Shown here: in pieces, positions 1 to 36,657 of the stretch
Numbering within the stretch: position 1 is the stretch's first letter
Layout: the number at the start of each line of letters is the position of its first letter
Assembly (NCBI GenBank): GCA_945885475.1
Contig: CAMCYR010000032.1
Coordinates: forward strand, 1-36,657
Direction: 5' to 3'
Length of the DNA: 36,657 nucleotides
DNA from: Chitinophaga pinensis
GTDB taxonomy: Bacteria; Bacteroidota; Bacteroidia; 2-12-FULL-35-15
Position numbers and translations under genes: made by a program
Notes under the pieces: generated by a model
What the model saw: only the letters and a program-made list of their open reading frames with translations
Told to the model about the DNA's origin: nothing
Databases searched by the model: none

Positions 1-1460
1 CGGCTTTTGTTCCAACGGGAACAACAACATATAACGTTATAGGAACAGATGCAAATGCTTGTACAAATACAGCATCTGTAAGTGTAACCGTAAATGACTT
101 ACCAATAGTAACCGCTTCTTCAACTAGTTCTTCTGTTTGTTCAGGAACATCCGTAACCTTAACGGGTGGCGGTGCAACATCGTATGCATGGGATAATGGT
201 GTGGTGGATGCAGTAGCGTTTACTCCAACAGGAACAACAACGTATAACGTAACAGGAACAGATGTAAATGGTTGTATCAATACAGCATCAACCACAATAA
301 GCGTGAATGGAATCCCTGTTGTTACAGCATCTTCCGATACAGCAGGGGCAATATGCTCAGGAACACAAATAACCTTAACAGGTGGCGGTGCCACAACGTA
401 TGTGTGGGATAATAGTGTTGTGGATGGAGTAGCATTTGCATCAACAATAACAACAACGTATAACGTAACAGGAACAGATGTAAACGGATGTACAAATACA
501 GCATCCGTAACTGTATCAGTAAATGCTTCACCAACAGTAACTGCTTTTGTAACGGACTCTTCGGTTTGTTCAGGAACATCTGTAACATTAACTGGTGGTG
601 GTGCAACAACCTATGTATGGGATAATAGTGTTGTTGATGGTTCTGCATTTATTCCAACGGGAACAACTACTTATAACGTTATAGGAACTGATTTAAATGG
701 TTGTTCAAATACGGCATCAGTAAGTGTATCAGTAAATGCAACTCCAATTGTAATTGCTTCTGCTGATAATGATACTATTTGTTCTGGTGCAATGATAACC
801 TTAACAGGTGGCGGTGCGCTCACTTACACTTGGGATAATGGAGTAATTGACGGTGTTGCATTTGCAGCTACAGATACACTTACATATCAAGTAATCGGAA
901 CGGATGCGAACGGATGTTCTAATTCTTCCTCTATAACGGTCTTCGTTTATGAGTCATCAACTGTATCTTTGGCACCATTCACTGCTCCCTTGTGTTTACA
1001 AGGAAGCTTTATTACATTAACTGGAGGAACTCCTATAGGTGGTATTTACTCGGGAACGGGTGTTTCGTCAGGCAATTTTAATCCAGCGTTGGCAGGAGTG
1101 GGTACATTTCCAATCACATATACGATTGTTGGTTCAAATGGCTGTTCTAATTCCTCCGTAAGTAATATTACAGTTCAGGATTGTACCGGTATAAATGATA
1201 ACAGTACTTCACAGGAAGTGTTCGTTTATCCAAATCCAACCAACGGATCATTCAGTATTGTAATAAATAGTTTAATTTATACTGAATTAGTTATTAAAAT
1301 AGTTGATGTTCAAGGAAAAGAAATTTTCAGTTCTGTTGAAAAAGATGTCAGAGGTTCTTATACAAAACAATTTAATTTAGAAGATATCTCAAAGGGCATG
1401 TACTATATAATCTTAAGCTCAGGTTCTGAAATTAAAACGCAGAAATTGATTATTCAATAG
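1..1460 (+). CDS. T9SS type A cargo protein with tandem Ig-like repeats (5' end outside window)
   Basis: The reading frame is open from base 3 and the gene starts upstream of the window, so the first in-frame start-like codon (GTG at 201) is internal. The visible part is a surface or secreted adhesin-like protein. It has four near-identical 71-72-residue repeats, each with TTTYNVxGTDxNGC, CSGT, LTGGGA and TYxWDN motifs, then a fifth diverged copy. A short region with a GGIYSGTGV-type motif follows. The last ~80 residues are a T9SS type A sorting domain: VYPNPTNGSF, then KIVDVQGKEI, then the ending KGMYYIILSSG...KLIIQ. Such domains direct export across the outer membrane and are normally cleaved. 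The paired cysteines in each repeat could form disulfides. The specific function and ligand are unknown. The family assignment is firm because of the C-terminal signal. Confidence 0.9.
   Translation, partial: AFVPTGTTTYNVIGTDANACTNTASVSVTVNDLPIVTASSTSSSVCSGTSVTLTGGGATSYAWDNGVVDAVAFTPTGTTTYNVTGTDVNGCINTASTTISVNGIPVVTASSDTAGAICSGTQITLTGGGATTYVWDNSVVDGVAFASTITTTYNVTGTDVNGCTNTASVTVSVNASPTVTAFVTDSSVCSGTSVTLTGGGATTYVWDNSVVDGSAFIPTGTTTYNVIGTDLNGCSNTASVSVSVNATPIVIASADNDTICSGAMITLTGGGALTYTWDNGVIDGVAFAATDTLTYQVIGTDANGCSNSSSITVFVYESSTVSLAPFTAPLCLQGSFITLTGGTPIGGIYSGTGVSSGNFNPALAGVGTFPITYTIVGSNGCSNSSVSNITVQDCTGINDNSTSQEVFVYPNPTNGSFSIVINSLIYTELVIKIVDVQGKEIFSSVEKDVRGSYTKQFNLEDISKGMYYIILSSGSEIKTQKLIIQ
18..872 (+). 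repeat. Four tandem 213-216 bp coding repeats (Ig-like units)
   Basis: Units run 18-230, 231-446, 447-659 and 660-872 (71, 72, 71 and 71 codons). A more diverged fifth copy starts at 873. They are very similar at DNA level, for example the recurring aacaggtggcggtgc and tataacgt blocks, and so are prone to recombination or assembly collapse. Differences sit mainly in the loop before the CSGT cysteine. Confidence 0.9.
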
Positions 1461-1470
1461 TTTTAAATCA

Positions 1471-1500
1471 AAATCCCCTCCTATCTAAGGAGGGGATTTT
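1471..1500. terminator. Intrinsic terminator between convergent genes
   Basis: A perfect 11-bp stem, aaatcccctcc / ggaggggattt, encloses a 7-base loop and is followed by T-rich sequence. It lies 10 bases after the stop of the T9SS gene. The left side is A-rich (read as T on the minus strand), so it may also serve the suf operon arriving from the other side. Confidence 0.85.
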
Positions 1501-1564
1501 TAAAATATATAGTATCGGATTTAATAATTTACTTAATCCAAATTAGATTATTTAGATCAGATAG

Positions 1565-2077
1565 TTACGCTTTCGCCTTTTTATACAAGGGAACCGTAGA
1601 GCAAGGTTCGCCATACATAATGCTTTTGGCGACCGGACGAAGCAGACTCGTGATTTGTACATAAGCAGCTTTTGGAACCGGTAAGTTCCCGCAGCCTTTT
1701 ATAACGATGCGCGCATCGTTGTATTCTTGAATGTTTAACTGATTTAATATTTCAGAATACAGAATCGTTTCCAATGTTTCTAAATTTCCAAAGACTACTT
1801 TTTTTGCGATCGGCTCCAATTGCGCAGCTAAAAGCATGTAGGCCCAAGTTGGAACAATGGCATCTGCGGAACAAACCAATGCGACATATTTGTCTTTGTA
1901 TTTATTCCAGTCTTCGTTTTTAATAAATTCTCTGAAGTCTTTTTCACGCAAAATCAATCCTTGGAATAACAGATCTTTTATATCAAACAATACACGCTCT
2001 CCTTGAGGATAAAATGCCTCAAGGTCTATTGTTAACAAGCCGCTTTGCGAAACTTTATTTACTATTTGCTCTTCCAT
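1565..2077 (-). CDS. DUF2480 family protein
   Basis: A 170-residue soluble protein beginning MEEQIVNKVSQSGLLTIDLE, with no signal peptide or membrane segment. It matches my memory of the DUF2480 family, a Bacteroidota-restricted family usually found at the end of suf operons. Recognisable features are ALVCSADAIVPTWAYMLL in the middle and GCGNLPVPKAAY near the end, with cysteines in both. The start is ATG, 20 bases after the stop of the DUF59 gene, so it is almost certainly co-transcribed with sufS, sufE and that gene. The biochemical role is unknown; context suggests an accessory to iron-sulfur assembly or sulfur transfer. The family call is good and the role is inference. Confidence 0.8.
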   Translation of the reverse strand: MEEQIVNKVSQSGLLTIDLEAFYPQGERVLFDIKDLLFQGLILREKDFREFIKNEDWNKYKDKYVALVCSADAIVPTWAYMLLAAQLEPIAKKVVFGNLETLETILYSEILNQLNIQEYNDARIVIKGCGNLPVPKAAYVQITSLLRPVAKSIMYGEPCSTVPLYKKAKA

Positions 2078-2097
2078 TTAATTGAAAAAATCGCTGT

Positions 2098-2427
2098 TTA
2101 CATAAAACCCAATTCTAATTGTGCTACTTCACTCATCATTTCTTTTTCCCAGGAAGGTTCAAACGTGAGTTCAATTTTTGCAGATCGTATTCCTTCTACT
2201 TCACGCAGCTTGTCTTCAACTTCCGGAGGCAATGTTTCAGCAACAGGGCAAGATGGAGACGTTAGTGTCATCTTTACTAAAAGATTATTTTCTTCATCAA
2301 TGTTGATCTCATAGATCAGTCCAAGCTCCCAAATATCAACAGGAATCTCTGGATCGTAACATGTTTTAATTGTATCAATTACGCGCTGCGTTAATTCTGT
2401 ATTATAGGTATTTATTATTGCCGGCAT
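2098..2427 (-). CDS. DUF59/MIP18-family Fe-S assembly factor (SufT-like)
   Basis: A 109-residue MIP18/DUF59 (PaaD-like) protein. The diagnostic opening is seen: CYDPEIPVDIWELGLIYEI (residues ~23-41), followed by VKMTLTSPSCPVAETLP with its cysteine in the SPSCP motif, and a C-terminal ELTFEPSW. Family members mature or carry Fe-S clusters to client proteins. In suf operons this gene is usually called sufT or 'SUF system Fe-S assembly protein'. It has an ATG start and lies between sufE (96 bp upstream) and the DUF2480 gene (20 bp downstream) on the same strand. The family is certain; the exact step in cluster delivery is inferred from context. Confidence 0.88.
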   Translation of the reverse strand: MPAIINTYNTELTQRVIDTIKTCYDPEIPVDIWELGLIYEINIDEENNLLVKMTLTSPSCPVAETLPPEVEDKLREVEGIRSAKIELTFEPSWEKEMMSEVAQLELGFM

Positions 2428-2523
2428 TTTTTAAAATTTAAAGTTGAAGGTTCTTTTTATACTAAACCTGAAACTATATTTAATCTTCCTGTAATTTTAT
2501 AGTTAGAAAGTGTTTTTTGCGTA

Positions 2524-2949
2524 TTAACTTTCCGATTTTGAACTGTATGCTATTGCATCAAGTTTCATCTGTTTGATCATACTCAACAATCCATTGCTTC
2601 TGGTTGGCGAGAGGTGTTTTGTTAATCCTATTGTTTCTATAAAATCCAATTTAGTTTGAATAATTTCTTCAGGCGTATGACCTGAAAGAACTCGTATCAT
2701 TAGTGCGACCATTCCCTTTGTAATAATCGCATCACTCTCTGCTGTAAAAAAAACGTTGCTGTCTTTTAGTTCAGAATGCATCCAAACTCTGCTTTGACAG
2801 CCTTTGATCAATTTGTCATCCGTTTTAAACTTCTCTTCTATCAAAGGCATAGATTTCCCAAGATCGATTAAGTGCTCGTACCGCTGCATCCAATCATCAA
2901 ATAGCTCGAATTCATCAATAATTTCTTGTTCTGTTTCTTCAATACTCAT
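2524..2949 (-). CDS. sufE: SufE sulfur-acceptor protein
   Basis: SufE accepts persulfide sulfur from SufS and passes it to the SUF scaffold. The protein is 141 residues from the ATG at 2949, close to the usual SufE length. The longer frame would need a TTG at 2976. The key motif is KGCQSRVW, where the cysteine is the persulfide acceptor, followed by a GMVALMIRVLSG helix and a LSPTRSNGL segment typical of the family. It sits 35 bases after the sufS stop, so the two should be translated from one mRNA. Nothing unusual was seen in the sequence. Confidence 0.92.
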   Translation of the reverse strand: MSIEETEQEIIDEFELFDDWMQRYEHLIDLGKSMPLIEEKFKTDDKLIKGCQSRVWMHSELKDSNVFFTAESDAIITKGMVALMIRVLSGHTPEEIIQTKLDFIETIGLTKHLSPTRSNGLLSMIKQMKLDAIAYSSKSES

Positions 2950-2984
2950 TTGTAATTTTCTAAAATTTACTTTCAAATCCTACA

Positions 2985-4205
2985 TTAACGTAACATTTTA
3001 ATGGCACGTTCCAAGCCTTTTACAAACGCATCAATTTCATCTTTTGAATTATAAAAAGCGAAGGAGGCGCGAATTGTTCCTTGCAATCCAAAGAATTGCA
3101 TGAGCGGTTGTGTGCAATGATGTCCCGTACGAACCGCTATTCCAAGTTGATCGAGAATGGTTCCGACATCAAATGGATGCAATCCTTCTACAACGAATGA
3201 AATAACACTCGCTTTATTTTTTGCCGTTCCAATAATTTTTACGCCTTCTGTTTTTTGTAATGACTCGGTAGCGTATATTAATAGCTCGTGTTCGTGGGTT
3301 GCAATACTATCAAATCCGATTTTATTTACATAATCGATTGCAGCTGCAAGTCCTATTCCCCCTTCGATATGCGGTGTTCCCGCTTCAAATTTTAAGGGAA
3401 GATCAGCGTATTCTGTTTTTTCAAATGTTACTGTTTTGATAACACCACCACCAACTTGGTAGGGTGGCAACTCATTCAACCATTTTTCTTTTCCGTATAA
3501 GATCCCGACTCCTGTGGGACCAAATAATTTATGTCCGCTGAATACATAAAAATCAGCACTCAACAATTGAACATCCACCCTTGTATGTGAAACAGCTTGT
3601 GCTCCATCTACCAAAACCGGAATGTTTTTTACATGCGCCAGTGCGATTATTTCTTCAACCGGATTTATTGTTCCCAGCGTGTTTGATATGTGTGTGATGG
3701 CGACAATTTTTGTTTTTTCTGAAAGTAAACGTTTGTATTCCGAAATAATCAGTTCGCCTTTTTCATTGATGGGAATCACTTTAAGGATTGCGCCTTTTTC
3801 TTCACATACTTGCTGCCAAGGTAATATGTTGGAGTGGTGCTCCATGGCAGAGATTAGAATTTCATCTCCTTCAGAAATGTATTTTTTTCCAAAACTACTG
3901 GCTACCAGATTGATTGAGTCGGTCGTTCCCTTTGTGAAAATAATCTCATATGGATGTTTGGCATTCAGATGTTTTTGTACGGTGATGCGTGCATTTTCAT
4001 AAGCAACCGTAATTTCCTGGCTTAGGGTGTGAACACCACGGTGAATATTAGCATTTTGATTTGAATAATAGTTTTCAATCGCATCGATCACTACTTTGGG
4101 TTTTTGTGCTGTCGATCCATTGTCTAGATAAATGAGCTGATTGTCGTTTACTTTTCGTGAAAGTATCGGAAAATCTGCACGTATTTTATTTATGTCAAAT
4201 ATCAA
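2985..4205 (-). CDS. sufS: Group II cysteine desulfurase SufS
   Basis: A 406-residue PLP enzyme that takes sulfur from L-cysteine and hands it to SufE. Visible residues are the PLP lysine in SGHKLFGPTG (K226), the cofactor-stacking histidine in MEHHSN (H123), the aspartate in VDGAQAV (D200) and the catalytic cysteine in RTGHHCTQP (C364). The RxGHHC motif and length mark group II (SufS) rather than IscS. The first codon is TTG. The frame upstream contains no ATG before a stop, and the N-terminus (MIFDINKIRADFPIL) fits the family start exactly, so TTG initiation is likely. It is the first gene of the suf operon here. No sufBCD lies in the window. Confidence 0.95.
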   Translation of the reverse strand: MIFDINKIRADFPILSRKVNDNQLIYLDNGSTAQKPKVVIDAIENYYSNQNANIHRGVHTLSQEITVAYENARITVQKHLNAKHPYEIIFTKGTTDSINLVASSFGKKYISEGDEILISAMEHHSNILPWQQVCEEKGAILKVIPINEKGELIISEYKRLLSEKTKIVAITHISNTLGTINPVEEIIALAHVKNIPVLVDGAQAVSHTRVDVQLLSADFYVFSGHKLFGPTGVGILYGKEKWLNELPPYQVGGGVIKTVTFEKTEYADLPLKFEAGTPHIEGGIGLAAAIDYVNKIGFDSIATHEHELLIYATESLQKTEGVKIIGTAKNKASVISFVVEGLHPFDVGTILDQLGIAVRTGHHCTQPLMQFFGLQGTIRASFAFYNSKDEIDAFVKGLERAIKMLR

Positions 4206-4243
4206 AGTAATTGGTTTTTTTATTTCAATCTTCCTTTAGAATA

Positions 4244-4251
4244 CAAAGTTA
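4244..4251 (-). promoter_or_regulatory. Candidate -7 box for the suf operon
   Basis: The minus strand reads TAACTTTG, matching the Bacteroidota TAnnTTTG box, about 38 bases before the sufS start. No clear TTG -33 element lies at the expected distance. An inverted repeat TACAAAG...CTTTGTA (4242-4248 and 4275-4281) overlaps it. Confidence 0.45.
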
Positions 4252-4390
4252 AGAATAATTCTAAATAACGAGTTCTTTGTACGGAAATATAGTGTTTTAA
4301 GGCGAAGACTTTTTGCTTTCCGGATTTAAACCGATTCCTGCGACTTTTATGTCTTTGGTATAAAAAACAGAGAATCCATTTACAATTTCT

Positions 4391-4398
4391 TACTTTTG
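4391..4398 (+). promoter_or_regulatory. TAnnTTTG promoter box at the cysteine desulfurase start
   Basis: TACTTTTG ends only 4 bases before the GTG start at 4403. If transcription begins about 4-6 bases downstream of the box, as is usual, the mRNA would be leaderless or nearly so. No convincing -33 TTG is present. Confidence 0.5.
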
Positions 4399-4402
4399 AT
4401 AT

Positions 4403-5551
4403 GTGAAAACTCCCGTTTATTTAGATTATAATGCCACAACTCCAGTCGATAGAAGAGTTCTGGAAACAATGTTGCCATATTTCTCTGAAAAATTCGGAAA
4501 TGCATCCAGTAGAGCGCATTCCTTTGGATGGATTGCTGAAGATGCTGTTCAAACTGCACGCCAGCAGGTAGCCAATCTGATTAACTGCTTGGATCAGGAA
4601 ATTGTTTTTACTTCCGGTGCCACTGAAGCAATTAACCTTGCTTTGAAAGGTGTTTGGGATAATTATCAGATAAAAGGGAAACATATCATTACAGCAAAAA
4701 CAGAGCATAAGGCTGTATTAGATACCTGCAGTGCTCTTGAAAAAAAAGGTGCTGAAATTACTTATTTAGATGTTGATAGGGAAGGGATAATTGATCTGGA
4801 CGGATTAAAAAAAGCACTGAATGCACAAACCATCCTTGTCGCGATTATGTATGCAAATAATGAAACGGGTGCTTTGCAGCCCATCAGTGAAATTGCGAAT
4901 TTAGTGCATGCAAACAACAGCATTTTGTTTTGTGACGCTACTCAAGCGGTTGGGAAAATAAATATTGATGTGCAGGATGAACATATTGATATGATGTGCT
5001 TAAGTGCACACAAATTTTACGGCCCGAAAGGTGTCGGTGCGCTTTTTGTTCGTAGAAAAGATCCGCGGGTGAGTTTGTTTCCGCAGATAGACGGTGGTGG
5101 ACATGAGCGGGGATTGCGCTCAGGGACTTTGAATGTATCCGGAATTGTTGGTTTAGGAAAAGCATCTGAAGTTGCGAAATTGGAGATGTGGGAGAACGCG
5201 GCAAAGATCTCCGGACTCAGAACCGGGCTCGAACAGCTTTTGTGTGAATTACCGGATGTCTTTATTAATGGAAGTACAAAAAACAGATTATATACAACTA
5301 CCAATATTTGTTTTCAGGGAATACGTTCGGAGGAATTGATAAAAAGTATCCCTAATATTGCTGTTGCGCTTGGATCAGCATGCACGTCTGCAATAGCAGA
5401 ACCTTCTCATGTTTTAAAAGCAATGGGCTTAAGTAATGAAGATTCTTATTCCTCGATCCGGTTCAGTCTTGGAAAAGATACGACAGAGAGCGAGATCAAA
5501 GAAACAATAGAACAGTTCACTGCGATTGTGAAAGAGATCAGAAATAAATAA
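4403..5551 (+). CDS. Group I cysteine desulfurase (IscS/NifS-like)
   Basis: A 382-residue PLP enzyme of the IscS/NifS class. Seen are VYLDYNATTPVD at the start, H102 in AKTEHKAV, D178 in FCDATQAVG, the PLP lysine K204 in SAHKFYGPKG and the catalytic C327 in GSACTSA, the flexible-loop motif of group I. It starts at GTG; the family needs the VYLDYNATTP segment at the very N-terminus, so no later start is possible. It is divergent from sufS and convergent with selD. As SUF already has its own desulfurase, this enzyme may supply sulfur for tRNA thiolation or selenium (from selenocysteine) for SelD. The second idea rests only on gene neighbourhood. Confidence 0.92.
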   Translation: MKTPVYLDYNATTPVDRRVLETMLPYFSEKFGNASSRAHSFGWIAEDAVQTARQQVANLINCLDQEIVFTSGATEAINLALKGVWDNYQIKGKHIITAKTEHKAVLDTCSALEKKGAEITYLDVDREGIIDLDGLKKALNAQTILVAIMYANNETGALQPISEIANLVHANNSILFCDATQAVGKINIDVQDEHIDMMCLSAHKFYGPKGVGALFVRRKDPRVSLFPQIDGGGHERGLRSGTLNVSGIVGLGKASEVAKLEMWENAAKISGLRTGLEQLLCELPDVFINGSTKNRLYTTTNICFQGIRSEELIKSIPNIAVALGSACTSAIAEPSHVLKAMGLSNEDSYSSIRFSLGKDTTESEIKETIEQFTAIVKEIRNK

Positions 5552-5607
5552 TTCTATTTAGAATTACCCTACAATTCAGATAGAATAATCGCTAAAGTAG
5601 CGTATCC

Positions 5608-6645
5608 TTAAATGAGGGTGATCGCTTTCTCTCCCTTAGATTTCATTCGTGCAATAGGAATTGCAAAATCCGTTAAGCCTTCCTCGATCAGTAAAGCCTC
5701 AAATTCATTTTTATAATTCGGATCAATTGTGATTAGCAGACCACCATTTGTTTGAGGATCACATAAGATTAATAACGACTCTCCCGTGATACCGGAAACC
5801 TTTGGTTCGTAACTACTCCAGTTTCTAAAACTGTTGTCGGGCACGCACATTTGCGAGGTGTAAAAATTTAATCCTTCAATCAACGGAACATTCGAAAAAG
5901 TTATTTCTACGCTGAGATCGGCTCCCTCAGCGATTTCAATTAAATGACCCAACAGGCCGAATCCTGTAACATCGGTCATCGCGTTAACATAGTTTAAGCG
6001 ACCTAATTTTTCTCCCAATTTATTCAAGATCATCATTTGTTGCGCTGCTATTCCGATATGTTCTTCTTTTAACAATCCTTTTTTTTCTGCGGTAGTTAAA
6101 ATTCCGACACCAATCTTTTTGGTCAGGTAAACCAAATCACCTTCTTTGGCAGTGTTGTTTTGTTTCAAATTTTTCAGATCAATCATTCCTGTAACAGCTA
6201 ATCCGAATATGGGTTCAGGGCTGTCAATACTGTGTCCGCCAGCCAATGGAATTCCAGCTTCGGCACACATCATTCTTGCTCCGTCAATTACTTTTTGTGC
6301 AAGTTCAACAGGTAGTTTGTTTATCGGCCAACCTAATATTGCTACAGCTAATAAAGGCTTTCCGCCCATTGCATACACATCACTGATCGCGTTCGCGGAA
6401 GCTATTTTCCCGAAGTCGGTAGCATCGTCAACAATTGGCATGAAAAAATCGGTTGTGCTGATCAAAGCTTGTCCGTTTCCAATATCATAAACTGCCGCAT
6501 CATCCTTTGTGTTGTTGCCAACAATTAATTTGTTGTTTACAGGAGCAACAAAATTTGATTTTAGTATTTCCTCTAAAACATGAGGTGCAATTTTACATCC
6601 ACAGCCAGCTCCGTGAGAGAATTGTGTTAATTTAATTTCTTCCAT
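5608..6645 (-). CDS. selD: Selenide, water dikinase SelD
   Basis: SelD makes selenophosphate from selenide and ATP. The 345-residue protein has the N-terminal catalytic motif SHGAGCGCKI, with C15 at the position that is Cys or selenocysteine in the family and K18 as the essential lysine. Further family motifs are DDAAVYDIG, TTDFFMPIVDD, GGHSID and DVTGFGLLGHL. It uses a plain TGT/TGC cysteine, not UGA, so its own synthesis does not require selenocysteine insertion. It lies 90 bases downstream of mnmH on the same strand and probably shares its transcript, though a candidate promoter sits between them. The product would feed MnmH; no selA or selB is visible in the window. Confidence 0.96.
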   Translation of the reverse strand: MEEIKLTQFSHGAGCGCKIAPHVLEEILKSNFVAPVNNKLIVGNNTKDDAAVYDIGNGQALISTTDFFMPIVDDATDFGKIASANAISDVYAMGGKPLLAVAILGWPINKLPVELAQKVIDGARMMCAEAGIPLAGGHSIDSPEPIFGLAVTGMIDLKNLKQNNTAKEGDLVYLTKKIGVGILTTAEKKGLLKEEHIGIAAQQMMILNKLGEKLGRLNYVNAMTDVTGFGLLGHLIEIAEGADLSVEITFSNVPLIEGLNFYTSQMCVPDNSFRNWSSYEPKVSGITGESLLILCDPQTNGGLLITIDPNYKNEFEALLIEEGLTDFAIPIARMKSKGEKAITLI

Positions 6646-6683
6646 GATACTTTCTTGTCAAACAATTCATCAGTGATTTTTTG

Positions 6684-6691
6684 CAAAGTTA
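6684..6691 (-). promoter_or_regulatory. Candidate -7 box upstream of selD
   Basis: The minus strand reads TAACTTTG (TAnnTTTG), about 38 bases before the selD ATG. This is the same 8-mer and spacing as at sufS. No clear -33 TTG was seen. It could give selD an internal promoter within the mnmH-selD pair. Confidence 0.4.
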
Positions 6692-6735
6692 CCAAGATTG
6701 GACGATGTTTTGATGAATATAAATTTCGTTGTTAG

Positions 6736-7755
6736 TTAGTTCGAAATATTTTTCAGCTCTTTTGCTATTTCAACAGCATTCAATGTTTCAAAACTACAAT
6801 GTCTGATTTTTTCTTGCTCTCTTTGCTCTTCACCATATTCATATGTTTTGTCGTAATAAACCAGACAAATTTCAAATGCCGTTTTATGATCCCCGGTTTT
6901 TAATGCCTCAATTGCTCGCTTTAAATGTTGCCCTCCCAATCGTTTCCCAATTCTCTCTGTTGACGTAATTAATTCTTCTGTACTGAATTTTCCATATTCA
7001 CTTGCCAGGTAATTAATTCGTTCTTCAATTGGAAGTTGTATGGAAATTACAAAAGTACTTCTCATTTGTTCCCAAAGTCCTAAGGGCAGCATGTTTTTTC
7101 CAATTCTTCTGCTCTCATTTTCAATCCAACATTTTCTTTCCGAGTCGATTTTGGATAGGGAGTAGGAGAGTGTATTCTCAAATTGCTCCTGTGAAATTTG
7201 TTCTGCTTCTCCAAGTGATCCGAAAGATGATCCTTTGTGATTTGCTATCTTTTCAAGATCAATGATCTGTTCATTTTGTTTGAAAAGTTCATGAAGGACA
7301 ATTGTTTTGCCGGTTCCCGTTTTGCCACCCACAACAATAAGATTTTTTTTGTTGGAAAAACTTTCAAGAACAAACTTGCGGTAGTTTTTGTATCCTCCTT
7401 TTAAAGTATAGCATTTAAAGCCATAAGTTTCTAGAAACCAGGCCATACTGGAACTTCGCATCCCGCCGCGCCAACAATGAACCAAAAATATTCCTGTCTT
7501 ATTTAGTTGAATTGCTTCTCTAACGTAGTCGTGAATTTTCGGCCCCACAAGTTCAAGCCCTTTTAAAACGGCCGGTTGTTTACCTTCCATTTTATAAATA
7601 GTGCCTATAATTACGCGCTCTTCATTTGTAAATATGGGAAGGTTCTCAGCATTTACGATGTGCCCTTGCAAAAATTCGGCAGGAGTGCGCACATCAATGA
7701 CCGGATTTGTTTCCGAGAGTTTTAAAAATTCTTTTATATCGATTGGTGTGGGCAA
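6736..7755 (-). CDS. mnmH: tRNA 2-selenouridine synthase (MnmH/SelU)
   Basis: This enzyme converts 2-thiouridine at the tRNA wobble position to 2-selenouridine, using selenophosphate. It has 339 residues. An N-terminal rhodanese domain carries the active cysteine C94 in HCWRGGMRSSSMAW, and a C-terminal P-loop domain has GGKTGTGKT at ~143-151. The start codon is TTG; an AGGAGG sequence 9 bases upstream supports it, and the PIDIKEFL...VIDVRTPAEF segment fits the family N-terminus. It is followed by selD. The cluster therefore suggests that selenium is used for tRNA modification; selenoprotein synthesis cannot be judged from this window. Confidence 0.94.
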   Translation of the reverse strand: MPTPIDIKEFLKLSETNPVIDVRTPAEFLQGHIVNAENLPIFTNEERVIIGTIYKMEGKQPAVLKGLELVGPKIHDYVREAIQLNKTGIFLVHCWRGGMRSSSMAWFLETYGFKCYTLKGGYKNYRKFVLESFSNKKNLIVVGGKTGTGKTIVLHELFKQNEQIIDLEKIANHKGSSFGSLGEAEQISQEQFENTLSYSLSKIDSERKCWIENESRRIGKNMLPLGLWEQMRSTFVISIQLPIEERINYLASEYGKFSTEELITSTERIGKRLGGQHLKRAIEALKTGDHKTAFEICLVYYDKTYEYGEEQREQEKIRHCSFETLNAVEIAKELKNISN

Positions 7756-7764
7756 TTTATGTAA

Positions 7765-7770
7765 CCTCCT
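7765..7770 (-). promoter_or_regulatory. Shine-Dalgarno AGGAGG deciding the mnmH TTG start
   Basis: The minus strand reads AGGAGG, then 9 bases, then TTG. Perfect Shine-Dalgarno sequences are rare in Bacteroidota, and I noticed none so clear elsewhere in this window. It fixes the mnmH start at 7755. Confidence 0.7.
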
Positions 7771-7839
7771 GTATCAGTTTCCGAACTATCGGTGAAATTA
7801 GTAGTATAAAGATTCCTGCATTAAAACATAAATGGCAAG

Positions 7840-7979
7840 CTATTTATAGCGGTCAGTGTAAGCGATTAATTTTTCGGTTAACGAAGCTCCCACATTTCCG
7901 AGAAAAAAAAGTATCGTAACTGTTTCGAATAGTAGCCTTTAAAATCCTGTATCTGTTCTAATGTTAATTGCTGTTCCAT
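7840..7979 (-). pseudogene. Small ORF broken at an 8-base homopolymer (46 residues if repaired)
   Basis: An ATG at 7979 opens MEQQLTLEQIQDFKGYYSKQ, then LRYFFF, then runs out of frame at a run of eight T (minus strand, 7903-7910). Adding one T would join it to FLGNVGASLTEKLIAYTDR and a TAG at 7840, giving a 46-residue polar protein with ordinary amino-acid composition on both sides of the run. I do not recognise the family. It lies between purT and mnmH on the same strand. The break could be a real mutation, phase variation or a sequencing error in the homopolymer. The rest of the 382-base gap (7756-7839 and 7980-8137) is AT-rich and shows nothing else I can support. Confidence 0.4.
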
Positions 7980-8137
7980 TATGAATTGTTTTTATGAAAG
8001 GTAATATTTTAAAATGAATAATTTGTAGCTAATCTGGAAGTCATTGTTTTGAAAGAAAAATATCATAAAAAGATATTTTAAGCCAACTTTATTTAAAAAA
8101 TCCACTTCTGCTTTTTCAAAGAATTCCGATAAGTATT

Positions 8138-9304
8138 TTAAGTAGACAGAACACCAATCTCTTTAGCAATCCCAATCGCTCTTTCCTTCACCATATTTAC
8201 ATCGCTTCCAACCTTATCATACGTTAATGCAACAGCCATTCTTCTATATGGTCTTGTAATTGGTTTTCCAAAAATTCGGATATCACTTTGAGGGTGATTC
8301 ATTGCTTTTTGCAAACCGGTATAAGTTGGATTTACTCCTTCTTTATCTGCTAAAACAACAGCACTCGCTCCTACACGTTCTAAAGTGATTTCTGAAATTG
8401 GTAAAGCTAAAACAGCTCGTGCATGTAATTCGAATTCTGAAAAATTTTGTGTTCCTGCTAAAGTGACCATTCCGGTATCGTGCGGGCGAGGAGATAATTC
8501 AGAAAAATAAACACCATCATCGGCAAGAAAAAATTCTACACCCCAAAGCCCTGAACCACTTAATGCTTTGGTAACTAAATCCGCCATGTTTTGCGCTTCC
8601 TTTAAATGATCAGCACTTATTTCTGCAGGTTGCCAACTTTCCTGATAGTCGCCCCGCTCCTGACGGTGCCCGATTGGTGGACAAAACAATGTTTTTCCGT
8701 TTTTTTGAGTCACAGTTAATAAAGTGATCTCTGAGTTGAATTTTACAAATGCTTCTGCAATTATTTCGGTATAATCACCACGCTTACCAGCTTGTGCATA
8801 GTCCCATGCTTTTTGAATATCGCTTTCTGTTTTTATTACAGATTGCCCTTTCCCGGATGAACTCATTAATGGTTTAACAACGCATGGCAAACCTACAATT
8901 TTTACTGCGGAAACTAATTCTTCAAAACTATTGGCGTATTCATATTTTGCAGTTTTTAATCCCAACTCTTTTGCTGCCAGGTCACGGATCGCTTTTCTGT
9001 TCATTGTAAAGTTGGCTGCTTTTGCACTTGGCACCACTCGAATTCCTTGTTTTTCATAATCATAAAATCGTTCGGTACGTATCGCTTCAATTTCAGGAAC
9101 AATAAAGTCAGGTTTGTGCTTTGCAACAATCCGATCCAGCTCAGCACCATCCAACATGTTGATAATTTCCCTTTCGTCCGCTACTTGTTGAGCGGGTGCA
9201 TCATTATAAGAATCAACAGCAATTACATATTGTCCCAATCGTTTGAGAGCAATAACAAACTCTTTTCCTAGCTCTCCGGAGCCTAAAAGCATAATTTTTT
9301 TCAT
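8138..9304 (-). CDS. purT: Formate-dependent phosphoribosylglycinamide formyltransferase PurT
   Basis: PurT uses formate and ATP to formylate GAR in purine synthesis, replacing the folate-dependent PurN step. The protein has about 388 residues from the ATG at 9304; a TTG four codons upstream is less likely. It is an ATP-grasp enzyme. An N-terminal Rossmann segment [13 protein letters not shown] is followed by [10 protein letters not shown], the ATP-binding loop [12 protein letters not shown], the C-terminal [14 protein letters not shown] and the metal-site stretch [20 protein letters not shown]. All blocks are intact and the length is normal. It diverges from kbl with about 110 bases between the two starts. 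Confidence 0.95.
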
Positions 9305-9350
9305 ATTTACAATCAACTAATTAGTATCGCAATTTAAAAGAAATTTTCTA

Positions 9351-9358
9351 TACTTTTG
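9351..9358 (+). promoter_or_regulatory. TAnnTTTG promoter box for kbl
   Basis: TACTTTTG lies 58 bases before the kbl ATG. No good TTG -33 element is found, so this is a partial match to the Bacteroidota promoter. Confidence 0.45.
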
Positions 9359-9416
9359 TTTCGAAACAATTAACAATTATCTGAAAACTCAATATTCACA
9401 TTTCATTTCTAATCGT

Positions 9417-10604
9417 ATGTACGGAAATTTCAAAGATCATCTTCAGGCGGAATTAAAAAACATTGAAGATTTAGGTTTGTTCAAGCGTGAACGTGTTATT
9501 ACTACTGCTCACGGCGCTGTTGTAGAAGTGAACGGAAAAGAGGTAATCATTTTCTGTGCAAATAATTATCTGGGCTTATCGTCACACCCGAAAGTGATCG
9601 AAGCAGCTCATAAAACATTGGATCGTCATGGTTATGGAATGAGCAGTGTGCGTTTTATTTGTGGTACGCAGGATATTCACAAAGAATTAGAACACAAGCT
9701 TTCCAAATTTTTAGGACAAGAGGATACAATTTTATATGCTGCTTGCTTTGATGCGAATGGCGGTGTTTTCGAACCTCTATTGGGTGAAGAGGATGCAATC
9801 ATTTCCGATGAATTAAATCATGCTTCAATTATTGATGGTGTTCGTTTGTGTAAAGCGCAGCGTTATCGCTACAAGAACTGTGATATGGCTGATCTGGAAG
9901 AACAATTGAAAGCTGCGCAAAAACAGCGCTTCAGATTGATCGTTACGGATGGCGTTTTCTCTATGGATGGTTATGTTGCTCCCTTAGATAAGATCTGCGA
10001 TTTGGCTGATAAGTATAACGCAATGGTAATGGTGGATGAATGTCATGCAAGTGGTTTTATTGGTAAAACCGGAAGAGGAACGATTGAATTAAAAAATGTG
10101 ATGGACCGCGTGGACATAGTTACTGGTACATTAGGGAAAGCCTTGGGTGGTGCGATGGGTGGTTTTACTTCTGCAAAAAAAGAAATTGTAGAAATACTGC
10201 GTCAACGTTCTCGTCCCTATTTATTTAGTAATTCATTGGCTCCACATATTGTTGGTGCTTCCATCGCTGTATTAGATATTTTAAGTGAATCTACTGCCTT
10301 GAGAGATAAATTAGAATTTAACGTGAACTACTTTAAAGAAGGAATTAAAAAAGTTGGTTTAGAAATTAAAGATGGCGATTCGGCTATCGTTCCGGTAATG
10401 TTATACGAAGCTAAATTGGCCCAAGAGTTTGCTGCTAAATTGTTAGATGAAGGAATTTATGTTACGGGTTTCTTTTATCCTGTGGTTCCTAAAGGGCAGG
10501 CTCGTATACGCGTTCAGCTTTCTGCGGCTCACGAAAAAGAACACATTGATAAAGCCTTGACTGCCTTTGAAAAGGTCGGGAAAGAACTTGGTGTGATCAA
10601 ATAA
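9417..10604 (+). CDS. kbl: Glycine C-acetyltransferase (2-amino-3-ketobutyrate CoA ligase)
   Basis: Kbl cleaves 2-amino-3-ketobutyrate with CoA into glycine and acetyl-CoA, the second step of threonine breakdown. The 395-residue protein aligns by eye along its whole length with E. coli Kbl: [43 protein letters not shown] (H135), VDECHASGF (D207, H210), the PLP lysine K241 in [10 protein letters not shown], and [15 protein letters not shown]. It is an alpha-oxoamine synthase. The near-complete match to Kbl-specific blocks argues against serine palmitoyltransferase or BioF. The partner threonine dehydrogenase is not in the window. The start is ATG and the gene ends in a strong terminator. Confidence 0.95.
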
Positions 10605-10640
10605 AAAAAAGAGGGATAAAATTTTATCCCTCTTTTTTTT
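10603..10640. terminator. Perfect 38-base palindromic bidirectional terminator
   Basis: Two 19-base arms (A8-gagggataaaa and its exact complement) meet with no spacer and overlap the kbl stop codon. Each strand has an A-run before and a T-run after the stem, so it can end transcription of kbl and of the convergent hydrolase gene. Confidence 0.9.
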
Positions 10641-10649
10641 AAAGTTTTT

Positions 10650-11606
10650 TTATTCTTCAATTCCTATATGCATCAGTGCATCTCCCTGATTTACGACCGG
10701 TTGATTATTCATCCCAATAATATATCCATCGTGCGGAGCCACTAGTTTTTCTTGATGTTCGCCGTAAGGATCAACGATCATACCAATTAATTCACCTTTA
10801 TCAATGTGTGAGCCGTTTGTTTTTGACGTATGAAATAATCCGGATGACTTGGCTCTTACCCAGGATGTTTTTTTCAAAAAAACAGTTGGATTATTCGGCA
10901 GGTCAATATCTACCATTTTTAAATGTTTCATTAAACGCAAACAACCATTCATTCCCTCATTGATCGATAAATAATCGAAGCGGGACGATTCACCTCCTTC
11001 GAAAACAAGAATTGATTTTTCTTTTTTTGAAGCTTCTTTCCGAAGTGTATTATCCCTGAAAGGAGAATTTATGATTAGTGCAGGGGAGAATTTTTTTCCT
11101 AGCTCTAAATTAGTTTTGTTATTAAATACACAACGCAATTGCGGGTAGTTATTGATTTTAGCACCGCCTGTATGAAAATCAATGCCGAAATCAATTTGAG
11201 GAATGATTTCATTCATCAGATCGTAAGCAATTCGGCTTCCTAATGACCCACTTTTGGTTCCCGGAAAACAACGGTTCAGATCTCTGCCATCAGGAAGATC
11301 ACGGGTACCGGATAAAAATGAAATGATATTGATAACAGGAATCGCAATAATACTGCCGCACAATGGTTTTTTAACGTCCTCCCTGGTAATTAATCTCCGT
11401 ACTATTTCAATTCCATTAATCTCATCGCCATGCATTCCGGCAAGGATTAATAGCGTTGGACCTGGTTTCTCAGAACGAAAAACATAAACAGGAATTTCAA
11501 TGACCGTTTTCGTAGGCAATTGATACCAGTTTAAACTTATCTGGTCGTTATTGCCCGGACTAATATCTACTCCGTTTATGCGTATATTTTTTTTATAGTA
11601 AGTCAT
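10650..11606 (-). CDS. AstE/AspA-like M14-clan zinc deacylase
   Basis: A 318-residue member of the succinylglutamate desuccinylase/aspartoacylase family, which are zinc amidohydrolases related to carboxypeptidases. The zinc ligands are visible as GMHGDE (H59, E62) and DFHTGG (H145). The substrate-binding DGRDLNRCFPG motif is at ~106-116 and the probable catalytic glutamate is in VFEGGES (E203). A C-terminal beta-rich lobe (~230-318) with VAPHDGYIIG resembles a biotinyl-lipoyl-like barrel. It is the last gene of a three-gene minus-strand group with rimK (45 bp apart) and a retropepsin-like gene. True AstE works in arginine catabolism, but no ast genes are nearby. Context instead suggests hydrolysis of a product of the RimK-type ligase. 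The family is firm and the substrate unknown. Confidence 0.85.
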   Translation of the reverse strand: MTYYKKNIRINGVDISPGNNDQISLNWYQLPTKTVIEIPVYVFRSEKPGPTLLILAGMHGDEINGIEIVRRLITREDVKKPLCGSIIAIPVINIISFLSGTRDLPDGRDLNRCFPGTKSGSLGSRIAYDLMNEIIPQIDFGIDFHTGGAKINNYPQLRCVFNNKTNLELGKKFSPALIINSPFRDNTLRKEASKKEKSILVFEGGESSRFDYLSINEGMNGCLRLMKHLKMVDIDLPNNPTVFLKKTSWVRAKSSGLFHTSKTNGSHIDKGELIGMIVDPYGEHQEKLVAPHDGYIIGMNNQPVVNQGDALMHIGIEE

Positions 11607-11651
11607 TTCGGGGATTCTAAATTCTAGATAAAATTAGCGTTTAGCCACTAT

Positions 11652-12539
11652 TTACGGCTCATGATTAAATTCATTGCGTTCAATGAACTCAATTATTTTT
11701 CCTGCAATATCAACCCCAGTTGCACCTTCAATACCCTCTAATCCGGGCGAAGAATTTACTTCCATTACTAAAGGCCCTCTGGATGACTGTAACATATCAA
11801 CTCCTGCAATTGACAAGCCTAATTTTTTAGCAGCTTTGATAGCCGTTTCTCTTTCTTCTTTTGTCAGTTCTATTACATTGGCGCTTCCACCACGATGCAA
11901 ATTGCTTCTGAATTCTCCAGGCAAACCTTGGCGTTTCATGGCACCTACAATTTTCCCGTCTACAATAAATGCTCTGATATCAGCTCCACCTGCTTCTTTT
12001 ATAAATTCCTGAACAAGGATATTTGCTTTCAGTGCAAGAAAAGATTCGATTACAGATTTCGCAGATTTATGCGTTTCCGCTAAAATCACACCGATGCCTT
12101 GTGTCCCTTCTAATAACTTAATAACAACCGGTGCGCCGCCAACTTGTTCCAATACATTTTCAATGTTTTTTGGGATGGATGCAAAAGCTGTTTTTGGCAT
12201 TCCAAGTCCGGCTTTGGCAAGTAATTGCAAACTTCTTAGTTTATCCCGTGAGCGAACCAATGCTTGTGATTCAACAGAAGAAAACACTTTCATTTGTTCG
12301 AACTGACGCACAACTGCTGCACCATAAAAAGTAACAGATGTGCCTATGCGCGGAATAATGGCATCAATACCGGTAACTTCTTTGCCACCATAAAAAATAT
12401 GTGGATTTCCTTTTTCAATTACTAATACACATTTTAAATGATCGAGTACCACTACTTCGTGTCCGCGTTGTTCCGCTGCTTCAACTAATCTTCGTGTAGA
12501 ATATAGTCTTGGTCCGCGCGATAAAATTGCTATTTTCAT
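11652..12539 (-). CDS. rimK: RimK-type ATP-grasp alpha-L-glutamate ligase
   Basis: A 295-residue ATP-grasp ligase very like RimK, which adds glutamate residues to the C-terminus of ribosomal protein S6. Its N-terminus [18 protein letters not shown], the nucleotide-binding blocks [18 protein letters not shown] and [18 protein letters not shown], the [10 protein letters not shown] loop and the metal site [18 protein letters not shown] are all present. Length matches E. coli RimK (about 300). It lies between the retropepsin-like gene (48 bp upstream) and the AstE/AspA-like gene (45 bp downstream). The family contains ligases with other targets, so S6 is the most likely but not proven substrate. 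Confidence 0.92.
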
Positions 12540-12587
12540 AATTTGTTATTTCAAACAATGAGTATATTCTCATCGTAAATTTTAGTT

Positions 12588-13016
12588 TTATTTATTGATT
12601 GAAGGAATATTGTTCAACAAAGAAACATCAACTATAAAACGGTTCTTCAATAATTTTCTTCCAATTAAAACAGGGTAACGCATCGTTCCTCTGTCGGTTA
12701 ACGAAATTACTGATTTTATCCGCTTTTTCCCAATTCTTACGATCGTTTTAATGATGTATCGTTTTTCAATTTCTCCGGAAGAATTTTTGATTTCCTTTTG
12801 GGAGTAATCTGTAAAGTGGAGCTCCTTTTCTGTATAATCCGGATGTGTTGGATCCAATAATTTGAAATATAAATTACCGTTTTCTTCTCTGATATCATGG
12901 CAATGCAATGCTGTAGTATACGCTCCCGTATCTATTTTTGCTGTAATGCCAAATAATTTCAATTCCGGAAAATCAATTATTTCTCTTCGACCTACTATTA
13001 ATTTTTCTTTGTTCAT
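12588..13016 (-). CDS. Retropepsin-like aspartic protease (DUF785/RimB-type)
   Basis: A 142-residue protein of the family annotated as 'ATP-dependent zinc protease' or DUF785, whose fold is retropepsin-like. The catalytic triplet is seen in KIDTGAYTTALHCHDI (D29-T30-G31 from the chosen start), and the usual family ending RYPVLIGRKLLKNRFIVDVS follows. I chose ATG at 13016 because the longer frame needs a TTG at 13052 and adds a non-conserved 12-residue leader. Relatives beside rimK in pseudomonads are called RimB and act in the Rim ribosome-modification pathway. It is the first gene of the group that continues with rimK and the zinc deacylase. Confidence 0.88.
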   Translation of the reverse strand: MNKEKLIVGRREIIDFPELKLFGITAKIDTGAYTTALHCHDIREENGNLYFKLLDPTHPDYTEKELHFTDYSQKEIKNSSGEIEKRYIIKTIVRIGKKRIKSVISLTDRGTMRYPVLIGRKLLKNRFIVDVSLLNNIPSINK

Positions 13017-13142
13017 TTTTTGATCTTTCCCTATTTTAAAATATGAGGACAAGGTTTCACGTAATCCATGTGCAAGATAAAAAAAAATGGTTAAATATTA
13101 AACTGTATTTTTACAGCAAAGGCACTCTCTTTAAGCTGGATC

Positions 13143-14201
13143 ATGAAAAAAGTAGATTACATTATTGTAGGACAAGGACTAGCAGGTACTATTCTAGCAT
13201 TATCGCTGCTAAAAAGAAATAAATCAATTGTCCTTATTGATGATGAAACCATCTCCTCTGCCTCAAAAGTGGCAGCAGGCTTATATAATCCTATCGTTTT
13301 TAAACGTCTAGTGAAAAGTTGGCTGGCAGATGACTTGCTTCCTTTTATGGATTCCTTTTATCCTGAAATGGAAAATTTTTTAGGTTCAAAATTTTATTAC
13401 CCCAAACGCATTTTAAAGCCTTTTTCTGAAGAGCAGGAAAAAACACTTTGGTTCAAAAAAACGGATGAGCCGATTGGAAGATATCTGAACAAAATAATTT
13501 ATTCCGATGACTTAAATGGTATTGTTTTCAATCCTTTGGGGATTTCAGAAGTGCTTCATGCCGGGAATTTGGATACCAATAAATTCCTAAGTTCATTTAG
13601 AAACTATCTGAAAAGTAATGCGCTTTTAATAGAGGAAAAATTTCATCCGGATCTTTTGTTGATCGGAGAGAATTCTATTTCATACACAGATTGTTCGGCC
13701 CAAAAAATAATTTTTTGTGAAGGTTATGCCTGTGTTGAAAATCCTTTTTTCAATTGGCTTCCTTTCAAACTTACAAAAGGGGAAATTATAATCATTAAAT
13801 TATCAGATGAACATGTGATCCCATCTGAAATAGTTATTAATAAAGCCGTTTATGTTCTTCCATTTGGGAATAATACTTATAAGGTAGGTGCAACATATGA
13901 ATGGGAAGATCTTTCAGAAAATCCAACGGAAAAAGGAAAGTCAGATCTGATCGGTAAATTAAATAAAGTGTTGAAGGTGCCTTTTGAAGTGATCGATCAT
14001 CAAGCAGGTATTCGCCCAACCGTAAGTGACCGCAGACCGCTTATAGGATTACATACTGAACATCCCCGATTAGGTGTTTTTAATGGTTTGGGAACCAAAG
14101 GTGTGATGTTGGCGCCATACTTCGCAAACCAATTTGTTGATTTTCTACTTAATGGAACCCCTCTCGACAATGAAGTTAATATTAATAGATTTAAACTGTA
14201 A
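13143..14201 (+). CDS. FAD-dependent oxidoreductase (DAO family)
   Basis: A 352-residue flavoprotein of the D-amino-acid-oxidase/glycine-oxidase fold. The N-terminal dinucleotide-binding motif is IIVGQGLAGT (GxGxxG at ~9-14) followed by the acidic IVLIDDE strand end. The C-terminal FAD-binding part shows GIRPTVSDRRPLIG and NGLGTKGVMLAP. SSASKVAAGLYNPIV resembles the active-site loop of MnmC-C and ThiO relatives. No signal peptide. It is a single gene, divergent from the retropepsin-rimK group and about 260 bases before the macroglobulin gene. The substrate cannot be told from sequence; oxidation of a secondary or primary amine is likely. Confidence 0.8.
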   Translation: MKKVDYIIVGQGLAGTILALSLLKRNKSIVLIDDETISSASKVAAGLYNPIVFKRLVKSWLADDLLPFMDSFYPEMENFLGSKFYYPKRILKPFSEEQEKTLWFKKTDEPIGRYLNKIIYSDDLNGIVFNPLGISEVLHAGNLDTNKFLSSFRNYLKSNALLIEEKFHPDLLLIGENSISYTDCSAQKIIFCEGYACVENPFFNWLPFKLTKGEIIIIKLSDEHVIPSEIVINKAVYVLPFGNNTYKVGATYEWEDLSENPTEKGKSDLIGKLNKVLKVPFEVIDHQAGIRPTVSDRRPLIGLHTEHPRLGVFNGLGTKGVMLAPYFANQFVDFLLNGTPLDNEVNINRFKL

Positions 14202-14463
14202 GAAGGTCTTTTATTTCTATTATTAAAAAACCTAGTACCTATTATTTCTATCGATTTAGCTTACAAAGGTTAAATTTTTTTAAGGTAAACTATCTCTTAG
14301 GATCTTTTTGTTAGATGTAGGATGACGTTCTCACGATTCATCGCTAAGTCAATAAAGTTAAATTCTCCCAAAATAATCTTGCTGATAAATCATTTTTCAT
14401 TATGGAATTTTGATCTAACTTGCATCTAATGGTAAAACCATTAAATTTTTTAATACATCAGAC

Positions 14464-17400
14464 ATGAAATTAAGGAAGATTATTCTATTGGCAATAATAG
14501 CGTTAGCAGGTATTGCAGGCGCTGTTACACTTACGGCACATAAGACAAACAGTAAAACAACCGTTTTTGTTTTTCCAAAAGGAAGTACCTACGTAAAAGA
14601 ATGGAAAAAGGTAGATTCCTTGGCAGCTAAAGGATTAACTAAATCTGCATTAGAGGTTGTGAACGGAATTTACGACAAAGCAAAATCAGAAAATAATGCA
14701 CCTCAATTCGTAAAAGCCATCATTCATAGAATGAAATTTGAACAGTACATGGAGGAATACTCCTTGATCAAAGCACTTACTAAATTAAATGAAGATGCAA
14801 AAGAAGCAACATATCCCGTGAAACCTGTTTTGCAGTCGATGATTGCTGAAAGTTATTGGAACTACTATCAACAAAACCGCTACCGTTTTTATAATCGAAC
14901 AGAAACAGTGAATTTTGATAATGAAGACATCACGACCTGGGATCTTAAAACGATCTTCTCGAAAGTGATTGAAAATTATCAGGCCTCCCTTGAAAGCATA
15001 GATAGTTTAAAACGTACTCCTTTGAATATCTATGATGATATTTTGATTAAACAATTAAACTCCAGAAAATTTCGCCCTACTCTTTACGACTTTCTCTCTC
15101 ACCGGGCAGTTGATTTTTATATGAATGAAGAACCGGATATTACCCGCCCTGCTTATAAATTTGAAATAAATTCTGAAAGTTATTTCTGGAATTTTGCAGA
15201 TTTTGTAAAAGTAAATATCGAAACAAAGGATACGCTTTCGTCAAAATTTTATGCCATCAAAATTTTACAGGATCTTGCTGCGTTTCATTCAAAGGATTTG
15301 GATCCGAAGGCCCTGATCGATGTGGATCTGAAGCGATTGAAATTTGTTAGAAGAAGTTCTGTTTCGGAAATTAAAGACAGTTTATATTTGTTGGCATTAC
15401 AAAAATTGGAAAATAAATTTACTGCTGATCCTGCATCTGCGGATGTGAGCCATGAAATAGCGCAAGTATACTTCGAAAAAGGAACAAAATACAATCCGAT
15501 TCAATCTGATGAAAACAAGTGGATGAAAAAACAAGCATTGGAATTGTGTGATGCCGTGATTAAAAAATATCCTTCGAGTGATGGTGCTATCGATTGTCAA
15601 GCCTTGAAAGCTAGAATTACTGAGCATCTTGTTGATTTTATCACAGAAAAAGTAAATGCCCCAAATACTCCTTCCCGCGCGCTTCTGACTTTTAAAAATC
15701 TAAAAAAGGTATATGTGCGCATTGCACAAATGGATATTGATAAATATAATAAATCCATTGAACGGTATTATGGCGAAAATTTAATCAAACAATATGTAAA
15801 ACTACAGTCCATAAAAGAGTTTTCTATCGACTTGCCCGATGACGGTGATTTTCAATCCCACTCATCTGAAATAAAACTTCCTGAACTACCAATGGGTCAC
15901 TATGTGATACTTATCGGATCAGATAAAACATTTTCATATAAGAATAATGGTGTCGCTTATGCTGCCACCTGGATGTCTAATATCAGCTACATTAATCGCA
16001 GAATGACAAACGGGAGTTGTGACTTTTATCTGCAACATCGTGAAACAGGTTCCCCCCTGAAGGGTGTGACAGCTCAGTTGTATTATGAAAAATATAACTA
16101 TTCAATACGGAAATACGAATACATAAAATCAGAAAAATATACAACTGACGAATTGGGTTATTTTAATGTTCCGGCTACAACTGAGTATAGAAATTTCACA
16201 ATAGACTTTTCTTATAAATCAGTATCGCCAATGCTGAGTGGTGCCGCTGAAACAGATCGCTTGCAAACCGATAATGGAATTTATCAATACAGGATATACA
16301 AAACGGATAAAAATAAATACCCCAAAACATTTTTCTTTTTAGACAGAGCAATTTATAGACCCGGACAAACAGTTTATTTCAAAGGTATTATGATAAAGAC
16401 CGATGGAGAAACAAATGAGTTGATGCCAAATACTGCCACAACAGTTACCTTTTATGATGTGAATTACCAAAAGGTAGCCGATGTGAATTTAACTACAAAC
16501 GAATACGGGACATTCAACGGAACATTTACTACTCCGAGTGGTGTTTTGAACGGACAAATGAGTTTATCGAATGGAAGTGGAAATGTTTACTTTTCGGTAG
16601 AGGAATACAAACGTCCAAAATTTGAAGTGAAATTTAATCCTGTTTTGGGGAGTTATCGTTTGAATGAAAATATAAAAGTAAATGGTATTGCTAAGGCTTA
16701 TTCCGGAGCGAATATTGACGGGGCGGAAGTAAAATACCGTGTGGTTCGGAATGCATCATTCCCTTATTGGTGGTATTGGTGGAGAGGATATTATCCGCAA
16801 TCAGCACAAATGGAAATTACAAACGGTGTAACTACTTCCAACGATACGGGTGCGTTTTTTGTCGACTTTAAAGCTATTCCCGATGTAGGTATTCCTAAAT
16901 CGTATGAGCCGACATATTCGTATACTATATATGCAGACGTTACGGATATCAACGGAGAAACCCATAGCTCACAAACATATGTAAGTGCTGCATACACTGC
17001 TTTAAGTTTGAATGTGAGCATTCCCGCACTGCTCGAAAAAGAGAATAAAAAAGCATTTGCAATATATTCTACAAATATGAGCGGTCAGTTTGAAAAAGCA
17101 CAAGGGAAAGTTCTAATTTATAAATTGATCGAGCCGGAAAAAAGCTATCGTGCGCGCAGCTGGACACAACCCGATAAATATATTATTACAAAGGAAGAAT
17201 TTGAAAAATCGTTCCCAAAAGATTTGTACAAAGATGAAAACAACATGTATAAATGGAAGCGTGGGGAAAAAGTGTTTGAGAAAACATTCAGCAATACTTC
17301 AACATTGCTTCCTTTAAAAATAGGAACATCAACAACTGTCAACTATACTGATTCAGTAAAATTCGGAAATCTTTCTTCCTGGAAACAAGGCATGTATGTT

Positions 17401-20400
17401 ATGGAGGCGATTAGTAAAGACGCATATGGCGAAGAGGTGAAAGACGTGAAATATTTTACAGTTCATGCTGTTACCGGGAAAGTTGTTCCGGGAAATGAGA
17501 TCAATTGGTTCAATATGATCACGGTAAATCCGCTGGAACCTGGTGATAAAGCTAAATTTATTGTCGGATCAAAAGAAGAAAATGTGTCTGTTTTATATGA
17601 GATAGAACACAAAGGGGAAATTGTAAAGAAAGAATTCATCACCCTTAATAAGGAGCAAAAGCTGATTGAAATTCCAGTTGAAGAACATCATCGTGGAAAT
17701 TTTTCTTTCCATTATATATTCATTAAAAATAATCGTGTTTATTCTCAGAATGGTATTGTTACAGTTCCTTATACGAATAAAGAATTAGAGATTGAATTTG
17801 AAACATTCAGAAATAAATTACTTCCCGGGCAGAATGAGGAGTGGAAAATTAAGATCAAGGACAAAAAGGGTGATAAAGTTGCAGCTGAAATGATGGCCAC
17901 TTTATACGACGCTTCCTTGGATGCTTTTAGGCCGAACAGCTGGTATTTTAATATCTACAATAATTATTATTCGAATTTATATTGGGATGTGAATAGTGGT
18001 TTCGGAACAGTGAATGCGCAACAATATAGCATCGACTGGAATAAATATCCAAATGGCTCCTATCGTTACTATGATCATTTAAATTGGTTTGGATATACGA
18101 ATGGATATTATGGTTATTACGATGATCTGGATGGAAATGGAGATAACAATTATAGAGGAGGCAGAAATAGAGCGTATACAAAATCAGTTTCCGCATCAGT
18201 TACAGGTGTAGTTATGGCCGATGAGGAAAAATCGATTGAGCAGGAGGATAGCAGAAAAAATAAAGATTCAAAGGAAGATCGTGGAGGAAAAGCAAACCTT
18301 GGATGGACGGGAGGAAATTCTATTTCAGATAGTACAACAGCAACCACCGAATCGATGAACGGTGAGTTTGCAAGTACTTTAACCGTAGATGGAAAAGGAG
18401 ATGTGTCAAAAGTTGCGGCTAGAAGTAATTTCGCAGAAACGGCATTTTTCTATCCCCAATTAGAAACCGACAAAGATGGAAATGTGATTGTTAAATTCAC
18501 GATCCCGGAGGCACTCACAAAATGGAAAATGATGGGACTTGCTCATACGAAAGATTTGAAATTCGGAACTATCGAAAAAGAATTGCTCACACAAAAAGAA
18601 TTGATGGTCGTTCCGAATGCCCCACGTTTTTTCCGTGAAAATGATAAAATGGAGTTTAGTGCCAAGGTTGTAAATCTTTCCGAAGGTGATTTAATCGGAT
18701 CGGCACAAGTATTCTTTTTTGATGCAACTTCAATGAAAGATATTTCTGCCCTTTTATTAAAGGATAATTCTGCAACGACTTCATTTACATCAAAAAAAGG
18801 TCAAAGTGCAGCATTGAGTTGGAGTATTTCAATTCCGGAAAGCCTTGGCGCGATTACCTATAAAGTAGTTGCGAAATCAGGAAGTTTTACCGATGGTGAA
18901 GAAATGGCCTTGCCTGTTTTAACAAACAGAATGTTGGTGACAGAATCTATGCCATTACCTATCCGCGGAAATCAAACTAAGTCGTTCCGCTTCGAAAAGC
19001 TGATCAGCCAAAGCAATGGTTCAACCACATTGCGGAATCATAAAGTCACTTTGGAGTTCACATCCAATCCGGCTTGGTATGCTGTGCAGGCTTTACCATA
19101 TTTAATGGAATACCCTTACGAATGTTCAGAGCAAACTTTCTCTCGTTTTTATGCAAACAGTATTGCATCGCACATTGCTAATTCATCACCTAAGATAAAA
19201 GCGGTGTTTAATTCATGGAAAAATACGCCTGACACGAAAGTGCTTTTATCTAATTTAGAAAAGAATCAGGAATTAAAATCGTTGCTGTTGGAAGAAACAC
19301 CTTGGGTGTTAGATGCAAAGGATGAAACAGAACGAAAAAAACGTGTCGCGCTATTATTCGACCTGAATAAAATGAGTAACGAATTATCCGGAGCACTTAA
19401 AAAATTAGAGAATATGCAAACACCAAATGGAGGATTCCCTTGGTTTGAAGGGATGCGCGATGACCGGTACATCACGCAGCATATTGTAACGGGAATGGGC
19501 CATCTTGATAAATTGGGAGTGAAAAATATACGCGAGGATGCAAAAGTATGGAAGATGGTGAAGGACGGAACGAGGTATCTTGATAATCGTATCCGTGAAG
19601 ATTACGAATGGATATTGAAACACGATAAGGTCAATATTGATAAGAACCACTTAGGTTATTCTCAAATTCAATACTTATATGCGCGCAGCTATTTTAAAGA
19701 TGTAACAATCGATAATAGAAATCAAAAAGCATTCGATTATTATAAAGGTCAGGCGAAAAAGTATTGGGTAGATAACGGCAGATACATGCAAGGGATGCTT
19801 GCTTTAGCATTGAATCGTTATGATGATAAAGTTACCCCGAAAGATATTTTGAAATCTATCAAAGAAAATTCTCTCAATAGTGAAGAGATGGGAATGTATT
19901 GGAAAGAAAATTACGGAGGTTATTATTGGTATCAGGCTCCGATAGAAGCACAAGCGCTATTGATCGAAGCGTTTGACGAAATCAATAATGATAAAAAATC
20001 CGTAGACGATATGAAGGTGTGGTTGCTGAAATCAAAACAAACACAAGATTGGAAAACTACAAAAGCAACCACTGAAGCGGTTTATGCATTGTTGTTAAGA
20101 GGTACCGATTGGCTTTCAACGGAAAGTAATGTGGAGATCACGATGGGGAATATCAAAATTGATCCGAAGAAAATGCCCGATCTGAAACAAGAGGCTGGTA
20201 CAGGATATTTCAAAACATCCTGGAGTGGAGGAGATGTTAAACCAAACATGGGTGAAGTTACTATAGTGAAAAAAGATGAAGGTGTAAGTTGGGGTGCAGT
20301 TTATTGGCAATATTTTGAACAGCTGGATAAGATCACTCCTTCAAAAACACCATTGGTTTTGAAAAAGCAATTGTTCTTGCAAAAAAATACAGATGCGGGT

Positions 20401-20772
20401 CCCGTGATCGAACCGATTTCTGAAAAGACACTTTTAAAAGTAGGAGATAAAATAAAAGTGAGGATTGAGTTGCGGGTGGATAGAGATATGGAATATGTGC
20501 AGATGAAAGATATGCGCGCATCAGGTTTCGAACCAACAAATGTTATTTCAACTTACAAGTGGCAAGATGGTCTGGGATATTATGAAAGTACCAGAGATGC
20601 AGCAACTAATTTCTTCTTCGACCGATTGCCGAAAGGAACATATGTTTTTGAATATCCATTAGTGGTGACACACAATGGTAACTTTTCAAACGGTATTACA
20701 TCAATACAATGTATGTATGCTCCGGAGTTTTCGAGTAAGTCAGAAGGGATCAGAGTAAAGGTAGGGAAGTAG
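14464..20772 (+). CDS. Alpha-2-macroglobulin family protein with CxEQ thioester
   Basis: A 2102-residue envelope protein. An N-terminal hydrophobic segment (LRKIILLAIIALAGIAGAV) serves as signal peptide or anchor; there is no lipobox cysteine. Residues ~30-460 are mostly helical. An MG2-type block follows (FFFLDRAIYRPGQTVYFKG, ~620), then further macroglobulin domains. A region rich in Tyr, Asn, Trp and Gly lies at ~1160-1235 and a charged, Ser/Thr-rich linker at ~1250-1300, where bait regions lie in this family. The A2M domain (FYPQLETDKDGNV, ~1330) leads to the thioester motif CSEQ (C1554-Q1557), then a terpenoid-cyclase-like helical part and receptor-like end. Such proteins are thought to trap proteases in the periplasm. 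No pbpC neighbour is present, unlike the enterobacterial arrangement. Confidence 0.9.
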   Translation: MKLRKIILLAIIALAGIAGAVTLTAHKTNSKTTVFVFPKGSTYVKEWKKVDSLAAKGLTKSALEVVNGIYDKAKSENNAPQFVKAIIHRMKFEQYMEEYSLIKALTKLNEDAKEATYPVKPVLQSMIAESYWNYYQQNRYRFYNRTETVNFDNEDITTWDLKTIFSKVIENYQASLESIDSLKRTPLNIYDDILIKQLNSRKFRPTLYDFLSHRAVDFYMNEEPDITRPAYKFEINSESYFWNFADFVKVNIETKDTLSSKFYAIKILQDLAAFHSKDLDPKALIDVDLKRLKFVRRSSVSEIKDSLYLLALQKLENKFTADPASADVSHEIAQVYFEKGTKYNPIQSDENKWMKKQALELCDAVIKKYPSSDGAIDCQALKARITEHLVDFITEKVNAPNTPSRALLTFKNLKKVYVRIAQMDIDKYNKSIERYYGENLIKQYVKLQSIKEFSIDLPDDGDFQSHSSEIKLPELPMGHYVILIGSDKTFSYKNNGVAYAATWMSNISYINRRMTNGSCDFYLQHRETGSPLKGVTAQLYYEKYNYSIRKYEYIKSEKYTTDELGYFNVPATTEYRNFTIDFSYKSVSPMLSGAAETDRLQTDNGIYQYRIYKTDKNKYPKTFFFLDRAIYRPGQTVYFKGIMIKTDGETNELMPNTATTVTFYDVNYQKVADVNLTTNEYGTFNGTFTTPSGVLNGQMSLSNGSGNVYFSVEEYKRPKFEVKFNPVLGSYRLNENIKVNGIAKAYSGANIDGAEVKYRVVRNASFPYWWYWWRGYYPQSAQMEITNGVTTSNDTGAFFVDFKAIPDVGIPKSYEPTYSYTIYADVTDINGETHSSQTYVSAAYTALSLNVSIPALLEKENKKAFAIYSTNMSGQFEKAQGKVLIYKLIEPEKSYRARSWTQPDKYIITKEEFEKSFPKDLYKDENNMYKWKRGEKVFEKTFSNTSTLLPLKIGTSTTVNYTDSVKFGNLSSWKQGMYVMEAISKDAYGEEVKDVKYFTVHAVTGKVVPGNEINWFNMITVNPLEPGDKAKFIVGSKEENVSVLYEIEHKGEIVKKEFITLNKEQKLIEIPVEEHHRGNFSFHYIFIKNNRVYSQNGIVTVPYTNKELEIEFETFRNKLLPGQNEEWKIKIKDKKGDKVAAEMMATLYDASLDAFRPNSWYFNIYNNYYSNLYWDVNSGFGTVNAQQYSIDWNKYPNGSYRYYDHLNWFGYTNGYYGYYDDLDGNGDNNYRGGRNRAYTKSVSASVTGVVMADEEKSIEQEDSRKNKDSKEDRGGKANLGWTGGNSISDSTTATTESMNGEFASTLTVDGKGDVSKVAARSNFAETAFFYPQLETDKDGNVIVKFTIPEALTKWKMMGLAHTKDLKFGTIEKELLTQKELMVVPNAPRFFRENDKMEFSAKVVNLSEGDLIGSAQVFFFDATSMKDISALLLKDNSATTSFTSKKGQSAALSWSISIPESLGAITYKVVAKSGSFTDGEEMALPVLTNRMLVTESMPLPIRGNQTKSFRFEKLISQSNGSTTLRNHKVTLEFTSNPAWYAVQALPYLMEYPYECSEQTFSRFYANSIASHIANSSPKIKAVFNSWKNTPDTKVLLSNLEKNQELKSLLLEETPWVLDAKDETERKKRVALLFDLNKMSNELSGALKKLENMQTPNGGFPWFEGMRDDRYITQHIVTGMGHLDKLGVKNIREDAKVWKMVKDGTRYLDNRIREDYEWILKHDKVNIDKNHLGYSQIQYLYARSYFKDVTIDNRNQKAFDYYKGQAKKYWVDNGRYMQGMLALALNRYDDKVTPKDILKSIKENSLNSEEMGMYWKENYGGYYWYQAPIEAQALLIEAFDEINNDKKSVDDMKVWLLKSKQTQDWKTTKATTEAVYALLLRGTDWLSTESNVEITMGNIKIDPKKMPDLKQEAGTGYFKTSWSGGDVKPNMGEVTIVKKDEGVSWGAVYWQYFEQLDKITPSKTPLVLKKQLFLQKNTDAGPVIEPISEKTLLKVGDKIKVRIELRVDRDMEYVQMKDMRASGFEPTNVISTYKWQDGLGYYESTRDAATNFFFDRLPKGTYVFEYPLVVTHNGNFSNGITSIQCMYAPEFSSKSEGIRVKVGK

Positions 20773-20788
20773 TGCCACCAACCCTGGC

Positions 20789-20808
20789 CCTTCTCCCGCA
20801 GGAGAAGG
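20789..20808. repeat. Small palindrome after the macroglobulin gene (REP-like)
   Basis: A perfect 8-bp stem, ccttctcc / ggagaagg, encloses a cgca loop and is not followed by a T-run. The surrounding GC-rich phrase is unlike its AT-rich neighbours and resembles interspersed palindromic elements seen in many bacterial genomes. It could also be a weak transcript end for the macroglobulin gene. Confidence 0.4.
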
Positions 20809-20838
20809 TTGTGTTGCGAAGGTGTATTCTCATCGCAA

Positions 20839-20870
20839 TTGACGGATCGCTTTCTTTTTGATTATATTTG
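20839..20870 (+). promoter_or_regulatory. Promoter of the cupin gene
   Basis: TTG (20839-20841), 21 bases, then TATATTTG (20863-20870) match the Bacteroidota -33/-7 promoter. The box overlaps the apparent TTG start at 20858, which supports the later ATG at 20885 as the true start. Confidence 0.65.
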
Positions 20871-20884
20871 TGAATACAATTGAA

Positions 20885-21274
20885 ATGAAAAATCTATTTC
20901 TATTATTATTACTCCTTCCACTTTTCGCTTCAGCGCAAAATCTGTCACTGGATACGATCAAAGCACCTTCTGTTTTCGACAATATTTATAGCAGGGTGAT
21001 TGCCTCCGATTCATTAAGCAGCAGTTTTGTTATCTTCATTAAGAAGGAAGTCAAAAAGCATAAACACGCAACACATACCGAAAATGTATATATAGTAGAA
21101 GGGGAAGGAGAAATGTTGTTAGGTGATAATACCTTTAAAGTAAAAAAGGGCGATTTTATATTTATACCGATGAATACGGTTCATTCTATAAAAGTAACTT
21201 CGTCTATTCCCCTTAAAGTAGTATCTGTTCAGTCGCCCTATTTTGATGGAAAAGACAGAACGTGGATAGATTGA
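20885..21274 (+). CDS. Secreted cupin-domain protein
   Basis: A 129-residue protein with an N-terminal signal peptide, MKNLFLLLLLLPLFASAQ, so it is exported to the periplasm or beyond. The remainder is one cupin barrel. Motif 1 is HKHATHTENVYIVEGEGEM, with histidines and glutamate as metal ligands, and motif 2 is GDFIFIPMNTVHSI with the last histidine ligand. A mononuclear metal site is therefore likely complete. The start was chosen because the promoter box overlaps the upstream alternative. It is a lone gene after the macroglobulin, and the substrate or signal it binds is unknown. Exported cupins of this size are common in Bacteroidota and mostly uncharacterised. Confidence 0.85.
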   Translation: MKNLFLLLLLLPLFASAQNLSLDTIKAPSVFDNIYSRVIASDSLSSSFVIFIKKEVKKHKHATHTENVYIVEGEGEMLLGDNTFKVKKGDFIFIPMNTVHSIKVTSSIPLKVVSVQSPYFDGKDRTWID

Positions 21275-21328
21275 CCTGCTGCTCATGCCGGGTAATTAAA
21301 AAGAGTATCAATAATAAAAATATAATAA

Positions 21329-21680
21329 ACGAATAGCGCATCAGGCCGTTTTTCAAAATTGACAACCAACGATCATTCTTTATACTACACACCGAAATCA
21401 TTAGCGGTTATGCGATTTATTACAGTTGCATATACGGTCCCATTATTTAAACTAGTTTTCTAAAACAACCCTTATAAATTGGAATGAAGCACCAAAACAA
21501 GGGATGACTATTATTATCATAGTGTGGATCGTATTTCTTGCTTTATATGTTTTTAGTTATAAGATCGGTTTTTATGATTTATTCTTATTAAGTATGTTGC
21601 ACATGTTTTTCGAATTCCCTCTAAACCAATTTATATTTATAGGTATCGGTAAAGAGGCGAAGGTAATATTCAAGAAATGA
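21329..21680 (+). pseudogene. Decayed membrane-protein gene (frameshifted)
   Basis: Two frames join into one protein-like sequence. The first (21329-21463) reads SGRFSKLTTNDHSLYYTPKS then LAVMRFITVAYTVPLFKLVF and stops at TAA. The second is open from 21456, contains an ATG at 21504 and ends at TGA 21678. It reads TTLINWNEAPKQ, the membrane segment MTIIIIVWIVFLALYVFSY, then FYDLFLLSMLHMFFEFPLNQ. A one-base shift near 21456-21463 would fuse them. The parts look coding: hydrophobic segments with aromatic and proline turns, and few rare residues. I do not recognise the family. Alternatively the second frame alone is a 58-residue membrane protein starting at 21504. The remaining gap (21275-21328 and 21681-21886) holds the hairpin and promoter listed next. 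Confidence 0.4.
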
Positions 21681-21746
21681 GAATAGTTTTGCTTTGGACG
21701 CTTTTCAATTAATTAAAAAGAAGACCCTTAGCGAATAACATAAAGT

Positions 21747-21786
21747 CAACAAGCCCGGAATCGATTTATCGATTCCGGGCTTGTTG
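21747..21786 (+). terminator. 18-bp perfect hairpin without a T-run
   Basis: Arms caacaagcccggaatcga and its exact complement flank a 4-base ttta loop. It lies 66 bases after the decayed membrane-protein gene and 100 bases before rsmB. No uridine run follows on either strand, so it may be a Rho-type end, an mRNA stabiliser or a relic terminator. Confidence 0.55.
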
Positions 21787-21874
21787 TTAAATCGCCTCTT
21801 TCATTATCAATGTATACATGAGTTCAGCTATACATGTGGTTTAGATTATACTATATATACTTAATGATTAATAG

Positions 21875-21882
21875 TATATTTG
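21875..21882 (+). promoter_or_regulatory. TAnnTTTG box directly at the rsmB-like start
   Basis: TATATTTG ends 4 bases before the ATG at 21887. The expected transcription start falls at or next to the start codon, so the mRNA is probably leaderless. No TTG -33 element was seen. Confidence 0.55.
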
Positions 21883-21886
21883 TACC

Positions 21887-23122
21887 ATGGCTAAAGAATT
21901 TTATTTAAAGCACCACTCTTTTCATATTAAGGCAATCTTCAATGCATTAAAAGACATTTTCGAAAAAAACGAATATGCCGATAAGGCAATTGAAAAAGTG
22001 ATGAAGGCAAACAAGTATTGGGATGTTAAGGAACGAGGTTTCGTTTCCGATGTGACTTATGATATGGTTCGGAACTGGCGACTGTTGTTTGTATCCTCAG
22101 GAATGGAGGCGGGTGCGAAACTATCCGATAGAAACCTTTGGATGATTTTTGGAACGTATTTAGTTTTTGACGGCTATGGTCTTCCTGAAAGTAATTACTT
22201 TAAAGGACTGAATGAAAAGAAGATTATATCGCAGCTGGAGAAGTTTCATAAGATCAGAAAAATTAGAGAATCTATTCCTGATTGGTTGGATGAGATCGGT
22301 GAAAAAGAAATAGGGAAAGAATGGGATAAAGTTATTCGCGCATTGAATCAGCGACCGACAACCGTACTAAGAGCGAACTCACTAAAAACAAATCCGAAGG
22401 AATTACAAACAACCTTGGAGGAAGAAGGAATCACCGAAAGTACATTGATCTCCTGGTCGCCCGATGCTGTTGAATTAAAGTTTCAGCGTAACGTTTTCAG
22501 AACAGAAGCTTTTCACAAAGGATTATTTGAAGTTCAGGATGCCTCTTCACAAATGGTATCAGAATTTTTAAATGTTCAACCGGGGATGCGGGTAGTTGAT
22601 GCTTGTGCCGGAGCGGGAGGGAAAACATTGCATTTGGCTTCCTTGATGAAAAATAAAGGACGGATCATTGCATTGGATGTGAAAGCAAGAAAGTTGGAGG
22701 AATTAAAAAAACGTGCAGCCAGAGCCGATGTTCGCATCGTTGAGATCAGGCCAATTGATTCATCAAAAGTTATTAAACGATTAAAAGATACTGCTGATAG
22801 ATTGTTGTTGGATGTGCCGTGTTCCGGTTTAGGAGTGCTGAGAAGAAATCCTGATAGTAAATGGAAATTAACACTTGCGGAAATAGAAAGAGTGAAAGTA
22901 TTGCAAAAAGAGATTCTTACTAATTTTTCAGACATCACTAAAGTAGGTGGGAAGATGGTATATGCTACTTGCAGTATTTTACCATCGGAAGGAGAAGATC
23001 AGATTAAATGGTTTTTAGAAACAGTAGGAGATAAATGGAATTTGCTTGGTGAAAAACGTTACTCGCCAGAAATGTATCATGCAGACGGATTTTATATGGC
23101 CTTGTTGGAACGTGTTAAATAA
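21887..23122 (+). CDS. RsmB/NOP2-family RNA m5C methyltransferase
   Basis: A 411-residue SAM-dependent methyltransferase of the RsmB/NOL1/NOP2/Sun family that makes 5-methylcytosine in rRNA or tRNA. An N-terminal NusB-like helical part (~1-140) precedes the catalytic domain. FEVQDASSQMVSEFL leads to the SAM-binding motif VVDACAGAGGKTLHLA (D238 region). Motif IV is DVPCSGLGVLRRNP (C312) and motif VI is YATCSILPSEGE (C362), the two cysteines needed for catalysis and release. The domain order is as in RsmB (16S rRNA C967), but the exact target is not settled by sequence. It starts at ATG directly after a promoter box. Confidence 0.9.
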   Translation: MAKEFYLKHHSFHIKAIFNALKDIFEKNEYADKAIEKVMKANKYWDVKERGFVSDVTYDMVRNWRLLFVSSGMEAGAKLSDRNLWMIFGTYLVFDGYGLPESNYFKGLNEKKIISQLEKFHKIRKIRESIPDWLDEIGEKEIGKEWDKVIRALNQRPTTVLRANSLKTNPKELQTTLEEEGITESTLISWSPDAVELKFQRNVFRTEAFHKGLFEVQDASSQMVSEFLNVQPGMRVVDACAGAGGKTLHLASLMKNKGRIIALDVKARKLEELKKRAARADVRIVEIRPIDSSKVIKRLKDTADRLLLDVPCSGLGVLRRNPDSKWKLTLAEIERVKVLQKEILTNFSDITKVGGKMVYATCSILPSEGEDQIKWFLETVGDKWNLLGEKRYSPEMYHADGFYMALLERVK

Positions 23123-23593
23123 ATATTCATACCGATAAAATCATTCTTTGGTAATTTATTTTTGTTCTTCGCTTTCTCATTATATTTTATTGAAAAACAT
23201 CAAAATCGAACATTTGCTGAAATTATTTCAAAATTCATAAAAAATAATTTGACTGATTTTTAATGTTTTTCCGAATCTGTTTTGTTTGAAAAGATAAGTT
23301 GTTTTACAATAAATGTTTTTATTTTTTATTTTTTATTTTTATAAAAAATATTTTTCAATCTCTTGCATCGACTTTAAAATCAAATAGTGCAGAGCATTGT
23401 GTAAAAAAATAAAAATGAAAATTCTGCGAGTGAAAAAAATAAATTGAAAACAAGTTTCCGAGTTGATCAAAAATCGTTTCAAGGATATTAACAATATGAA
23501 CAATTATATGTTAATAAAATAAACATTAATTTTTTCGTTTGTGTTAAATATTTTTCTTACTTCGTATCAAATAATTTAATAACCAAAAAAACC
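23123..23593 (+). other. Very AT-rich 470-base intergenic region before the Lys/Ala protein gene
   Basis: No gene is supported here. It contains a run of T5-6/A repeats (23315-23340) followed by an approximate inverted copy, typical of bent or easily melted DNA. A weak promoter-like pair, TTTG at 23538-23541 and TTACTTCG at 23557-23564, lies just before the next gene. A 46-codon open frame continues after the methyltransferase stop (to 23263) but is probably chance. Confidence 0.5.
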
Positions 23594-23755
23594 ATGGCAA
23601 AAAAAGTAGCAAAAAAAGCAGCTCCAAAAAAAGCAGCTAAGAAAGCAGCTCCAAAAAAGGCAGCAAAAAAAGCAGCAAAAAAAGCAGCTCCAAAAAAAGC
23701 AGCAAAAAAAGCAGCTCCGAAAAAAGCAGCTAAAAAAGCAGCTAAGAAAAAGTAA
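23594..23755 (+). CDS. Histone H1-tail-like Lys/Ala/Pro mini-protein (53 residues)
   Basis: The gene is ATG to TAA, 54 codons. The product contains 25 lysines, 22 alanines, 4 prolines, one valine and the start methionine, arranged as KKAA and PKKAA units (MAKKVAKKAAPKKAAKKAAP...KKAAKKK). It has no acidic, aromatic or cysteine residue and no signal peptide. This composition matches the DNA-binding tails of histone H1 and of bacterial H1-like proteins (chlamydial Hc1/Hc2, Bordetella BpH1), but here without any globular domain. It should be a very basic nucleoid- or RNA-binding protein. Synonymous changes (GCA/GCT, AAA/AAG, CCA/CCG) occur between units. An intrinsic terminator follows after 5 bases and a 470-base AT-rich leader region precedes it, which supports a real, separately transcribed gene. 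Confidence 0.8.
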   Translation: MAKKVAKKAAPKKAAKKAAPKKAAKKAAKKAAPKKAAKKAAPKKAAKKAAKKK

Positions 23756-23760
23756 GAAAG

Positions 23761-23784
23761 AGGCTCGTAAGAGCCTTTTTTTTT
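23761..23784 (+). terminator. Intrinsic terminator of the Lys/Ala protein gene
   Basis: The stem is aggctc / gagcct with a gtaa loop, followed by eight T. It begins 5 bases after the TAA stop. Confidence 0.85.
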
Positions 23785-23810
23785 GCCCTTTTTTTTCCTC
23801 CCTAAGTTTC

Positions 23811-24842
23811 TTATTCCTTCAATTCCCTCTGAAACACACCAATACCAGGCTTATCATTTAATGTGATCTTTCCATTGATAAATTGTATTCCATCAAATGG
23901 ATCATTTTTGATTAATAAAGGTCCGTCCAAATCTGCATAATCTGTGAGCGGACTTAATTGTGCGGCAGCGGAAATTGCACAGGAGGTTTCACTCATGCAA
24001 CCCATCAATAGTTTTAGTTTTAATTCACGGGCGCGCTGAATCATTTTATAAGCTTCGTGCATCCCTGTACATTTCATAAGTTTGATATTGATGCCATGAA
24101 AACAATTTTTCACTTTATCGATATCCGAAAATCGCTGAATACTTTCATCCGCATAAAGTGGTAGCGGACTTCTTTCAAAAAGCCAATGTGCATCATCCCA
24201 ATTGTTTTTGGGTAAAGGTTGTTCAACCAGTAATACATTTTTGTCTGATAGCCAATTTATCATCTCCAGCGCCTCTTCTTTGCTTTTCCAACCTTGGTTC
24301 ACATCTATTGCAATTGGTTTGTCAGTGATGCTCCTGATCGTGTTGATTATATCTTTGTCGTTTTCGCCATTTAGTTTCACTTTTAATATACGATATACTT
24401 TTCCTTCCTCTAATTTCTGTTTGACTATTTCCGGTTCATCAATTCCCAACGTATAGGTTGTATAAGGCGTATCTGATTTGTTGCCTCCAAATAACTGCCA
24501 GCAAGGTTTGTTTTCAATTTTGCCTAGCAAGTCATTTAGCGCAATATCAATTGATGCTTTTGCTGCGGTATTATTGGGTGCCAATAAATCAATTTCTTTT
24601 AAAATACGTTCAAGGTCAAATGGTGCTTTTAGATTTTCGATGATCCCTGTTGCTTTTTTTAAAAATGCGAGTACCGTTTCATGTGATTCTCCAAGATATG
24701 GAGGCATACTCGCTTCACCATAGCCGGTTAGTCCTTCGTATTCTAGTTGAACAATTACGATTGGAGTCGTTGTTCGTGTGCCGTGTGCTATTTTAAATGG
24801 TCTATTAAAATAAAGCGTGTATGGTGTATAGGAAAGTTTCAA
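23811..24842 (-). CDS. Dipeptide epimerase (L-Ala-D/L-Glu epimerase type, enolase superfamily)
   Basis: A 343-residue muconate-lactonizing-enzyme-subgroup protein. Visible catalytic parts are the KxK base (K154, K156 in LKVKLNG), the magnesium ligands D180 (IAIDVNQGW), E207 (VEQPLP) and D232 (YADESI), the second base in INIKLMKCTG (K254, K257), and the substrate-binding ADLDGPLL near the end, which is typical of dipeptide epimerases. The usual role is epimerising L-Ala-D-Glu from murein during peptidoglycan recycling. The first codon is TTG with no upstream ATG before a stop, and MKLSYTPYTL fits the family start. It stands alone, between the Lys/Ala gene terminator and a lipoprotein. Confidence 0.9.
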   Translation of the reverse strand: MKLSYTPYTLYFNRPFKIAHGTRTTTPIVIVQLEYEGLTGYGEASMPPYLGESHETVLAFLKKATGIIENLKAPFDLERILKEIDLLAPNNTAAKASIDIALNDLLGKIENKPCWQLFGGNKSDTPYTTYTLGIDEPEIVKQKLEEGKVYRILKVKLNGENDKDIINTIRSITDKPIAIDVNQGWKSKEEALEMINWLSDKNVLLVEQPLPKNNWDDAHWLFERSPLPLYADESIQRFSDIDKVKNCFHGINIKLMKCTGMHEAYKMIQRARELKLKLLMGCMSETSCAISAAAQLSPLTDYADLDGPLLIKNDPFDGIQFINGKITLNDKPGIGVFQRELKE

Positions 24843-24961
24843 TGGAGAAGTTTTTTACGAATGTAATTAGAAAAAGGCAGGCGTTTGTTTACATTCTTAA
24901 ATTTTAAATACATGCATTGATTTAAATTAATGGAAGGGATTAAATTCTTAGATAGAATTTA

Positions 24962-25099
24962 TCATCTATTTTCTCGAGTTGCTATACCCTTCAATTTACC
25001 ATAATCTTTCTTTTTCTTAGTTCTTGCGGGTTTAATTTTTGAAATAAAGGAAACGTTTCCTGTTAATTGTTTTTTATCGATCCATTTGTATACGTACAT
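24962..25099 (-). CDS. Small basic ORF, possibly an antitoxin remnant (45 residues)
   Basis: ATG at 25099 to TGA. The product reads MYVYKWIDKKQLTGNVSFIS, then KIKPARTKKKKDYGKLKG, then a short tail. The KxxKKKKDYGKLKG part resembles the conserved end of DUF2281-like antitoxins (a lysine-rich stretch, then a glycine-x-x-KG), but the usual acidic tail is missing. It may be truncated or a chance open frame. Its 5' end overlaps the divergent lipoprotein promoter. No toxin gene is adjacent. Confidence 0.3.
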   Translation of the reverse strand: MYVYKWIDKKQLTGNVSFISKIKPARTKKKKDYGKLKGIATRENR

Positions 25100-25115
25100 A
25101 TATGTATTATATTTG
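25085..25115 (+). promoter_or_regulatory. Promoter of the small lipoprotein gene
   Basis: TTTG (25085-25088), 19 bases, then TATATTTG (25108-25115) is the best Bacteroidota promoter match in the window. It overlaps the apparent upstream start at 25102, so the ATG at 25141 is the likely start, with a leader of about 20 bases. Confidence 0.75.
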
Positions 25116-25140
25116 TGTACTAAATAAACAAACTTATAAA

Positions 25141-25659
25141 ATGAAAAAAATACTTTTATTGATTACAGTTCCTGTAGTTTTATTCTTTGCAGGTTGTGGT
25201 AATTCAAAAACGGAAGAGACAGTACTATCAATCCCCGGCATGATGGAAGTTGAATTAAAAATTAATGGAAATCCACTTTTAATAATGATTCCGGATTCTA
25301 CTAGAGGGAAAATGCAGATAGTTGAGCAATCCTGGGGTGCTACTGAAATTCAAGTAGGGAAAGGTTTTCAAATTTCGATAGAAGAGGGTGAAGGCGATGT
25401 TGCACTAATGAAAAGCGATATTGCTGGAAATGATGTAAATAAATTCAAGCGATTTGTTAAAGATGAACCAACTTTGTTGTTTTGGGAATCCGAAATTACG
25501 GCTCCTGAATTTCACTTTTATGCTGTTGTAAAACCTGGAGCGGTATCTTATATCATTAAAGATATTGCAGGCGAAATGTTTGGTGAAAAAGCAGTAGAAA
25601 TGATGGTTGAATCTGCAAAAACATTAAAAGCAAAAGATGCTCCTAAGCCGGAAGCATAA
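25141..25659 (+). CDS. Lipoprotein of unknown function (172 residues)
   Basis: A signal peptide with lipobox, MKKILLLITVPVVLFFAGCG, puts the lipid-anchored cysteine at residue 19. The mature part is about 150 residues, soluble and mixed alpha/beta by composition. It includes MPGMMEVELKINGNPLLIM-like strands with the real opening SIPGMMEVELKINGNP, a FKRFVKDEPTLLFWESE segment and a charged C-terminus (KAKDAPKPEA). I do not recognise a family. The ATG at 25141 was chosen because the promoter covers the longer alternative and because the signal peptide begins there. It is a single-gene unit closed by a terminator 18 bases after the stop. The role is probably in the cell envelope. Confidence 0.75.
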   Translation: MKKILLLITVPVVLFFAGCGNSKTEETVLSIPGMMEVELKINGNPLLIMIPDSTRGKMQIVEQSWGATEIQVGKGFQISIEEGEGDVALMKSDIAGNDVNKFKRFVKDEPTLLFWESEITAPEFHFYAVVKPGAVSYIIKDIAGEMFGEKAVEMMVESAKTLKAKDAPKPEA

Positions 25660-25677
25660 GAAATAGTAACAATTTTA

Positions 25678-25706
25678 AAAAGCATCAGCAATCAGCTGAT
25701 GCTTTT
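25678..25706 (+). terminator. Intrinsic terminator of the lipoprotein gene
   Basis: A 12-bp stem, aaaagcatcagc / gctgatgctttt, has an aatca loop and a short T-rich continuation. It lies 18 bases after the stop codon. Confidence 0.85.
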
Positions 25707-25707
25707 A

Positions 25708-26032
25708 TTATTTATAGAGATTGAATGCTGATTTAGAAAGTGCTTCTCTATCATCCGGATGTGCAATCTGAATTAAAAGTTCAGCCCTTTCTTCTGATGT
25801 TTTCCCTTATAGATTAATTGTTCCATTTTCCTTAACAACATAATGAATATGAGCTCTGTTTGTAACAAAAATTGCCTACGGTTTAAAAACGGAAGAGAGA
25901 TACAGTAGAAGCAGAATGTATGAAAACGTGATCATCAGACTTGATTACTTTTGATGTTTCTTTAGCGGATGTTATCGTACTATCTTTATTAATGATATGT
26001 ATTGGAAAAGGCGTAAGGGTTGGGTCACTATT
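25708..26032 (-). pseudogene. Acetyl-CoA hydrolase/CoA-transferase pseudogene with internal deletion
   Basis: Two remnants of one family lie in the right order on the minus strand. The N-terminal piece (frame 26032-25883) reads SAKETSKVIKSDDHVFIHSAS, like the first ~25 residues of acetyl-CoA hydrolase/transferases (xAEEAxKVIKSGDxVFxHxAA). The C-terminal piece (about 25885-25708, another frame) reads AIFVTNRAHIHYVVKENGT, INL, an in-frame TAA, then GKTSEERAELLIQIAHPDD and REALSK. This is the conserved end (TTRAHVHYVVTEYGxANLxGK...IAHPDxRE) of the same family. About 300 middle residues are missing, the frame changes at the join and a stop interrupts the C-terminal part. The gene is clearly dead. 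The remaining gap to 26175 holds only a terminator. Confidence 0.65.
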
Positions 26033-26114
26033 TCATCAACTATAAATACAAAGTATGACAAAAGGGAACAGTCGGACAAAAAATTATTAGGTATATGAAA
26101 TATATCATTAAAAG

Positions 26115-26147
26115 AGAAAGCCGTTCCTTGAAATGGACCGGCTTTCT
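26115..26147 (-). terminator. Terminator of the T9SS type B protein gene
   Basis: A 9-bp stem, agaaagccg / cggctttct, with a partly paired interior, lies 29 bases beyond the stop on the minus strand. The trailing T-run is short, so strength is uncertain. Confidence 0.6.
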
Positions 26148-26175
26148 ATGTTTCATGCAATTGATTTGAATAGTA

Positions 26176-28128
26176 TTATTTTGACAATAATTGAATATAG
26201 CCTTCCTTTTCAACTGTCTTTCCATTATTCGTTTTAGCTTTTAATACGAAAAAGTAAGTTCCGTCAGGAGCAATTTTACCGTTTTTTGTTTCACCGTTCC
26301 ATCCCGTATTCAGTCCATTTATTTCCGCCATTAGTAGTCCCCAACGGTCATAAATCGAATAAGTAATTTCTTTCATATGTGAACTGCTTACCATGAAAAC
26401 ATCATTTGAAAGATCTCCATTTGGAGTAAAAATATTTGGAATAAAAATAGTTGATTCCCCTTCTACAAGTATGCAGTATTTCACCGAGTCGCTACAACCA
26501 CCTGCATTAGAAGCGATTAATAGAATGCAGTATTCTCCTTCATTCGGATAGATGTGAGACGGTGATGTACTAATTGAGAAATTGTTTGCACCTGAAGTCG
26601 GATCATCAAAAATCCAGGAGTAATTACTTCCATCCGTAGAGGTATTTGTGAAATTAACAAGTGTGTTCGGATAAACTAAAGTTGAGGGTGAAATGGAAAA
26701 ATTTGCTTCAGGTATGGGATAAACAGTAATCATGTTTGGTATGTTCGTAATTCCGGTGCAACCATTTAAATCAGTACATTCAATTGAAACGGAATAAATA
26801 CTATCCTGAGTATAGCAATGATTAGGTGAAGAGATTGATGATGTGTTACCATCTCCAAAATTGTAGCTGACGCTTGTACAACTTGTTCCAACTAACTCAT
26901 TAAATTGAACGCACAAAGGCGCGCAACCACTTGTTATATTTGCCGTAAAGTCAGGAATTGGTAATGGATTTACAGTAATTGTCTGTGTTGCAGTGTCACC
27001 ACATGTGCCGGAAAAAAAATGTGTTATAACAAATGTTCCGGAACCGGATATGCCCGGATTAAATGTTCCAGTTGAAGTGTTTGTTATTCCGGTTCCACTC
27101 CAGATGCCACCGGATGTTAAAGAATTTAAATTAAAAGGTAGATCATTTATACAATGAGCCGGTTCAGGATTAATTCCTGCATTCGGGGGAAGTGTGAGTA
27201 CCTGAATTAATGATGTATCCGCAGCCGGGCAAGGTGTTGTCAAACTATAAGTAATTGTGTATGATCCCGGACCAGCAATTGCCGGATTAAAAACACCTGT
27301 TGTTGCGTTTATACAAGAACCACAAGTTGCAGTCCATATTCCTCCGGATGATGCTGCAGTGAAATTCACAACAGCTGCTGAATCGCAAACTGTATAATTT
27401 GTAAATGGAGAAAGTATAGTCGGATCATTAGTTATAGGTGAAGCGCTCGTACTATTTTGAGCGAGAAAACCTTCAAATCCGGGTCCTGAAGAAACTTTTA
27501 AAATAAGAATATTTAATCCTGGTTGCCAACCGCTGCAAAGTGAAAATGATAACCCCCCTGCCGCGCTAAATCCAACATTAAAATAAGGTGAGGCAGCAGG
27601 AACACCAGCTAATGAAGCACTTTGCGGAACACCATTAATATAAACCTCATCCACCGAATTGTCAGTAAAAAAATCCATTGTCAAACAAAAAGTAGCAGTA
27701 TCTGAATAGGAAGCGCCACAGGAATTATAACAAGGAAGTAAAAATTCAATTTTATAATAGTAATCCGTATTTACAGAATGTGCTCCTCCGATATTATGAG
27801 AAATCCAGTTGCAATCCGGCCATGGACTTGTATAATAACTACCCGGAACAGTACTCATAACTATTGCAGGAACATATGGGCCCGCAATGGATCCTGTGGA
27901 AATTTGCCAATTGTTGTCGTTACTCCCACCGGGAAGAACACCTCCGATGCCATTTGTTGCTGTATTAAAAAGCGTTCCTGTTGGAACAATATTGCTGGTG
28001 CAAGTCGGATCAAAACAATCAATCAGCCCGTCACCATTGTCATCAATTCCATTGCCGCAATTTTCTTGAGCTTCTACATTAATAATCAGGAAGCAAATTG
28101 AAGATAGGAGTAAGAGTAGTTTTTTCAT
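26176..28128 (-). CDS. T9SS type B (gliding-associated CTD) protein with PKD domains
   Basis: A 650-residue secreted protein. The signal peptide MKKLLLLLSSICFLIINVEA is followed by CGNGIDDNGDGLIDCFDPTC, a DxDGDGxxD-type calcium-binding loop held by cysteines. Residues ~50-225 form a cysteine-containing lectin- or jelly-roll-like part. Ig-like repeats with GGIWTATCG and GGIWSGTG motifs follow. Two PKD domains come next (YNFGDGNTSS and YSWIFDDPTSG), then the type B sorting domain: FIPNIFTPNGDLSNDVF, YSIYDRWGLLM, GWNGETKNGKIAPDGTYFF. Type B CTDs take cargo through T9SS to the cell surface. The function is probably adhesion or carbohydrate binding. It is a single gene with its own terminator and divergent from an MFS gene. 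Confidence 0.88.
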   Translation of the reverse strand: MKKLLLLLSSICFLIINVEAQENCGNGIDDNGDGLIDCFDPTCTSNIVPTGTLFNTATNGIGGVLPGGSNDNNWQISTGSIAGPYVPAIVMSTVPGSYYTSPWPDCNWISHNIGGAHSVNTDYYYKIEFLLPCYNSCGASYSDTATFCLTMDFFTDNSVDEVYINGVPQSASLAGVPAASPYFNVGFSAAGGLSFSLCSGWQPGLNILILKVSSGPGFEGFLAQNSTSASPITNDPTILSPFTNYTVCDSAAVVNFTAASSGGIWTATCGSCINATTGVFNPAIAGPGSYTITYSLTTPCPAADTSLIQVLTLPPNAGINPEPAHCINDLPFNLNSLTSGGIWSGTGITNTSTGTFNPGISGSGTFVITHFFSGTCGDTATQTITVNPLPIPDFTANITSGCAPLCVQFNELVGTSCTSVSYNFGDGNTSSISSPNHCYTQDSIYSVSIECTDLNGCTGITNIPNMITVYPIPEANFSISPSTLVYPNTLVNFTNTSTDGSNYSWIFDDPTSGANNFSISTSPSHIYPNEGEYCILLIASNAGGCSDSVKYCILVEGESTIFIPNIFTPNGDLSNDVFMVSSSHMKEITYSIYDRWGLLMAEINGLNTGWNGETKNGKIAPDGTYFFVLKAKTNNGKTVEKEGYIQLLSK

Positions 28129-28162
28129 AAAATGTGTCTTATAAGCAATATCTTAATAGAGT

Positions 28163-28170
28163 CAAAATTA
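28163..28170 (-). promoter_or_regulatory. Candidate -7 box of the T9SS type B gene
   Basis: The minus strand reads TAATTTTG (TAnnTTTG), 34 bases before the ATG. No clear -33 TTG was found. Confidence 0.4.
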
Positions 28171-28270
28171 GTTGAAATGGTTGCATGTTGATTGCTAAAC
28201 CTTTCTAAAGAAAATTGTTGCGTTTAATGATCAAGCGGGATTCATATTTAAATTGTTTTAAAATTAATAA

Positions 28271-28278
28271 TATCTTTG
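28271..28278 (+). promoter_or_regulatory. TAnnTTTG box of the MFS transporter gene
   Basis: TATCTTTG ends 7 bases before the ATG at 28286. A TTG lies at 28253-28255, a short 15-base spacing. The transcript should have almost no leader. Confidence 0.5.
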
Positions 28279-28285
28279 ATCACGA

Positions 28286-29521
28286 ATGAATCGCTTGTTA
28301 TCTTTATACCTTGGCTCCTTTGCAAACATTCAACGAAATGTTTGGATACTTTCTATTGCTATGTTTATCAATAGAAGTGGTTCTATGGTTTTGCTTTTTA
28401 CTTCTTTATATCTTACCAAAGACTTACACTTTACAATTGCAGAAGCGGGATTGACTTTGAGTTTTTATGGCATTGGCAGTGTTTTGGGTTCTTATGCTGG
28501 AGGTTGGTTAACCGATCGGAAGAATTTTTTCGACATTATGTTTTTTTCCCTCATCGCTAGTGGGTTGATTCTTTTATTGCTTTTAATTGCTACAACACCT
28601 TTTGCCATTTCTCTTATTATTTTCTGTTACGCCTTCGCTGCAGATATTTTTCGTCCCGCAAATTCAAAAGCAATTGCGGCATATAGTACTCCCGAAAATA
28701 GAACCCGCTCCGTTTCATTAGTTCGATTAGCGACCAACTTAGGATTTTCAATAGGCCCGGCTGTCGGTGGATTTATTGCTTTATACCTTGGATACAAATG
28801 GTTGTTTGTAATTGATGCGTGCAGTGGTTTTTTGGCAGCCAGTATGTTATGGATGTATCTGCCAAGAGTAACAGATGAAAGCAAAAAAATAGATTCTGCT
28901 GTTTTAGGTGACAGCTCTTCATCTGCCTATCGTGATTTGCCTTATTTAGTTTTTATAGTGCTTGTTGCATTTTTTGGAATATGTTTTTTTCAACTTTTTG
29001 CAAGTATGCCTCAGTATTTTTCTCAGGAATGCCACTATAATGAAGATAGGATTGGTTTGTTAATGGCATTGAATGGATTGTTAGTTGTAATAATTGAAAT
29101 GCCATTGGTAGCGGCATTGGAAAAAAACAAAAAGATATTCTCTTTCATTATTGCCGGAGTGCTTTGTTTGCCTGTTTCATTTGCAATTTTGCATTTTGGA
29201 AAAGGGATGATGATCTGGGCTGTTGTGTACACATTATTCATAACGATGTCCGAAATACTCGCCATGCCATTTATGATGAACTATTCCTTATCACGTCCGG
29301 CTAAAGAACGGCAAGGACAATATTCTGCATTGTATTCTATTTCTTACGGGCTAGCAAATATTTTCGCCCCATTATTGGGTTTAGGTATTGCCGATAAATA
29401 TGGATTTGATAAAATGTTTTACTTCTTTATCGGATTGAGTTTGTTAACGGCAGTTGCCTTTTGGATTTTGAAAAGATGGGAAGGAAGAACTCTTGCGATT
29501 GATAACGTTTCGGAAATTTAA
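28286..29521 (+). CDS. MFS transporter (multidrug-efflux type)
   Basis: A 411-residue inner-membrane protein with about 12 hydrophobic segments. The first half shows the MFS signature region GSYAGGWLTDRKNFFDIMF (motif A, between helices 2 and 3) and FAADIFRPANSKAIAAYSTP with TRSVSLVRLATNLGFSIGPAVGG (motif C-like) in helices 4-5. The second half repeats the pattern. It most resembles the DHA1/MDR efflux branch, which exports drugs or metabolites by proton antiport; the substrate cannot be read from sequence. It starts at ATG just downstream of a promoter box. There is no neighbouring regulator. Confidence 0.85.
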   Translation: MNRLLSLYLGSFANIQRNVWILSIAMFINRSGSMVLLFTSLYLTKDLHFTIAEAGLTLSFYGIGSVLGSYAGGWLTDRKNFFDIMFFSLIASGLILLLLLIATTPFAISLIIFCYAFAADIFRPANSKAIAAYSTPENRTRSVSLVRLATNLGFSIGPAVGGFIALYLGYKWLFVIDACSGFLAASMLWMYLPRVTDESKKIDSAVLGDSSSSAYRDLPYLVFIVLVAFFGICFFQLFASMPQYFSQECHYNEDRIGLLMALNGLLVVIIEMPLVAALEKNKKIFSFIIAGVLCLPVSFAILHFGKGMMIWAVVYTLFITMSEILAMPFMMNYSLSRPAKERQGQYSALYSISYGLANIFAPLLGLGIADKYGFDKMFYFFIGLSLLTAVAFWILKRWEGRTLAIDNVSEI

Positions 29522-29725
29522 AATTTTGAATATAAAGAGTAAGTCGTTTTACAGAATTATCTGTACTAAAGAAATGATAACGATTTATGATAAAGGTATA
29601 CTAAAGGAAAACCACAAATTTGCTTAAATTGAGATTTGCCTTCAATAGTATTTTAGCAAAATGAAATTTTCTAAACTAGTAATTTTCTGATTGATACGTA
29701 TTAGATTGCAGCTTTCTAAAAACAA

Positions 29726-29755
29726 AAACGCCTTTGTATTTATACAAAGGCGTTT
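29726..29755 (-). terminator. Intrinsic terminator of typA
   Basis: A 13-bp perfect stem, aaacgcctttgta / tacaaaggcgttt, with a ttta loop. On the minus strand it is followed by TTTTTGTTTTT. It lies 19 bases beyond the typA stop. The rest of the 29522-29774 gap shows nothing. Confidence 0.9.
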
Positions 29756-29774
29756 CATTTATAAACTCAAGTAT

Positions 29775-31589
29775 TTATTGAGAAACCATTTTTTTCTCTT
29801 GACGTTTACGTTCTGTCTCGTCCAAAATTACTTTACGCATGCGTATAGAGCCTGGTGTTACTTCAACATACTCATCTATCTGAATGTATTCCATCGCTTC
29901 CTCCAAAGAAAAAGGAATTTTTGGAGCAATACGCATTTTATCATCTGTACCAGATGCACGCATATTCGATAATTTTTTCTCTTTCGTAATATTTACAACG
30001 ATATCATCCTGACGGTTGTTTTCTCCGATAACCTGTCCAGTATAAATTGGTTCACCCGGTTCAACGAAAAATTTACCACGATCTTGTAATTTATCAATTG
30101 AATAAGCAATAGCAGTTCCTAATTCACCTGAAATTAAAACACCATTGTTTCGACTAGGAATTTGACCTTTCCATGGTTCAAATGCTTTAAAGCGATGCGC
30201 CATGATTGCCTCACCTGCGGTTGCAGTTAAGATGTTGTTACGTAACCCGATGATACCACGAGAAGGAATTTCGAATTCCAAATGCTGCAAATCACCTTTT
30301 GGTTCCATTAACAACATATCCCCTTTACGCTGACTTACATACTCAATAACTTTTCCTGCTGATTCTTCAGGAACGTCTACCGTTAAATATTCTATCGGTT
30401 CACATTTTACACCATCAATTTCTTTTATGATAACTTGTGGTTGCCCAACTTGTAATTCATATCCTTCACGTCTCATTGTTTCGATCAAAACTGATAAGTG
30501 AAGAATTCCACGACCGAATACTAAATAAGAGTCAGCGGAGTTTGTTTCTTCAACACGTAAAGCAAGATTTTTTTCTAATTCTTTAAACAAACGATCACGC
30601 AAGTGACGCGATGTTACAAACTTACCTTCTTTACCAAAGAACGGAGAGTTATTGATACAAAACAACATGTTCATTGTTGGTTCGTCAATTGCGATAGGAG
30701 TTAAACCTTCAGGATTTTCGAAATCTGCAAGTGTATCTCCGATTTCAAATCCTTCAATTCCGGTTACAGCAACAATTTCTCCGGATTGAATCGTGTCTGT
30801 TGTTTTTGCTTTTCCTAAACCTTCAAATATGAATAATTCTTTTATTCGGGATTTGATGATAGTACCATCTCTTTTTACCAAAGAGATAGGCATATTTTCT
30901 TTTAATGAACCACGGTGAACGCGGCCAACTGCAATTCGCCCGACAAATGATGAAAAGTCCAATGACGTAATTTGCATTTGCAATGTTCCTTCTTGTCTTG
31001 GCGCCTCAGGAAAGAATTCAATAATTGTATCCAATAAATAGGTAATATCAGAAGTTGGATTTTTCCAATCCGGACCCATCCATCCTTGTTTAGATGAACC
31101 GTATACAGTTTTGAAATTAAGCTGTTCTTCTGTTGCATCCAAATTGAAAAATAAATCAAATACCTGATCATGCACTTCGTCGGGGCGACAGTTCGGCTTA
31201 TCAACTTTATTGATAACCAAAACAACACGTTTACCTTGAGCCAATGCTTTTTGAGTAACGAAACGTGTTTGAGGCATTGCGCCTTCAAATGCATCCACCA
31301 ATAAAACCACACCATCTGCCATGTTCAAAACACGTTCAACTTCTCCTCCAAAGTCAGCGTGACCCGGGGTGTCAATGATATTGATCTTTGTTCCTTTATA
31401 TCTAACAGAAACATTCTTTGCAAGAATAGTAATTCCGCGTTCACGCTCTAAATCGTTATTATCAAGGATCAACTCTCCTGATTCCTGGTTTTCACGGAAT
31501 AGTTTTCCTGTGTGTAAAATCTTATCTACCAAGGTTGTTTTTCCGTGATCGACATGGGCAATAATGGCAATGTTTCTAATATTTTTCAT
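29775..31589 (-). CDS. typA: Translational GTPase TypA/BipA
   Basis: A 604-residue ribosome-associated GTPase related to EF-G and needed for ribosome assembly and stress growth. GTPase motifs are intact: G1 AHVDHGKTTL (~11-20), G2 ERGITI, G3 DTPGHADFGGEV, G4 VINKVDKP and G5-like YGSSKQG. Domain II (IAVGRVHRGSLKENMP), the EF-G-like V domain (PEESAGKVIEYVSQRKGDM, ESRGIIGLR-type GL loop) and the BipA-specific C-terminal domain with ANNRQDDIVVNITKEK-like sequence (actual GENNRQDDIVVN) follow. Length is normal for the family. The start is ATG. It is a single gene with a candidate promoter and a strong terminator. Confidence 0.96.
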   Translation of the reverse strand: MKNIRNIAIIAHVDHGKTTLVDKILHTGKLFRENQESGELILDNNDLERERGITILAKNVSVRYKGTKINIIDTPGHADFGGEVERVLNMADGVVLLVDAFEGAMPQTRFVTQKALAQGKRVVLVINKVDKPNCRPDEVHDQVFDLFFNLDATEEQLNFKTVYGSSKQGWMGPDWKNPTSDITYLLDTIIEFFPEAPRQEGTLQMQITSLDFSSFVGRIAVGRVHRGSLKENMPISLVKRDGTIIKSRIKELFIFEGLGKAKTTDTIQSGEIVAVTGIEGFEIGDTLADFENPEGLTPIAIDEPTMNMLFCINNSPFFGKEGKFVTSRHLRDRLFKELEKNLALRVEETNSADSYLVFGRGILHLSVLIETMRREGYELQVGQPQVIIKEIDGVKCEPIEYLTVDVPEESAGKVIEYVSQRKGDMLLMEPKGDLQHLEFEIPSRGIIGLRNNILTATAGEAIMAHRFKAFEPWKGQIPSRNNGVLISGELGTAIAYSIDKLQDRGKFFVEPGEPIYTGQVIGENNRQDDIVVNITKEKKLSNMRASGTDDKMRIAPKIPFSLEEAMEYIQIDEYVEVTPGSIRMRKVILDETERKRQEKKMVSQ

Positions 31590-31664
31590 TGTAATTTGGG
31601 TTAAAGTCGGTTGTTAAAAATCAGTGTGAATGTTGCCAACCAATCGTAATACATTTTAAGGGTG

Positions 31665-31672
31665 CAAAAGTA
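31665..31672 (-). promoter_or_regulatory. Candidate -7 box of typA
   Basis: The minus strand reads TACTTTTG, about 75 bases before the typA ATG. No TTG was seen at the expected -33 distance. Confidence 0.4.
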
Positions 31673-31712
31673 GTCATTTTTATTTGTAATTAGTACATTA
31701 GGGAATCTAATA

Positions 31713-31742
31713 TTTGTTATTGCATGGAATTATGTACTTTTA
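31713..31742 (+). promoter_or_regulatory. Candidate promoter of the hotdog thioesterase gene
   Basis: TTTG (31713-31716), 18 bases, then TACTTTTA (31735-31742) differs from TAnnTTTG only in the last base. The leader would be about 20 bases. Confidence 0.5.
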
Positions 31743-31765
31743 TTGCCATCAAGCCCCTTTAACAC

Positions 31766-32221
31766 ATGGAAAATAAAAAAATATGGTATGACGATCCAAC
31801 CATTGAAAGCATCGATTGGATGAATGCTAAAACGCTTTCAGAATCGCTGAATATAAGGGTAACTGAAATCGGAAACGACTTCATTAAGGGAACTATGCCG
31901 GTTGACCAACGAACGAAGCAACCTTTTGGATTACTGCATGGGGGAGCTTCCGTTGCTTTGGCTGAAACCTTGGGTAGTATTGCTTCGTGGTTAATGGTGA
32001 ATCCCGAAATGTTTATTGGTGTAGGAATCGAGATTAATGCAAATCATATAAAAGCGGTTACAAGCGGTTTTGTTACCGGTGTCTGCAAGCCAATTCATGT
32101 AAAAGGAATTAATCATATATGGGAGATAAAGATCTTTAATGATGCCGGTGATTTGACCTGTATCAGCCGCTTTACCTGTGCTATTATCGCTAAATCGAAG
32201 GTGTTGGGCAGAGTCGTATAG
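31766..32221 (+). CDS. PaaI-type hotdog-fold thioesterase
   Basis: A 151-residue single-hotdog acyl-CoA thioesterase. The family motif QPFGLLHGGASVALAETLGS is at ~52-71, with H58 and the catalytic E67, and IGVGIEINANHIKAVTSG follows as the substrate-tunnel strand. It resembles the PaaI/YbdB/MenI group, which hydrolyse aryl- or small acyl-CoA esters, including 1,4-dihydroxy-2-naphthoyl-CoA in menaquinone synthesis. No menaquinone genes are adjacent, so the substrate is open. It has an ATG start and lies convergent with the J-domain gene, with only 24 bases between stops. Confidence 0.88.
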   Translation: MENKKIWYDDPTIESIDWMNAKTLSESLNIRVTEIGNDFIKGTMPVDQRTKQPFGLLHGGASVALAETLGSIASWLMVNPEMFIGVGIEINANHIKAVTSGFVTGVCKPIHVKGINHIWEIKIFNDAGDLTCISRFTCAIIAKSKVLGRVV

Positions 32222-32245
32222 TAGGTTTCTTCTTTTTTCTTGATT

Positions 32246-32725
32246 TTATTCGCTTTGCTGCAGGCCGCTATTGGATCTGACAATTGTTTTTTCTGAGGAG
32301 TATGAAATAATAAAATACAGCAGGAGGAGTGCCATCCCGATGCTTACTACTATTTGCCAACTTTCTGTCGTGTCTTTTTTTTCAGGCGATTTTTTTTCTG
32401 TTCTGTATTGTTTTTTTTGACTTGCTTGTCGTTGTGCATATTGATAAGCATTTCCTGTGTATGGAACGGCATTGGAAAAATTTTGTTTTTTTGAAAATGT
32501 ACTGCCAGCACTCGAAAATTTAAGGTCGTATTTTCTTCGTTTCTCAGAATTTGATAATATGGCGTATGCTTGTTGAACTTCTTTAAAATATTCCTCTGCA
32601 GCTTTGTTGCCGCTATTTTTATCGGGATGGTATTTTTTGGCTAAAGCACGGTATGCGCTTTTGATTTCATTAGAGCTAGCGGTACTTTTGATTTCTAAGA
32701 GTATGTATAAATTTCCTTCAGCCAT
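32246..32725 (-). CDS. J-domain protein with C-terminal membrane anchor
   Basis: A 159-residue type III J-protein. The J-domain is at ~3-67 with the essential HPD (33-35) in AKKYHPDKNSG and the helix IV end AYAILSNSEKRRKYDL. A short Gln/Lys-rich linker (~70-122) leads to one hydrophobic segment, WQIVVSIGMALLLLYFIISY (~123-142), and a 17-residue polar tail. It would stimulate an Hsp70 (DnaK) at the inner membrane, with the J-domain in the cytoplasm. It has no Gly/Phe or zinc-finger region, so it is not DnaJ itself. It may help protein insertion or quality control; the clients are unknown. It is a single gene. Confidence 0.88.
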   Translation of the reverse strand: MAEGNLYILLEIKSTASSNEIKSAYRALAKKYHPDKNSGNKAAEEYFKEVQQAYAILSNSEKRRKYDLKFSSAGSTFSKKQNFSNAVPYTGNAYQYAQRQASQKKQYRTEKKSPEKKDTTESWQIVVSIGMALLLLYFIISYSSEKTIVRSNSGLQQSE

Positions 32726-32848
32726 TTTTTAAAAGAAGAGATCTCATTTTTTAAAAAGATAAAATGACAGATCGTTTGCAGTAAGGACCATCTATCTATC
32801 TTCGTTATTCTCGCGTTGTTATAAAAAAATCTATTTTTATAAAAAAAT

Positions 32849-32886
32849 AAAACCCTGACATTGAATAAATAATTCGTCAGGGTTTT
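32849..32886 (-). terminator. Intrinsic terminator of the solute-binding protein gene
   Basis: An 11-bp stem, aaaaccctgac / gtcagggtttt, with a 16-base loop. On the minus strand a T-run (TTATTTTTTT) follows. It lies 18 bases beyond the stop. Confidence 0.85.
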
Positions 32887-32904
32887 AATATATTATTTTG
32901 GAAA

Positions 32905-34662
32905 TTATTTTTTTGCTTCGCCCTGTTTTGCAGGTTCTGTAGGAACAAGATCTTTAATGTATACCTGAGAATAATCTCTGTAACGCATAGGGTTCGAGAA
33001 CAAGTTGCGAACGCTTGATTTTATCAATCTGTAATTTTCATCATACCAAAGCATCATGATTGGTGCATCGTTGATCATTAACTGTTCAGCTATCAAGAAG
33101 TCAGCATAACCCTCTTCTTGTGTTTTTGAAGATTTCCCTGAATCGAATAATTTATCAAATTCGGGATTCTTGTAGCGTGGAGTATTTGGAAAGGAGGGCT
33201 CAGTTAAATCAGTGGGTACAGAAGCTCCGTAAAGAATCCACAGGAAATTTTCAGGACTAGGGAAATCTGCAATCCAAGCTGCGCGGAAAATTTCAGCACG
33301 GGCATATTTAGCATCTTCCATTTTTTGTTTTTGAGGAACAACTTCAAAATCAACATTTACATTCAGAACTTCCATTAATTGTTTTTGAATTTCTAAAACA
33401 ACATTTGTGTTTTTAGCACCACCACTGTTTAGTTCAATTTTTACTTTCGGAAATCCTTTTCCGTTTGGATAACCTGCTTCAGCTAATAATTTTTTTGCTT
33501 TTTTAGCATCAAAATCATATCCGGTAATTTTTGTAATGTCATATCCCTTGAAAGAAGGAGGCGAGATGCCATTAATTGCTGGGCCATAAGCTTCTCCCTT
33601 CAATACATCTTCAACAATTTTATTTCTGTTAATCGCATAACAAAATGCTTGGCGAACTTTAATATTGTTAAAGGGCTCTTTTGTCATGTTGAACTCATAA
33701 TATTGACTCGCCATCTCGGGTGAACGCTCCAATACGTATTTTGGGGGATTGTTTTGGAAATTGGCAATTTGACTCTCTACCATGTCTTTGATTGACTCGG
33801 AAGGTAATCCGATAACCATGTCTAAATTTCCGCTTTGGAAATTATCTAATTCTTGTTTTTTTGTAGGAAGGAAGCTGATAATAACTGAATCAATGAAAGG
33901 CAACTGGTTTCCCAGAGAATCTTTTCCATGGTAGTTTTCATTTCTTTTTAATAAGACCTTATCAGCAGCACCGTTTTCTATATATATGAATGGTCCTGTT
34001 CCGACTTTCATCTCTGTTCCGTACTTTTCATAAGCTTCTTTAGCAATAACACTTGCAGAAGGAGATGCTAATGCAAATAAGAAAGATGTGCTTGGCGAAG
34101 TTAACGTGATTGAAATAGTGTAATCATCAGCAGTTTTAATTCCATCAATAGAACCGCTAGGCTTACCTTTACTTGCATCAAAAAATTTGTTTGCACCAAC
34201 AACACGGTCTTTGAAAGTAGCCGCAAAATTTGAATTGTCCTTACTATCAGTACAAAGTAATTCAAATGCATATTTAAAATCCTCAGATTTTACCTCTCTG
34301 CCCTTTCCTTCAGGAAAACAGTCGTTGTCCTGGAACATAACTCCTTTTTTTAGATGAAAAGTGTATGTAGTACCAGCAGCATCTATTTCCCATTTTTCAG
34401 CCAAGCTAGGGATAATAGTTAGATCTTTAGCGTTGAATTTTACTAATCCTTCATATAGTTGATTGGCAAGATGCGCTGATCCGATATCCGTGATTCCGGC
34501 AGGGTAAAGTGTTTGAATTTGCTCGGTTTCATTGATTCGCAGTGTTCCGCCATAAACTTTGTCGCCTTTTGCAACTCTTTCCGACCCGCCTTCACTCTTA
34601 GAATTTGAGCAAGAGCTAAATAGAACGGAAATAATTAAGATAAAGAAGAAGGATTTTTTCAT
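32905..34662 (-). CDS. ABC transporter family 5 solute-binding lipoprotein (peptide type)
   Basis: A 585-residue extracytoplasmic lipoprotein. The lipobox is in MKKSFFFILIISVLFSSCSN (C18). The family 5 (OppA/DppA) hallmarks are GGTLRINETEQIQTLYPAGI, NQLYEGLVKFN, SLAEKWEIDAAGTTYTFHLK, KKGVMFQDND, the hinge VKSEDFKYAFELL and VRQAFCYAINRNKI. It captures oligopeptides or similar ligands and delivers them to an ABC permease. No permease or ATPase genes (oppBCDF) are nearby, so its partners are encoded elsewhere. Length is slightly above the usual 500-550. It has a single-gene terminator. The ligand cannot be inferred. Confidence 0.92.
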   Translation of the reverse strand: MKKSFFFILIISVLFSSCSNSKSEGGSERVAKGDKVYGGTLRINETEQIQTLYPAGITDIGSAHLANQLYEGLVKFNAKDLTIIPSLAEKWEIDAAGTTYTFHLKKGVMFQDNDCFPEGKGREVKSEDFKYAFELLCTDSKDNSNFAATFKDRVVGANKFFDASKGKPSGSIDGIKTADDYTISITLTSPSTSFLFALASPSASVIAKEAYEKYGTEMKVGTGPFIYIENGAADKVLLKRNENYHGKDSLGNQLPFIDSVIISFLPTKKQELDNFQSGNLDMVIGLPSESIKDMVESQIANFQNNPPKYVLERSPEMASQYYEFNMTKEPFNNIKVRQAFCYAINRNKIVEDVLKGEAYGPAINGISPPSFKGYDITKITGYDFDAKKAKKLLAEAGYPNGKGFPKVKIELNSGGAKNTNVVLEIQKQLMEVLNVNVDFEVVPQKQKMEDAKYARAEIFRAAWIADFPSPENFLWILYGASVPTDLTEPSFPNTPRYKNPEFDKLFDSGKSSKTQEEGYADFLIAEQLMINDAPIMMLWYDENYRLIKSSVRNLFSNPMRYRDYSQVYIKDLVPTEPAKQGEAKK

Positions 34663-34814
34663 AAGATATTGTTGATGTTATTGAGAATAAAGCCTGAGCT
34701 GTTGTCCGATTTAATTGCAAGATTACTGCATCTTTCACAAACATGCAAGTAAATTTACAAAAAATCTCCGATCTTCGCTATTCTAATAAAATATTTGATT
34801 TTAGTTCATGAGAG

Positions 34815-34847
34815 TTGTTCTTCGTATGACAAATTTGTTTAAATTTG
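34815..34847 (+). promoter_or_regulatory. Candidate promoter of the secreted protein gene at 34965
   Basis: TTG (34815-34817), 22 bases, then TAAATTTG (34840-34847). It implies a leader of about 115 bases. The rest of the 34663-34964 gap shows no gene or remnant. Confidence 0.45.
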
Positions 34848-34964
34848 CGATGAATTTTTAAAATAATAATTTTTTACTTTGAAATTTCTAAATAAGATTA
34901 TAATATTGCGTTCGAAAGTATAGGACAGCAAAATAGAAAGTTCTTATTTTTAACATAAAATACA

Positions 34965-35768
34965 ATGAAAAAAATACTGTTTGCTGTTTTTAGTTTATTT
35001 GTTTCATCTTCAGTATTTGCTGTGGGAGTGATTGTGCTGGAAGGAAACTATCAAGGAAAAAATCTGTATATTCAAAATCCATTTGCTGGTTCTGGTGTTG
35101 GTTTTTGTGTGCAGGAAGTTAGAGTTAATGGAAATCTTACAACTGATGAGATTGCATCAAGTGCTTTTGAAATTGATTTTCGTAATCTTCAATTAAAGGT
35201 TGGTGATAAAGTGGAAATAAAAATTATCCATAAAGACGATTGCAAGCCCAAAGTATTAAATCCGGAGGTATTAAAACCTAAGAGTACGTTTGAAGTTATT
35301 AATATGGCAGTTGGTTCAGATTTAACTCTGAAATGGTCTACTAAAGGCGAAACAGGGAAATTAACATATACTATTGAGCAGTTTCGTTGGGACAAGTGGG
35401 TGAAAGTAGGTGAAGTTGAAGGTATAGGAACTCCAAATTTAAATAATTATTCTTTTTTAGTTGTCCCTCACTCTGGTAAAAACCAATACCGCGTTAAGCA
35501 AGTCGATTACACAGGACAACCTAAATTGTCGAAAACAGTTGACTATAATTCTGCTTCTCCTGAAATTACATTTAGTCCTGCTAAAGTTTCTAAAGAAATT
35601 GGTTTCCTTGCCGCAAGTGCGCCAACAGAAACAATGTTTGAAATTTATGACCAATTTGGTAATATTGTGAAAAGAGGCTTCTCATCTGCTGTTGATGCTT
35701 CTAATCTTGCAAAAGGTGCATATTACCTGAATTACGATAATAAAAAGGCGGAGTTCATTAAAAAATAA
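34965..35768 (+). CDS. Secreted protein of unknown function with T9SS-like C-terminus
   Basis: A 267-residue protein with a signal peptide, MKKILFAVFSLFVSSSVFA. The first half begins GVIVLEGNYQGKNLYIQNPF, reminiscent of a beta-sandwich, and carries two cysteines (FCVQEVRVNG and DDCKPK). The middle (WSTKGETGKLTYTIEQFRW) looks like a fibronectin-III or Ig-like strand set. The last ~45 residues, MFEIYDQFGNIVKRG, then LAKGAYYLNYDNK and a lysine-rich end, copy the layout of a T9SS type A CTD, but the usual YPNP start is degenerate (ITFSPAKVS). It may be T9SS-exported or a periplasmic protein of the same fold. I do not recognise the family. It is a single gene, ended by a strong terminator. Confidence 0.75.
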   Translation: MKKILFAVFSLFVSSSVFAVGVIVLEGNYQGKNLYIQNPFAGSGVGFCVQEVRVNGNLTTDEIASSAFEIDFRNLQLKVGDKVEIKIIHKDDCKPKVLNPEVLKPKSTFEVINMAVGSDLTLKWSTKGETGKLTYTIEQFRWDKWVKVGEVEGIGTPNLNNYSFLVVPHSGKNQYRVKQVDYTGQPKLSKTVDYNSASPEITFSPAKVSKEIGFLAASAPTETMFEIYDQFGNIVKRGFSSAVDASNLAKGAYYLNYDNKKAEFIKK

Positions 35769-35797
35769 TTTTAAGATTCGCTCCAATTAAAATAGTT

Positions 35798-35830
35798 AAA
35801 AAAATCCCGGTTGTATCGGGATTTTTTTTT
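35798..35830 (+). terminator. Intrinsic terminator after the secreted protein gene
   Basis: A 12-bp stem, aaaaaaatcccg / cgggattttttt, with a 7-base loop and a run of nine T. It lies 29 bases after the stop and 24 bases before the next start. Confidence 0.9.
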
Positions 35831-35854
35831 GCAACAATCTAAACTTCCTTATAA

Positions 35855-36262
35855 ATGCTAAAAATTGAACACATTGGTATTGCCGTAAAAAATATCGGAC
35901 AATCGAACGACCTGTTCTCGAAATTGTTTGGTAAAGCACCATACAAGCTCGAAAAAGTAGAAAGCGAAGGCGTTTCTACCTCTTTTTTTATGGTTGGTGA
36001 AAACAAGATCGAATTATTGGAAGCAACCAATCCCGAGAGCCCTATTGCAAAATTCATAGACAAGAAAGGCGAAGGAATTCACCATATTGCATTTGAAGTA
36101 GAAGATATTCTGTTGGAGATGAAACGCTTGCAGGCTGAAGGATTCGTATTGTTATCGGAACAACCGAAAAAAGGTGCGGATAATAAACTTATTTGTTTTT
36201 TACACCCCAAAGGAACAAATGGTGTATTGATTGAGCTGTGTCAGGATATGAAGGCTTTATAA
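35855..36262 (+). CDS. mce: Methylmalonyl-CoA epimerase
   Basis: A 135-residue vicinal-oxygen-chelate enzyme that interconverts (R)- and (S)-methylmalonyl-CoA, linking propionyl-CoA metabolism to succinyl-CoA through the mutase. Metal ligands fit the family: H6 (KIEHIGIAV), H77 in EGIHHIAFEVED, and E127 in VLIELCQ. The sequence ENKIELLEATNPESPIAKF carries another expected metal-site residue (E53 or nearby). Length is normal. It begins with ATG. It is not linked here to the mutase or carboxylase genes and forms a single-gene unit between two terminators. Confidence 0.92.
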   Translation: MLKIEHIGIAVKNIGQSNDLFSKLFGKAPYKLEKVESEGVSTSFFMVGENKIELLEATNPESPIAKFIDKKGEGIHHIAFEVEDILLEMKRLQAEGFVLLSEQPKKGADNKLICFLHPKGTNGVLIELCQDMKAL

Positions 36263-36264
36263 TG

Positions 36265-36292
36265 AAGAAGCACCGCTGTTGCGATGCTTCTT
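36265..36292 (+). terminator. Hairpin after the epimerase gene
   Basis: Stem aagaagca / tgcttctt, with an inner cgc / gcg pair and a tgtt tip. There is no long T-run, so it is a moderate terminator at best. It begins 3 bases after the stop. Confidence 0.6.
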
Positions 36293-36354
36293 ATAAGTGG
36301 TGGGCCAAAGGTCTGAATTATCGAACTTTTTGAGGGAGGATTTGGACAATATTC

Positions 36355-36657
36355 TTAATCAAGGTCCAACAACCATTGAAATACATTAAGCATTTTAATT
36401 CCACCTCGGTTTTGGGTATATGAATCTGTTGTTAGTAATAATTTCGGATAGTTATCCTTGATTTTCTCCAATGCACTGAATTCTCTCGTCATCGTTTTTT
36501 CGTCTGATAGTAGCCAGGCAACTTGAATATAGTTAATGTCTCCTAAAGGCGTTCTACATACGAAATCAACTTCAGAAGTTCTATCTGTCCCTGTCCAGAT
36601 TTTGTTACCTCTTCGAAGCAATTCAAGATAAACAATATTTTCCAAAATATGTCCACG
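36355..36657 (-). CDS. AAA-type ATPase with DUF4143, C-terminal part (5' end outside window)
   Basis: The frame is open to the right edge. It reads RGHI, then LENIVYLELLRRGNKIWTG, then SEVDFVCRTPLGDINYIQV, then a stretch with LLSDEKTMTREFSALEKIKD, and ends after MLNVFQWLLDLD. This is the conserved end of the DUF4143 domain (a nuclease-like fold with the EVDF and IQV strands) carried at the C-terminus of AAA ATPases such as those found on mobile or integrative regions. The N-terminal ATPase part lies outside the window. The first in-frame start-like codon inside the window is internal. Function of the family is poorly known. Confidence 0.88.
   Translation of the reverse strand, partial: RGHILENIVYLELLRRGNKIWTGTDRTSEVDFVCRTPLGDINYIQVAWLLSDEKTMTREFSALEKIKDNYPKLLLTTDSYTQNRGGIKMLNVFQWLLDLD

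Follow-up and report, generated by a model that had tools for sequence, protein, structure and literature searches.

A conserved gene for a minimal, histone H1-tail-like protein in a branch of the Bacteroidota

Comparative analysis of sequences indicates that a short open reading frame (ORF) for a protein almost entirely of Lys, Ala and Pro is a genuine gene, which one branch of the Bacteroidota has conserved and regulates separately. The ORF lies on the forward strand of a 36,657-nt stretch of DNA, here called the window (Table 1). Its translation, MAKKVAKKAAPKKAAKKAAPKKAAKKAAKKAAPKKAAKKAAPKKAAKKAAKKK, has 53 residues: 25 Lys, 22 Ala, 4 Pro, one Val and the initiator Met, in agreement with the description in the initial annotation. 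The protein is built from units of the KKAA or KKAAP type and lacks Arg; it has a mass of 5.4 kDa, a pI of 11.4 and a charge of about +24. These residue counts support the previous comparison with the tails of histone H1. The absence of a globular domain is also borne out, since the K/A/P segment is the entire protein and no Pfam family matched at E≤0.1. The ORF does not reflect background composition, because the next longest peptide made only of K, A, P and V in all six frames of the window has 9 residues. AlphaFold, run on the single sequence, gave one helix (residues 12-52, pLDDT 76); because Lys/Ala repeats are readily predicted as helical, we left this model out of the evidence.

Table 1. 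Position of the K/A/P gene, its control elements and its neighbours in the window.
Feature	Position	Strand	Remark
RsmB/F-type rRNA methyltransferase paralogue (PF01189), upstream neighbour	21887..23122	+	Pfam
Conserved dyad TATGAACAATTATATGTTAATA (general form TAT-N-AACA-N6-TGTT-R-ATA)	23495..23516		99 bp before ATG; presumed regulator site
Conserved promoter-like element TTACTTCGTATCA	23557..23569	+	Loose match to the Bacteroidota -7 element; putative assignment
A-rich leader CCAAAAAAACC, near-invariant, directly 5' of ATG	23583..23593	+	Alignment of relatives
Gene for free-standing K/A/P-only protein, 53 aa	23594..23755	+	Orthologues at this site in 29 of the 36 genomes of the genus, one of them truncated at the end of its contig
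Intrinsic terminator, core stem 23761-23776, then T-run	23754..23783	+	Stem sequence varies among relatives, hairpin kept
MR/MLE (enolase-superfamily) epimerase-like gene, convergent downstream neighbour	23811..24842	-	Sequence match
Unclassified small lipoprotein gene	25102..25659	+	Adjoins K/A genes in other families too

The conservation of the gene was analyzed in a genus set of 36 genomes. The 53-aa protein and the upstream RsmB-like protein served as queries, and the DNA behind the RsmB-like gene was then read. The initial annotation had named a lack of conservation in relatives and the tail of a longer gene in other strains among the grounds for refuting its reading, and it had proposed a search for synteny; neither ground was borne out. 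We found a free-standing K/A/P protein of 33-57 aa at the same site in 29 of the 36 genomes; the copy in G001 is cut by the contig end. Wherever the flank is readable, the gene is located between the genes for the RsmB-like rRNA methyltransferase and the MR/MLE epimerase. Every intact copy of the genus stands alone, with an ATG and a stop codon of its own, which excludes the tail of a longer gene. The orthologues keep about half Lys with Ala/Pro spacers, and their length shifts by whole codons. A hairpin terminator follows them, the sequence of which differs between clades. The terminator noted before in the window was recovered as a hairpin with T-run, the core stem of which lies 5 bases past the stop codon.

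A search of the same 36 genomes found no copy in five of them; four of these (G008, G018, G022 and G023) are 75-83% complete and the fifth, G029, is 98% complete. Two further genomes, G009 (L227) and G028 (L228), retain a near-identical 3' part of the ORF, but the promoter and the codons at its start are gone. The left ends of the two remnants differ, and the one in L228 is in frame with an upstream ATG; the 5' loss may reflect either a deletion or a misassembly. Because of the loss of promoter and start in G009 and G028 and the lack of a detected copy in G029, we conclude that the gene is not indispensable.

The coding sequences themselves show the marks of a translated frame. Across 26 of them the substitutions fall mostly on the third codon position (441, 602 and 1448 at positions 1, 2 and 3, respectively). 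None of the 26 contains a run of at least eight A, while about 26 such runs are expected from synonymous shuffles within each sequence; none of 1000 shuffles reached zero and the minimum was 18. The same test on 12 representatives gave zero in none of 2000 shuffles, although these shuffle figures are inflated by relatedness because the terminal Lys run, which is broken by AAG, is largely inherited. The internal KKK stretches are likewise interrupted by AAG. An apparent avoidance of slippery poly(A) of this kind is expected of a translated frame. Five of the 325 pairwise coding alignments have a gap with a length not divisible by three; as the frame is open in all copies, these gaps are probably artefacts of the aligner. 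The third-position bias, the absence of A-runs of eight or more and the conserved site and control region exclude a chance ORF.

The gene is preceded by an AT-rich intergenic gap of 471 bp (the upstream gene ends at 23122); the same gap measures about 345-590 bp in relatives. The long, AT-rich upstream region that had been called unusual holds for length and composition; the conserved signal is confined to its last ~105 bp, where the mean pairwise identity is 79% as compared to 54% for the next 195 bp. The conserved part contains a dyad, TATCAACA-N6-TGTTGATA, and a TTACTTCGT element, both of which recur in other families. In 33 loci with an intact start, from four families (f1, f19, f36 and f40), the dyad is located 97-105 bp 5' of the ATG. 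Its arms are symmetrical in 97-100% at 7 of 8 positions, and the f40 loci show a matched change on both sides at the second base pair (TTTCAACA-N6-TGTTGAAA). To judge from this symmetry the dyad looks like the site of a dimeric regulator. The promoter-like element TTACTTCGTATCA gave no exact match to a promoter consensus.

Two other explanations for the upstream region were rejected. For a structured RNA there was no Rfam match and no tRNA in the window, and conservation ends at ~105 bp. A replication origin, which the DnaA-box-like 9-mers in the AT-rich gap might imply, is unsupported: TTATNNACA is no commoner in the window than chance, and the same 9-mers form a fixed N6 dyad ahead of other genes.

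The TATYAACA-N6-TGTTRATA dyad, often with a third half-site, was also seen before genes with other products. In six genomes (L193, L194, L196, L199, L203 and L205) it precedes a gene for a putative secreted or outer-membrane-like protein (MKKSVLVIAL...AFAQ). It was found before a ribonucleotide-reductase-small-subunit-like gene in one genome (L200), and it adjoins a PhoH-like gene in three (L197, L198 and L204); these gene names were read from the sequence. The genes with the dyad possibly form a small regulon under a common regulator.

Beyond the genus, the 53-aa query was compared with 296 Bacteroidia genomes, and it matched in 22 of them from eight families. On inspection, most of these matches are free-standing K/A proteins of 35-130 aa. 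Some belong to a larger or different protein; in G147, for example, the match is to a THX-like protein, and in G288 to one of 133 aa whose C-terminus is non-repetitive. Another family (L068 and L087) has a K-rich ORF of 25 aa at the same site, preceded by the same dyad 101 bp before the ATG; because the dyad sits at the same distance, we argue that this is the same gene. In families f40 and f36 the K/A gene adjoins a lipoprotein gene, which in the window is located one gene further (25102-25659). The identity of the lipoproteins to the product in the window is 39% (E=3e-34) in f40 and 32% (E=8e-16) in f36.

Members of this small lipoprotein family stay near the K/A gene across several Bacteroidia families (L242 1909-2445; L245 855-1385; L249 795-1325). 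Two loci of family f40 (L233 1498-1899 and L237 1501-1893) contain a K/A tail that is fused to a C-terminal domain (VGNKAMPRTEVVKKLWVYIKANKLQD), which we take to be SWIB-like from its appearance.

Next to the Pfam search, a comparison of the 53-aa protein with NCBIfam and PHROGs gave nothing meaningful, and one with PDB sequences gave nothing. The Hc1 profile (PF07432, 57 positions) matched neither this protein nor anything else in its own genome. The profile for the Burkholderia-type histone H1-like protein (NF038053, cut-off 80 bits) did not match it either, and the longer K/A relatives from other families scored at most 14.7 bits, far under this cut-off. The protein is Lys-only and has none of the features of the Hc2 type, which are Lys/Arg-rich pentamers, a length of more than 160 aa and a distinct C-terminus. 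It fits a descriptive class, free-standing H1-tail-like, meaning a K/A/P-rich whole protein without a globular domain. To our knowledge, the H1-like proteins described from bacteria are either larger (Hc1, Hc2, BpH1) or occur as tails on a folded domain. A literature search, mainly outside subscription journals, returned no paper on such a free-standing protein in Bacteroidota.

Hc1 is present in 93 of the 296 Bacteroidia genomes and in none of the 22 with matches to the 53-aa protein; the genus has one Hc1 match, which comes from a fragmented and possibly contaminated genome. This non-overlap has a P of 1.7e-4 when counted by genome and of about 0.03-0.11 by family, the latter being rough with an assumed number of families. 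Because the anti-correlation is weak once collapsed to families, the distribution is only a suggestion that the K/A protein may replace Hc1.

A comparison with studied proteins makes it plausible that the 53-aa protein works like H1-like proteins; the likeness is one of composition, and we claim homology to none of them. Like the 53-aa protein, Hc1 (PF07432; HctA of Chlamydia and members in Bacteroidia) is small and basic with a Lys-rich part, and it is common in the same class; however, its conserved N-terminal domain has no counterpart in the 53-aa protein. DNA binding by Hc1 has been assigned to its Lys-rich C-terminus (PMC2848022). Hc2 (HctB) of Chlamydia resembles the 53-aa protein in that it consists mostly of short Lys/Ala-rich repeats, mainly Lys-rich pentamers; it condenses DNA and varies in length by whole repeats (PMC2848022). 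It differs in its size (165-237 aa), the use of Arg together with Lys, the pentamer register and a distinct C-terminal domain. The H1-like proteins of kinetoplastids and Toxoplasma are free-standing proteins of the H1 C-terminal type, which act on chromatin without a globular domain (PMC9769792). These are eukaryotic proteins with a known association with chromatin, 91 aa long in Toxoplasma, and the resemblance may be a convergence in composition. The KPAA tails of AlgP and PhaF from Pseudomonas and the lysine repeats of TopA from Actinobacteria are disordered DNA-binding segments of the same Lys/Ala/Pro kind (PMC9239181, PMC7398561); KPAA peptides bind DNA in vitro (PMC9239181), and the lysine repeats hold TopA more stably on DNA (PMC7398561). 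AlgP, PhaF and TopA carry the tail on a folded domain, whereas in the window the tail is the whole protein. The Burkholderia-type protein (NF038053) is also a K/A/P-rich bacterial H1-like protein, but its profile spans 195 positions.

K/A tails elsewhere in the genome to which the window belongs were surveyed through search matches. Similar tails occur on ribosomal protein L21 (L002), a THX-like small-subunit protein (L005), topoisomerase I (TopA; L006) and adenylate kinase; a DksA-like protein (L003) carries a K/A segment at its N-terminus. The Lys-rich C-terminal extension of the adenylate kinase (L248 1456-2505, minus strand, contig C71) is about 150 aa long. Judging from these matches, Lys-rich segments are evidently in wide use in the lineage, on proteins which act on DNA, RNA and nucleotides, and for this reason composition does not reveal what the free-standing protein binds. 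All 36 genomes of the genus have HU.

To judge from studied proteins that are similar in composition (Hc1 C-terminus, Hc2, AlgP, TopA repeats and H1-like proteins without globular domain), the product probably serves to coat or condense DNA, or else another polyanion. We consider it rather likely that it is a minimal H1-tail-like, non-specific polyanion binder, which is most probably associated with the nucleoid and serves its compaction. The gene would be transcribed and regulated separately, with a regulator at the conserved upstream dyad setting the timing or the amount made. Its product would be a polycation, either disordered or helical on induction, and its binding to nucleic acid would depend on charge and not on sequence. 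Once bound it would neutralise the backbone and aid compaction or bridging of the nucleoid alongside HU; in this way the free protein would do in trans what Lys-rich tails do on Hc1, TopA and AlgP. The near-absence of Hc1 from the genus and the HU in all its genomes fit this reading, while the dispensability of the gene and the weak family-level anti-correlation with Hc1 count against it. Less probable, although worth weighing, is that the product mainly binds RNA or the ribosome as a cationic RNA chaperone or ribosome-associated peptide. The tails on L21 and the THX-like protein of the same genome point in this direction, as do the RsmB-like gene upstream in nearly all members of the genus, the higher RNA affinity of Hc2 than of Hc1 (PMC2848022) and the co-purification of TgH1-like with ribosomal proteins (PMC9769792). 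However, families f36 and f40 keep the lipoprotein neighbour with no methyltransferase seen in the stretch examined, and the genus has the gene as a monocistronic unit under a control region of its own, outside any ribosomal operon.

We think it unlikely that the product organises polyphosphate or links polyphosphate to DNA. The H1-like KPAA tail of AlgP is required for the spacing of polyphosphate granules (PMC9239181), and polyphosphate kinase (PPK; PF02503) occurs in 31 of the 36 genus genomes including the one studied here. But AlgP acts with an N-terminal helical domain, which is missing from the 53-aa protein; G003 lacks a PPK match although its K/A gene is intact; and PPK is also found in 7 of 14 control genomes, its presence saying little because it is widespread in bacteria. 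It is very improbable that the ORF is a non-functional low-complexity frame upheld by repeat slippage. The repetitive composition, the variable length and the 5'-truncated copies in two relatives would be compatible with slippage, but the codon-position bias and the lack of long A-runs speak against it, and the gene keeps its synteny, control region and reading frame with both start and stop codons even where the neighbouring gene is down to 77% identity. Poly-AAA and Pro codons can slow ribosomes, and the ORF might accordingly be read as a Lys/Pro-rich, AAA-rich leader or stalling peptide that regulates a downstream gene; this too has hardly any likelihood, since in the genus an intrinsic terminator directly follows the ORF and the gene beyond it is encoded on the other strand.

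The K/A/P gene belongs to a class that is missed by the usual gene-calling and low-complexity filters. As a conserved tail-only protein (25-57 aa), its product offers the simplest natural test of a Lys/Ala/Pro tail acting alone. More tentatively, the genes may represent a family of their own, the smallest nucleoid proteins to stand alone (25-60 aa, H1 tail only), ancestral to several Bacteroidia families, with its own regulator-bound promoter and replacing Hc1 where this is absent. The finding bears on the origin of linker histones from bacterial Lys-rich DNA-binding proteins, a hypothesis discussed in PMC9769792; if the tentative reading is true, such a family would show in living bacteria the kind of Lys-rich protein from which linker histone H1 has been proposed to descend.
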